Below, piece after piece: positions 1 to 43,546 of a stretch of 43,546 nt of DNA. Where the stretch lies: NCBI GenBank assembly GCA_949841465.1, contig CATKZW010000026.1:1-43546 (forward strand), given 5' to 3'. The DNA is from an uncultured Oscillospiraceae bacterium (GTDB lineage Bacteria > Bacillota > Clostridia > Oscillospirales > Oscillospiraceae). Within the stretch, counting starts at the first letter, position 1, and every line of letters starts with the position of its first letter. The notes beneath the pieces were generated by a model. That model saw only the letters and a list, made by a program, of their open reading frames with translations, had not been told where the DNA came from and ran no database searches. A program made the position numbers and the translations under genes.

Positions 1-48
1 TATCTGCTCGTATTCTTCCCGATTGATGTCGCTTGGATATTGATGCAT
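1..48 (-). CDS. IS5-type transposase, N-terminal fragment cut by the window edge
   Basis: On the minus strand an ATG at 48 opens a frame reading MHQYPSDINREEYEQI before the window ends. A start of the form M-x-x-YPSDI-x-x-E-x-(Y/F)-E-x-I is typical of IS5-family transposases. A purine-rich ribosome site (GAGATGAGGT) lies just upstream, and a well-spaced minus-strand promoter lies at 80-108. Only 16 codons are visible, so the family call rests on a short N-terminal motif. The left end of the element probably lies a little beyond the promoter, around 105-135, but I could not define its terminal repeat. Confidence 0.55.
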   Translation of the reverse strand, partial: MHQYPSDINREEYEQI

Positions 49-79
49 CCCAACCTCATCTCCCGCCTGTTTTTCCCTT

Positions 80-108
80 ATTATCCGCTTCTTTCTACAT
101 CTTGTCAA
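80..108 (-). promoter_or_regulatory. Minus-strand promoter for the IS5-type transposase
   Basis: Read on the minus strand, TTGACA (103-108) and GATAAT (80-85) are separated by 17 bp. The distance to the ATG at 48 is suitable for a short leader. Confidence 0.55.
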
Positions 109-280
109 AAGTTTTTAAACAGGCTCTCAGTGACCCGGCCATGACCGGGGGAGCGGTCATGCGCGAAATTAGCCGCAACACCATTCCAATTCGACCGGGG
201 CGGCAGGACGAACGAAACCTTCGGGCGAAGGGCTTCAGCTGGTTCACCTACCGTATCGCAGCCAAAAAAGTCCTAGTTCC

Positions 281-314
281 AAAAAAACGGGGGGCGGGGG
301 TTGAACTCCCGCCC
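281..314 (-). terminator. Terminator-like hairpin, minus strand
   Basis: GGGCGGG (292-298) pairs with CCCGCCC (308-314). Read on the minus strand the stem is followed by a run of seven T (plus-strand A tract 281-287). No minus-strand gene ends here, so its upstream gene may have been lost or the hairpin may shield the neighbouring IS. Confidence 0.45.
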
Positions 315-973
315 TCCTTCGCGGCATTATTTTTTGAAAAGGCCGATTTTAGAGCCCAAATCGCGGGATTTTTCAAAAAATGTGCCGCGATAACTTAACG
401 GCAGGAAAATCCACTTTTAAGATTTGCGTATCACTAAAATTTCAACATGTCCGATAAATGCAGCAAAAAACAGTCCGTTTCTTCATTTGGAGTAAAAGTC
501 ACGTTTACAACTAAAATAAAACTTGTTCAAAAAATGTTGTAAAAGTATTTTTGCACCCCCTGTTTTTCTGCAAGATTCCGCTCCAAAAAATACCATTTAG
601 TTAAGGAAAAGCAACAATCTCAACTTGTCTGCAAAATGATATAAAAATAGGCGGCTATTTCCAAAAGCCGCAAGAATCAAAAAATATTGCTTAATAGAAT
701 CAATAAGTCCGGAACATGACAGCAAAAAGGCGGGAATTTCCGTTTTCTCCAAATTTCGAGGAAAAGGCCTTGCAATTTTTGCCGCTATCAGTTAAAATTG
801 CTTTTGGAAACAAATATGCGGCAGGCCGCAAGGTGCTGGTAACACCCTGCGGCCCTGTACGAGTGTTCGCGCCACTCAGCACAGCGAATAGTATCGCACC
901 ACAAAAGCATTATATCCGGTTCAGCGCATAATTTCAAGGCTGAACACGGATTTTGCTGTGCGTGCATTTCAAT

Positions 974-1074
974 GCGGTGTTGAGTTATCAAAACTCGGCA
1001 CCGCTATATGTTTCCAATGAAAGCCCCGGGCGGGGGCGTGTCCCCCGTCCGCCCTTCGGGGCTTCGTTGGAAAC
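974..1074 (+). promoter_or_regulatory. Two strong hairpins in the leader of the SLH gene
   Basis: The first hairpin has GCGGTG (974-979) pairing with CACCGC (999-1004), with GAGTT/AACTC inside. The second has GTTTCCAA (1010-1017) pairing with TTGGAAAC (1067-1074), then AAGCCCCG with CGGGGCTT, then CGGGGG with CCCCCG. It ends about 23 nt before the ATG at 1098 and leaves the ribosome site (GAGGAAGAAGG) free. Neither is followed by a T tract, so a leader-stabilising or translation-control role is more likely than termination. Confidence 0.5.
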
Positions 1075-1097
1075 TAAATTTGAGAGGAAGAAGGTAA

Positions 1098-2928
1098 ATG
1101 AAAAAGAGATTGTTTTCCCTTGTGTTGGCTCTTGCGCTATGTATGGGGTTGACCGTTCCCGCGATTGCAGCGACGACCACCTATGAAAATGCGTCGGATT
1201 TTGGAGCTTCTACATGGAGAAGCCAGCAAATGTTTCCATTAGATGGAATTAATGCTTCTAGCAAGGACGCATTTGAACAAGCAACAGGTTTAACTGTATT
1301 TTCACAAAAAGAAGTATTTCAAATTGGTGGATCTCTCGGTTTCGCCATGCCTAAAGAGTATTTGGGGTTGAAAAGCAATACAGGGACTATCGTACTCCCG
1401 GCAGAATTCACCAGTCTTGAATATATTGGAGAAAACCGGATTGTTGCGAGACGGAGTGACCGAACACAGAAGGATAGCCGCGGTGTATGGATAGACTTGG
1501 GGTACGGGGTTTATACGACTAGCGGCGTTGAATTGTTCCCTCCCTCTGCTGGTTCCATTGCTTATGCGAATTATGACAAGCGGACATTTTTGATTAAGTC
1601 AATGGCCAGGAACGGAAATACAGACAGCTATAACAGTGTACAGGAAGAATTTATTCTTGGAAGCAGCATTGGCTTGTATGATTGGGATTTTCAAGAGCTT
1701 CTGTCTCCCAAAACATACGGCATCATTGACTATATGCAAGACGGATATTATCGTATTCAAGAAGGGCATAGAGATTCAAGCGGCACCTGCTATTGGTCTT
1801 ATGGTGTTTATAAATATGGAGTAGGGGTCGTTATTCCCTGTCAAAGGGAAATCGGCATTTCCTATCTTGGTTCGGATATGTTCCGGGTTAGGACAGCGCC
1901 GTTCTGTTATGGTGCTGTTGATGGAAATGGCAAACAGGTTCTTCCATCCATTTATGCTGGAATCCGTTCCTACAGTGATGGCTACTTTGCTGTAGCGATT
2001 CCCAGAAATGAATTGTACCGCCAACAGGCAGTCCAAAGTGGTTTTCCCTCCGCAGCCTATGAAGGTGTTCATGGTGCGGGAGATATATCGAATGCGGAGG
2101 GGTATCTCACTATGGGCATTGTGGATTCTAATGGAACTGTATACAGCTCGTTTGACCACGATTTGGCCTATATTGGGGAAGATGGCAGAGCCTATCTCAA
2201 AACGAACGGCGGACATGAAATATTTTATCCATATCCTAACGCAGTAGATTGGAACCAGCTTTTCTTCAATGTCAAGAGCTACGACGTAGAAGCAATGTCC
2301 TTATCATCTCCCACGCCTACCGGAAAAACAATCACAGATATTTTACGTGAGCGGGGTATTGCCGTAGATGGGACATCTATGCCCTCCGCTCCTGTTAACT
2401 CCATGGTTGGCGGCTTCACCGATGTGAAAGAAAGCGACTACTTCGCGGACGCGGTTTTGTGGGCGGTGGAAAAGCAAATTACCAGCGGCACCAGCAAGAC
2501 TACCTTCTTCCCCGACGCGACTTGTAGCAAAGCGCAGATTTTGACCTTCTTGTGGCGTGCTAACGGCTCACCGGAGCCGACAGCGGCGAACCCGTTCACG
2601 GATGGATATTAAGCCCACCGATTACTTCTATAAAGCGGCTCTGTGGGCCGCTGAAAAGGGTTTGGTATCCGGCTCCACCTTCGGAGCAAACACTGATTGC
2701 ACCCGCGCCATGACCGTGGAATACTTGTGGAAGGCAGCCGGAAGCCCCGCGCCTTCCAGTAAGGCCAGCTTCACCGATGTTCCCGTCAATGCGGACTATG
2801 CACAGGCTGTAGCGTGGGCGGTGGAAAACGAGATTACCAGCGGAACGGGCGGCGGTAACTTCTCCCCCGCTGCTACCTGTACCCGTGGACAGATTGTCAC
2901 CTTCCTGTACCGTGCTATGGGGAAGTAA
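1098..2928 (+). pseudogene. SLH-domain surface protein with WG-like repeats, frameshifted
   Basis: The first frame (1098-2612) starts with a signal peptide: MKKR, a hydrophobic stretch, then AIAA. It continues with a middle region holding WG-type repeat units such as YGAVDGNGKQVLP and MGIVDSNGTVY, and then S-layer homology domains from about residue 435. The frame stops at 2612 in the middle of the second SLH domain. The sequence continues in another frame from about 2608 (DIKPTDYFYKAALWAAEKG) through the rest of SLH 2 and SLH 3 to a stop at 2928. The break is a tandem GGAT duplication at 2600-2607; removing one copy restores FTDIKPTDYF. SLH domains normally bind pyruvylated secondary wall polymer, so the truncated product should be secreted with poor wall anchoring. 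The strong terminator directly downstream shows this was a complete transcription unit. A sequencing error cannot be excluded. Confidence 0.85.
2600..2607. repeat. Tandem GGAT duplication causing the SLH frameshift
   Basis: GGAT occurs twice back to back (2600-2603 and 2604-2607) exactly where the frame breaks. Loss of one unit rejoins the two halves of the SLH gene. Confidence 0.85.
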
Positions 2929-2968
2929 ATTCGGGTAGTTTCCGATGTTTTAACAACATATGAGCCAT

Positions 2969-3020
2969 AAAAAAGCGCCCACCACCTTTTACATTTTCAA
3001 AAGGTGGTGGGCGCTTTTTT
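2969..3020 (+). terminator. Strong bidirectional terminator after the SLH gene
   Basis: A perfect 22-bp inverted repeat (2969-2990 and 2999-3020) with an 8-nt loop, whose ends are A6 and T6. It can terminate transcription on either strand. Confidence 0.9.
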
Positions 3021-3472
3021 CAGGTGCAGGAAATCCTTAATTTAATGACATTGTACCGTTTGCTGACGGATTTATCCTGGCTTTTGGAACAGACTGAGTG
3101 GGCAGGGCTGAAAGCAGTTGGTTCCGTCTGTTCCACTGTAATCAGAAATGGTGTAACCAGCACAGATACCCGCTTTTTCATTACTTCTTTGACGGATATA
3201 GACCGCTTTGCTTACGCGGTACGCAAACATTGGTCCATTGAGAATCAGCTTCATTGGGCCTTGGACGTTATCTTTGAGGAAGATTCCTCCAGGGCCAGGA
3301 AAGATATGTCTCCTTTGAATTTAAACGTCCTGCGTAAGACCGCCCTCGCTCTCTGCAAACACGCCGACTTCGGCCCTAGGGTCAGCATGAAGCGAAAACG
3401 CTTTTCCGCCGCCATTGACCCTGACCGTTTCCTGCAAATTTTATTTGCGAAAGCTTAAATGCTGTTGCCCTG
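3021..3472 (+). mobile_element. Right-hand remnant of an ISAs1-type insertion sequence
   Basis: The remnant contains the transposase C-terminus and closes at 3472 with ATGCTGTTGCCCTG. The inverted reading (CAGGGC...) fits terminal repeats of ISAs1-type elements. The left end is absent. Confidence 0.65.
3024..3458 (+). pseudogene. ISAs1-family transposase, C-terminal fragment
   Basis: The frame holds the conserved C-terminal part of ISAs1-type DDE transposases. This includes the FAYAVRKHWSIENQLHWALD segment with its catalytic Glu, then the D-x-FEEDSSRARK and NLNVLRKTAL motifs. Intact members are about 370 aa, so roughly the first 230 residues are missing. The fragment starts abruptly next to the terminator hairpin and ends with a natural stop close to the element's right end. 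It cannot be active on its own. Confidence 0.85.
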
Positions 3473-3685
3473 TGACGATTCCCCCATTTGACTGGCTATA
3501 CTCCCTGGGTTTTGCCCCTTCGGTGACGGCTTCAGCAGCTCGGGCAGCCGTTCCGGCATACAGGTGAAGCAGGAAACAGATGGCGGCAATGCGCCGGACG
3601 GTCTTCGGGTCACAAAAGAGCTTGCCGCCGTCGGCGATGGCCAGCAGCGACAGACGTGCCCCCGCGTCTCCCGCTTTTGATGTAC
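3473..3685 (-). other. Short stretch between the IS remnant and sfsA with an unrecognised open frame
   Basis: Downstream of sfsA on the minus strand a frame stays open and reads protein-like (for example LSLLAIADGGKLFCDPKTV and IAAICFLLHLYAG). It has no start codon of its own here and runs on into the IS end. It could be the decayed tail of a gene interrupted by the insertion. I do not recognise it. Confidence 0.3.
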
Positions 3686-4504
3686 TCACAGAACCACCGG
3701 TACCGGCCTGGTCATGGTCAGGCGGTCCGGGGCGACGGCGCACTCCACCGCCAGCACCTTCACCCCGGCCTCCGCCGCCTCCCGCAGGGCCGCGCCGAAT
3801 TCCGGGTGGGTGCGGTCGTTGGGGGAGAAGGCCGCCATGCCCTCCATTTGGACCACCACGCACACCGCCGCCTCGTACCCTGCCTGGCGGCAGGCAATCA
3901 GCTCCCGCAGGTGCTTCACCCCCCGCTGGGTGGGCGCGTCGGGGAACAGGGCCCGACCGTCCTCCTCCAGGGTACAGCCCTTCACCTCTACAAAACCTCG
4001 TCGGAGCAAAGTCCGCTCTGATTCGGAACACCCTGTCGGGCATTCCTCATCTCGCGTCCTTGCTCCTCCTCTCCTCACAAAGCCGGAAAGACGGCTTTGC
4101 GGGGGCCCCATCGTTTCTAATGCCTCCCAGTAGAAATCAAATCGGGAATTCCCCCGGGGGGTTTCCGGGCGGAGCAGGTCGGGCTTGGGCAGGCCCAGTT
4201 CTACGCCCAGCCCGGCCGCCATCCACTCCCCGAACACCCGGTTGGGAGCCTGGGCGTCCATGTTGATGAGCAGGGGTGAACGGCCGGGGCGGAGCTTTTC
4301 CACTGCCACCAGGTCGTATTTCGTCTTGCGCTGGGGGTTGGCGCTCCCCTCCAGATACACCGTGCAGCCGGGAAGCAAAAGCTCTTTACACCGCCCGGTA
4401 TTCTTTACGTGAACGGTCTCCTCCCCGCCGTCCAGCTCCACCCGGGCGATGAAGCGGTTGGGCCGGGACAGAAACCGGGCGGCATGGATGTCCTGATAGG
4501 TCAT
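3686..4504 (-). CDS. sfsA: SfsA-family DNA/RNA nuclease with a 40-residue insertion
   Basis: The protein carries the SfsA signature regions: RFIARVEL and VHVKNTGRCKELL at the N-terminus, PNRVF, GNSRFDF, FVEVKGCTL, ALFPDAPTQRGVKHLREL, and FSPNDRTHPEFG near the C-terminus. The SRFDF and (F/Y)VEVK acidic/lysine residues form the PD-(D/E)XK-like nuclease core. Family members are about 230 aa; this one is 272. The excess is a basic, Gly/Arg-rich block at about residues 131-171, sitting between two core motifs that are normally close together. That block is encoded by an interspersed repeat (see 3989-4112). The start codon overlaps the stop of the upstream FUSC gene (ATGA), so the two are probably translationally coupled. 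SfsA was first linked to sugar fermentation control; the nuclease role is from family knowledge. Confidence 0.9.
   Translation of the reverse strand: MTYQDIHAARFLSRPNRFIARVELDGGEETVHVKNTGRCKELLLPGCTVYLEGSANPQRKTKYDLVAVEKLRPGRSPLLINMDAQAPNRVFGEWMAAGLGVELGLPKPDLLRPETPRGNSRFDFYWEALETMGPPQSRLSGFVRRGGARTRDEECPTGCSESERTLLRRGFVEVKGCTLEEDGRALFPDAPTQRGVKHLRELIACRQAGYEAAVCVVVQMEGMAAFSPNDRTHPEFGAALREAAEAGVKVLAVECAVAPDRLTMTRPVPVVL
3989..4112 (-). repeat. Interspersed repeat family A, copy inside sfsA (in-frame)
   Basis: This block adds about 40 codons to sfsA. Its plus strand shares GCAAAGTCCGCTC and GGAACACCCT, plus an interrupted match beyond them, with the coding strand of the insertion in the rluD-like gene (8831-8942). 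Its minus strand matches the region after walJ (18757-18806): shared pieces are GGCTTTGTG and GGAGGAGCA. A hairpin AAAGCCG..CGGCTTT lies at one end. The two genic copies are translated from opposite strands of the element. Confidence 0.75.
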
Positions 4505-5142
4505 TTGCCCCCCTCCCCGCTGTCCTCCGGCAGCTCAGCCTGGGGCGGCGTGGTTTCCGCCTGGGTCTGGACCGGCGTGGTTTCCGTCTGAGCCTGGGCT
4601 GCAGGGGCTTTGGTGTTTTTGGTCTCGGGCTGGGGCACCGGCTGGTAGGGCAGCAGCACGTCGATGCCGCTGGCCAGCACCACCCCCACCACCGTCTCAA
4701 ACAGCCGCTCAATGGAGGCGATGGCGGGCCTGTCTCCCGGGTCCACCACCAGGCACATGACCACCATGCAGGCCATGCCGGCGCAGCCCGGTTTTTTGAT
4801 GGTCAGGCAAAGCTCAATGACAGGGATAAGCAGCAGGGACATCAGCAGATAGCGCAGCAGGTCAATATGCAGGATGTTCAGCGTGTCCATGGCGTACACT
4901 GTCAGCACCCCCACCACGCCGCCGATCAGGGTGCCCAGCGCCCGGTCAATGGACGAGTGAAAGGTCTTGCCCGTGGAATTCTGGACGCAGAACAGGGCGG
5001 CAAACATGGAGTAGAGGGCGGACTTGTCCCGAAGAAAGGCCAGCACTCCGCACAAAAACACCGCGACCACCGTCTTGATGATGCGCATGCCGACGCGGTG
5101 GCGGTGCTCCGGGGCTATGGCACGGTTTTTTTGCTGATCCAT
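4501..5142 (-). CDS. FUSC/aromatic-acid-exporter-type membrane protein
   Basis: The N-terminal part has several hydrophobic segments with intervening motifs such as DKSALYSMFAALFCVQ and S-x-x-RALGTLIGGVVGVL, which recall the FUSC/ArAE_1 family of small inner-membrane proteins. The last 45 residues are a Pro/Gln/Thr-rich, repetitive cytoplasmic tail (TETTPVQTQAETTP) that is probably disordered. The ATG at 5142 is preferred because GGAGGG lies 6 nt upstream; an in-frame ATG at 5160 lacks this. A minus-strand promoter is visible at 5172-5200. The stop overlaps the sfsA start. Substrate is unknown. Confidence 0.75.
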   Translation of the reverse strand: MDQQKNRAIAPEHRHRVGMRIIKTVVAVFLCGVLAFLRDKSALYSMFAALFCVQNSTGKTFHSSIDRALGTLIGGVVGVLTVYAMDTLNILHIDLLRYLLMSLLLIPVIELCLTIKKPGCAGMACMVVMCLVVDPGDRPAIASIERLFETVVGVVLASGIDVLLPYQPVPQPETKNTKAPAAQAQTETTPVQTQAETTPPQAELPEDSGEGGK

Positions 5143-5171
5143 CGCGATCCCTCCGTCCATTTGCTTTTCGT

Positions 5172-5200
5172 ATCATACCACAACCAGAAAAAACCCGCAA
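5172..5200 (-). promoter_or_regulatory. Minus-strand promoter for the FUSC-sfsA operon
   Basis: TTGCGG (5195-5200) and TATGAT (5172-5177), read on the minus strand, are 17 bp apart and close to the gene start. Confidence 0.55.
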
Positions 5201-5271
5201 CCGTGTTTTACCCACAAGCCGGGCTTCCTATCCCCCGCTTTTTGTGCTAAAATGTCTATTGAGGTGATTTT

Positions 5272-5892
5272 ATGCACATTCCAAGCGGCGATACCGCCCT
5301 GCTGGAGTTGGTCGGGTTCGACAAGGCTCTGGCGGAGGCGCTGGCCCCGTCCCCGGACTACGATATTACAAAATGGCTTTATGTGCCCAATCATTACGGA
5401 GAGTATCGTTACATCCTGGGCACGCGGGGGGAAAAGCCCCTGATCTGTGTGGGGGTGAACCCCTCCACTGCCGCGCCGGGCGACCTGGACAACACCCTCA
5501 AGTCGGTGGAGCGGGTGGCCCTGCACAATGGGTACGACAGCTTCATCATGTTCAACGTCTACGCCCAGCGGGCCACCCGGCCCGAGGACATGGAGCGCGC
5601 CTGCAACGCCGCCCTCCACAGGGAGAACATGCGGGCCTTTGACTACGCGCTGTCCCTGGACCGGGAGGGCGCGCCCACGGTGTGGGCGGCCTGGGGGGCG
5701 GTCATTGAGAAGCGGGACTACCTCCCCCAGTGCGTCCGGGACATGATCGCGGTGGGGGAACGGCGCAATGCCCGGTGGTTCTCCGCCGGGAAACGGACCC
5801 GGGCGGGCCACCCCCACCACCCGCTGTACCTGCGCAAGGACAGCCCGCTGGAGCCCTTTGACGTGGCGGCGTATCTGGACGGGCTGAACTAG
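5272..5892 (+). CDS. DUF1643 domain-containing protein
   Basis: A soluble 206-residue protein. Landmarks are the segment YRYILGTRG, then ICVGVNPSTAAPGDLDNTLK, then a FIMFNVYAQRAT stretch and WAAWGAVIEKR, all typical of DUF1643. Members are often found as accessory genes next to mobile elements; no biochemical role is established. GAGGTGATTTT precedes the ATG. The gene is divergent from the FUSC-sfsA pair and is followed by a repeat tract rather than by a clear terminator. Confidence 0.85.
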   Translation: MHIPSGDTALLELVGFDKALAEALAPSPDYDITKWLYVPNHYGEYRYILGTRGEKPLICVGVNPSTAAPGDLDNTLKSVERVALHNGYDSFIMFNVYAQRATRPEDMERACNAALHRENMRAFDYALSLDREGAPTVWAAWGAVIEKRDYLPQCVRDMIAVGERRNARWFSAGKRTRAGHPHHPLYLRKDSPLEPFDVAAYLDGLN

Positions 5893-5901
5893 GTCCTCCC
5901 C

Positions 5902-6006
5902 CTATGTGCGGGCAGAGGACATCCCCCCTCCCCCTGCGGGGACAGTTCATACCAACGTGTGTGTGCCCCTTCCCCTTTCCGCACGTCCTGACGGGAACCG
6001 TCCCCG
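5902..6006. repeat. Tandem palindromic repeat, unit 1
   Basis: A 105-bp unit followed directly by a near-identical one. Each unit begins with a C-rich arm ending CCCTGCGGGGACAGTTC and ends with the inverted counterpart GAACCGTCCCCGCAGGGG, the second arm lying at the junction or at the right end. GTGTGTGTGCC and CCCTTTCCGCAC lie between the arms. Confidence 0.85.
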
Positions 6007-6125
6007 CTATGTGCAGGCAGAGGACATCCCCCTCCCCCTGCGGGGACAGTTCATACTGACGTGTGTGTGCCCCTTCCCCTTTCCGCACATCCTGGCGGGA
6101 ACCGTCCCCGCAGGGGGAGGGGGAT
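6007..6125. repeat. Tandem palindromic repeat, unit 2 with closing inverted arm
   Basis: Second copy of the unit (6007-6110). It differs from unit 1 by a few substitutions and one base in a C run. It continues into CAGGGGGAGGGGGA, which completes the inverted arm. Single-stranded, the tract could fold into long GC-rich hairpins, which may also serve to end transcription of the DUF1643 gene. Confidence 0.8.
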
Positions 6126-6205
6126 GCCCTCTTTGCGGACCAGGCGCATTCCGGGCTTACTGCCCTGTGTGCGTCCGCCTTTGCAAAGTTTTCTTGGCAC
6201 CACTG

Positions 6206-6255
6206 TTGACAAGTACACTTGGCGGTGCTATAATAGCCATACCAAGTAAACTTGG
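6206..6255 (+). promoter_or_regulatory. Consensus promoter with two operator palindromes
   Basis: TTGACA (6206-6211) and TATAAT (6229-6234) are both perfect consensus, with a 17-bp spacer. The palindrome CAAGT-AC-ACTTG (6210-6221) overlaps the end of the -35 box and the spacer. A second copy, CCAAGT-AA-ACTTGG (6242-6255), lies at the expected start of transcription. The XRE regulator encoded by the second gene of this operon is the obvious candidate to bind both and repress its own operon. Confidence 0.8.
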
Positions 6256-6280
6256 CAACATGGTTTGGGAGGTCCGTCTC

Positions 6281-6610
6281 ATGGACAAAGAGGAAATTCT
6301 GGCGAAAAGCCGGGAGGAAAACAAGGCCCGGGACTTTGTAGAGGAGGCCGCACTGGCCAAGGCCAATTCCATCGCCCTGGGCGTGGGTATTATCATGTGC
6401 GGTATCATCAGCATCCTGCGGGGTCTCCTCACGGAGAAGGGTACGGAGCCTGCCGTGTGGACGGTGTATTTCAGCGTGCTGGCCACTACCATGCTGGTGA
6501 AATTCTTCAAGCTCCGCCGCCGCCACGAGCTGCTGCTGGGCCTGCTCTATCTGGCCTTCTGCGTCGTATTCTTCGTATTCTACCTGCACGACCTACTGAA
6601 GGCGGCATGA
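6281..6610 (+). CDS. Small membrane protein (DUF6442-like)
   Basis: A 109-aa protein. It opens with a charged N-terminus (MDKEEILAKSREENK), followed by a hydrophobic segment from about residue 29 (IALGVGIIMCGIISIL), a second at about 56-68, and a third near the C-terminus (LLLGLLYLAFCVVFFVFYL). The ATG at 6281 has GGGAGG at a good distance and follows the operator region. A longer in-frame reading from upstream would cross the promoter and is rejected. Its stop overlaps the start of an XRE regulator (ATGA). Pairing of such a membrane protein with a small XRE protein is common in Firmicutes; the function is not known. Confidence 0.75.
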   Translation: MDKEEILAKSREENKARDFVEEAALAKANSIALGVGIIMCGIISILRGLLTEKGTEPAVWTVYFSVLATTMLVKFFKLRRRHELLLGLLYLAFCVVFFVFYLHDLLKAA

Positions 6611-6816
6611 TGGACGAGCGTTTGGTGCTGAAAAACCGCCTCAAGGAGGCCAGATCGGAGGCGGGCCTGTCCCAGGCGCAGCTGGCGGAGCTGGTGGGCG
6701 TGTCCCGGAACACCATCAGCTCCATCGAGACGGGGCAGTTCAACCCCACCGCCAAGCTGGCGCTGGTGCTTTGCATCGCGCTGGATAAAAAGTTTGAGGA
6801 GCTGTTCTACTTCTGA
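6607..6816 (+). CDS. Small XRE-family HTH regulator
   Basis: A single-domain Cro/C1-type helix-turn-helix protein of 69-70 residues. It contains the full HTH pattern LKEARSEAGLSQAQLAELVG, followed by VSRNTISSIETGQFNP, and ends in FEELFYF, as in the YozG-like small regulators. It has no partner domain. The start overlaps the stop of the membrane-protein gene, so production of the two is coupled. Palindromic sites in the operon promoter point to autoregulation. A hairpin at 6821-6857 ends the unit. Confidence 0.9.
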   Translation: MMDERLVLKNRLKEARSEAGLSQAQLAELVGVSRNTISSIETGQFNPTAKLALVLCIALDKKFEELFYF

Positions 6817-6820
6817 GCAA

Positions 6821-6857
6821 AGCAGGACCGGCGGTGTGCTGTGCCGCCGATCCTGCT
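6821..6857 (+). terminator. Hairpin terminator after the XRE gene
   Basis: AGCAGGACCGGCGG (6821-6834) pairs with CCGCCGATCCTGCT (6844-6857) with a 9-nt loop and one mismatch. The T tract is weak. Confidence 0.5.
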
Positions 6858-7033
6858 TCCGTCATGACTGTTAAAACAAATTGGAACAGACCGCAGTTTG
6901 GCGGTCAAAAGCTCTCGGCTTATGGACAGGAACCGCCGCCGATATCTGCAGCACCGATTTCCATCTTCCGCCTCCAACAGTCAGGCCATTCAATCGGGCC
7001 TTGATACAGACAGGATCTCAGCCTGCCAAACGT

Positions 7034-7552
7034 CTACTCCGCCGCATAATCACCGCTCAAAAGATGAGGGCCGGTCAGCCGGACACTTATGACCAGCAGC
7101 TCAATGCCAAGAATGACGATATGGGTCGAAAACTTTTCAAAGGGATCAAACAGCAGGATAAGGGCCAGGGTCAAACGTATAAAAAACTCCACAATGGGCA
7201 GGAAAAAGCCCTGCTTCAACCGTATCTGCTCAATGGCATGCTCCAGCGATTTTGACGCTTTGCGGATTCCGATGATGGCCCATGTTGTCCCCATCGGTCC
7301 TAAGGCGTTGCCCCCTTGAGCAACAAACACGAGGCCCATGATCAGCATCACGAGGCCATAGGACAGTCCAGAGACATTCTGCGCTGAGGCGCTTCTGCTT
7401 TTGGCATAGATCACACACTGTATGATTCCTGCAAGTATCATTGCAGTGCCCAGCAGATAGGGCAATACAGACGTAATGTGTTCCGCACAGAAAATGCAAA
7501 GTACGCCAATCATTAAAAACAGGCAGCAAATGATTGTTTGTAAATTCTTCAT
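7034..7552 (-). CDS. HdeD/DUF308-type integral membrane protein
   Basis: A 172-aa protein made mostly of hydrophobic helices. The first two are close together (TIICCLFLMIGVLCIF and VLPYLLGTAMILAGII), followed by a third (YGLVMLIMGLVFVAQG) and later ones around FIRLTLALILLF and IVILGIELLVISV. The early helix pair with a Gly-rich turn is the DUF308 repeat seen in HdeD acid-resistance proteins. It stands alone on the minus strand and converges on the XRE operon. No acid-response site is visible, so a stress role is only by family analogy. Confidence 0.65.
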   Translation of the reverse strand: MKNLQTIICCLFLMIGVLCIFCAEHITSVLPYLLGTAMILAGIIQCVIYAKSRSASAQNVSGLSYGLVMLIMGLVFVAQGGNALGPMGTTWAIIGIRKASKSLEHAIEQIRLKQGFFLPIVEFFIRLTLALILLFDPFEKFSTHIVILGIELLVISVRLTGPHLLSGDYAAE

Positions 7553-7657
7553 GGCAGCAACCGGCCCTTTCCGCCGTGTATCATCAAGGTATACAAGATA
7601 AATACATTTTACTTCGAATGGAGCTGTGATGACATAGCCAAATGGCTGTTTTTGTCT

Positions 7658-7684
7658 AAAAAAGCCTCCCCCTATGGGGGAGGC
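7658..7684 (-). terminator. Terminator after the DUF6440 gene
   Basis: GCCTCCCCC (7664-7672) pairs with GGGGGAGGC (7676-7684) with a 3-nt loop. Read on the minus strand the stem is followed by T6. Confidence 0.85.
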
Positions 7685-7691
7685 CTCAGAG

Positions 7692-7877
7692 CTATTTCGT
7701 ATCCCAGGCGAGGGGGCCGCCGTCCTTGTTCACCAGAGGGCACAGTCCGCCCGCGTAGCCATCGTGCCAAGCCAGGTACTGCACTCCGGTGGAAGTATCT
7801 AAGATGACCTGCAGGACGGCCTTGGTCAGGCCGTTGCCCTCCTGATGGACGATTTGGAAACGTTCGCTTTTTGCCAT
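7692..7877 (-). CDS. DUF6440 family small protein
   Basis: A 61-aa soluble protein reading MAKSERFQIVHQEG, then LQVILDTSTGVQYLAW and GGLCPLVNKDG, the conserved core of DUF6440. The ATG at 7877 has GGAAGGAA at good spacing and is preferred over the in-frame upstream ATG at 7898. A strong terminator follows within ten bases of the stop, so it is a monocistronic unit. No function is established. Confidence 0.8.
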   Translation of the reverse strand: MAKSERFQIVHQEGNGLTKAVLQVILDTSTGVQYLAWHDGYAGGLCPLVNKDGGPLAWDTK

Positions 7878-7967
7878 GGTTATTCCTTCCTTTCTCATTG
7901 TGGTGCCGGATATCAGACAGCATGATATAATATATAGCAGTACACGTTAATACAGCCTTGTGGTTCT

Positions 7968-8147
7968 TCACCAATTCTTAACCTTTCGCCGGATGCTGGC
8001 AAAGACCAGCAGCGCCATCGTTATCATCTGAATCACGCCGTTGAGACGCACGGCCCAGTCCGGCAGGGGGAGAAAGGTTCTGCCCGCCGTCCACAGGACA
8101 ATGGAGAGGGCCAGTACAATGAGGCTGGCAAGCTGTAATTTCTTCAT
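7968..8147 (-). CDS. Small membrane protein (59 aa) overlapping the rluD-like gene
   Basis: An ATG at 8147 opens MKKLQLASLIVLALSIVL, a first membrane helix, then a short loop (RTFLPLPDWAVRLN) and a second helix (GVIQMITMALLVFASI), and a basic end (RRKVKNW). The start overlaps the stop of the rluD-like gene as ATGA. Its ribosome site AAAGGAGGG is made by the last codons of that gene, so the two are translationally coupled. A hairpin-like topology with a basic tail suggests a two-pass inner-membrane peptide. I recognise no family. Confidence 0.7.
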   Translation of the reverse strand: MKKLQLASLIVLALSIVLWTAGRTFLPLPDWAVRLNGVIQMITMALLVFASIRRKVKNW

Positions 8148-9148
8148 AGATGTCCCTCCTTTGAAATCAGCGCCGCCATGTCGGCGGGCAGGGACGCGGT
8201 GAACACCAGCCGCTCCCCGGTGATGGGATGGGTCATCTCCAGCCGCGCGGAGTGGAGAGCGGGGCGGGAGATCAGCGCCCGGTTTTCGATTCCGTACAGG
8301 AAGTCCCCGGTGAGGGGACAGCCCAGGTGGGCCATGTGGACGCGGATCTGATGGGTGCGGCCCGTCTCCAGCTCCAGCTCCACCAGTGTACGGGGACCGC
8401 AGGCCCGCAGGACTTTGTAACAGGTGCGGGCGGCCTTTCCGTCAGGCCGGACCGTTCGAACTGCTGAGGAGCCGTCCGCCGGGCCGATGGGGGCGTCCAC
8501 TGTTCCGGAGAGGGCGGGGGGTGCGCCGTCGCACACCGCCAGGTAAACCCGGCGGAAAGCCCCGGTGTGAAGCTGGCTTTTCAGCTTCTCCTGGGCGTGG
8601 GCGTGTTTGGCCACCACCAGCAGGCCGGAGGTGCCCTTGTCCAGGCGGTGGACAGGGTGGAAGCCGGATTCGTCCCCGGCCCGCTGATAGTGCCGCATTA
8701 AAAAGTTGCCCAGGGTGTCGTCGAAGTGGCCGTGGCCCGGGTGTACCAGCACACCGGGGGCCTTGTTCAGGACGATGAGATCTGGGTCCTCGCGGACAAT
8801 GTCCAGCGGGCCCTCCGCCGGGACCACCCTGGCCAGCCCGGCCGAAGCCCGGCCAAGCGGGTTCGGCTGGGAGAGCAGGGGCGAGGGAGCGCAGGGGGGA
8901 ATACCGGAAGGGTGTTCCTCCTGGAGCGGACTTTGCCCCGGTGCGGTCAGGCGGACGGACAGGGTCTGGCCCGCCTGCACCCGGACGCGGACATTTACCC
9001 GCACGCCGTCCAGGGTGATGCCGTCCTCCAGCCACTTTACCCGGCGCAGGACCGTGCCCGACAGGCCCAGGGTGCGGCGCAGGAGGGTGTTGACCTCCAG
9101 CCCCGCCAGCTCCGGGGTGATGTCCAGGGTGAGATACCGGGCGCTCAC
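8144..9148 (-). CDS. RluA/RluD-family pseudouridine synthase with an inserted block
   Basis: The catalytic motif HRLDKGTSGLLVVAK with the nucleophilic Asp lies at about residue 169. An N-terminal S4-like region (residues 1-65) and the later LETGRTHQIRVHMAHLGCPLTGD motif complete the family pattern. It isomerises uridines in 23S rRNA or tRNA; the exact target cannot be read from sequence. Between the S4-like part and the catalytic domain sits an extra Pro/Leu/Ser-rich block (about residues 70-107), encoded by a repeat shared with sfsA; without it the length is near 297, as usual for the family. Its start overlaps the upstream membrane gene and its stop overlaps the downstream 59-aa gene. Confidence 0.9.
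   Translation of the reverse strand: MSARYLTLDITPELAGLEVNTLLRRTLGLSGTVLRRVKWLEDGITLDGVRVNVRVRVQAGQTLSVRLTAPGQSPLQEEHPSGIPPCAPSPLLSQPNPLGRASAGLARVVPAEGPLDIVREDPDLIVLNKAPGVLVHPGHGHFDDTLGNFLMRHYQRAGDESGFHPVHRLDKGTSGLLVVAKHAHAQEKLKSQLHTGAFRRVYLAVCDGAPPALSGTVDAPIGPADGSSAVRTVRPDGKAARTCYKVLRACGPRTLVELELETGRTHQIRVHMAHLGCPLTGDFLYGIENRALISRPALHSARLEMTHPITGERLVFTASLPADMAALISKEGHL
8831..8942 (-). repeat. Interspersed repeat family A, copy inside the rluD-like gene (in-frame)
   Basis: The coding strand here carries GCAAAGTCCGCTC, then GGAACACCCT, then a C-rich interrupted match to the non-coding (plus) strand of the sfsA insertion, and finally GGCCGGGCTTCGGCC-type inverted repeats. It is read in the opposite orientation from the sfsA copy and yet remains open, adding about 37 residues. 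Confidence 0.75.
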
Positions 9149-9606
9149 AGCTTTTTGGACAGGTACAGGCTGGCCAGCGGCCAGGTGACGGCGTAGACTA
9201 CGATGACGCAGAACACCGCTATAGCCGCCTCGCGGCTCACCGCCACCAGCACAAACATGGAGGCGGCGGAGGCAAAAAAGGTGAACATCCCGGCAAACTG
9301 GAACGACTGGTTGATGATGGTCTTTTCCCGCTCGTCCTGCTCCCGGATTTTGGCCCTTTTCCGGGCCTCCGGGTGGGTGAGCAGGTACTGCATCCGAGTC
9401 AGGAGAATCACTGCCCCCAGGGTGATGCCGCTGGCCGCGCCCAGGTAGAAGCCCCGGGCATAGTCGGACAGGACACCGCTGTCATGGATCAGCAGAATGT
9501 AGCACACCAATCCCGTGATCCCCACCGCCAGCAGGCCGAAGCTCAGCAGACGGCGGCGGCGCAGGGCGCGGTCGTAGTCTGAGGTATCAAACATGCGCAT
9601 CAGCAT
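9145..9606 (-). CDS. Small multi-pass membrane protein, unrecognised
   Basis: A 153-aa protein. After a basic N-terminus (RALRRRRLLSFG) come two hydrophobic segments (GLLAVGITGLVCYILLI; GFYLGAASGITLGAVILL), a charged middle (HPEARKRAKIREQDEREKT) and two more hydrophobic segments near the C-terminus. The four-helix layout with a charged central loop is often seen in membrane proteins paired with small XRE regulators. Its stop overlaps the rluD-like start. It follows the 85-aa membrane gene by a short gap holding GGAGGTCC. Confidence 0.65.
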   Translation of the reverse strand: MLMRMFDTSDYDRALRRRRLLSFGLLAVGITGLVCYILLIHDSGVLSDYARGFYLGAASGITLGAVILLTRMQYLLTHPEARKRAKIREQDEREKTIINQSFQFAGMFTFFASAASMFVLVAVSREAAIAVFCVIVVYAVTWPLASLYLSKKL

Positions 9607-9617
9607 AGGGGACCTCC

Positions 9618-9875
9618 TTATTCGGCGCGGCTGCGGCCCAGAAAGCGCAGCTTGAAGGCGTGGAAGCGGTCAAATATGGGCCGGGTCTTGGGAGAGCCGT
9701 ACAGCAGGCCCACAAAGGTGATGCCTGCCCCCGCGCCGCAGACCAGATGGGCCGCGCTCAGCGCCGCGCCCTGAACCGCCAGCACGTTTTGGACGAACAC
9801 GCCTGCCCACATCAGGGTCACGCCGATGGCAAAGGCGGGGTTCACATTAAAATTACAATTACGATTGCGCCTCAT
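9618..9875 (-). CDS. Small membrane protein (85 aa), unrecognised
   Basis: Starts MRRNRNCNFNVNPAF and has two hydrophobic stretches (FAIGVTLMWAGVFVQNVLAV and AAHLVCGAGAGITFVGLLYG) before a basic tail. The start overlaps the stop of the XRE gene upstream, so it belongs to the same operon. No family recognised. Confidence 0.65.
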   Translation of the reverse strand: MRRNRNCNFNVNPAFAIGVTLMWAGVFVQNVLAVQGAALSAAHLVCGAGAGITFVGLLYGSPKTRPIFDRFHAFKLRFLGRSRAE

Positions 9876-10075
9876 GTCTCTTCCTCCTCAAACAGAAAAA
9901 TGTCCTCAATGGTGGTTTCAAAATACTTTGCGATTTTGTGAGCCAGCAGGAGGGAGGCGTTGTACCGCCCGCTCTCCAGCGAGATGATCGTCTGCCGGGT
10001 GACGGCCACCGCCTCCGCCAGCTCCGCCTGGGAAATGCGCCGCTCCTTGCGCAGGGCGGCGATCCGGTTTTCCAT
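9872..10075 (-). CDS. Small XRE-family HTH regulator of the membrane-protein operon
   Basis: A 67-aa Cro/C1-type HTH protein: RIAALRKERRISQAELAEAV, then TRQTIISLESGRYNASLLLA and a C-terminal FETTIEDIFLFEE, the usual end of YozG-like regulators. The ATG at 10075 is chosen because AAGGAGGG lies 5 nt upstream; an in-frame ATG at 10111 has its own weaker site. The stop overlaps the start of the 85-aa membrane gene. The palindrome at 10280-10297 is the likely operator. Confidence 0.9.
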   Translation of the reverse strand: MENRIAALRKERRISQAELAEAVAVTRQTIISLESGRYNASLLLAHKIAKYFETTIEDIFLFEEEET

Positions 10076-10152
10076 GTCATCCCTCCTTATGGCGCAAATA
10101 CACTGCTCCATCTGTGTTCCTCCTCAATGGAAGTGATGTGAAGACTGCTGTT

Positions 10153-10260
10153 TTAGTTCTCGTTCCCATTGTTATTGCTCTTTTTCTTTTTTGCAGCAAA
10201 GGCTGCGCTGCTCGTCGCCAGCAGCAAGACTGCAATCGTGCCTGCCGTACCCACATCCAT
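10153..10260 (-). CDS. 35-residue membrane peptide heading the XRE operon
   Basis: The minus-strand ATG at 10260 follows GGAGGTG at 6 nt. It encodes MDVGTAGTIAVLLLATSSAA, then FAAKKKK and a polar Asn-rich tail (SNNNGNEN). The product is one hydrophobic helix with a cluster of four lysines after it, so it is either a short single-pass membrane peptide or a signal-peptide-like leader (AFAA is a possible processing site). It is the first gene after the regulated promoter and is followed by the XRE regulator and two membrane proteins. The ribosome site, codon structure and operon position support it; no family is recognised. Confidence 0.6.
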   Translation of the reverse strand: MDVGTAGTIAVLLLATSSAAFAAKKKKSNNNGNEN

Positions 10261-10279
10261 GTGGTTCACCTCCGGCATT

Positions 10280-10332
10280 TGTAAAGTTCGCTTTACAAGA
10301 TGGAGTATAGCACGCTTTACATTTTGTGTCAA
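10280..10332 (-). promoter_or_regulatory. Promoter and operator of the second XRE operon
   Basis: Read on the minus strand, TTGACA (10327-10332) and TATACT (10304-10309) are 17 bp apart. The perfect-armed palindrome TGTAAAG-4nt-CTTTACA (10280-10297) lies at the expected transcription start. Half-sites of the same motif (TGTAAAGCG and TGTAAAACG) lie in the spacer and just upstream of the -35. The arrangement is the same as in the 6.2-kb operon, with a different operator sequence. Confidence 0.8.
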
Positions 10333-10371
10333 GCTCGTTTTACATTTTTCTGAAAAAACTTTTTGATGGCG

Positions 10372-10400
10372 AAAAAACGCCCGGGTCTCTGACCCGGGCG
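10372..10400 (-). terminator. Terminator after fakA
   Basis: CGCCCGGGTC (10378-10387) pairs perfectly with GACCCGGGCG (10391-10400) around a 3-nt loop. Read on the minus strand it is followed by T6. Confidence 0.9.
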
Positions 10401-10416
10401 CACATGCGTATCGGTT

Positions 10417-12102
10417 CTATTCAGCGGAGATCATATAGTAGTAGACGGGCTGGCCGCCGGACAGCAGGGTGATCTCGGCGCTGGGGCACTCCTTCTGGAA
10501 GATGGCAAGGGCCCCGTTGGCCTGCTCCTCCGTCACGTCCTCGCCGTAGAAGATGCTGATGAACTCGGCGTTCTGCTGTGAGTCCGCCTTAGCCAGACGC
10601 TCCAGCAGACCGTCGATGGCCCGGTCCGTGCCGAACAGCTGGCCCTCCGCCAGGGCCATGTAGTCCCCCTCGTGGATCTCGAAGCCGTCGAAGTCGGAGT
10701 CGCGGGCGGCGTAGGTGATCTCGGAGGTGCGCACGTTCTTGCGGGCCTCCTCCATGGCGGCGGCGTTGGTCTCGGCGTCCGCCTCCGGGTCCAGCACCAG
10801 CATGGCCGAAATGCCCTGGGGCACCGTGCGGGTGGGGATCACCACCACTTCCTTGCCCTCCACCAGACCCACGCACTGCTGGGCCGCCATGATGATGTTC
10901 TTGTTGTTGGGCAGAACAAACACCACCTCGGCGGGGGTGCGGGCGATTTCCCGCAGGATGTCCTCGGTGGAGGGGTTCATGGTCTGGCCGCCGGAGATGA
11001 CCCCGTCCACGCCCAGGTCCTTGAACACGCTGGCCATGCCCTCGCCGGCGCTCACCGCCACCACGCCGAACTTCTTCTCCGGGGCGGCGACGCCCTCTTC
11101 CCCGGCCTCCTGAGACTCCAGCTCCGCCTCGACCTGGTCCAGATCGTCGGTGCTCTGGGCCTTTTTGCCCGCGGCCAGCTCCTCGGCCTGGGTGCGCATG
11201 TTCTCAATCTTGGCCAGCTCCAGGGTGCCGTACTTCTGGGCCTCGCTGAGGGCCGCGCCGGGGGTGTCCGTGTGGACATGGACCTTGAACGCCTCGTCGT
11301 CCTCGCCGATGACCAGGCTGTCGCCGATGCTGTTCAGGTAGGTGCGGAAGGGCTCAATGGACTTGTTCGTCGTTTTGCGGACGATGAACACCGTGTCGAA
11401 GGTAAAGGTGATCTCCTCGTCGGTGAGGGCGGCAAAGTCGGCGGACTCCTTCGCGGGCAGAGAGTCGTCCTCCTCTTCCGGGGCGGGGACGCCCCGCAGC
11501 TCGTCCAGCATGCCCTGGAGGATGCACAAAAAGCCCTTGCCGCCCGCGTCCACCACGCCGGCCTTTTTCAGCACCGGGTTCTGGTTGATGGTGTTGGCCA
11601 GGGCTGACTGGCCCTCCGCGATGGCGGCCTCCAGCACCGCTTCCACGCTGTTGTTCTCCTGGGCGGCCTCTGCGCCCTTGGCGGCCGCCAGCCGGGACAC
11701 CGTCAGGATAGTGCCCTCGGCGGGCTTCATCACCGCCTTGTAGGCGGCGGACACGCCCTCGTTCAGGGCGGCGGCAAAGATCACGCCGTCCGCCTCGTCC
11801 TTCTCCTTCAGACCCTTGGACACGCCTCGGAACAGCAGGGACAGGATCACGCCGGAGTTGCCCCGGGCACCCCGCAGCAGGGCGGAGGCGTTGATGGACG
11901 CGGCCTTGCCGATGCTGTCGGCGGGTTTCTTCTTCGCCTCGGCGGCGGCGGTGCCGATGGTCAGGGACATGTTGGTGCCCGTGTCCCCGTCGGGAACGGG
12001 AAACACGTTCAGGTCGTTGATGGCCTGCTTCTGGGCGTTGATGGAGGCGGAGCCGTGGATCACCATGCGCTGAAACAGCGCGCCGTCAATGATATCTACC
12101 AT
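10417..12102 (-). CDS. fakA: DAK2-domain protein, fatty acid kinase catalytic subunit
   Basis: Residues 1-200 form a DAK2-type nucleotide-binding domain with NVFPVPDGDTGTNMSLT, where the Asp cluster binds metal, and ALLRGARGNSGVILSLLFRG. The middle and C-terminal thirds match the YloV/FakA architecture, including VDAGGKGFL, the IVRKTTN region and VFVLPNNKNI. With a FakB lipid-binding partner it phosphorylates fatty acids for phospholipid synthesis; FakB is not encoded here. At 561 aa it has the family's usual length. It follows the Asp23-type gene, the conserved yloU-yloV order in Firmicutes. A perfect terminator follows. Confidence 0.9.
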   Translation of the reverse strand: MVDIIDGALFQRMVIHGSASINAQKQAINDLNVFPVPDGDTGTNMSLTIGTAAAEAKKKPADSIGKAASINASALLRGARGNSGVILSLLFRGVSKGLKEKDEADGVIFAAALNEGVSAAYKAVMKPAEGTILTVSRLAAAKGAEAAQENNSVEAVLEAAIAEGQSALANTINQNPVLKKAGVVDAGGKGFLCILQGMLDELRGVPAPEEEDDSLPAKESADFAALTDEEITFTFDTVFIVRKTTNKSIEPFRTYLNSIGDSLVIGEDDEAFKVHVHTDTPGAALSEAQKYGTLELAKIENMRTQAEELAAGKKAQSTDDLDQVEAELESQEAGEEGVAAPEKKFGVVAVSAGEGMASVFKDLGVDGVISGGQTMNPSTEDILREIARTPAEVVFVLPNNKNIIMAAQQCVGLVEGKEVVVIPTRTVPQGISAMLVLDPEADAETNAAAMEEARKNVRTSEITYAARDSDFDGFEIHEGDYMALAEGQLFGTDRAIDGLLERLAKADSQQNAEFISIFYGEDVTEEQANGALAIFQKECPSAEITLLSGGQPVYYYMISAE

Positions 12103-12137
12103 GTTCGGATAATCCTTTCTGTCTGGTCTGCACGGCC

Positions 12138-12488
12138 TCAGCCGATCACCATGGAATCGACGCAGACGTTCACGCTGCGCACCTCCACCCCGGTCAGGCG
12201 GTGGACGTTGTACTTCACTTCGTTCTGGATGGACTCGCCCACGGCCAGCAGGTTGACCCCGTTGTCCACAATGATGTGGAGGTAGATGGAGATGGACTGG
12301 TCGTCGTTGTAGACGATCTTCACGCCCTTGGACATGGACTCCCGGCGCAGCAGGTGCACCAGGCCGTCGGCCCGGGAGCGGAACGCCATGCCCTTTACCC
12401 CGTAGCAGCTGGTGGCCACCGCGCCGGTGAGGTTGGAGTACACGTCGCTGGTCAGGCGGACGAGACCCTTTTCGGTTTGTATTTTCAT
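12138..12488 (-). CDS. yloU: Asp23/Gls24 family envelope protein (YloU)
   Basis: A 116-aa protein with the Gls24 fold pattern: IRLT-like start (GLVRLTSDVYSNLTGAVATS), GVKGMA, VKIVYNDDQSISIYLHIIVDNGVNL, then a helical region ending VEVRSVNVCVDSM. It lies 35 bp before fakA in the conserved Firmicute arrangement. Proteins of this family are membrane- or envelope-associated stress proteins; the precise role beside fatty acid kinase is unknown. Confidence 0.9.
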   Translation of the reverse strand: MKIQTEKGLVRLTSDVYSNLTGAVATSCYGVKGMAFRSRADGLVHLLRRESMSKGVKIVYNDDQSISIYLHIIVDNGVNLLAVGESIQNEVKYNVHRLTGVEVRSVNVCVDSMVIG

Positions 12489-12548
12489 GGGAACCTTCCT
12501 TTCTTTGCGGGCAAGAGGGTTGCCGTTTCTATTTCATTTGCTCCCCTT

Positions 12549-12577
12549 ATTGTATTCTATTTCCTTGAAAAATACAA
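12549..12577 (-). promoter_or_regulatory. Promoter of the yloU-fakA operon
   Basis: Read on the minus strand, TTGTAT (12572-12577) and TACAAT (12549-12554) are separated by 17 bp, about 60 bp before the yloU start. Confidence 0.6.
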
Positions 12578-12647
12578 GCCCGTTTTGCCGCCAAAAAATT
12601 CGGGCGCTTTTGGGCGCTTTTAGGCTTTCTGAACAGGGTTTCGGCGC

Positions 12648-12679
12648 AAAAAGCCGCCCCGGACGGATTGTCTGGGGCG
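12648..12679 (-). terminator. Terminator of the sigma/anti-sigma-like operon
   Basis: CGCCCCGGAC (12655-12664) pairs with GTCTGGGGCG (12670-12679), one wobble included. On the minus strand it runs into GGCTTTTTG. Confidence 0.65.
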
Positions 12680-12701
12680 TTGAGAAGCCGTATGCGGGCG
12701 G

Positions 12702-13520
12702 TCAGGGGAAGGAGTCCAGGACGGTTTTCAGCTGGGTCTCCGTGCTCTCCTGCGGGGGGACGGGACTGTGGGCGGTGACATCATACAGGATGCCGTCCCG
12801 CATGAAGTAGCCGGCGCATTGCTGAGGGCGGAAGCCGGTGGGAGTGCCGTCAAGGTAGACTGTCTCGGGATCAATGACTTGGACCAGCTCCGCCACAGCC
12901 CCGTTGGGCATGGAGTAGCTGGGCAGCTGCGTGATGCTGCCGCCTTCCACAGTGCCCAGGCCGGATGAGGCGTTTTCGCCTTGCCAGAGCTCCGTGCGGA
13001 TCTCTACATAGACCGTTGCTTGACGGCTGATGTCTGTGCTGTAGATGTCCACGCCCCACAGCACCTCCGATCCCGTGTGGAACAGGATCACCTGGAACCA
13101 GTCGGTGTCCCAGTCCTCGGGCCAGACGCAGGGGATGTCCTCCCCCAGAAACGCCTGTACCTCATCCCAGGTGTCAAAGATCAGGCTGACAACGGGGCCG
13201 TCCCGGCCCTCGCTGGCGGCGATCAGGGCGGGGCTGAAGGCGCTGAGGGGGTATTTGGTCATGGGTCCGCCGGTGACGGAATAGCCGGGGTCTGTCTCGG
13301 AAGGGGAGATTTGGACGGTCAGGCGCTCGATGAGGGCGGCCATGGCCTCCGGGGCGGCGGCAAAGGCGGTGCCCAGCAGGGCCAGGCACAGGCAGGCGGC
13401 GATGAGGCTCGCGCGGACCGGTCTGGGCAGGCGGCGCCTGGCGGGGGCCTGGAGATCGGCCTCCTCAATGAGGTCGGGGGGGATGGCGTTCATAAGGTCT
13501 TGGACCTGCTCTTTTTTCAC
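12702..13520 (-). CDS. Single-pass membrane protein co-expressed with a sigma factor (anti-sigma-like)
   Basis: The GTG at 13520 overlaps the stop of the sigma gene (GTGA) and has AGGAGGG upstream, so a 272-aa protein is read. Residues 1-30 form a short cytoplasmic part (KKEQVQDLMNAIPPDLIEEA). A membrane helix follows (RASLIAACLCLALLGTAFAA), then an exported domain of about 215 residues rich in acidic and aromatic positions. This N-in, C-out layout next to an ECF-type sigma gene is typical for a membrane-bound regulator of the sigma factor. It lacks a zinc-binding HxxxCxxC anti-sigma motif, so the role is inferred from context. Confidence 0.7.
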   Translation of the reverse strand: MKKEQVQDLMNAIPPDLIEEADLQAPARRRLPRPVRASLIAACLCLALLGTAFAAAPEAMAALIERLTVQISPSETDPGYSVTGGPMTKYPLSAFSPALIAASEGRDGPVVSLIFDTWDEVQAFLGEDIPCVWPEDWDTDWFQVILFHTGSEVLWGVDIYSTDISRQATVYVEIRTELWQGENASSGLGTVEGGSITQLPSYSMPNGAVAELVQVIDPETVYLDGTPTGFRPQQCAGYFMRDGILYDVTAHSPVPPQESTETQLKTVLDSFP

Positions 13521-14065
13521 AGATAACCCTCCTTTTGCAGCTGCGCGCGCAGCTTGTTCCGGGTGCGGAACAGCACGCTTTTGGTTTTGCTCACCGACCA
13601 GCCCAGGCGGCGGGCGGCTCCCTCTACCGTGTCCGCGTACCAGTAGCGGCGGAGAAAGACGGCGCGCACGTCCTTGGGCTGGGCGCGGAGGAAGCGTTCG
13701 ACGGCCTGGGCCAGGGCGCGGTACTCCGCCTCGCCCAGGGGATCGCTCCCAGGGGGCAGGCAGGAGGCCAGCTCCAGGGCGGCCTCGTCCGCCGTGGGCG
13801 GGCGGCGGCTGTTCTCCCGGCCTATGGCCAGAGCCCGGTTGCGGACGATGGCGGCCAGCCAGCCCTTGAAATGCTCCGGCCTCGCGGGCGGGATGGCCCG
13901 CCACACGGCCAGCCATGCGTCGTTCAGGCACTCGTCCACGTCCCGGCGGTCGGACAGAAGCTGAGCGGCTATGGCCCGGCAGTAGGGGCCGTATTGGGCC
14001 TGCAGGGCGGGGACCGCCTCCTCCGAGCGGGCGAGGAACAGCGCGGTCAGCTCCGGGTCTGTCAT
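13517..14065 (-). CDS. ECF-type RNA polymerase sigma factor
   Basis: A 182-aa protein. Region 2 includes RDVDECLNDAWLAVWRAIP and FKGWLAAIVRNRAL. A variable linker (about residues 88-110) separates it from region 4, RRYWYADTVEGAARRLGWSV, which carries the -35-binding HTH and is followed by SKTKSVLFRTRNKLRAQL. The ATG at 14065 is chosen because AAAGGAAGTG precedes it and sigma region 2 starts soon after; the frame remains open upstream to 14194 without family similarity. It is translationally coupled to the downstream membrane protein. I could not identify its target promoter. Confidence 0.85.
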   Translation of the reverse strand: MTDPELTALFLARSEEAVPALQAQYGPYCRAIAAQLLSDRRDVDECLNDAWLAVWRAIPPARPEHFKGWLAAIVRNRALAIGRENSRRPPTADEAALELASCLPPGSDPLGEAEYRALAQAVERFLRAQPKDVRAVFLRRYWYADTVEGAARRLGWSVSKTKSVLFRTRNKLRAQLQKEGYL

Positions 14066-14151
14066 GGCGTTCACTTCCTTTACAGGGCGCTTGAAAACCG
14101 GTTTCTGTCTATATAGAGTGTCCTTTGGGAGGATTGGTTGCAGACTTTTCA

Positions 14152-14182
14152 TAAAAAATCCCCCGCCTGCCCGGCGGGGGAT
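14152..14182 (-). terminator. Terminator after htpG
   Basis: ATCCCCCGCC (14158-14167) pairs with GGCGGGGGAT (14173-14182). On the minus strand T6 follows. It separates htpG from the sigma operon. Confidence 0.85.
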
Positions 14183-14237
14183 CGGAAAAGACAACGGGGC
14201 GGCTCACAGTGTGCCGGTGCGCAGCGCTCCGGGGTGA

Positions 14238-16163
14238 TTAGTTCATCAGTGAGCAGACCAGCTCCGTGTAGGCAGCGGGGTCGTCGATGGGCAGGCCCGC
14301 GATGAGCAGGGCCTGGTGGTACAGCACCTCCACGTACTTGGCGGCGCGGTCTCTGTCATCGGCGTCCAGGGCGGCCTTGAGGGCCGCGAAGGGGGCGGAG
14401 GCGGGGTTCAGCTCCAGGACGCGCTCGGCCTTCATGGCACCCATGGGGGAGGAGGAAGCACCCTCCATCTTGGCGAAATACTTCTCCATCTCCAGGCTCA
14501 TGGGGCCGTCCGCCGTCATGCATACCGGGGCGGTTTTCAAAATCTTGGAGACGCGGGCCTCTTTGATGCGCTCGCCCAGGGTCTCCTTCACAAAGTCCAG
14601 GACGGATTTGCTCTCCTCCGCCTGCTTCTCCTGCTCCGCCTTCTCCTCGTCGGTCTCGGGGAGGGCGTCCGGGTCGGAGACGGATTTCAGCTTCTTGCCG
14701 GACACCTCGGCCAGGGCCTGCATGACAAACTCGTCCACCTCTTCCGTCAGGTAGAGGATCTCCCAGCCCTTGTCCGCGATACGCTCCACCTGGGGCAGAC
14801 GGGCCGCCTGGGCGGCGGAGTCCGCGCAGACGTAGTAGATAAACTCCTGGCCCTCTGCCATGCGCTCCACGTACTCGGCAAGGCTGGCCAGCTTGGACTC
14901 TTTGGAGGTGGTGAACAGCAGCAGGTCTTGGAGCAGCTCCTTTTTCGAGCCGTAGTTGTCCACCACGCTGTACTTGAGCTGGCGGCCAAAGGCGGACCAG
15001 AACTTCTCGTACTTCTCCCGGTCGTCCTTCATCAGCTTGACCAGCTCGTTCTTGATCTTCTTCTCCAGGGCGGTGGCGATGATTTTCAGCTGGCGGTCAT
15101 GCTGGAGCATCTCGCGGGAGATGTTCAGGGAGAAGTCGGGGGAGTCCACCACGCCCTTCACGAAGCGGAAGCAGTCGGGAAGCAGGTCCGCGCACTTGTC
15201 CATGATGAGCACGCCGGAGGAGTAGAGCTGCAGGCCCTTTTCATACTCGCGGGTGTAGAAGTCGTAGGGGGTGGCGGAGGGGACGAACAGCAGGGCCTTG
15301 AAGGTGACGGTGCCCTCGGAGGAGGTGGTGACGGTGGCAAGAGGAGCCTGCCAGTCGCCGAACTTCTCCTGATAGAAGCGGTCGTACTCCTCCTGCTCCA
15401 CCTTGGAGCGGGGACGCTGCCACAGGGGGACCATGGAGTTGATGGTCTTTTCCTCCACCACCGTCTCCCACTCCGGCTTGTAGTCGTCGCCGGCGTCCTC
15501 CGGCTTCTCCTTCTGGCGGTAGTCCTCCACCTCCATGCGGATGGGGTGGCGGATGTAGTCGGAATACTTCTTGATTAAGGACTGGAGGCGGCCGGTCTCC
15601 AGGTACTCGCTGTAATTTTCGTCCTCTGTGTCCGGCTTGATGTGCATGATGACGTCGGTGCCGGGCTCGTCCTTTTCGCACTCGGCGACGGTGTAGCCGT
15701 CCGCCCCGGCGGACTGCCAGCGGTGGGCCGTCTCCTCGCCGTGGCGGCGGGTGACCACCGTCACCTCATCGGCCACCATAAAGGCGGAGTAGAAGCCCAC
15801 GCCGAACTGGCCGATGATGTCGGCGGCGCTCTTCTCGTCCGCGCCCATGTCCGCCTTGAACTGGAGGGAGCCGCTGCGGGCGATGGTGCCCAGGTTCTGC
15901 TCCAGCTCGTCCCCGCTCATGCCCACGCCGTTGTCCGACACCGTCAGGGTGCGGGCGTCCTTGTCCGGCGCCACCGTGATGCGCAGGTCGGCCCGCTTGG
16001 CCTTCACCGTGTCGTCGGTGAGGGAGAGGTAGGCCAGCTTGTCGATGGCGTCGCTGGCGTTGGAGATGATCTCCCGGAGGAAAATCTCCTTGTGGGTGTA
16101 GATGGAGTTGATCATCAGGTCCATCAGACGCTTGGATTCCGCTTTGAACTGTTTCTTTGCCAT
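14238..16163 (-). CDS. htpG: Hsp90-family chaperone HtpG
   Basis: Family landmarks are all present: FLREIISNASDAIDKL (ATP-binding helix with the catalytic Glu), DNGVGM, GTIARSGS, GQFGVGFYSAFMVAD (ATP lid), then the middle domain with SDYIRHPI, SLNISREMLQ, and a dimerisation domain at the C-terminus. The length is 641 aa from the ATG at 16163; the open frame continues upstream but family members start at MAKKQFKAE. A CIRCE operator and a sigma-A promoter lie just upstream, so HrcA should repress it at normal temperature. In Bacillus subtilis htpG is not under CIRCE, so this control is notable. Confidence 0.95.
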   Translation of the reverse strand: MAKKQFKAESKRLMDLMINSIYTHKEIFLREIISNASDAIDKLAYLSLTDDTVKAKRADLRITVAPDKDARTLTVSDNGVGMSGDELEQNLGTIARSGSLQFKADMGADEKSAADIIGQFGVGFYSAFMVADEVTVVTRRHGEETAHRWQSAGADGYTVAECEKDEPGTDVIMHIKPDTEDENYSEYLETGRLQSLIKKYSDYIRHPIRMEVEDYRQKEKPEDAGDDYKPEWETVVEEKTINSMVPLWQRPRSKVEQEEYDRFYQEKFGDWQAPLATVTTSSEGTVTFKALLFVPSATPYDFYTREYEKGLQLYSSGVLIMDKCADLLPDCFRFVKGVVDSPDFSLNISREMLQHDRQLKIIATALEKKIKNELVKLMKDDREKYEKFWSAFGRQLKYSVVDNYGSKKELLQDLLLFTTSKESKLASLAEYVERMAEGQEFIYYVCADSAAQAARLPQVERIADKGWEILYLTEEVDEFVMQALAEVSGKKLKSVSDPDALPETDEEKAEQEKQAEESKSVLDFVKETLGERIKEARVSKILKTAPVCMTADGPMSLEMEKYFAKMEGASSSPMGAMKAERVLELNPASAPFAALKAALDADDRDRAAKYVEVLYHQALLIAGLPIDDPAAYTELVCSLMN

Positions 16164-16209
16164 AGTTGTTTGCACCTCGTGTATATCATAAATTTTTGAA
16201 AACGTTGTT

Positions 16210-16236
16210 TTAGCACTCAAATAGATCGAGTGCTAA
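16210..16236 (-). promoter_or_regulatory. CIRCE operator (HrcA binding site)
   Basis: TTAGCACTC (16210-16218), nine bases, GAGTGCTAA (16228-16236): an exact match to the CIRCE consensus. It lies between the htpG promoter and the start codon, the classic position for HrcA repression. Confidence 0.95.
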
Positions 16237-16240
16237 AAAT

Positions 16241-16269
16241 ACTATAATACGGTCCGCAGGATTTTGCAA
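16241..16269 (-). promoter_or_regulatory. htpG promoter
   Basis: Read on the minus strand, TTGCAA (16264-16269) and TATAGT (16241-16246) are 17 bp apart. The CIRCE palindrome begins just downstream. Confidence 0.75.
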
Positions 16270-16380
16270 GGGGTATCGCAGAAAATTCACAATTTTCCCG
16301 GAATATCTGGGCCTGCTGGGGGCAAAATATGGTCGGTTGGGAGAAAACACGAGGGCGGGCGGGAAAAATGAAAGTTTTGG

Positions 16381-16409
16381 TTGCCTTTACTTACCTGTGG
16401 TGTTATAAT
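16381..16409 (+). promoter_or_regulatory. murA promoter
   Basis: TTGCCT (16381-16386) and TATAAT (16404-16409), spacer 17 bp. It leaves a leader of about 160 nt before the TTG start of murA. Confidence 0.75.
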
Positions 16410-16512
16410 GAAGAGACGCGCAGAGACGCCGCCGACAGGCGCGGCGCGGTAAAGGGAGTCTGGCCCCCGGTGTTTGTCCGGGCGGGGCCGCCCTGCATGA
16501 AATTGATACAAC

Positions 16513-16534
16513 AGGGGAATTATTTCCCCTTTTT
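16513..16534 (+). promoter_or_regulatory. Terminator-like hairpin in the murA leader
   Basis: AGGGGAA (16513-16519) pairs with TTCCCCT (16524-16530), loop of four, then TTTT. It resembles a small intrinsic terminator placed 40 nt before the murA start. A short open frame from the ATG at 16498 (MKLIQQGNYFPFLRLN...) runs through it and stops at 16577, overlapping the TTG start of murA. Attenuation or coupling is possible, but the ATG has no clear ribosome site. Confidence 0.4.
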
Positions 16535-16573
16535 ACGATTAAACCGGTACAGCCGGGAGTCAGAGGTGCTGAT

Positions 16574-17872
16574 TTGAAAAAATATGTGATTCACGGCGGG
16601 CGTCCGCTATATGGCAAGGTCGAGATCAGCGGGGCTAAGAACGCCGCTGTCGGTATTATTCCCGCCGCCCTGCTGGTGGAAGGGCCCTGCCGCATTGAAA
16701 ATATTCCCGCAATCAGCGATGTGGACCTGCTTTTGAATATTCTCCGGGATTTGGGCGCCAGCGTGCGCATGATTAACCGGACGACTGTGGAGGTGGACTG
16801 CACCGAGGCCCGGTGCATGGCGGTGCCCTATGAGGCGGGGCGAAAGCTGCGGGGCAGCTACTATCTGCTGGGGGCTATGCTGGGCCGGTTCGGCCGGGCG
16901 GAGGTGCCCCTGCCCGGCGGGTGCGACTTTGGAAGCCGCCCCATTGACCAGCACCTCAAGGGAATGGCCGCGCTGGGGGCCGAGGTACAGGTGGAGAAGG
17001 GCTATATGTGCGCCGCCGCCGAGGGCGGGCGCATGAGGGGCAGCCAGATTTACCTGGACGTGGCCAGCGTGGGGGCCACCATGAACCTGATGCTGGCCGC
17101 TGTGCTGGCAAAGGGCACTACCATCATCGAAAACACGGCGAAAGAGCCCCATATCGTCGATTTGGCCAATTTCCTCAACTCCATGGGGGCTGAGATCACC
17201 GGTGCGGGCACCGACGTCATCAAGATCCGGGGCGTGGACAAGCTGCGGGGGGGGGAGTATTCCATCATCCCCGACCAGATCGAGGCGGGCACCTATATGG
17301 CCGCTGTGGCCGCCGCCGGGGGCGAGGTGCGGGTCTGCAACATTATTCCAAAGCATCTGGAGTGCATTACCGCCAAGCTGGTGGAGATGGGCGCAGAGGT
17401 GGAGGAGGAGGGAGACAGCCTCATCGTCCGGCGCAATGGGCCCCTCCAGCGCACCAACATCAAGACCATGTTCTACCCCGGCTTCCCCACCGATATGCAC
17501 CCCCAGATCGCGGCGGTGCTGTGCCTGGCTAAGGGGACCAGCGTCATTACGGAGGGCGTGTGGGATAACCGTTACCGCTATACCGAGGAGTTCAGGAGGC
17601 TGGGCGCCAAAATCCAGGTGGACGGCAAAATCGCCATCATCGAGGGCGTGGAGAAGCTCACCGGCGCACCCATGGAGGCCTGCGACCTGCGGGCCGGGGC
17701 GGCTATGATTATCGCTGGGCTGGCTGCTCAGGGGACCAGCGAGATCTCCAATGTGAAGCATATTGAGCGGGGCTATGAGGATATCATCGGCAAGCTGTCC
17801 GGCATCGGGGCGGATATCCGGGCCGTGGAGGTGCCTGATCCGGACCGGGAAAAGATTTCCGCTGTGGGCTGA
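16574..17872 (+). CDS. murA: UDP-N-acetylglucosamine 1-carboxyvinyltransferase
   Basis: MurA catalyses the first committed step of peptidoglycan precursor synthesis, transferring enolpyruvate from PEP to UDP-GlcNAc. The protein has 432 residues, the usual length. SGAKNAA near the N-terminus and the active-site loop LPGGCDFGSRPIDQH are present; the Cys in GGC is the catalytic and fosfomycin-target residue. Further motifs include ASVGATMNLMLAA, PDQIEAGTYM, PGFPTDMHPQ and DLRAGAAMI. The start is TTG at 16574 with GAGGTG eight bases upstream. A terminator at 17906-17937 closes the unit. Confidence 0.95.
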   Translation: MKKYVIHGGRPLYGKVEISGAKNAAVGIIPAALLVEGPCRIENIPAISDVDLLLNILRDLGASVRMINRTTVEVDCTEARCMAVPYEAGRKLRGSYYLLGAMLGRFGRAEVPLPGGCDFGSRPIDQHLKGMAALGAEVQVEKGYMCAAAEGGRMRGSQIYLDVASVGATMNLMLAAVLAKGTTIIENTAKEPHIVDLANFLNSMGAEITGAGTDVIKIRGVDKLRGGEYSIIPDQIEAGTYMAAVAAAGGEVRVCNIIPKHLECITAKLVEMGAEVEEEGDSLIVRRNGPLQRTNIKTMFYPGFPTDMHPQIAAVLCLAKGTSVITEGVWDNRYRYTEEFRRLGAKIQVDGKIAIIEGVEKLTGAPMEACDLRAGAAMIIAGLAAQGTSEISNVKHIERGYEDIIGKLSGIGADIRAVEVPDPDREKISAVG

Positions 17873-17905
17873 CCCGTTAGACCAAACTTAAAATCGGTTC
17901 TTTCG

Positions 17906-17937
17906 CCGGAAAGGGCGCGTCCCTTTCCGGTTTGTTC
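17906..17937 (+). terminator. Terminator after murA
   Basis: CCGGAAAGGG (17906-17915) pairs with CCCTTTCCGG (17921-17930), followed by TTTGTTCTT. Confidence 0.8.
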
Positions 17938-17969
17938 TTGAGAAAAAGAAAGCGCGGAGGGAATTTGAT

Positions 17970-18755
17970 ATGTTAAAGGTGGCCACGCTGGCCAGCGGCT
18001 CGTCGGGGAACTGCGCGGTGGTGAGCGACGGACGGGTACATATCCTCATTGATGCGGGCGTCTCCACCCGGCGCATCTCCCAGGGGCTGAAGGCGCTGGG
18101 ACTGGAGCTGCGTCATATCTCCGGGGTGCTCATCACCCATGAGCACATCGACCACGTGGCCGCCCTGCCTGTGATGTGCAGGCAGATGGACGCGCCGCTG
18201 TTCACCGCAGAGGGCACCGCTTATGAGCTGTGCCGGAAGTGGGGCGGGCTGGAGGAGCGGTTCCGGGTGTTTGAGCCGGGGCAGCGGTTTGCCGTCCAGG
18301 GGGTGGAGATCGGCACGTTCGCCACCAGCCACGACTGCGCCTGCCCCAGTGGGTTTTCCGTCACGGACGGGAAAAGAAAGCTGGCACTTTGTACCGACAC
18401 CGGCGTGATTACCCCGGAGGCCCGGGAAGGGGTGCGGGGAGCCCACACCCTCATCGGCGAGTTCAATTACGACCCGGAGATGCTGCGGACGGGGCCGTAC
18501 CCCATCCACCTGCAAAACCGCATCCGGGGGGACCGGGGACACCTGTCCAACCAGATGGGCGGGGAGCTGGCCGCTTGGGCGGTTGAGCAGGGGGCGGAGC
18601 GGATTTTGCTTGCCCACCTGTCCCAGGAGAACAACAGGCCGGATATCGCGTTGGAGGCCGCACGAAGGGCCCTGGATGGGCTGGGGCTTCGGGACGGCGA
18701 TGTGGAGGTGCTGGCCGCGCCCAGAAATGAGGCAACTGAGTGGTTTGAGGTATGA
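17970..18755 (+). CDS. walJ: MBL-fold hydrolase of the WalJ/YycJ type
   Basis: The metallo-beta-lactamase metal motif THEHIDHVAAL is at about residue 56, preceded by ASGSSGNCAVV and LIDAGVSTRRI, which are specific to the YycJ/WalJ branch. Later ligands lie in TSHDCACPSGF, CTDTGV and LAHLSQENN. These proteins are metal-dependent, probably 5'-to-3' exonuclease-like enzymes linked to cell-wall homeostasis and DNA repair; in many Firmicutes they sit near walRK and rlmH. Here it is followed by rlmH, matching the conserved pairing, but walRK is not nearby. GGAGGG precedes the ATG. Confidence 0.85.
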   Translation: MLKVATLASGSSGNCAVVSDGRVHILIDAGVSTRRISQGLKALGLELRHISGVLITHEHIDHVAALPVMCRQMDAPLFTAEGTAYELCRKWGGLEERFRVFEPGQRFAVQGVEIGTFATSHDCACPSGFSVTDGKRKLALCTDTGVITPEAREGVRGAHTLIGEFNYDPEMLRTGPYPIHLQNRIRGDRGHLSNQMGGELAAWAVEQGAERILLAHLSQENNRPDIALEAARRALDGLGLRDGDVEVLAAPRNEATEWFEV

Positions 18756-18756
18756 C

Positions 18757-18806
18757 GGGGCCTCCGCAGGGCCGATCTTTGGCTTTGTGGGGCGCGGAGG
18801 AGCAGG
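18757..18806 (+). repeat. Interspersed repeat family A, partial intergenic copy
   Basis: Starting right after the walJ stop, the plus strand aligns with the minus (coding) strand of the sfsA insertion: GGGGCC, then CCGCA, CCG, GGCTTTGTG and GGAGGAGCA occur in the same order and at nearly the same spacing. After about 50 bp the similarity fades into other GC-rich inverted repeats (to about 18900). Confidence 0.65.
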
Positions 18807-18923
18807 GGCGCCTTAGGCGGCGAAGCCGTCCCAGACCTAAAGCTGCGCGGCTCACGGCGGGCGGAGCTTTCGCCGGAGGCGGAAGGGCGGCTGAGTGGAC
18901 TGAGCGGCGATGAGGTGAGGATA

Positions 18924-19406
18924 ATGGTGGATGTCACGGTCATTTGCGTGGGAAAATTGAAGGAAAAGTTCTATCAGGAGGCCGCGGCGGAGTATGCCAA
19001 GCGGCTGAAGGGCTATTGCAAGCTGAATATCGTGGAGCTGGCGGAGCAGAAGCTGTCCAAAAATCCGTCCCTGGGGGAGATTTTGACGGCCATGGAAAAG
19101 GAGGGGGACGCCATCCGGGCGAAAATCCCGCCAAATTCCAGCGTCATTGCCCTGGCTATCGAGGGGACCATGCGGTCCAGCGAGGAGCTGGCCCAGATGA
19201 TCTCCACCTGGAGCCACAATGCATCCAAACACCTGGTATTCGTCATCGGCGGGTCCTATGGGCTGCACCCGTCCGTCAAGGCGGGGGCGTGGGCCACGCT
19301 GTCCATGTCACCTATGACCTTCCCCCACCATCTGGCCCGGGTGATGCTGCTGGAGCAGATTTACCGGGCGTTTAAGATCCAGGAGGGGTCGGAGTACCAT
19401 AAATAG
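18924..19406 (+). CDS. rlmH: 23S rRNA (pseudouridine1915-N3)-methyltransferase
   Basis: A 160-aa SPOUT methyltransferase. It starts MVDVTVICVGKLKEKFYQEA and carries the SAM-binding trefoil-knot motifs VFVIGGSYGLHP and LSMSPMTFPHHLARVMLLEQ, ending YHK as is typical. It methylates pseudouridine 1915 of 23S rRNA on assembled ribosomes. GAGGTGAGG lies upstream of the ATG at 18924; an in-frame GTG at 18915 is possible but would overlap that site. It is the last host gene before the phage-derived cluster. Confidence 0.95.
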   Translation: MVDVTVICVGKLKEKFYQEAAAEYAKRLKGYCKLNIVELAEQKLSKNPSLGEILTAMEKEGDAIRAKIPPNSSVIALAIEGTMRSSEELAQMISTWSHNASKHLVFVIGGSYGLHPSVKAGAWATLSMSPMTFPHHLARVMLLEQIYRAFKIQEGSEYHK

Positions 19407-19567
19407 AAGCGCGACGATAGCCGCGCAGGGGAGCTTGGAGCGGAGCGAGGGCAAAAGCCCAGCCGCCGCAAAGCGGGGCGGGTTTTGCCCGTGTCGGAGC
19501 GAAAGCGACCCTGCAGCGCGGCCAATCGGAGCGTGACAACAAAGAAGCGGCGATAGCCGCGCAGGGT
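19406..19567. repeat. Interspersed repeat family B, copy 1 (rlmH - phage cluster junction)
   Basis: The element is framed by two near copies of AAGCGGCGATAGCCGCGCAGGG (start near 19407 and 19545, the first imperfect). Inside are GGGAGCTTGGAGCGGAGCGAGG, a hairpin with arms GGGCAAAA/TTTTGCCC, GTCGGAGCGAAAGCGACC and CGGAGCGTGA. The same words in the same order occur at 26891-27020 inside the phage-derived cluster. Confidence 0.75.
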
Positions 19568-19603
19568 TTCCCGGAGCAAAATTTTGCTCCGGGAAATTTT
19601 TTT
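19567..19603 (+). terminator. Strong terminator between rlmH and the phage-derived cluster
   Basis: A perfect 15-bp inverted repeat (19567-19596, arms TTTCCCGGAGCAAAA and its complement) followed by T7. It isolates the cluster from rlmH transcription. Confidence 0.9.
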
Positions 19604-19665
19604 GCCTTGCACCGAAACAGGCAACAAAACAGGCCTTTTAACGCCGCGGCGCGAGGAGGTTTGGA

Positions 19666-19986
19666 ATGGGGACACAGGAGAGAGCAGAGGAGCAGAAGCT
19701 CCGGCAGGAGCTGGTGGCCCGCCTGCGCAAGCTGGCCAGGTGGAAAAGCAACGACGTGGTGAAGCTGGCGTTTCTGGAGGCGGGGGACGGGGCACAGGTG
19801 GATAAGCTGGACCTCACCGGGGTGATGGAGCTGAAACGGAACGCGAATGGGACCTTTGAGGCCAAATTTGTGGACAAGGTGCGGGTGCTGGCCATGCTGC
19901 GGGAGCTGGTGGAGGAGCGCCGGGACGGAGCGCTGGAGGAGTTCCTGGACGGGCTGTCCAGGCCGGGGGACGGCGATGAGACGTGA
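19666..19986 (+). CDS. Putative terminase small subunit-like protein
   Basis: A 106-aa, highly charged, mainly helical protein that starts 60 bp after the terminator with GAGGAGG upstream. Its stop overlaps the terminase large subunit start (ATGA region), the usual place for a small terminase subunit. One part (FLEAGDGAQVDKLDLTGVMELKR) resembles the C-terminal region of PBSX XtmA-type proteins. No DNA-binding HTH is clearly visible, and at 106 residues it is short, so it may be reduced. Function by position mainly. Confidence 0.6.
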   Translation: MGTQERAEEQKLRQELVARLRKLARWKSNDVVKLAFLEAGDGAQVDKLDLTGVMELKRNANGTFEAKFVDKVRVLAMLRELVEERRDGALEEFLDGLSRPGDGDET

Positions 19987-21218
19987 AAAGGCTGCGGCTT
20001 TCCCCCAAGCAGAGGAGGGTGCTGGAGTGGTGGAGAGACGGCGGATTCGACGCTGTCATCTGCGACGGGGCGGTGCGGTCGGGCAAGACCTTCGCGCTGA
20101 GCGTGTCCTTCTTCTTGTGGGCCATGTGCCGGTTCCAGCGGCAGAGGTTCGGGGTGTGCGCCGCCTCCATCAACGGGGCGCGGCGGAACCTGCTGGGGCA
20201 GGCCCGGCAGGTGCTGGAGGGGCTGGGATTCCAGTGGGAGGAGAAGGTGAGCCGGAATGAGTTGATTGTCCGGGGCGGGGGACGGGAAAACGTGTTCTAC
20301 CTCTACGGGGGGCGGGACGAGCGGAGCCAGGCGCTGATTCAGGGAATGACGCTGGCGGGGGTATTGCTGGACGAGGCGGCGCTGATGCCCAGGTCCTTTG
20401 TGGAGCAGGCCTGCGCCCGGTGCTCGGTGAAGGGCGGGAAGCTGTGGTTTTCCTGCAACCCCGCCGGGCCGGAGCACTGGTTCTATAAAGAATGGATCTG
20501 CAGGGCAGAGGAGAAAAACGCATTGTATCTGCACTTTATCATGGAGGACAACCCGGCGCTGGCCCCGGAGGCCAGGGCGCGGTATGAGCGGATGTTCCGG
20601 GGGACGTTCTACCGGCGGTTTGTGCTGGGAGAGTGGGTGGCGGCGGAGGGGCTGGTATACGATTTCTTCGACGCGGACCGGATGCCGGAGGCGCCGGAGG
20701 GGACATTTGCCCGGTGGCGGATTTCCTGCGATTATGGAACGAGAAATCCCGCTTCCTTTGGGCTTTGGGGGGAGAAGGATGGGATTTGGTATCGGATAAA
20801 AGAATACTACTACGACGCCCGGGCGGAGGGACGGCAGAAAACCGACGGGGAGTATGTGCGTGATTTGGGACGGCTGGCGGAGGGGCGGAACGTGGAGATG
20901 GTCATTGTGGACCCGTCCGCGGCCAGCTTTATCGAGGCGCTGCGCCGGGCGGGCTGGAGGGTGCGGAAGGCGGACAACCGGGTGCTGGAGGGCATCCGGC
21001 GGACGGCGGAGGCGCTGAAGTCCGGCAGGGTCGTCATTTGCAGAGGGTGCGAGGCGGCAGCCAGGGAGTTTGCCATGTACCGCTGGGAGGACGACGGGGC
21101 TGGGGACCGGGTGCGCAAGGAGTTTGACCACGCGATGGACGACATCCGCTATTTTGTGATGGCGCTGGAGGACAGCGGCGGAAACGCGGCCAGGTTCGTG
21201 GAGCGCAGCGCGTTTTGA
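19983..21218 (+). CDS. Phage terminase large subunit, PBSX type
   Basis: The motor and nuclease that packages DNA into proheads. The ATPase has Walker A CDGAVRSGKT at about residue 28, Walker B GVLLDEA at about 122 and the coupling motif LWFSCNPAGPEHWF. The nuclease half has acidic motifs SCDYG, VIVDPSA and FDHAMDDIRYF near the C-terminus. All key residues are present over 411 aa, so the enzyme looks intact. In this otherwise stripped-down cluster an intact terminase implies DNA packaging is or was retained, which argues against a pure tail-only bacteriocin. Confidence 0.9.
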   Translation: MKRLRLSPKQRRVLEWWRDGGFDAVICDGAVRSGKTFALSVSFFLWAMCRFQRQRFGVCAASINGARRNLLGQARQVLEGLGFQWEEKVSRNELIVRGGGRENVFYLYGGRDERSQALIQGMTLAGVLLDEAALMPRSFVEQACARCSVKGGKLWFSCNPAGPEHWFYKEWICRAEEKNALYLHFIMEDNPALAPEARARYERMFRGTFYRRFVLGEWVAAEGLVYDFFDADRMPEAPEGTFARWRISCDYGTRNPASFGLWGEKDGIWYRIKEYYYDARAEGRQKTDGEYVRDLGRLAEGRNVEMVIVDPSAASFIEALRRAGWRVRKADNRVLEGIRRTAEALKSGRVVICRGCEAAAREFAMYRWEDDGAGDRVRKEFDHAMDDIRYFVMALEDSGGNAARFVERSAF

Positions 21219-21272
21219 GTGTGCGGTAGAAGTGCCCGAGAGGGCTTTCTATAGATTCAGCATGAGAGGAGA

Positions 21273-21626
21273 ATGGAAATGGATATCTGTTTTGAAGGCG
21301 TGGGACAGGTGGCCGCCACCTTCCAGGTGGACGATGAAACGCTGCTGCCCGGTACGGTTGTGGCCCTTACCGGCAATGGCACGGTGGGCCTGGGCGCGGA
21401 CGGCGGCGCGCCCTGCGGCGTGCTGCTGGGCGGCGTGCGGGGCGGGGCGGCAGCCGTCCAGATCGGCGGGGCGGTCAAGGTCAGCTATTCCGGCATCGCA
21501 CCCAAAGCGGGCCGGCAGGAGCTGGCCTGCGACGGCGCGGGCGGCGTCAAGACTGCCGCCGGCGGGCTGAACTGCCTGGTGCTGACGGTGGACGAGGGTG
21601 AGAGATCCGCCGTTGTGAAGCTCTGA
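21273..21626 (+). CDS. Small capsid-associated (decoration-like) protein
   Basis: 117 aa, Gly/Ala/Val-rich and beta-type, with the run LPGTVVALTGNGTVGLGADG. Small beta-rich proteins directly before a major capsid gene are often capsid decoration or stabilising proteins (DUF2190-like). It is separated from terL by 54 bp and has AGAGGAGA upstream. Assignment is by composition and position. Confidence 0.5.
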   Translation: MEMDICFEGVGQVAATFQVDDETLLPGTVVALTGNGTVGLGADGGAPCGVLLGGVRGGAAAVQIGGAVKVSYSGIAPKAGRQELACDGAGGVKTAAGGLNCLVLTVDEGERSAVVKL

Positions 21627-21649
21627 TTGATGAAAGGGAGGAGATCAAG

Positions 21650-22660
21650 ATGGCGCAGAGATTTGACAATTTGAAGCTGGAAAAGGGCATGTACCACGAG
21701 GCGGGGAAGTCCTTTACCCAGGTGCTGGAGAAGCTGGACCCCAGCGAACAGTACCGGGGCACCGCGCTGGAGGGGCTGGACGCCTATCAGAGGCAGCTCA
21801 AGCGGTTCGACATCCGGGTGAAGGGCGCGGGCTCCGACCTGGTGGACAAGTTCTTTTCCACCTCACAGTCGGCGGTGCTGTTCCCCGAGTACATCGCCCG
21901 GGCGGTGAAGGTGGGCATGGAGGAGGCCAACATCCTGCCGGATATTACCGCCACCGAGACGCTGATTGAGGGGATGGACTACCGGTCCATCACCTCCGTG
22001 CCTGAGGACGAGAAGCAGCTCAAGCAGGTGGCCGAGGGCGCGGCCATCCCTCAGACCACCGTGCGCACCCGGGACAGCCTGGTGAAGCTCCACAAGCGGG
22101 GCAGGATGCTGGTGGCCTCCTATGAGGCCATCCGGTTCCAGAAGCTGGACCTGTTCTCCGTCACCCTGCGGCAGATCGGCGCACAGATCGGGCGGATGCA
22201 TCTGGAGGACGCGATCAGCGTCATCCTCAATGGCGACGGCAACGGCAACGCCGCGCAGGAGAGCGCGGTCAAGACGGCGGGCACCCTGGCCTATGAGGAC
22301 CTGCTGGCCTTCTGGAACAGCTTTGAGCCCTATCAGCTCAACACCCTGCTGGTGGGCGCGGACACCATGCCCAAGCTGCTGGGGATGAGCCAGATGCAGG
22401 ACGCCGCGGCGGGGCTGGACTTCCACGGCACCGGCAAGCTCATCACCCCTATGGGCGCTAAGGTGCTGCGCACCTCCGCCGTGCCCGCCGGAAAGATCAT
22501 CGGCCTGGACAAGAACTACGCCCTGGAGATGGTCAAGGCCGGGGACGTGATGGTGGAGTACGACAAGATCATCGACCGGCAGCTGGAACGGGCCGCCATC
22601 ACCACCATCTCCGGCTACGCCAAAATCTTTGAGGACGCAAGCCGGGTGCTCACGGTCTGA
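21650..22660 (+). CDS. Major capsid protein, HK97-fold type
   Basis: A 336-aa protein with an N-terminal charged region (LKLEKGMYHEAGKSFTQVLE), then the coat domain with LVDKFFSTSQSAVLFPEYIA, a GMDYR-SITSVPEDEK segment, a central helix (LHKRGRMLVASYEAIRFQ) and a late segment ITPMGAKVLRTSAVPAGKII, as in Firmicute phage coat proteins. A ribosome site GGGAGGAGA precedes the ATG. Its stop overlaps the portal start. Its position before the portal gene is unusual; in PBSX the order is portal, protease, capsid. Confidence 0.8.
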   Translation: MAQRFDNLKLEKGMYHEAGKSFTQVLEKLDPSEQYRGTALEGLDAYQRQLKRFDIRVKGAGSDLVDKFFSTSQSAVLFPEYIARAVKVGMEEANILPDITATETLIEGMDYRSITSVPEDEKQLKQVAEGAAIPQTTVRTRDSLVKLHKRGRMLVASYEAIRFQKLDLFSVTLRQIGAQIGRMHLEDAISVILNGDGNGNAAQESAVKTAGTLAYEDLLAFWNSFEPYQLNTLLVGADTMPKLLGMSQMQDAAAGLDFHGTGKLITPMGAKVLRTSAVPAGKIIGLDKNYALEMVKAGDVMVEYDKIIDRQLERAAITTISGYAKIFEDASRVLTV

Positions 22661-23808
22661 TGAGGGGGAAAAGGCGGAAAACGGCCCGGGTTCCCGCTGC
22701 CGCCGCCCAGCTCCGGGACGCGGGACGGCACCCCTTTGTGCAGATGGACGGGTACGTGCCTTTGCGGAATGGGGAGATCGCGCTGTACCGGGCCATCCGG
22801 GAGGCGGTGCCCGTGGTGGACGCCGCCATCTGCAAGGTGGTGCGGCTGTGCGGCGGGGTGTCCGTCACCTGCCGGGATAAGCGGGCCCAGGAGGGGCTGG
22901 AGCGGTTTTTGCGCACCGTCCCCGTGGGGCGGGGGCAGAGGGGAATCCAGAGCTTTTTGGATCAGTATCTGGACTCCATGCTGGTGTGCGGCCGGGCGGT
23001 GGGCGAGATCGTACCCGCTCGGGACGGCCGGGATATCGCCGCCCTGCTGTGCGCCGATGTGGGCCGGGTGGAAATCAAAGAGGGAGACAGCCCGCTGGAG
23101 TTTGCCCTGTGCGTCCGGGACAGCGACGGGACCCTGCGGGAGCCGGAGCGGCAGGAGCTGCTGCTGTTCACCCCCTTTCAGCCGGAGACGGCCGCGCCCT
23201 ATGGGGTGTCTATGCTGCGGTCCATGCCCTTTTTGGCGGAGATCCTGCTGAAAATTTTTGAGGCCACGGGAAAGAATTGGGAGCGCATGGGCAATGTGCG
23301 CTTCGCCGTGGTGTGCAGGGGCGAGGACGGCGCGCTGGCCCGGGAGCGGTGCGACCAGGTGGCCCGGGAGTGGTCCGCCGCCATGCAGGCGGGCCGGGAC
23401 GGGGCCGTGCGGGACTTTGTGGCCGCGGGGGACGTGGATATCCGGGTCATCGGGGCGGACAATCAGATCCTGGACAGCGAGGCGCCGGTGCGGCAGATCT
23501 TGGAGCAGCTGGTGGCCAAGACGGGCATACCGCCGTTTATGCTGGGACTGAGCTGGTCCTCCACCGAGCGGATGAGCAGCCAGCAGGCGGACATCATGAC
23601 CAGCGAGATCACTGCCATCCGGCGCGGGCTGGAGCCGGTGGTGGAGCGGGTATGCGAGCTGTGGCTGCGGCTGAGGGGGTTCGACGACCGGGTGGACATC
23701 GACTGGCTGGACGTGAACCTCCAGGACGAGGAGTCGGAGGCCAGAGCGGCGCTGTACCGGGCCCAGGCCAGGGCCGTGGAGGAGGAAAATGGGAATGCAG
23801 ATCAGTAA
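22660..23808 (+). CDS. Phage portal protein (DUF935-like)
   Basis: 382 aa. The N-terminus is basic; the middle contains the conserved portal stretches (VPVVDAAICKVVRLCGG, LDQYLDSMLVCGRAVGEIVP) and the C-terminal half has LVAKTGIPPFMLGLSWSSTE, typical for portals of Mu-like/PBSX-type phages. The portal forms the ring at the capsid vertex where terminase docks and the tail attaches. It is overlapped at both ends by its neighbours. The size is somewhat smaller than the 450-500 aa of classic portals. Confidence 0.8.
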   Translation: MRGKRRKTARVPAAAAQLRDAGRHPFVQMDGYVPLRNGEIALYRAIREAVPVVDAAICKVVRLCGGVSVTCRDKRAQEGLERFLRTVPVGRGQRGIQSFLDQYLDSMLVCGRAVGEIVPARDGRDIAALLCADVGRVEIKEGDSPLEFALCVRDSDGTLREPERQELLLFTPFQPETAAPYGVSMLRSMPFLAEILLKIFEATGKNWERMGNVRFAVVCRGEDGALARERCDQVAREWSAAMQAGRDGAVRDFVAAGDVDIRVIGADNQILDSEAPVRQILEQLVAKTGIPPFMLGLSWSSTERMSSQQADIMTSEITAIRRGLEPVVERVCELWLRLRGFDDRVDIDWLDVNLQDEESEARAALYRAQARAVEEENGNADQ

Positions 23809-24664
23809 AGACGCGGCAATAAAGGGCATCGGCGCCCCGGAGGACGAAGAGCTGGCCCTTATCAACCGCCTCACCCGGCGGGAGCTGACGGCGGACGAGG
23901 TGTATACCTTTGCCCTGCGCCTGTGCGACAACGACATCGACCGGGATTTTGAGCGGTTCGACGACGGTGCGCTGGACCGGCTGGCGGAGCTGTTCGTGGG
24001 GGCGCCCGGAGTGTTCGACCACCAGTGGTCCGCCCATGGGCAGACCGCCCGCATTTACCGGGCGGAGGCGGTGAGTGAGGCAGGGATGTGCACCGCCGAC
24101 GGGCGGCCCTACCGCTTTCTGAAGGGGTGGGCATACATGATGCGCACGGAGGAAAACGCCGCCCTCATCGCCGAGATTGACGGCGGGATCAAGCGGGAGG
24201 TCAGCGTGGGCTGCGCCGTGGAGCGGGTGGTGTGCTCCATCTGCGGTGAACCGATGGACCAATGCCCCCACGAGAAGGGGGAGGAGTACGACGGGCAGGT
24301 GTGCCACGGCGTGCTCACCGGGGCCGCGGACGCCTATGAGTGGTCCTTTGTGGCGGTGCCCGCCCAGAGAAAAGCCGGAGTCATCAAGAGTGCGGGCAGG
24401 CGCTTGGAGGACGAGGCCCGGCTGGGCCGGAAGTACCTTAAAAGCCTGCGGCGGGAGATGGTGCGGCTGGCGGGCATCGCCGAGCCGGAGGCCCGGCACG
24501 GGCTGCTGGAGCAGGTGGCCGGCAAGCTGGACGAGGAGGAGCTGCTGGGGCTCATCAAGCTGTACCAGGGCAGGGCGGACCGGCTGCTGTCAGGCGGGGT
24601 GCAGCTGAGCTACGGCGAGCAGGCCGTGCCCCAAGAGATCGCGGACGGGGCCTTCCTGATCTAG
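23789..24664 (+). CDS. Capsid maturation protease, XkdF-like, with zinc ribbon
   Basis: Residues 1-160 have the prohead protease pattern: NDIDRDFERF, GVFDHQWSAHGQTARIY with a candidate catalytic His, and IKREVSVGCAVE with a candidate Ser. A CSICGEPMDQCPH cluster and a later Cys (GQVCHG) form a zinc-ribbon-like insert found in XkdF-type proteins. The C-terminal part is helical and charged and may act as scaffold. It overlaps the portal gene by 20 bp. Processing of the capsid protein is inferred from the family. Confidence 0.75.
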   Translation: MGMQISKDAAIKGIGAPEDEELALINRLTRRELTADEVYTFALRLCDNDIDRDFERFDDGALDRLAELFVGAPGVFDHQWSAHGQTARIYRAEAVSEAGMCTADGRPYRFLKGWAYMMRTEENAALIAEIDGGIKREVSVGCAVERVVCSICGEPMDQCPHEKGEEYDGQVCHGVLTGAADAYEWSFVAVPAQRKAGVIKSAGRRLEDEARLGRKYLKSLRREMVRLAGIAEPEARHGLLEQVAGKLDEEELLGLIKLYQGRADRLLSGGVQLSYGEQAVPQEIADGAFLI

Positions 24665-24676
24665 GAGCGTGGGGAC

Positions 24677-25027
24677 ATGACGGAACAGGTGATGGAGCTG
24701 GTGCAGGCGCTGGGCGGCGCGGGGCAGAACGAGGATGTGCTGCGGATGCTGTGCGCCAACGCCTGCCGGGCGCTGAACCGGCGGCTGAAGGACGGCTTGA
24801 CGGCGGAGGACTGCCAGGGGGCCTTCCCCTTGGCGGCGGCGTGGCTGGCCATGGACTGGCTGCGGTGCGGACAGGGGCTGGAGGGGATCACGGCCCTGTC
24901 CGCCGGGGATATCTCCGTGCGCCGGGAGGGGGGCGGAGACAGCGGGACGCTGTCTCAAAGGGCCTTTGAGCTGATGGCCCCCTATTTCCGGGATGAGGGA
25001 TTTGTGTTTCGGGGGGTGAGAGGTTGA
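24677..25027 (+). CDS. Head-tail connector protein
   Basis: A 116-aa, largely helical protein. The pattern of an N-terminal helix, a paired helix with Arg/Leu-rich face (CRALNRRLKDGLT) and AAAWLAMDWLR resembles gp6/YqbG-type connectors that sit under the portal. Its stop overlaps the next start (the codons share GTTGACC, the next gene using TTG). Assigned by order and fold pattern. Confidence 0.55.
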   Translation: MTEQVMELVQALGGAGQNEDVLRMLCANACRALNRRLKDGLTAEDCQGAFPLAAAWLAMDWLRCGQGLEGITALSAGDISVRREGGGDSGTLSQRAFELMAPYFRDEGFVFRGVRG

Positions 25028-25359
25028 CCGAGGCGTTTGCGTGGGTCATCAGGACCTATGGGCAGGAGATGGCGTGCCGCCGGGAGGACGGCTCCGAGGC
25101 GGGCCGGGGTATGGCCATCGTGCAGCCCATGACGGAGGCGGACTGGCAGAATACCGCCGGGGCGCTGGGCAGTTACTCCAAGGACCGGTTTTTGGGGCTG
25201 GCCGACCCGGCGCTGCCCCTGGATCAGATTGGGCCGGGGGGCTGGCTCGACTGGGGCGGCGGACGCTATGAGGTGATGACCATACGGCCCATCTGGGTGG
25301 GCGGTCAGGTCACCCACCTGTGGCTGGTCCTGCGGCCCTGCCCGGAGAACGCGCCGTGA
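25024..25359 (+). CDS. Neck / head-closure protein
   Basis: 111 aa, beta-rich with YSKDRFLGLADPALPLD and a GGWLDWGGGRYEVMTIRPIW segment. This is typical of XkdH-like or gp16-like stoppers (small beta-barrel) that seal the neck between head and tail. It starts with TTG at 25024 and ends at the GTGA overlap with the next gene. Confidence 0.55.
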   Translation: MTEAFAWVIRTYGQEMACRREDGSEAGRGMAIVQPMTEADWQNTAGALGSYSKDRFLGLADPALPLDQIGPGGWLDWGGGRYEVMTIRPIWVGGQVTHLWLVLRPCPENAP

Positions 25360-25859
25360 GCGGGGCGCTGAACGCCCTGCGGGAGGCGGTGGTGGAGCAG
25401 CTGCGCGGGGCGGGGATTAACGCGATTGCCGGCATGGAGAGCGCCGGGGCCGGACGGTGGAGGGAGGCGGTGGCCGCCGTGTCGCTGCGCCGCGCGGCGT
25501 GCGCTCCGGGCGGGTTCAAGGACTATCTGGGAACTCATACGGACCCGTCCACCGGAAAAACCCGCGAGCTCTATGGCCGTGAGGCGGAGCTCACCCTGGC
25601 GCTGGATATTTTTGCCCCCAGGGACGGCGGGGAGCGCGTTTGCCAGAGTGCGGCAGAGGCTGTCGTTGAGTGCCTGATCTGCCGGGGGGCGGCGGGGCTT
25701 GCCGTTCTGGAGGTCCAAACGGGCCGGGTGGAGTTTTTGGAAAAAGAGGGGCTGTACCGCCAGGAGGTCAGCTGCCGGTGCCCGGCGTGGCTGGTGGCCG
25801 GGACCGAGGATGACGGCGGAGCCTTTGTGGACTTTGAAGTGAGAGGAAGGATGAAATGA
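25356..25859 (+). CDS. Tail completion/terminator-like protein
   Basis: 167 aa from the GTG that overlaps the previous stop. It starts SGALNALREAVVEQLRGAGI, has a beta-rich middle (AELTLALDIFAPRDGG) and ends in a beta pattern (FVDFEVRGRMK). Position just before the sheath gene matches XkdJ or tail-terminator proteins that cap the tube. No catalytic motifs are seen. The frame is open upstream, but the overlap start gives the better reading. Confidence 0.5.
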   Translation: MSGALNALREAVVEQLRGAGINAIAGMESAGAGRWREAVAAVSLRRAACAPGGFKDYLGTHTDPSTGKTRELYGREAELTLALDIFAPRDGGERVCQSAAEAVVECLICRGAAGLAVLEVQTGRVEFLEKEGLYRQEVSCRCPAWLVAGTEDDGGAFVDFEVRGRMK

Positions 25860-26890
25860 GCGCGGTGACCAAGCATGAGAGACCGGGGGTGTATTCCTCC
25901 TATGAGGCGTCCAGCCTCACCGCTGCCGCCGCGGGCGGCGGCAATGTGGCGGTGGTGGCTGCCATGGACGGCGCGGACGGGAAAAAGAGCTATCAGTGGA
26001 CCAGCTACAGCAAGGCGGCGGCGGACGTGGGCGACTGCGTCCTCAGCCGGATGGCCCGGCTGGCCATCCGCAACGGCGCGGGCGCGGTGTACGGCGTGCC
26101 CGCCGGGGAGGACTACGGCGCGGCGTTTGCCACGGCGGCGGCGCTGGAGGACGTCGGCGTGGTGGTGTGCGACAGCACCGACCTGGCCGTGCAGCAGGCG
26201 CTGAAGGCCATGGTGCAGGAGTGCTCCGCCGCCCGGCGGGAACGCATCGCCGTGGTGGGCGGCGCTCAGGATGAGAGCGTGGAGGAGCTCACCGGGCGCG
26301 CGGCCCAGCTCAACTGCGAGCGGGTGGTGCTGACAGCCCCCGGGACCGGGGAGGAGCACGGCGGGGCCATGTGCGCCGCCGCTCTGGCGGGGGCCATCGC
26401 AGGGAGCAGTGATCCGGCCCTGCCGCTGGGCGGCGCTCAGCTCTATGGGCTGGGTGAGCTGGCGTGCGGCTATGACGACGGCGGCATCGACCTGCTGGTA
26501 CAGGGGGGCGTTACCCCTCTGGAGACGCTGGCGGGGGCGTGCTATGTGGTGCGGGGCGTGACCACGCGCACCAAGACCGGCGGCGCGGCGGACGCCACCT
26601 GGCGGGATCTGACCACCATTTTGGTGGTGGACGAGGTGATTCCCGGCATCCGCAGTGCCCTGCGGGCCAAGTTCAGCAGGGCCAAGAATACGGCCCAGAG
26701 CCGGGGGGCAATCCGCTCCCAGACGGTGCTGGAGCTGGAGAAGCGGGTCAGCCGGGAGATCATTGACGGCTATGAGGATGTGACGGTGTCCGCGCTGAAG
26801 GACGACCCCGCGGTGTGCGTGGTGGAGTTTGCCTTCACGGTGGCTCACGGGCTCAACCAGATCTGGCTGTCCGCCCACATCACGGTTTGA
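25856..26890 (+). CDS. Contractile tail sheath protein (XkdK-like)
   Basis: 344 aa. It begins with the ERPGVYSSYEA type of N-terminal strand of sheath proteins; the C-terminal domain (LTTILVVDEVIPGIRSALR, then GYEDVTVSALKDDP and LNQIWLSAHITV) is the conserved sheath core that interlocks subunits. It is shorter than XkdK (about 465 aa), so a peripheral domain is probably missing. Its presence marks the tail as contractile (myovirus-like). A family B repeat follows the stop. Confidence 0.85.
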   Translation: MSAVTKHERPGVYSSYEASSLTAAAAGGGNVAVVAAMDGADGKKSYQWTSYSKAAADVGDCVLSRMARLAIRNGAGAVYGVPAGEDYGAAFATAAALEDVGVVVCDSTDLAVQQALKAMVQECSAARRERIAVVGGAQDESVEELTGRAAQLNCERVVLTAPGTGEEHGGAMCAAALAGAIAGSSDPALPLGGAQLYGLGELACGYDDGGIDLLVQGGVTPLETLAGACYVVRGVTTRTKTGGAADATWRDLTTILVVDEVIPGIRSALRAKFSRAKNTAQSRGAIRSQTVLELEKRVSREIIDGYEDVTVSALKDDPAVCVVEFAFTVAHGLNQIWLSAHITV

Positions 26891-27020
26891 CAGCGCGGAG
26901 CAGGCGGCTGCGAGGGAGCTTGGAGCGAAGCGAGGCCGAGCGCAGGGGCGCACCGCGCCCCGCAGACCAGGCCAAGTCGGAGTGAAAGCGACCAAGCGGT
27001 CAGCCGACTGCGGAGCGTGA
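26891..27020. repeat. Interspersed repeat family B, copy 2 inside the phage-derived cluster
   Basis: Between the sheath and tube genes lie GGGAGCTTGGAGCGAAGCGAGG, a GC-rich inverted centre, GTCGGAGTGAAAGCGACC and CGGAGCGTGA, the same words as in copy 1 at 19406-19567. The central loop differs between the copies. It is the largest non-coding gap in the cluster. Confidence 0.75.
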
Positions 27021-27038
27021 ATACAAGGAGGTCATGAA

Positions 27039-27452
27039 ATGAGTATGAGCATCAACGCGGGACTGAGTGCGGCGGGGTTCCCCACCAGTTCCGACATCTG
27101 GCTGGAGCTGGACGGGCAGAAGGTGGCCGTGGTGCAGAGCTACAACTGCAAGACCACCCGCACCTCTTACGCGGTGGAGGCCTTCGGCGAGGAGGAGCCG
27201 GTGGCTACGGTGCAGGGGCCCCAGAGCTATGTGATCCAGCTCACCAGGCTGTATGCCACCGACCAGGCCATTGCGGATGGGCTGAATTTTTATCAGATGC
27301 GGAATTTTTCCCTGGTCATCTGTAAGCCGGACCGGAAGGTCATCTACTCCGACTGCCAGTGGAGCGACATCCAGGAGGACGCTCAGCTGGGCAGGATGGT
27401 GGTGGAGAAGCTCACCCTGGTGGCCAAGAGCCGCATGGAGATGGCGGCGTAA
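27039..27452 (+). CDS. Tail tube protein (XkdM-like)
   Basis: 137 aa, beta-rich with DIWLELDGQKVAVVQSYNCK, then YAVEAFGEEEPVA, and VIQLTRLYATDQAI. This is the pattern of tube proteins of PBSX-type contractile tails. It is the full family length. AAGGAGGTC lies upstream of the ATG. It directly precedes the tail chaperone gene, as in PBSX. Confidence 0.85.
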   Translation: MSMSINAGLSAAGFPTSSDIWLELDGQKVAVVQSYNCKTTRTSYAVEAFGEEEPVATVQGPQSYVIQLTRLYATDQAIADGLNFYQMRNFSLVICKPDRKVIYSDCQWSDIQEDAQLGRMVVEKLTLVAKSRMEMAA

Positions 27453-27872
27453 ATGGACGACAGGTTTTGGGCTGGGCCCGACCGGGTGAAGGTGGACGAG
27501 GGCGAGCTGCGGCTGCTGTCCGCCCGGGAGGTGCTGGAGGCCCGGCGTGAGGGGGATGCGCTGGCCCAGGACGGCCGGGAACGGGCCCTGTGCCGGAACG
27601 CCTGCCTCATTGCCCGGGCGCTGGAGCGGGGTGATGAGCCGGTGTTCGCCGATGGGGAGGCGGTTCTGGACGGGCTGCGGGTGGAGGATATCGCCCGGCT
27701 GGCGGACCGGTGGGCCCAGTTCAACCGGTCCTGCAACCCCTCGCCGCTGGACGGAGCGCAGGAGATCCAGCGGCGAAAAAAAGCCTGGAGCACGCGCGTT
27801 ATGAGCGCCTTCAGTGGCGCGTGCTCCGCTTGTTTGGCGCTCTGCCCACTGAGGAGCGGGCGAAAGGAATGA
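27453..27872 (+). CDS. Tail assembly chaperone, unshifted (G-type) product
   Basis: 139 aa with a mostly helical N-terminal domain (LRLLSAREVLEARREGDALA, IARALERGDEP, VEDIARLADRW). Position between tube gene and baseplate genes, and the slippery site near the end, identify it as the shorter of the two tail assembly chaperones, XkdN-like. The last 29 residues after the slip site are read only in the unshifted product. It starts one base after the tube stop. Confidence 0.75.
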   Translation: MDDRFWAGPDRVKVDEGELRLLSAREVLEARREGDALAQDGRERALCRNACLIARALERGDEPVFADGEAVLDGLRVEDIARLADRWAQFNRSCNPSPLDGAQEIQRRKKAWSTRVMSAFSGACSACLALCPLRSGRKE

Positions 27873-28075
27873 CCGACCGGGATTACCTGTGGTGCGCCCT
27901 CAACCTGGCGCTGGACCAGGAGGAGGAGCTGGAACGGCTGTGCCCGGACTGCCGGGAACGGGCAAAAGAGGAGCCCTGCCCTGTGTGTGGCGCGCCCAGG
28001 GAGGGCTGGTCGGTGAACGCCGGGTTCGACTGGGCCCGGTATCGGGAATTGAAAGGGGGCGGGGACGTTGATTGA
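27453..28075 (+). CDS. Tail assembly chaperone, -1 frameshifted (GT-type) product
   Basis: A second frame (27782-28075) starts without its own start codon inside the chaperone gene. A -1 shift on A-AAA-AAA (27776-27782) joins 110 residues of the first frame to 97 of the second (...QRRKKSLEHARYERL...). The T-like extension has ALPTEERAKGMTDRDYLWC and a CPDC...CPVCG zinc-ribbon motif. G/GT frameshifting is the rule for long-tailed phages, where the GT form binds the tape measure. The join is inferred, not marked by an ORF; the hairpin at 27787-27827 supports it. Confidence 0.8.
27776..27827 (+). promoter_or_regulatory. Programmed -1 frameshift signal
   Basis: Heptamer A-AAA-AAA (27776-27782) in the zero frame CGA-AAA-AAA, then 4 nt, then a perfect 11-bp stem: GGAGCACGCGC (27787-27797) with GCGCGTGCTCC (27817-27827). 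The layout is the standard slippery site plus downstream stimulator. Confidence 0.85.
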
Positions 28076-29057
28076 CCGGCTGGAGGAGCTGCTGGCGATG
28101 ATGGATGATGAGGATGAGGACGAGGAAGAGCGCGAGAACGTCCCCGCCCTGACGGGCCGTGCGGCCCCGGCGGCGTCCCCGGAGGAGGACGAAGGGGAAA
28201 TTGCTGCCGCCGGAGACGGCGGAGCTGAACGGCGGGACGATCCTGCGGAACCGGGCGGTGGGGAGGCAGAGGATTCCACCGGTGAAATCACGGATGGAGG
28301 CGGCAGGGTCCCTATCCTCCACCCCGCTCCCGTCCTTGCCCCGGCGGGGAGGGCGGAGAAGGCAGAATATTCCGCCGATGGGGCGGCGGATGCGGACGAC
28401 GGCGTTTCGATGGAACTGTCGGGGCGTTCCGCCAACGAGACGGCGGGTGTGGGTGGCGGCGTTTCTATGGAGTGGCCGGGGCGTTTTGCCAATGAGGCAG
28501 AGGGTGTAGACGGCGGCGCTTCTGTGGAGCGGCCGAAGCTCCCTGCCAACAAGGCGGCAGACGAGGACAGCACTGCCTCCGCAGAGGAGCCGGCGCGTCC
28601 CGCCGGTGGGGCGGCGGATGAGCCGGATGGGGAGGATTCCGGTTCCGAAGAGGAGCCGGAGGACGGGCTGATCTGGAGGCTGGATATCGGCGCGGCGCAG
28701 AGGGCGGAGGCCGCCTGGCGGCGGGCGCTGGCGGACCGGCCGGACGGGGCTGCGGCGGAGGCCCTGCGGATGACGGCGGAAGGGACCATGGGCACCGCCG
28801 CGGAGCGCCTGAGCGTGGAAAAGGGCGGGGAGCTGGCACAGGTGGTCAAGCACAAGCCCGAAATCGGGCTGGAAGGGCTGTACCGGCAGACCGTCCGGGC
28901 CGTCCGCCCCGCACCCCAGGCCCTGCCGGTGGAGCAGGCGGGACGGACGGTGAGGGCGGAGGAGCCGGGGCGCACCGCCGCCCTCACCGTGGACGAGCTG
29001 GACCGGGCCGTGCGGCGGGACAGCCGGCGGTACGACGGCGGAATGAACATATTCTGA
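28068..29057 (+). CDS. Acidic low-complexity protein in the tape-measure position
   Basis: 329 aa from a TTG start that overlaps the chaperone stop. Residues 1-40 are helical and very acidic (MMDDEDEDEEE). Residues about 105-185 contain four degenerate repeats of about 22 residues with the theme GVSMEL-GRSANE-AGVGGG. The C-terminal third is Ala/Arg/Glu-rich and partly helical (QRAEAAWRRALADR; AALTVDELDRAVRRDSRR). PBSX-type clusters have the tape measure here, normally over 600 aa with hydrophobic segments; this protein has neither. It could be a much reduced tape measure or a substitute. I do not recognise a family. Confidence 0.6.
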   Translation: MIDRLEELLAMMDDEDEDEEERENVPALTGRAAPAASPEEDEGEIAAAGDGGAERRDDPAEPGGGEAEDSTGEITDGGGRVPILHPAPVLAPAGRAEKAEYSADGAADADDGVSMELSGRSANETAGVGGGVSMEWPGRFANEAEGVDGGASVERPKLPANKAADEDSTASAEEPARPAGGAADEPDGEDSGSEEEPEDGLIWRLDIGAAQRAEAAWRRALADRPDGAAAEALRMTAEGTMGTAAERLSVEKGGELAQVVKHKPEIGLEGLYRQTVRAVRPAPQALPVEQAGRTVRAEEPGRTAALTVDELDRAVRRDSRRYDGGMNIF

Positions 29058-29069
29058 GGGAGTGATCGG

Positions 29070-29651
29070 ATGATTCTTGCGCCCATGCGGTTCAAAAGCT
29101 TTGTGTGGCCCCACAACCCCAGGGTGTATTCTATCACCTATGAGCGGAAGATGGCGGTCCACAAAATCCCCTTTGGGCGGCACTACCTGCAGAGCCTGGG
29201 CCAGACCAGGCGGGTGCTCAGAGGTGAGGGAGAGTTCGTGGGGGAACACGCCTACGACACCTTTAAGGCGCTGGCCACCGTGTTCTATGAGGAGACGCCG
29301 GGGGTGCTGGTCCACCCGGTGTGGATGACCACCACGGCCTGGTTCGCCGCCCTGGAGCTGCGGCAGGCGCCCCGGCGGGACTATGTGGCCTACTCCTTTG
29401 AGTTCTGGGAGGTCATTGACGGCAGCGGGGATACAAAGCTGACCACGCGGACCGCCGCCTCCGACGGGAGCGGCGGGGAGGCCGCCGCGGCGGAGTTGGG
29501 GGAGGCCCAGTGGCACACCGTGGCCGCGGGGGACACCCTGTGGGCGCTGGCCCAGCAGTATGGGACGGCGCTGAGCCGGATGGTGGAGCTCAATCCCTCC
29601 ATCCGAAACCCCAACCTGATCTATCCGGGACAGAAGGTGAGGGTGAAATGA
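29070..29651 (+). CDS. XkdP-like LysM baseplate protein
   Basis: 193 aa. Residues 1-130 match the N-terminal DNA-circulation-type/gp53-like region of tail proteins (RFKSFVWPHNPRVYSITYER, YDTFKALATVFYEETPGVLV). The C-terminus is a complete LysM domain, WHTVAAGDTLWALAQQYGT, ending NLIYPGQKVRVK. LysM binds peptidoglycan and probably anchors the baseplate hub in the wall during puncture. XkdP proteins have the same overall plan. The stop overlaps the next start (ATGATG). Confidence 0.8.
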   Translation: MILAPMRFKSFVWPHNPRVYSITYERKMAVHKIPFGRHYLQSLGQTRRVLRGEGEFVGEHAYDTFKALATVFYEETPGVLVHPVWMTTTAWFAALELRQAPRRDYVAYSFEFWEVIDGSGDTKLTTRTAASDGSGGEAAAAELGEAQWHTVAAGDTLWALAQQYGTALSRMVELNPSIRNPNLIYPGQKVRVK

Positions 29652-30601
29652 TGCGCTGCCGGGTAATGCTGGGCGGCGGCGGGGAGCTGGAGCTGCCCAC
29701 CGCCGTCAGCTGGAAATTCTGTTACGGCACCGGCACCCCCTGCGACAGCTTTTTCCTGCGCTGCCTGTGGGAGCGGGGACAGGAGAAAGTGCTGTCCGAC
29801 GCACACCGGTTTTTTGCGCAGTGGGAGGGCGAGCGGGTGTTCACCGGGGTGGTGGACGAGTACGCGGTGGTCTGCGGGAAGGACGGGCTGTATCTGGAGG
29901 TGTCCGGCCGGGGGATGGCGGCCCTGCTGCTGGACAACGAGGCCATGCCCGCCGAATACCAGCGGTACACCCGGGCGGACCTGATTGCCGACCATGTGGC
30001 TCCCTACGGCGTGGAGACGGCGGGGGGCGGCAGTCTGCCCGCTGTGGACGGGTTCAACGTGACCAGCGGGGAGAGCGAGTGGAGCGTGGTGCGCCGGTTT
30101 GCCTGCTATTACGGCGGGGTGGTGCCCCGGTTTGACCAGGAGGGGCGGCTGGTGCTGGACGCCCCGGCGGATACGGAGGAGCTGCGGATCCGGGAGGGCG
30201 GCCCGGTGACCGGCTGGGAGTATCGGGAGGAGCGCCACGGGGTGCTCAGCCAGGTGGCGGTGCGGCGGCGGACCACCTGGGGCCCCCCGTGGGTGTCCGA
30301 CCCGGCGTTCCAGGCCCAGGGGGGCTGCGCCCGGCGGGTGATCACGGTGCCCAACACCACCGGCACCGCCGCCATGCGGTATACCGCAGATTACCAGCTC
30401 CGGGCGGCCCGGTCCGGACGGGTGCGGATGAGGATCACCGTCGCCGGGGGCTTTTTGGCCTGGCCGGGACAGCTGGTGTCGGTGGAGCTGCGGGACTGCG
30501 GGGCCAACGGCATCTACCGGGCCGCCCAGGTAGAGGTGTCCTGCGGCGGCCAGGGGCTGACCACCACCCTGGTGCTGGGGGAAACGGACAGCATGATATA
30601 G
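29648..30601 (+). CDS. Baseplate hub protein (XkdQ/gp27-like)
   Basis: 317 aa, beta-rich, with TAVSWKFCYGTGTPCDSFF, FFAQWEGERVFTGVVDEY and YLEVSGRGMAALLLDNEA, followed by a typical FNVTSGESEWSVVRRFACYYG segment. This is the pattern of gpD/XkdQ proteins which form the trimeric hub that carries the spike. The ATG at 29648 overlaps the XkdP stop; the open frame upstream lies in the previous gene and is not used. Confidence 0.8.
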   Translation: MMRCRVMLGGGGELELPTAVSWKFCYGTGTPCDSFFLRCLWERGQEKVLSDAHRFFAQWEGERVFTGVVDEYAVVCGKDGLYLEVSGRGMAALLLDNEAMPAEYQRYTRADLIADHVAPYGVETAGGGSLPAVDGFNVTSGESEWSVVRRFACYYGGVVPRFDQEGRLVLDAPADTEELRIREGGPVTGWEYREERHGVLSQVAVRRRTTWGPPWVSDPAFQAQGGCARRVITVPNTTGTAAMRYTADYQLRAARSGRVRMRITVAGGFLAWPGQLVSVELRDCGANGIYRAAQVEVSCGGQGLTTTLVLGETDSMI

Positions 30602-30612
30602 GAGGTTGTTTT

Positions 30613-31035
30613 ATGTGGCTGAGCGGACAGCAGAAGCGGCCCGCAGACAGCGGCGAGGGCCAGACCGGCGTCGTCACCATGGACGGCGGGGAGATGGCGG
30701 TGCTGCTGGATTGTGAACGGCGGGGCCTCCAGGTGTACAGCCCGGGGGGCTATACCTGGACCCCCAAGGTGGGCCAGCGGGTGCTGGTCATTCAGGGCCA
30801 GGGGGAGATCCCCTGCGTGGTGGGGACCAGGCAGGGCGGCGATATGCCCGACCGGGTTGCGATAAAGGCCAGGCAGACAGTCGTTCAGGGGGACGCGGTA
30901 AGCATTGCCGCGGAGAACGGCGCTGTGGTCAAGGGAGGCGACGTGAGACTGGAGGGGCTGGTCTACGTCAATGGCGAAACGCTGGAGGAGCTGATCGCTC
31001 GGATCGTGATGATGATCCTGGCGGGGTTGGGATAG
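30613..31035 (+). CDS. Baseplate/spike protein (gpV-gp45-like, XkdR region)
   Basis: 140 aa with an OB-like beta barrel (VVTMDGGEMAVLLDCERRGL, VYSPGGYTWTPKVGQRVLVI) followed by a repetitive beta section (VAIKARQTVVQGDAVSIAAE) and a C-terminal helix. This is the layout of central spikes of simple contractile tails. GGAGGTTG precedes the ATG at 30613. It would be the membrane-piercing tip. Confidence 0.7.
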   Translation: MWLSGQQKRPADSGEGQTGVVTMDGGEMAVLLDCERRGLQVYSPGGYTWTPKVGQRVLVIQGQGEIPCVVGTRQGGDMPDRVAIKARQTVVQGDAVSIAAENGAVVKGGDVRLEGLVYVNGETLEELIARIVMMILAGLG

Positions 31036-31046
31036 GAGGCTGTGGG

Positions 31047-31397
31047 ATGAGCCTGCTGCTAAATGAGAGAGATTATGCGGCCGACGGCAACGGCGGCGTC
31101 GCCGTGGTCCGGGATGGGGAGGCAATGGTGAACGAGGTGCTGTTCCGCCTCACTGTCCGCCGGGAGAGCTTTCCCTTTTTGCCCGAGCTGGGCAGCCGGA
31201 TGGGGCAGCTCCGGCGGGAGAGGCCCTCCGCCTGGGGGGCCCTGGCCAGGCAGTACGCCGTGGAGGCGCTGGCCGGTCTGGACGGCGTGACGGTGACCGG
31301 GGCGGCGGTGCGCCGGGAACAGGACGGGCTGATGGTGACGGTGGAGCTGATGTGGCAGGGGACGGCGCTGTCGGTGACCGCCCGGTTGGAGGGATGA
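31047..31397 (+). CDS. Baseplate wedge protein (gp25/XkdS-like)
   Basis: 116 aa, with VNEVLFRLTVRRESFPFLPE and GSRMGQL, then WGALARQYAVEALAGLDGVT, matching the gp25/GpW-type lysozyme-like fold (without enzymatic activity) that links baseplate to sheath. It starts with RBS GGAGGCTG upstream and precedes the J protein as in PBSX. Confidence 0.75.
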   Translation: MSLLLNERDYAADGNGGVAVVRDGEAMVNEVLFRLTVRRESFPFLPELGSRMGQLRRERPSAWGALARQYAVEALAGLDGVTVTGAAVRREQDGLMVTVELMWQGTALSVTARLEG

Positions 31398-31404
31398 GCG
31401 TTTG

Positions 31405-32469
31405 ATGACGTTAGAGGAGATATATCAGGGCTTGGCGGCGGAGTTCCAGGCCCAGACCGGCCAGACCGCCGGGGGAAGCAGCGAGCTGGCGGTGCGGTTC
31501 TATGCCGTGGCCGCCCAGATCTACAGCCTGTACGTCCAGGCGGAGTGGACCCGGCGGCAGTGCTTCCCCCAGACCGCCCAGGGGGAGGAGCTGGACAAGC
31601 ATGCCGGCCTGCGCGGCGTTGCCCGGCGCAAGGCGGTGCGCGCCGCGGGGACGGTGCGGTTCTATGTGGATGCGGCCCGGGACACAGACACAAGGGTGAG
31701 CGCGGGCACGGTGTGCATGACCGCGGGCGGGGTGCGGTTTGCCACCGACGGGGACGCCTTTGTCCCGGCGGGGGAGCTGTGGTGCGAGGCTCCCGTGACG
31801 GCGGCGGAGGCCGGGACCTCCGGCAATGTGGGACAAGGGACCATCGTGTATATGGCTTTGCCCCCAACGGGCATTGCGGCCTGCGCCAATCCGGAGGCGC
31901 TGTCCAACGGGCAGGATGAGGAGAACGACGAGGAGCTGCGGGCACGGGTGCTGGCCACATACCAGCGGCTGGCCAACGGGGCCAACAACGCCTTCTACCG
32001 CCAGACGGCCATGTCCTTCGACGGCGTGGCGGCGGTGACGGTGATCCCCCGGAGCCGGGGGGTGGGCACGGTGGACGTGGTGCCCGCCGCTCAGGGGGGC
32101 GTGCCCGATCAGGCGCTGCTGGACGCGCTCCAGAGGCATTTCAGGCAGGTGCGGGAGATTGCCTGCGATGTGAGGGTGGTCCCGCCCACGGCGCAGACGG
32201 TGGATGTGTCGGTAAAGCTGTGGGCCGGAGAGGGCCGGGACTTTGACCAGGTGGAGCAGGCCGTGCGGGACAGGCTGGAGGGCTGGTTTAACGGGGAGCG
32301 GCTGGGCCAGCCCCTGCCCCGGGCTCAGCTTATCTCGCTGATCTACGGCGTGGACGGGGTGGCCAACTGCCGGCTGGTGGAGCCGGAGGCGGACCTGCCC
32401 CTGGACAGCGTCACCCTGCCGGTGCTGGGGACGCTGTCCATTGAAAGCGGCGAGGGGGCGGGGGCGTGA
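31405..32469 (+). CDS. Baseplate J-like protein (XkdT)
   Basis: 354 aa. Features of the family are the N-terminal helical part (GGSSELAVRFYAVAAQIYSLY), GEELDKHAGLRGVARRKAV, the beta section with AEAGTSGNVGQGTI, ENDEELRARVLATYQRLANG, and the late beta-domain (VTVIPRSRGVGTVDVV). Baseplate_J proteins form the wedge ring which changes shape on contact and triggers sheath contraction. The ATG at 31405 follows GGAGGG. The stop overlaps the next start (GTGA). Confidence 0.85.
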   Translation: MTLEEIYQGLAAEFQAQTGQTAGGSSELAVRFYAVAAQIYSLYVQAEWTRRQCFPQTAQGEELDKHAGLRGVARRKAVRAAGTVRFYVDAARDTDTRVSAGTVCMTAGGVRFATDGDAFVPAGELWCEAPVTAAEAGTSGNVGQGTIVYMALPPTGIAACANPEALSNGQDEENDEELRARVLATYQRLANGANNAFYRQTAMSFDGVAAVTVIPRSRGVGTVDVVPAAQGGVPDQALLDALQRHFRQVREIACDVRVVPPTAQTVDVSVKLWAGEGRDFDQVEQAVRDRLEGWFNGERLGQPLPRAQLISLIYGVDGVANCRLVEPEADLPLDSVTLPVLGTLSIESGEGAGA

Positions 32470-33062
32470 CGGTGCGTTTTGAGGACTGTCTGGTAAACCT
32501 GCTCCGGCCCCTGGGCGTGTACGACCTGCGCACCGGCGCCATCAACCGGGGGGAGCTGGCCGCCTACGGCGCACAGCTGGACCGCCAGGGGGAGGAGCTG
32601 GACCACACCGCCCGGGAGATGAACCTGGCCACGGCGTCGGACTTCGGCCTGGAGCGGATTGAGGCCCTTCTGCCCTACCGGCCGGTGTGCGTGACGGCGC
32701 GCCAGCGGCGGGAGGCCCTGGCCGCCCTGCTGCGCATCAGCGGCGACAGCTTTACCCCGGAGACCATCAACGACACCCTCCGGGGCTGCGGGCTCAACGC
32801 CCGGGCTGAGGAGGGGAGCTGGCCGGGGTACGTGAAGGTGTACTTTCCCGACGTGGCGGGCATACCCGAGGGCTTTGACCAGCTGCGGGTCATCATCGAG
32901 GAGATTCTGCCCAGCCATGTGGACATCACCTATGTGTTCTGGTACAACACCTGGGGGATGGTGGGCGACCGTCACCTCACCTTCGGCCGCGCGGCGGACA
33001 CGGGGCTGAGCTGGTACGGCCTGGCCATTGAGAACGACGGCTATCTGGAGGACATCGAGTGA
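32466..33062 (+). CDS. DUF2313/YmfQ-type tail protein (XkdU-like)
   Basis: 198 aa from a GTG that overlaps the J protein stop. It contains DHTAREMNLATASDFGLERIEALLPYRP, TARQRREALAALLRIS, and a C-terminal beta region. This family connects the J ring to receptor-binding fibres. In PBSX it is followed by fibre genes; here it is the last gene of the cluster and a terminator follows five bases later, so no tail fibre is encoded. DITYVFWYNTWGMV near the end is unusually aromatic. Confidence 0.8.
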   Translation: MTVRFEDCLVNLLRPLGVYDLRTGAINRGELAAYGAQLDRQGEELDHTAREMNLATASDFGLERIEALLPYRPVCVTARQRREALAALLRISGDSFTPETINDTLRGCGLNARAEEGSWPGYVKVYFPDVAGIPEGFDQLRVIIEEILPSHVDITYVFWYNTWGMVGDRHLTFGRAADTGLSWYGLAIENDGYLEDIE

Positions 33063-33066
33063 GCCC

Positions 33067-33107
33067 TGCCGGTCCCGTCCACGGGCGGGACCGGCAAAAT
33101 TTTTTGA
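33067..33107 (+). terminator. Terminator closing the phage-derived cluster
   Basis: TGCCGGTCCCG (33067-33077) pairs with CGGGACCGGCA (33086-33096), then AAATTTTTTG. It marks the end of the operon-like run that began at 19666. Confidence 0.85.
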
Positions 33108-33125
33108 AAAACGCACAAAAAACTG

Positions 33126-33154
33126 TTGACAAATCCGGAGGCTTATAGTACAAT
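33126..33154 (+). promoter_or_regulatory. Promoter of the candidate structured RNA
   Basis: TTGACA (33126-33131) and TACAAT (33149-33154), spacer 17 bp, immediately after the cluster terminator. Confidence 0.75.
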
Positions 33155-33160
33155 ACAGAT

Positions 33161-33460
33161 AGAAAGGAAAAGGTGAGTCCAATGTACTAACGTCGAACGC
33201 ACCACCCTCTTTCTGCGATTGGGAAACGCAAAGTGAAACGAAGCCTCGGCTCGTTCCAAACACGCTTGCACAAGCGACGGAAGCCAGATTCAGTCTGAAG
33301 CCTACCATTGTTTGAGGAAACAGAGAGACAACAGTTTCAGGCGCAACCCCAACGCAAAACCATCCGGAGAGACCGGAAGAAAAGGAAGGTACAGGCCCTT
33401 GGACAATCAAACCCAGAAGTAAGCCCCCAGCCGCGGATGTAGGACGGCTGGGGGCTTGGT
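33161..33460 (+). ncRNA. Candidate free-standing structured RNA, about 300 nt
   Basis: Between a good promoter and a strong terminator there is no credible ORF. Several hairpins fold within it: AACGA-GCC/GGC-TCGTT (about 33236-33255), CGCTTG/CAAGCG (33263-33276), CTGAA...ATTGTT with AACAGT-TTCAG (33295-33340), and CCGG/CCGG (33364-33376). Loop sequences are A-rich, as expected for structured RNA. The tetra-partite unit ends with AAGCCCCCAGCCG/CGGCTGGGGGCTT. It does not show the features of tmRNA, RNase P or SRP RNA that I could check by eye. Raising a family (for example raiA-type or 6S-like RNAs) would be a guess. Confidence 0.6.
33421..33457 (+). terminator. Terminator of the candidate RNA
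   Basis: AAGCCCCCAGCCG (33421-33433) pairs perfectly with CGGCTGGGGGCTT (33445-33457). The trailing T tract is weak (GGTGTCGTTT). Confidence 0.75.
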
Positions 33461-33634
33461 GTCGTTTCAGGGGGTTCGGCGGACGCGGATGGGGCTGGCT
33501 TTTTGAGCCTCCGATTGACGTGACGTTCGTGGGGGGAGCGCGCGGCAGAGGGCTTTTAGCGGCTTTGCATGAGAATGACGGGAAACGGCCCAAAACCTTA
33601 TGGAAAAATTAAGGGGTACTGTGGGGAAAAAGGC

Positions 33635-33663
33635 TTGCAAAATGAGGAATTGTCTAGTATGAT
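33635..33663 (+). promoter_or_regulatory. mreB promoter
   Basis: TTGCAA (33635-33640) and TATGAT (33658-33663), spacer 17 bp, about 100 bp before the mreB start. The stretch 33461-33634 between the RNA terminator and this promoter shows no gene. Confidence 0.65.
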
Positions 33664-33764
33664 TAACAGGTAAAACCAGAGTGGGTATCGTTTGATCGTG
33701 ATTATCCGAAGCGTTTTTGGGGCAGACTTCCAAGAGCGCGGTATATATTACAGGAGTGAATAGC

Positions 33765-34787
33765 ATGTTTACAAGGGATATCGGGATCGACCTGGGCACC
33801 GCCAGCGTGCTGGTCTATATCAAGGACAAGGGAATCGTTTTGCGTGAGCCGTCGGTGGTGGCCCTGGACAAGAACACCGGCAAGCTGTTGAAGGTGGGCA
33901 CCGAGGCCCAGCTGATGCTGGGCAAGACCCCGGGCAATATTGTGGCTATCCGCCCCCTGCGGGACGGCGTGATCTCCGACTATGACATGACCGAGCGGAT
34001 GCTCCGGGAGTTCATCCGCAAGGTGGCCCCCGTGCGGGTGTTCAAGCCCCGCGTGGTGATCTGCGTGCCCTCCGGCATCACGGAGGTCGAGGAGCGCGCC
34101 GTCATCGACGCGGGCATCCAGGCCGGGGCCCGGCGGGTGTACCTCATCGAGGAGCCCCTGGCCGCCGCCATCGGCGCGGGGGTGGACATCACCCAGCCCG
34201 ACGGCCACATGGTGGTGGACATCGGCGGCGGCACCGCCGATATCGCCGTGATCTCCTTGTCCGGCATCGTGGAGTCCGCCTCCATCAAGGTGGCGGGGGA
34301 TGCGTTCAGCGAGTCGGTGGTGAAGTACATCCGCAAGCGGCACAACGTCCTCATCGGCGACCGCACGGCGGAGGAGCTGAAGATGACCATCGGCTGTGTG
34401 TTCCCCCGGCCGGAGGAGATCTCCATGGAGGTCAAGGGGCGCTGCCTGATGACCGGCCTGCCCAGGGTGTTCTCCGTCACCTCCAGCGAGATGATCGAGG
34501 CCTTTGAGGAGCCCTGCTCCCGCATCCTGGAGGCCATCCATGGCGTGCTGGAGCGCACGCCCCCCGAGCTGGTGGCCGATATCTCCAGCAACGGCATCAT
34601 CATGACCGGCGGCGGGTCGCTGGTCTGGGGCTTTGACAAGCTCATCGAGTCCCACACCGGCATTGAGACCTACGTGGCCGACGACGCCATCTCCTGCGTG
34701 GCCCACGGCACCGGGCGCAGCCTGGACACCATCGACGACATGCAGGACGGCACCATCAACATCGGCCGCCGCCAGCAGATGATCTGA
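33765..34787 (+). CDS. mreB: Cell shape-determining protein MreB/Mbl
   Basis: 340 aa actin-like ATPase. It contains the phosphate 1 loop DIGIDLGTASVLVY, the connect and phosphate 2 motifs (IEEPLAAAIGAGV; MVVDIGGGTADIAV), and the adenosine motif SSNGIIMTGGGSLVWGFD. MreB filaments guide the elongation peptidoglycan machinery. The ATG at 33765 has CAGGAG upstream; the open frame extends further without similarity. mreC and mreD do not follow, so it is a stand-alone paralogue in this genome region. Confidence 0.95.
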   Translation: MFTRDIGIDLGTASVLVYIKDKGIVLREPSVVALDKNTGKLLKVGTEAQLMLGKTPGNIVAIRPLRDGVISDYDMTERMLREFIRKVAPVRVFKPRVVICVPSGITEVEERAVIDAGIQAGARRVYLIEEPLAAAIGAGVDITQPDGHMVVDIGGGTADIAVISLSGIVESASIKVAGDAFSESVVKYIRKRHNVLIGDRTAEELKMTIGCVFPRPEEISMEVKGRCLMTGLPRVFSVTSSEMIEAFEEPCSRILEAIHGVLERTPPELVADISSNGIIMTGGGSLVWGFDKLIESHTGIETYVADDAISCVAHGTGRSLDTIDDMQDGTINIGRRQQMI

Positions 34788-34800
34788 CGGCCTTCGGCGA

Positions 34801-34832
34801 CCTCCTTTTTTCTTTGAAAAGAAAAAAGGAGG
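34801..34832 (+). terminator. Terminator after mreB
   Basis: CCTCCTTTTTTCTT (34801-34814) pairs perfectly with AAGAAAAAAGGAGG (34819-34832). Confidence 0.75.
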
Positions 34833-34865
34833 CGAAAAAAGAAACTTTTAAACATTAGGACTGGG

Positions 34866-34894
34866 AAAGCGCCTCCTGCATGGGGGCGCTTTTT
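34866..34894 (+). terminator. Second terminator upstream of the PadR gene
   Basis: AAAGCGCC (34866-34873) pairs with GGCGCTTT, followed by TTTT. It gives a double stop between mreB and the PadR operon. Confidence 0.65.
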
Positions 34895-34931
34895 AATTTG
34901 TTAAGAATTCTTAAAACCATCCCGCAGTATA

Positions 34932-34965
34932 TTGACAGGCCAATATTATATAGAATATAATATTG
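34932..34965 (+). promoter_or_regulatory. PadR operon promoter with inverted-repeat operator
   Basis: TTGACA (34932-34937) and TATAAT (34956-34961), spacer 18 bp. A perfect inverted repeat, CAATATTATAT (34941-34951) and ATATAATATTG (34955-34965), covers the spacer and the -10 box. It is the expected binding site for the PadR protein encoded next and implies autorepression. Confidence 0.8.
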
Positions 34966-34983
34966 CTTGAAAGGAGTGGTCAC

Positions 34984-35322
34984 ATGGCTTTTGCGATGGG
35001 CCCTCAGCTGCTGGACGGATGTGTGCTGGCGGTGCTGTCCCACGGGGACGCCTACGGCTACGTGCTCACCCAGCAGGTGAAGGAGCGGCTGGACATCTCG
35101 GAATCCACCCTCTACCCGGTGCTGCGGCGGCTGCAGCGGGATGGGCTGTTGAAGGTGTACGACCGGCCCTATCAGGGGCGCAACCGCCGATACTACGCCA
35201 TCACCCCCGTGGGGCGCACCCAGCTGGCCCGGCGGCGGGAGGAATGGCGGCAGTTCCGGGACGGTGTGGAGGAGCTTTTAAAGGAGGACGAGGCAAATGG
35301 ACAAACTTACCTATTTGGCTGA
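34984..35322 (+). CDS. PadR-family transcriptional regulator
   Basis: 112 aa winged-helix repressor. It carries GDAYGYVLTQQVKERL, SESTLYPVLRRLQRDGLL, the wing YQGRNRRYYAITPVGRTQL and a C-terminal dimerisation helix. GAAAGGAG precedes the ATG. The gene overlaps the DUF1700/DUF4097 gene by 26 bp, the common Firmicute arrangement in which PadR controls a HAAS-domain membrane protein. The promoter contains a perfect inverted repeat. Confidence 0.95.
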   Translation: MAFAMGPQLLDGCVLAVLSHGDAYGYVLTQQVKERLDISESTLYPVLRRLQRDGLLKVYDRPYQGRNRRYYAITPVGRTQLARRREEWRQFRDGVEELLKEDEANGQTYLFG

Positions 35323-36457
35323 GCTGGCGGAGGGCCTGGCCCGCTGGGTGCCCGAGCGGGAGCGGCAGGACATCCTGCGCTACTACGCGGAATACTTTGA
35401 GGAGGCCGGGCCGGAGCGGGAAGCCCAGGTGGTCCAGGAGCTGGGCGACCCCTGGGCGCTGTCCTGCCGCCTGGCGGTGGAGGGAGGCTATGTCACTTGG
35501 GAGCAGGCCAACAGCTGGACGCCCCCGAAAAAGAAGCGCTGGCCCTGGATGCTGATTGGGGCGGCGGCGGTGCTGCTGGCGCTCATCTCTGTTCCGATTG
35601 CATTACTTTCCTCGCTGGTGGGCAGTGTTATAGGCCGGGGCGTGGCTTCCGTTGTCTCTGTGGAGGATGAGGTGACGACGGTGCAGGAGCAGATGGAGCC
35701 CCAATACAGCGGTAATGTGGCCTATTTTGAGGAGGCCGACCAGTCCGGCGCCGGCTTCTGGACCATGGAGGACGGCTGTTTGGAGTCCTTTGACGAGATC
35801 GACATAGACGTGAGTATCGCTAACGTGATGGTGACCCCCGGAGAGGACTACACCCTGTTTATCGACTCGGGCGCCACCCTGGGCGGCTACAGCCTGAGGT
35901 GGGAGATCAAAAACGGGGTGCTCAAGATCAGGGACGGCAACGGGGCGGGCCACGTGCAGATCAACAGCTGGGACGACTTCAAAAACACCTTCGGCATCAA
36001 CGCCAGCGCTATGAATGTGACCATCACCGTTCCCGACGGGGCAGCGCTGAACAAGCTCAAGGCCAAAATTGGTCTGGGCGATGTGTTTTTGAGCCAGCTG
36101 TACGCGGAGAAGGAGCTGGAGGCCGAGACGGGCATGGGCGACGTGGAGTGCTATGGGGTCCGCGCCATGGACGAGGTGGACCTGAAGAGCGGTATGGGCG
36201 ATGTCACCCTGGCCATCACGGAGCCGTACAGCGGCGCAGAGTTCAGCGCCAAGACCGGTATGGGCACCGTGGAGGTCAACGTGGAAGGCTACGAAAAGGA
36301 CTGGGACTATGAAGCCAAGACCGGCATGGGGACTGTGGCGCTCAACGGAGGCGACCGGGGCGCCAAGGCCGAGCGCAAGGGAACGGGCGAGTATAAGCTG
36401 GAGGCCGAGAGCGGCATGGGCGACATAAACCTGTATTTCCAGGACGACAGATGGTAA
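35297..36457 (+). CDS. DUF1700 (HAAS) plus DUF4097 membrane protein
   Basis: 386 aa. The N-terminal domain (residues 1-70) has LAELAEGLARWVPERERQDILRY-type helices and ELGDPWALSCRLAVE, typical of DUF1700/HAAS domains that interact with a PadR partner. A membrane helix follows at about 82-112 (WPWMLIGAAAVLLALISVPI). The exported part is a DUF4097 beta-solenoid with repeated (S/T)GMG(D/T)V motifs (about residues 280, 300, 322, 345, 380). Such proteins are thought to sense or respond to envelope stress; the ligand is unknown. It overlaps the PadR gene and ends near a terminator. Confidence 0.85.
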   Translation: MDKLTYLAELAEGLARWVPERERQDILRYYAEYFEEAGPEREAQVVQELGDPWALSCRLAVEGGYVTWEQANSWTPPKKKRWPWMLIGAAAVLLALISVPIALLSSLVGSVIGRGVASVVSVEDEVTTVQEQMEPQYSGNVAYFEEADQSGAGFWTMEDGCLESFDEIDIDVSIANVMVTPGEDYTLFIDSGATLGGYSLRWEIKNGVLKIRDGNGAGHVQINSWDDFKNTFGINASAMNVTITVPDGAALNKLKAKIGLGDVFLSQLYAEKELEAETGMGDVECYGVRAMDEVDLKSGMGDVTLAITEPYSGAEFSAKTGMGTVEVNVEGYEKDWDYEAKTGMGTVALNGGDRGAKAERKGTGEYKLEAESGMGDINLYFQDDRW

Positions 36458-36521
36458 AACGGACCGGCGGGCTTGAAGCGCACCGGACAAATATAGTGAC
36501 AAACATAATTTGAGCAGCCAA

Positions 36522-36560
36522 AAGGGCCTGCCCCCTGCGCACAACAGGAGGCAGGCCCTT
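36522..36560. terminator. Bidirectional terminator between DUF4097 gene and spoIIE
   Basis: AAGGGCCTGCC (36522-36532) pairs with GGCAGGCCCTT (36550-36560), with extra CCTG/CAGG pairing inside. It lies between convergent genes. Confidence 0.7.
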
Positions 36561-36629
36561 CGGCTTTGCCTTGACGATATGCCCTGCGGTCCGGCGGATG
36601 GAGCGCAGGTCATCCCGCCGGGGCGCTGG

Positions 36630-38948
36630 TCATGGCCGCACGTCCAGCTTGATGACGATGACCGTTCGGTCGTCCCCGCTGCGGTCGCGCAGGTCGCTCT
36701 CCTTCAAAATCTGGGCCGCCAGCGCCTGGGGCGACACGCCGTCAAACTCCCCCAGCAGCCTGCGCAGCCACCGGTCCTCCCGGCCGGTGGTCACCCCGTC
36801 GCTGACCAGCACCGCGCAGTCCCCCGCCTCCAGGGACAGGTCGAAGTGGTCCGGCCCGCTGGCCGCCCCGGCGTTCACCCCCGCCGGGAGGGACTCGCCG
36901 GACAGCCGCTCCACCCCGCCGCCCCGGCGCAGGTAGGTGGGGGCCGCCCCCAGCTTGTACACCGCGCTTTTGCCGCTGAACAGGTCGATCTGGAGCAGAT
37001 CCACCGTGGTGAATCCGCCCTCCTCCTCCCCCCGGAGGGCCAGGGCCTCCCCCACGGTGTTCAGCGCCTCCTCAGGGGCCAGCCCCGCCCGCAGGAACTT
37101 CTCCAGCAGCCGCAGGGCGGTCTCGCTGTCCTCCCGCGCCTCCGCGCCGCTGCCCATGCCGTCGCACAGCAGGAAGTTCAGCGTGCCCGAGCTGTCCTTG
37201 AACCACACCCCGGCGTCGCCGCTGACCGCCTGGCCCTGGCGGTCAGCCCCCGCCACCCCGGCGATGGCCATCAGCGGCTCCCTTTGGCTCAGGCGGGCCC
37301 GGTTCGTTTCGCTGTCCGCGTCCCGCAGGGGGCAGCCCAGAATGGCGGACAGCCGCCCGATTTCGCCCTCCCGGCTGAGCTGCTCCGCGCCGGGGCCCTC
37401 CGCCTCCACTTGCAGGTGGCCGTACTGGTCGGACCACACGGCGCACCGGCCCTCCAGCCCCAGGGCGGCCATGCGCTGCTTCACCAGGCGCTGGCGGCGC
37501 ACGTCCACCGCCGGCTCCTGGGCCAGCTCCGCCGCCGCCCGGTCCAGCACCGCCGCCATGTGGCCGTACTGGGCGCACACCGCCGCCCGGCTCTCCTGCA
37601 CCCGGCTGTCGTACCGCCTCCGGCTCAAGAGGGCGGACAGCTCCCCGTTGGCCGCCACCAAAAACGTCTCGAACCGGATGCACCGGCTGGAGAAGTGGGG
37701 CGGGAAGTCCTCCAGCGCCCCCGCCCCCCGGTCCAGCATGGGGGTGAGGGCGTCGGCCAGGGCGGTCTTGGTCACCTGGTACTCCCGCTGCCAGCACCGC
37801 TCCTTCTGCTTGCACTTGACGCACACCCGGTCCGCCGCCCGGTCAAAGATGCGGGCCGCGTCCCCGTCGTTGGGGGCCGTGGGGGCCTGAAAGGCGGTGC
37901 GCAGACCCCCGGACACCGCCCGGAAGGCCTCGGCGGTCTGCTTCAGCCGTTCGGCGGTGAACTGGCGGGCATGGGCCCCCTCGTCCTCCGGCGCCTCTTG
38001 GCGGACCAGGGCGGACAGTCTCCGGAGCAGCTTGTCCGGCAGCAGCAGGAACACCGCCGTCCCCGCCGCCAGCTCCCAGGCCAAAGCGTCCCCTGGTCCC
38101 AGCTCCCAGGTCCACAGGATGGCCGCCGCCCCGCTTAGGGCGTAGGCCGCGGCGCACATCAGCCTGCTCTGCTTCACAAAAATCCCCGCCACCAGCCCCG
38201 GCAGGGCGTAGGCCAGGGTATACCAGGTGGGCAGCCCGGCGGAAAAGCCCATGGCCAGCCCCGCCGCCACCCCGGCGGCGGCCCCCAGGCCCACGCCGCC
38301 CTTCCAGGCCGCGATGAGCACGATGGGCACGCACAGCACCCGGCCCAGGGAGTAGCTCCCCGCCACCGTCACCCGGGTGAGGGTCATCATCAGCGTGGCG
38401 CACAGCAGGATGGCCCCCGCCAGCTGACGCACCGAGATATCGCCCCCCGGGCGGCGCTTCTCCCACAGGTCGAAGGCCTGGCGGTACAGGCACACCGTCC
38501 CGGCGGTGAGGGCCACCTCAGTGACGAAGCCCACCATGGACCCCCTGCCCCACCCGGCGGCGGACTGGTAGACGAAGCCCACCATGCCGTTGATCGCGGC
38601 GCACACGGCGGGCATGAACCAGGACCGGTGGTAGAGCTCGAACTCCCCCAGGGCCAGGGACACGGCGTATATCATCATGGAGGCGGCTATGTACCGCAGA
38701 CCCTCCACCACCCCCCGGAAGGACAGGTAGCCCAGCGCCGCCCCGAACAGCGCCGCCAGCCCCTCCGCCCCCGGCCGGCACACGCCCACCAGGGCCAGGG
38801 CGAACAGCGAGTGCCCTCCCATAAGCTCCGCCCCCGCCAGCACCGCCGCCAGCAGGAACCGCACCCCGCAGTCCGACAGCCGCATCACCATGGCCGTGGA
38901 AAGCTCCGGCCGCCGTTTTTCCCGTTTCGTCCCCTCGTTTGCCGTCAT
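36630..38948 (-). CDS. spoIIE: Stage II sporulation protein E, serine phosphatase
   Basis: 772 residues, near the usual length (about 800). The first ~320 residues contain about ten hydrophobic segments (for example FALALVGVC, ILLCATLMM, GVGLGAAAGVAAGLAMGF), the membrane domain that places it at the polar septum. A Cys-containing middle region follows (RVCVKCKQKERCW). The C-terminal PP2C-type phosphatase carries LLCDGMGSGAEAREDSE, LEAGDCAVLVSDGVTTG and DDRTVIVIKL, with the metal-binding Asp residues. It dephosphorylates SpoIIAA to activate sigma-F in the forespore. The ATG at 38948 has GGAGGG; an in-frame ATG at 38990 lacks one. It shows that the organism forms endospores. Confidence 0.95.
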   Translation of the reverse strand: MTANEGTKREKRRPELSTAMVMRLSDCGVRFLLAAVLAGAELMGGHSLFALALVGVCRPGAEGLAALFGAALGYLSFRGVVEGLRYIAASMMIYAVSLALGEFELYHRSWFMPAVCAAINGMVGFVYQSAAGWGRGSMVGFVTEVALTAGTVCLYRQAFDLWEKRRPGGDISVRQLAGAILLCATLMMTLTRVTVAGSYSLGRVLCVPIVLIAAWKGGVGLGAAAGVAAGLAMGFSAGLPTWYTLAYALPGLVAGIFVKQSRLMCAAAYALSGAAAILWTWELGPGDALAWELAAGTAVFLLLPDKLLRRLSALVRQEAPEDEGAHARQFTAERLKQTAEAFRAVSGGLRTAFQAPTAPNDGDAARIFDRAADRVCVKCKQKERCWQREYQVTKTALADALTPMLDRGAGALEDFPPHFSSRCIRFETFLVAANGELSALLSRRRYDSRVQESRAAVCAQYGHMAAVLDRAAAELAQEPAVDVRRQRLVKQRMAALGLEGRCAVWSDQYGHLQVEAEGPGAEQLSREGEIGRLSAILGCPLRDADSETNRARLSQREPLMAIAGVAGADRQGQAVSGDAGVWFKDSSGTLNFLLCDGMGSGAEAREDSETALRLLEKFLRAGLAPEEALNTVGEALALRGEEEGGFTTVDLLQIDLFSGKSAVYKLGAAPTYLRRGGGVERLSGESLPAGVNAGAASGPDHFDLSLEAGDCAVLVSDGVTTGREDRWLRRLLGEFDGVSPQALAAQILKESDLRDRSGDDRTVIVIKLDVRP

Positions 38949-39048
38949 GGCACATCCCTCCGTGGTCAAATCATCAGTATAAAGTTCCATATTATGGTAA
39001 CTTCTTTATTATAGGACGGGCCTTTCAAAAACGCAGTCGCAACCTGTC

Positions 39049-39077
39049 TTGCCTTTTTGGGGGGAATTTGGTATGAT
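39049..39077 (+). promoter_or_regulatory. dusB operon promoter
   Basis: TTGCCT (39049-39054) and TATGAT (39072-39077), spacer 17 bp, divergent from spoIIE. Confidence 0.65.
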
Positions 39078-39110
39078 AGGGGACGAATTTGCGAATCAGG
39101 AGAATATCCC

Positions 39111-40106
39111 ATGAAAATTGGCAATGTGGAACTGAATACCCGGCTGGCCCTGGGGCCTATGGCGGGGGTCACCGATCTGGCCTTTCGCACGGTGTGCCGG
39201 GAGCTGTCGGGGTGCTACACCGTGTCCGAGATGGTCAGCGCCAAGGCCCTGTGCTACGGGGACAAAAAAACCCCCGCCCTGCTGAAGCTGGGGGAGGAGG
39301 AGCACCCCGCCGCCGTCCAGATTTTCGGCTGCGACGAGCCCTTTATGGAGAAGGGCGCGGCCCTGGCCCTGGAGCGGTCGGGGGCGGATATCATCGACAT
39401 CAACATGGGCTGTCCCGTGCCCAAGGTGGCCAACTCCGGGGACGGCTCCGCCCTCATGCGGGACCCGGACAAGGCCGCGGCCGTGGCCCGGGCGGTGGTG
39501 CGGGGGGCGGCGGGGAGGCCGGTCACCGTCAAGTTCCGCCTGGGCTGGGACAAGGGCTCCATCAACTGCGTGGAGTTCGCCCGCCGGATGGAGGACGCGG
39601 GTGTGTCCGCCGTGGCGGTCCACGGCCGGACCAAGACCCAGATGTACTCCGGCGCGGCCAACTGGGACTACATCCGCCAGGTGAAGGAGGCTGTCTCCAT
39701 TCCGGTGATTGCCAACGGGGATGTGTTCTCCGCCAGGGACGCGGTGCGGATTTTGAAGGTCACCGGCGCTGACATGGCCATGGTGGGCCGAGGGGCCTTT
39801 GGCAGCCCCTGGCTTTTGGAGCAGTGCGCCGCCGCCCTGGAGGGCCGGGAGATTCCGCCCCTGCCCCCGCTGGCCGTGCGGATGGACACGGCCGCGCGGC
39901 AGTTTGAGCTGGCTCGGGCCCACAAGGGGGACAAGATCGCCTGCCTGGAGATGCGCAAGCACCTGGCCTGGTATCTCAAAGGGGTGCCCTACGCCTCCTA
40001 CTGGAAGGAGCAGGCCTGCAAAATCTCCACCGCCGAGGAATTTGACCAGGTGATTGCCGGGATCAAGCGGGACCTGTCCGACGCGGAGGGGCCCGGAAAT
40101 GGGTGA
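39111..40106 (+). CDS. dusB: tRNA-dihydrouridine synthase
   Basis: 331 aa FMN-dependent TIM barrel. It contains [43 protein letters not shown] (with the catalytic Cys nearby in the family's CP motif), [25 protein letters not shown] and VIANGDVFS, then [12 protein letters not shown]. It reduces uridine in the D-loop of tRNAs. AGGAGA lies upstream of the ATG. The stop overlaps the next gene's start. Confidence 0.95.
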
Positions 40107-40770
40107 GCGGACGCCCCAAAGGCTCACCGCCGCCTTTTTAGCGGCGGAGGGCGTTTTATACGCCGTCTTCCTCACCCTGGACCTGACGGGCCGGGGCGGG
40201 CTGTCCGTCCCCGTCAAGTATGCGGGCGTCCTGCTTTGCCTGGGCTTCGCGGCGCTGTCCGCCTGTCAGGGCGGGGACCGGCTGGCGCCCGCTGCCCTGG
40301 CCCTCACTGCCTGCGCCGACTGGTTCCTGCTGGTGCGGGGCGACTGCTACCCCCTGGGCGTGGCTCTGTTCCTGTGCGTCCAGACGGTGTACCTCCTCCG
40401 CCTGCGCCGCGCCGGGGCGGCCAGCGCCTGGCCCCTCCGGTCCGGGCTGGCCCTGGGGGCGGGGCTGGCGGTGTACGCCGCCGGGATGGCCTCCCCGCTG
40501 AACCTGCTGGCCGCGCTGTACTTCTCCCAGCTGCTGTCCAACACCGCCCTGGCCTGGGGCTTGAAAGGGATGCGCTGGCGGCGGTTCGCCCTGGGCCTCA
40601 CCCTGTTTGTGGGCTGCGACGCCTGCGTAGGGCTGTTCAACACCCTGCCCGCCGCCTCCCCCCTGTACCCCGCCGTCAGCGTCGGGATGTGGCTGTTCTA
40701 TCTGCCCTCCCAGGTGCTCATCGCCCTGTCCGCCATGCCCGAAAAGGAGGAATACCATGAAAACCAGTAA
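40099..40770 (+). CDS. Polytopic membrane protein, unrecognised
   Basis: 223 aa, with about seven to eight hydrophobic segments separated by very short loops (for example [76 protein letters not shown]). The compact eight-helix layout with ADW near the third helix recalls YhhN-type lysoplasmalogenases, but I could not confirm it. The ATG at 40099 overlaps the dusB stop and the C-terminus overlaps the next gene, so it lies in a translationally coupled operon. Confidence 0.6.
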
Positions 40771-41440
40771 ACCTGTCTCCGTCCTGCTGGCCGTTGCCCT
40801 GGCCCTGGCTCTGCTCACCGGGGCCATCGCCGTGCCCATCCTGTGCCGCCCCTTCTATTACGCCCACATCGGCCCGCTTCGGCTGGCGGAGGGCACCGGG
40901 CTTACAGAGGAACAGATCAGGACCGCCTTTGACGAGATGCTGGACTACTGCCTGGGCGGGGAGGAGTTCTCCGCCGGGGTGCTCCAGTGGTCGGAGAGCG
41001 GCAAAAGCCACTTCACCGACGTGCGGCGTCTGTTCCTGCTGGACCTCCAGGTACTGGCCGTTACCATGGGGCTGCTCATCGGCCTGGGGCTGCTCATCTG
41101 GCGGCGCGGCCAGCGCCCCGCGCCTTTGCTGGGCCGAGGGCCCGCCTTCTGGGCGGGGGCCGGACTGGGGACCGTGTTCCTGGTGGTGGCCGCTCTGGCC
41201 GCCATGGACTTCGACCGGGCCTTTGTGGTGTTCCACGCCCTGTTCTTCCCCGGCAAGGATAACTGGCTGTTCGACCCCAGCCGGGACCAGATCATCAACA
41301 TCCTGCCCCAGGTGTTTTTCCGGAACTGCGCCATCCTCATTCTGGCCATTTTGGCGGCGGGCTGTGCCGCCCTGATCGTTTTTGACCTGATCCCCAAAAA
41401 GGGCCGGGAAGAAATTTATTCAAAACTTCAAAAATTTTAG
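40757..41440 (+). CDS. TIGR01906 family membrane protein
   Basis: 227 aa with an N-terminal membrane anchor (VLLAVALALALLTGAIA), an exported acidic stretch, two central helices (VLAVTMGLLIGLGLLIW; FWAGAGLGTVFLVVAALA) and a last one near the C-terminus. The signature FHALFFPGKDNWLFDPSRDQII, followed by ILPQVFFRNCA, is characteristic of TIGR01906/DUF1461. The family is frequent in Firmicutes and has no fixed role. It overlaps the previous gene by 14 bp. The lexA promoter begins at its stop. Confidence 0.85.
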   Translation: MKTSKPVSVLLAVALALALLTGAIAVPILCRPFYYAHIGPLRLAEGTGLTEEQIRTAFDEMLDYCLGGEEFSAGVLQWSESGKSHFTDVRRLFLLDLQVLAVTMGLLIGLGLLIWRRGQRPAPLLGRGPAFWAGAGLGTVFLVVAALAAMDFDRAFVVFHALFFPGKDNWLFDPSRDQIINILPQVFFRNCAILILAILAAGCAALIVFDLIPKKGREEIYSKLQKF

Positions 41441-41478
41441 AACGAACGTTTGACATTTTGGACGCTTTGTGTTATAAT
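41440..41478 (+). promoter_or_regulatory. lexA promoter overlapped by an SOS box
   Basis: TTGACA (41450-41455) and TATAAT (41473-41478), spacer 17 bp. GAACGAACGTTT (41440-41451) matches the Gram-positive LexA box (CGAAC-4-GTTCG) with one weak half-position and covers the -35 box. LexA therefore represses its own gene. Confidence 0.85.
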
Positions 41479-41577
41479 AAGGCAATGCGGCAGAACCCCC
41501 CCTTGCTGCACACTGTAAGGCACAGCCGGAAACATTCAGCGTCCCGCCCCGGGGCGACTTTGGAAGGAGCTTGCGCC

Positions 41578-42177
41578 ATGGCTAACCTCACCCAAAAGCA
41601 GCAGCAGATCTACGACTATATCCTGGATTTCAGCCAGTCCCACGGTTATCCTCCCTCCGTGCGCGAAATTGCCGAGGCTGTGGGGCTGAAATCCCCCGCC
41701 ACCGTCCACTTTCACCTGAAGGGCCTGCGTGAGGCGGGCGTCATCACTCAGGCTGAGGGCAAGACCCGGGCCATCTCCGTGGTGGGTCCCACCCGCGGCA
41801 ACAGGGATCAGGTGCCTCTGCTGGGGTACGTGGCGGCGGGCACCCCCATCCTGGCCCAGGAGAACATTGAGGAATACCTCACCTTTGACACCGGCGGCCT
41901 CACCGGTGAACACTTTGCCTTAAAGGTCCGCGGCGAGTCCATGATCGAGGCGGGCATCCTCCCCGGCGACGTGGTGGTGGTCCACCAGCAGCCCATGGCC
42001 CGCAGCGGTGACATCGTGGTGGCCCTGTTCGAGGACGAGGCCACCGTCAAGACCTTCCGCCGGGAGCACGGCCACATCTGGCTCTACCCGGAGAACTCCA
42101 GCGGCCAGTATCAGCCCATCGACGGTGAGGGCTGCTCCATTCTGGGCCGGGTGGTGGCGGTGATCCGCCGTTATTGA
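41578..42177 (+). CDS. lexA: LexA repressor
   Basis: 199 aa. The N-terminal winged helix reads YDYILDFSQSHGYPPSVREI, then AVGLKSPATVHFHLKGL; the S24 peptidase part has the Ala-Gly cleavage bond in YVAAGTPI, the nucleophilic Ser in VRGESMIEAG and the general-base Lys in DEATVKTFRR. LexA represses SOS genes and cleaves itself upon RecA activation. AAGGAGC precedes the ATG at 41578. The SOS box in its own promoter is visible; no SOS box was found at the phage-derived cluster. Confidence 0.95.
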   Translation: MANLTQKQQQIYDYILDFSQSHGYPPSVREIAEAVGLKSPATVHFHLKGLREAGVITQAEGKTRAISVVGPTRGNRDQVPLLGYVAAGTPILAQENIEEYLTFDTGGLTGEHFALKVRGESMIEAGILPGDVVVVHQQPMARSGDIVVALFEDEATVKTFRREHGHIWLYPENSSGQYQPIDGEGCSILGRVVAVIRRY

Positions 42178-42205
42178 CCGGCTTTCCCCTGCTCCATCGG
42201 TTTAG

Positions 42206-42240
42206 CGCCGGAATCTCCTGCGGGAGATTCCGGCGTTTTC
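42206..42240 (+). terminator. lexA terminator
   Basis: CGCCGGAATCTCC (42206-42218) pairs perfectly with GGAGATTCCGGCG (42223-42235), loop of four, then TTTTC. Confidence 0.9.
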
Positions 42241-42321
42241 CTTTTTATTATAGCCAAACCGGAACTTTGTTCCAATTCGTAATCTCGCAGAAAAGCCCCC
42301 ATTCAAAGAGGCAAGGAGCGG

Positions 42322-42780
42322 TTACCGATCTGTATACAGCGCGATCAGCTGATCATGCGACGGCGATGGAAATTCTTCACCTGTGCCTATTCCCCATCGG
42401 CCGTCTACCTGCATCAATACCAACTGCCGGCTTAAAAAGCCCCCGCTCTCAAGCCCTTGCCCATTCGAGCCGCTGACGGTGTATGCGATATCCAGCGTCA
42501 CCATTTGCTGAAGCGTCAAATCTTCAACGCCTAAATTTCGAAAGGATTGATTTGCTGCGGCAATCTGGTCAGCGGGATAATAGCTCTCAGACAGGATTTC
42601 ATAGGTGATGTAAATATCCGAACCGTATTTTTCCTGCAGGGATGCCTTCAGCACGGCCAACTGCTCGCCATAGAATGTGGCGTAAAAGTGGTAGATCTTA
42701 TAGGCAGAGATGTCTGTGCCGAGCCGGTTGGCTACAATGGTCGCCGTGGCATTGAAGAAGGACTGCTCCATCACGTCCAT
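42322..42780 (-). CDS. Hypothetical protein, possibly N-terminally truncated
   Basis: 152 aa, soluble, with DISAYKIYHFYATFYGEQL, IYITYEILSESYYPADQI, an extended LTLQQMVTLDIAYTVSG strand and LVLMQVDGRWGIG at the C-terminus, a fold seen in small exported or lipoprotein-like proteins. It lacks a signal peptide and its start lies near the border of the IS21-type sequence, so the beginning may have been removed by the insertion. I do not recognise a family. Confidence 0.55.
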   Translation of the reverse strand: MDVMEQSFFNATATIVANRLGTDISAYKIYHFYATFYGEQLAVLKASLQEKYGSDIYITYEILSESYYPADQIAAANQSFRNLGVEDLTLQQMVTLDIAYTVSGSNGQGLESGGFLSRQLVLMQVDGRWGIGTGEEFPSPSHDQLIALYTDR

Positions 42781-42952
42781 GACTGCATGGCGCAGCCATT
42801 GCTGCCGAAAATCAAACGGTCGTCCAGCCTGTCAGCGCCAATGATAAAATGTAAGAAAACGCCGAGGAAAAAATGAAGTTTTGTGGCGGAGAGGAGGGAA
42901 AAAAGATAGACTCCCAATAGGACTGAAAAGCGTCCGGAAAGGGAGTCGGGAA

Positions 42953-43546
42953 ATGAAAGGAGCACAGTGGATGGATATTCGAAGTGATAGGCAGAAAGGG
43001 CTGAGCTATGTGGAGTTGGGGAAGAAGTACCACATGGATTAGAGGACAGCAAAGCGGTACGCGGAATCGCCGGAGAAACCGAAGTACACGCTGAGCGAAC
43101 CGAAACCAACGAAGATGGATCCGTTCAAGCCGGTAGTGGACGAGTGGCTGGAAGAGGCGCCGTATTCAGCGATTCGGATTCTGGAGAAGCTGCGGGAGAT
43201 GGGGTTTGACGGAGGTGTCGATTTTGCAACGGCCACATTGAGTGGCCGCGCAAAATTAGATTGCGCACAGGCACTCGATGTGCCTGTGCGCAATCCATAG
43301 CATCGTCAAGGCGTATGTGAGCAGCCGGAAGATGGACTTGAATGAAAAAGCAACGGTGCGGTTTGAGACAATGCCTGGGAAACAGGGACAGATGGACTGG
43401 GGATTCTTTGAGGATCATCTGGTATATGAGGATGGGAAGTGGAAGAAGCTGTACTGTTTTCTGATGATTTTGGGATATTCGAGGATGCGGTATATCGAAT
43501 TTGTCACAGATATGAGTACAAACACGCTGATACGGTGTCATCAGAA
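42953..43546 (+). pseudogene. istA: IS21-type transposase IstA, interrupted and cut by the window edge
   Basis: The reading is MKGAQWMDIRSDRQKGLSYV, with the HTH-like start, then a TAG at 43040-43042 inside HMD-stop-RTAKRYAE, then PFKPVVDEWLEEAPYSAIRI and EKLREMGFDGG. An insertion of about 80 bp (43216-43299) follows, and the frame resumes with IVKAYVSSRKMDLNEKA. The catalytic DDE core starts with KQGQMDWGFFEDHL and continues through the VTDMST region to the window end. Two lesions, a nonsense codon and the hairpin insertion, make it inactive. IstB would lie beyond the window. Confidence 0.8.
43216..43299. repeat. Double-hairpin insertion in istA
   Basis: Two consecutive palindromes. The first has ATTTTGC (43221-43227) and CGGCCAC (43230-43236) pairing with GTGGCCG (43242-43248) and GCAAAAT (43250-43256). 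The second has a perfect 15-bp stem: ATTGCGCACAGGCAC (43260-43274) with its complement (43280-43294), loop TCGAT. It splits istA between DGG and IVKAYV. Confidence 0.8.

Follow-up and report, generated by a model that had tools for sequence, protein, structure and literature searches.

As far as we know, palindromes inserted in frame have been described chiefly in Rickettsia and in some REP-rich species. Linear group II intron RNA retrohoming and SINE-like retrotransposition give a defined 3' junction and an imprecise 5' side. As described in a 2013 survey, the CGTC-tagged REPs have an 8–9 bp stem and a 4–5 base loop, 20–40 bp in all, with stems that almost always begin with A/T pairs, CCA-like tails and a distribution over five other phyla (PMC3733652). 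The survey places these REPs in genes at times, assigns them no dedicated transposase and lists RPE-4 and RPE-6 of Rickettsia conorii as CGTC-tagged (Di Nocera et al. 2013, PMC3733652).

The window analyzed here is the whole stretch of 43,546 nucleotides on contig C26 from the draft genome of an uncultured Oscillospiraceae bacterium (3.09 Mb, 136 contigs, 92.87% complete). An earlier note on this DNA had claimed that one repeat element is translated inside two enzymes in opposite orientations. We built a covariance model (R1) from 11 copies of this genome, with the sfsA and rluD copies included. The most likely explanation of the results is a Clostridia family of short non-autonomous mobile elements with a single-stranded active form and an enzyme acting in trans. 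The features in the window are as follows.

3686–4504, minus strand: sfsA ORF, open through copy 1 (PF03749, PF17746, TIGR00230)
3998–4109, minus strand: copy 1, sense inside sfsA (R1 match 3994–4110, 107.7 bits, E 6.8e-25; R1 training copy)
4073–4105, minus strand: hairpin 1 of copy 1, CCCCCGCAAAGCCG...CGGCTTTGTGAGG (fold z -5.5)
4065–4072, minus strand: linker AGAGGAGG of copy 1 (alignments A1, A2)
4003–4066, minus strand: hairpin 2 of copy 1, with variable tip (fold and covariation)
3998–4003, minus strand: CGACGA 3' end of copy 1, a CGTC tag on the other strand (edge of direct repeats)
8144–9148, minus strand: RluA/RluD-type pseudouridine synthase ORF, open through copy 2 (PF00849 at residues 123–274, TIGR00005)
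8832–8944, plus strand: copy 2, within the rluD-like gene in antisense (R1 match 8832–8948, 73.7 bits, E 4.9e-16; R1 training copy)
18754–18914, plus strand: copy 3, between a walJ-like gene and rlmH (R1 match 18756–18883, 35.9 bits, E 3.3e-6)

The sfsA and rluD copies do contain the common 13-base (GAGCGGACTTTGC) and 10-base (AGGGTGTTCC) words in the same order and on opposite strands relative to coding, as had been claimed. Their local alignment scored 50, which 0 of 2000 dinucleotide-shuffled pairs reached (null maximum 35); comparison with shuffles was one of the checks named by the earlier note, and the alignment is better than its null. When one of the two copies was reversed, the likeness was lost (score 15, reached by 1188 of 2000), thus its orientation follows that of the gene in sfsA and opposes it in rluD. 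Copy 3 gave a score of 56 with the sfsA copy (0 of 2000 shuffles) and only 23 with the rluD copy (reached by 256 of 2000). A profile made from the sfsA copy and two other copies of this genome recovered all three window copies, with E values of 1.2e-36 for the sfsA copy (a training copy), 9.8e-15 for copy 2, on which the profile was not trained, and 1.2e-5 for copy 3. In both genes the element forms a much stronger fold than shuffled sequence does (z -5.5 in sfsA and -6.0 for copy 2), and copy 2 has a degenerate 3' end (CCGGTGC). Copy 3 had been taken for a partial copy at 18757–18806. It is actually complete and carries an extra insert inside; it begins at ∼18754, where the preceding gene has its stop codon, and finishes with CGATGA at ∼18914. 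The adjacent rlmH was identified by NF000985. A similar extra insert of ∼40–50 bases is found in hairpin 2 of copy 3 and of L078 in the same genome (C73:7175–7344), and is perhaps a nested second element.

Both enzyme ORFs stay open through extra codons in frame, at about the places where the earlier note had put them. SfsA of this genome is longer by 35 codons (105 nt) than that encoded by sfsA of G016, and the whole excess lies at copy 1. Alignment of 20 SfsA sequences placed the insert between the conserved DFYWE and GFVEVKG strands. The element occupies this loop in two of the 20, the present genome and its close relative G005, which carries a separate copy on the opposite strand (model match G005:C9:93844–93963). 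The rluD insert was present in 1 of 20 aligned homologues and absent from 19 relatives; it lies just ahead of the catalytic domain, and structure 1prz (catalytic domain) aligns from residue 106. Relatives thus have clean empty sites at both inserts, which was the outcome of the proposed homologue check. No target duplication was seen at the two in-gene copies of the window. In sfsA of G014 and G017 (L031, L028), the loop corresponding to 3989–4112 holds other short inserts that are likewise palindromic; one spans 30 bases and has arms of 13 bases, and one is parS-like. The SfsA loop looks like a hot spot for palindromic inserts.

Codon usage was used to test in-frame reading in 31 of the 34 copies of this genome (30 loci and L018), copy 3 being intergenic. 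An open frame with coding sequence on both sides was found for 3 of the 31, in sfsA, rluD and a gene for a ylmH-like S4 protein. When copies from this genome, the genus, the family and named records were combined, 7 of 204 were in frame (3 sense and 4 antisense), and the further hosts were sfsA of G005 and genes read as tadA, a lysine methylase and a flavin oxidoreductase. The element has on average 4.32 of six frames open per copy, compared with 2.28 in mononucleotide shuffles. Judging from open frames and codon usage, the inserts are presumably translated. The earlier idea that the element could create surface loops repeatedly is borne out to the extent that in-frame insertion recurs, but the other 197 of the 204 copies lack such a continuous frame (the test lumps intergenic copies with disruptive ones), and the protein loops therefore look like a by-product of the element. 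One further copy, L091 (C35:26803–26918), is located in the C-terminal end of an ORF for a large serine recombinase.

The element is ∼115 nt long and consists, in 5' to 3' order, of hairpin 1, the linker AGAGGAGG, hairpin 2 and the end CCGACGA. Hairpin 1 often reads CCCCGCAAAGCC...GGCTTTGTGGGG with freely varying stems; hairpin 2 has a variable tip and mostly G-C outermost pairs, and the end of the element reads GGACTTTGCNCCGACGA. The linker is conserved in two copy alignments (A1 and A2), with variants in class members. CGACGA is in register with the model end in 157 of 208 copies, and its complement reads TCGTCG, leaving an unpaired CGTC tag. When 11 copies were aligned freely, standard pairs made up 84.4% of the pair cells, and 28 cells were changed on both sides, compared with 11.4 in shuffles. 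Alignment of 80 distinct copies to the model, which leans towards the structure, gave 94.3% standard pairs and 359 doubly changed cells vs. 89 in shuffles; all 13 pairs of helix 1 were changed on both sides among these copies.

In all 182 copies that have a recognizable linker, the given strand formed a more stable fold than the complementary one (mean -58.6 vs. -44.3 kcal/mol), and the functional form of the element is therefore probably single-stranded, with the polarity as given. G-U pairs made up 621 of 6674 predicted pairs on this strand. The commonest tip loops in the predicted folds are C(GNA)G triloops. Since such triloops are especially stable in DNA, both RNA and single-stranded DNA are possible as the active form. 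An Rfam scan of the window gave no gathering-level match. Weak matches at lax thresholds were taken for chance, and a resemblance to group II domain V was considered by eye and rejected.

R1 detected at least 42 matches at E ≤ 1 and at least 34 at E ≤ 1e-4 in this genome, where 150 of 1527 candidates were scored; further genomic copies, another check proposed earlier, are thus present. Within the genus, 38 of 42 genomes had a match at E ≤ 1e-4. The family and class scans scored 12 candidates per genome, and their counts are minimum values. At E ≤ 1e-6, the element was found in at least 174 of 300 genomes and 77 of 106 genera of the family, and in at least 49 of 291 genomes and 33 of 180 genera of the class (47 of the 49 genomes lie outside the family). 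Nearly all compared genomes are drafts. Twenty class matches, chosen among the best, all show the two-hairpin plan by eye, some with a degenerate linker or end. The exact 3'-end pattern occurred in 55 stretches of named genome records and in 0 stretches of viral contigs. The titles of the 55 name Oscillospiraceae in 26 cases, Flavonifractor, Pseudoflavonifractor, Intestinimonas, Oscillibacter or Scatomorpha in 15, only an uncultured bacterium in 10, Clostridiales or Firmicutes in 3 and Sedimentisphaerales in 1. In literature searches of limited coverage we recognized no description of this Clostridia hairpin element.

We compared the upstream and downstream flanks of 206 distinct copies. Direct repeats of 16–99 bases (score ≥30) were detected at 40 copies, as against 0.47% of 1500 random pairings, and 166 copies had none at this score. 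For 34 of the 40, the downstream repeat began within 5 bases of the CCGACGA end, or of the first base of the flank searched; for the other 6 it was elsewhere in the flank. A second pass gave 38 abutting repeats at score ≥28. Twenty-two of them share the exact start base, the first after CGACG[A/C], and 14 start up to 11 bases off, some of them because target and CCGACGA have letters in common; 2 of the 38 alignments run 25 bases into a neighboring copy. By our own grouping the abutting repeats represent ∼25 different sites, and independent events are fewer than the counts because several rows are orthologues. Two copies with repeats (L279 and L299) come from a one-contig genome, and assembly error is therefore not the general cause. 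Translation indicated that many duplicated stretches are gene ends, read as those of ilvC, tpiA, recR, addA and eno, and that one is the start of a gene read as lepA.

The eno locus was surveyed in the genus, where 38 of 42 genomes matched and 30 loci were inspected over 230 bases each. Five loci had the element within this distance (the present genome, G002, G034, G004, and G046), and a different repeat starting with GGGGGCCCC follows eno in G031, G039, and G052. In the pairs present genome/G014, G034/G035 and G046/G047, a complete duplicated eno end is followed by a terminator nearly identical to that of the empty relative. We concluded that the eno copies arose by insertion with target duplication, since the second eno end meets the terminator of the empty relative. 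The eno inserts of G004 and G046 also contain an apparent terminator of their own ahead of the element. Taken over all copies, scars at about one-fifth suggest an undescribed way of moving.

Among 40 located insertion points, in which L277 and some rows with nested copies were kept in spite of a misplaced point, the preceding base was T in 25, and the junction was T|G in 20. Thirteen of 228 copies (208 plus the 20 class copies) lay within two bases of a tRNA or tmRNA end, 10 at the 3' end and 3 at the 5' end; there are 40 tRNA/tmRNA genes in the 479,441 bases scanned. These copies are L089, L234, L314, L383, L384, L388, L394, L400, L136, L315, L186, L199, and L080. In five of the 228 (L190, L153, L195, L198, and L071 of the present genome, on C38), the 3' end of the element directly abutted a parS-like palindrome, GTTTCACGTGAAAC, a motif present 10 times in all DNA scanned.

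A mobile element of the favored kind would act as single-stranded RNA or DNA of the given polarity. The point at which an enzyme attaches its CCGACGA 3' end would often be T|G, or would lie at the edge of a tRNA, tmRNA or parS-like palindrome. A break in the opposite strand at a variable distance would lead to duplication of 0 to ∼100 bases of target. Copies would persist mostly where they are untranslated, for instance at gene ends restored by the duplicated part. Because the element is poor in stop codons on both strands, a loop or linker that tolerates insertion may now and then receive a copy of suitable length in frame; sfsA, rluD and the ylmH-like gene are examples. The inserted stretch 5' of the element varies from 0 to ∼100 bases or more, and this counts against the mobile-element reading, since a simple transposon does not predict such variation. 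Y1_Tnp and RVT_1 searches of the genus genomes identified no mobilizing enzyme, and movement itself was not observed.

We also examined complementarity between the insertion point and the sequence just upstream of the element. Where the insertion point was located and the gap was at least 8 bases, a guide-like complement across the point (score ≥20) was found in 9 of 31 copies vs. 10 of 551 control windows. The nine rows represent about six sites, three of them being tpiA and two another shared gene. At eno, TCGCCCAGCTCC lies upstream of the element in G002, G034, G004, and G046 and is complementary to GGAGCT|GGGCGA; the eno copy of the present genome lacks it. The inserted segments of L362, L366, L361, and L365 at eno 3' ends carry a guide-like complement of the insertion point. 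Between L156 and L170, guide and target changed together in one gene. A test independent of the duplications (30-base window) gave 11 of 179 copies at offset 3 and 4 at offset 0, whereas control offsets of 10–40 averaged 1.4 and did not exceed 7. Because this test is weaker, a guide would be limited to a minority of copies. Upstream complementarity of ≥22 was seen in 32 of 202 copies vs. 0.73% of random pairings, several cases being plain local hairpins.

These complements raise the possibility, which we regard as rather doubtful, of a bacterial SINE-like, guide-directed element, in which the guide pairs across the insertion point, the 3' end is joined and the element is copied in. A guide of ∼12–20 bases would lie next to the 5' foot of a short structured RNA or single-stranded DNA, and the CCGACGA 3' end would be joined at the paired point, with copying and variable target duplication. 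One copy could thereby home to the same gene end in other genomes, and loss of the guide would leave immobile copies such as those in sfsA and rluD. If true, this would add a new kind to the mobile elements of bacteria. Splicing as a small intron, with the guide pairing across the upstream boundary, was set aside because the duplicated stop-containing gene end makes it unnecessary and there is no intron match.

Other explanations are more specific as to the machinery or dispense with mobility. A REP/RAYT-type element, i.e., single-stranded DNA moved by an IS200/IS605-group HUH (Y1) transposase, with CGTC as the equivalent of GTAG, seems unlikely to us. It would account for the hairpins, the tetranucleotide tag at one end, the in-gene copies and the C(GNA)G loops at the tips, and CGTC-tagged repeats, two Rickettsia palindromic families included, are described (PMC3733652). 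Against it, 26 of the 42 genus genomes, the present draft and also G040, G014, and G002 with 48–55 copies among them, have no Y1_Tnp match (16 of 42 have one), and of 15 Y1 loci fetched, one carries the element. Target duplication is not a product of Y1 transposition, yet duplications are present here. We likewise assign a low probability to an RNA-mediated SINE-like element, the RNA of which would end in CCGACGA, be joined or primed at the target and be copied by a reverse transcriptase in trans. The defined 3' end with a variable 5' side, the variable duplications (40 of 206 copies), the tRNA/tmRNA-end junctions, the G-U pairs on the given strand and the complement of the insertion point in some copies are all consistent with it. 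However, 17 of the 42 genus genomes have no RVT_1 match, including G037, G043, and G051 with 33–38 copies (25 of 42 have one), ten fetched RT loci hold no element, and the stretches scanned gave no Rfam intron match; one candidate 5'-truncated copy (L014) was noticed in passing. Y1 transposases and reverse transcriptases fail to explain the distribution of the element, although absence from drafts is no proof.

The strong compensatory change could instead reflect a host function such as RNA stability or termination. A host-beneficial structured RNA under selection (3'-UTR stabilizer, terminator or protein-binding site), with in-gene copies as rare accidents, would fit the extreme covariation and the copies that several species carry at the same gene ends, but it is improbable in view of the target duplications, the occurrence in both orientations within genes, the copies at tRNA ends and parS-like sites and the 4 of 42 genus genomes with no match at E ≤ 1e-4. 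Least plausible is a MITE of a DDE transposase, which we consider very improbable. Such an element would be short, dispersed, structured and flanked by target duplications, as is the case here, and by eye an inner word, GCAAAG(T)CCG, recurs inverted between the two arms. The duplications, however, are not of fixed length (16–99 bases at score ≥30), the outer ends differ (GGGGCC vs. TCGTCGG) and the 5' side is imprecise.

Since this family with a well-defined end extends across Clostridia, insertion, strand bias and tolerance can be counted over many genomes. The duplications at gene ends, tRNA-end junctions and guide-like complements are testable marks of how CGTC-tagged repeats might move, repeats with no dedicated transposase according to PMC3733652. 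Compared with linear group II retrohoming and SINEs, the Clostridia element has the same kind of defined 3' junction and imprecise 5' side, and pairing at the insertion point in some copies, but it is only ∼115 nt long and has no Rfam intron match and no known RT partner. Hairpins with a foot tag and strand polarity are features in common with IS200/IS605-derived palindromes, GTAG REPs and RAYTs, from which it differs in that 14 of 15 fetched Y1 loci lack the element, the present draft lacks Y1 and target duplications are present. Like the CGTC-tagged REPs, it has an unpaired CGTC at one end and no associated transposase and is sometimes intragenic; unlike them, its tag-side stem starts with G-C, a second hairpin is joined to the first and the whole measures ∼115 nt.

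The palindromic elements of Rickettsia (RPE-1, RPE-4, RPE-6) are similar in that palindromes are found in unrelated protein genes and add tens of residues. The RPE-4 and RPE-6 tag CGTC is the tag on the complementary strand of the Clostridia element, a likeness of tag and in-frame behavior. The earlier note had likened the element to the RPEs. This stands for an in-gene palindrome open in frame in two enzymes on opposite strands; membership in the RPE families is not supported. The Clostridia element belongs to another lineage, has two hairpins with a purine linker and few in-frame copies, and shows target duplications and tRNA-end junctions, which the available part of PMC3733652 does not mention for RPEs. 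Inside genes, it works like an RPE.
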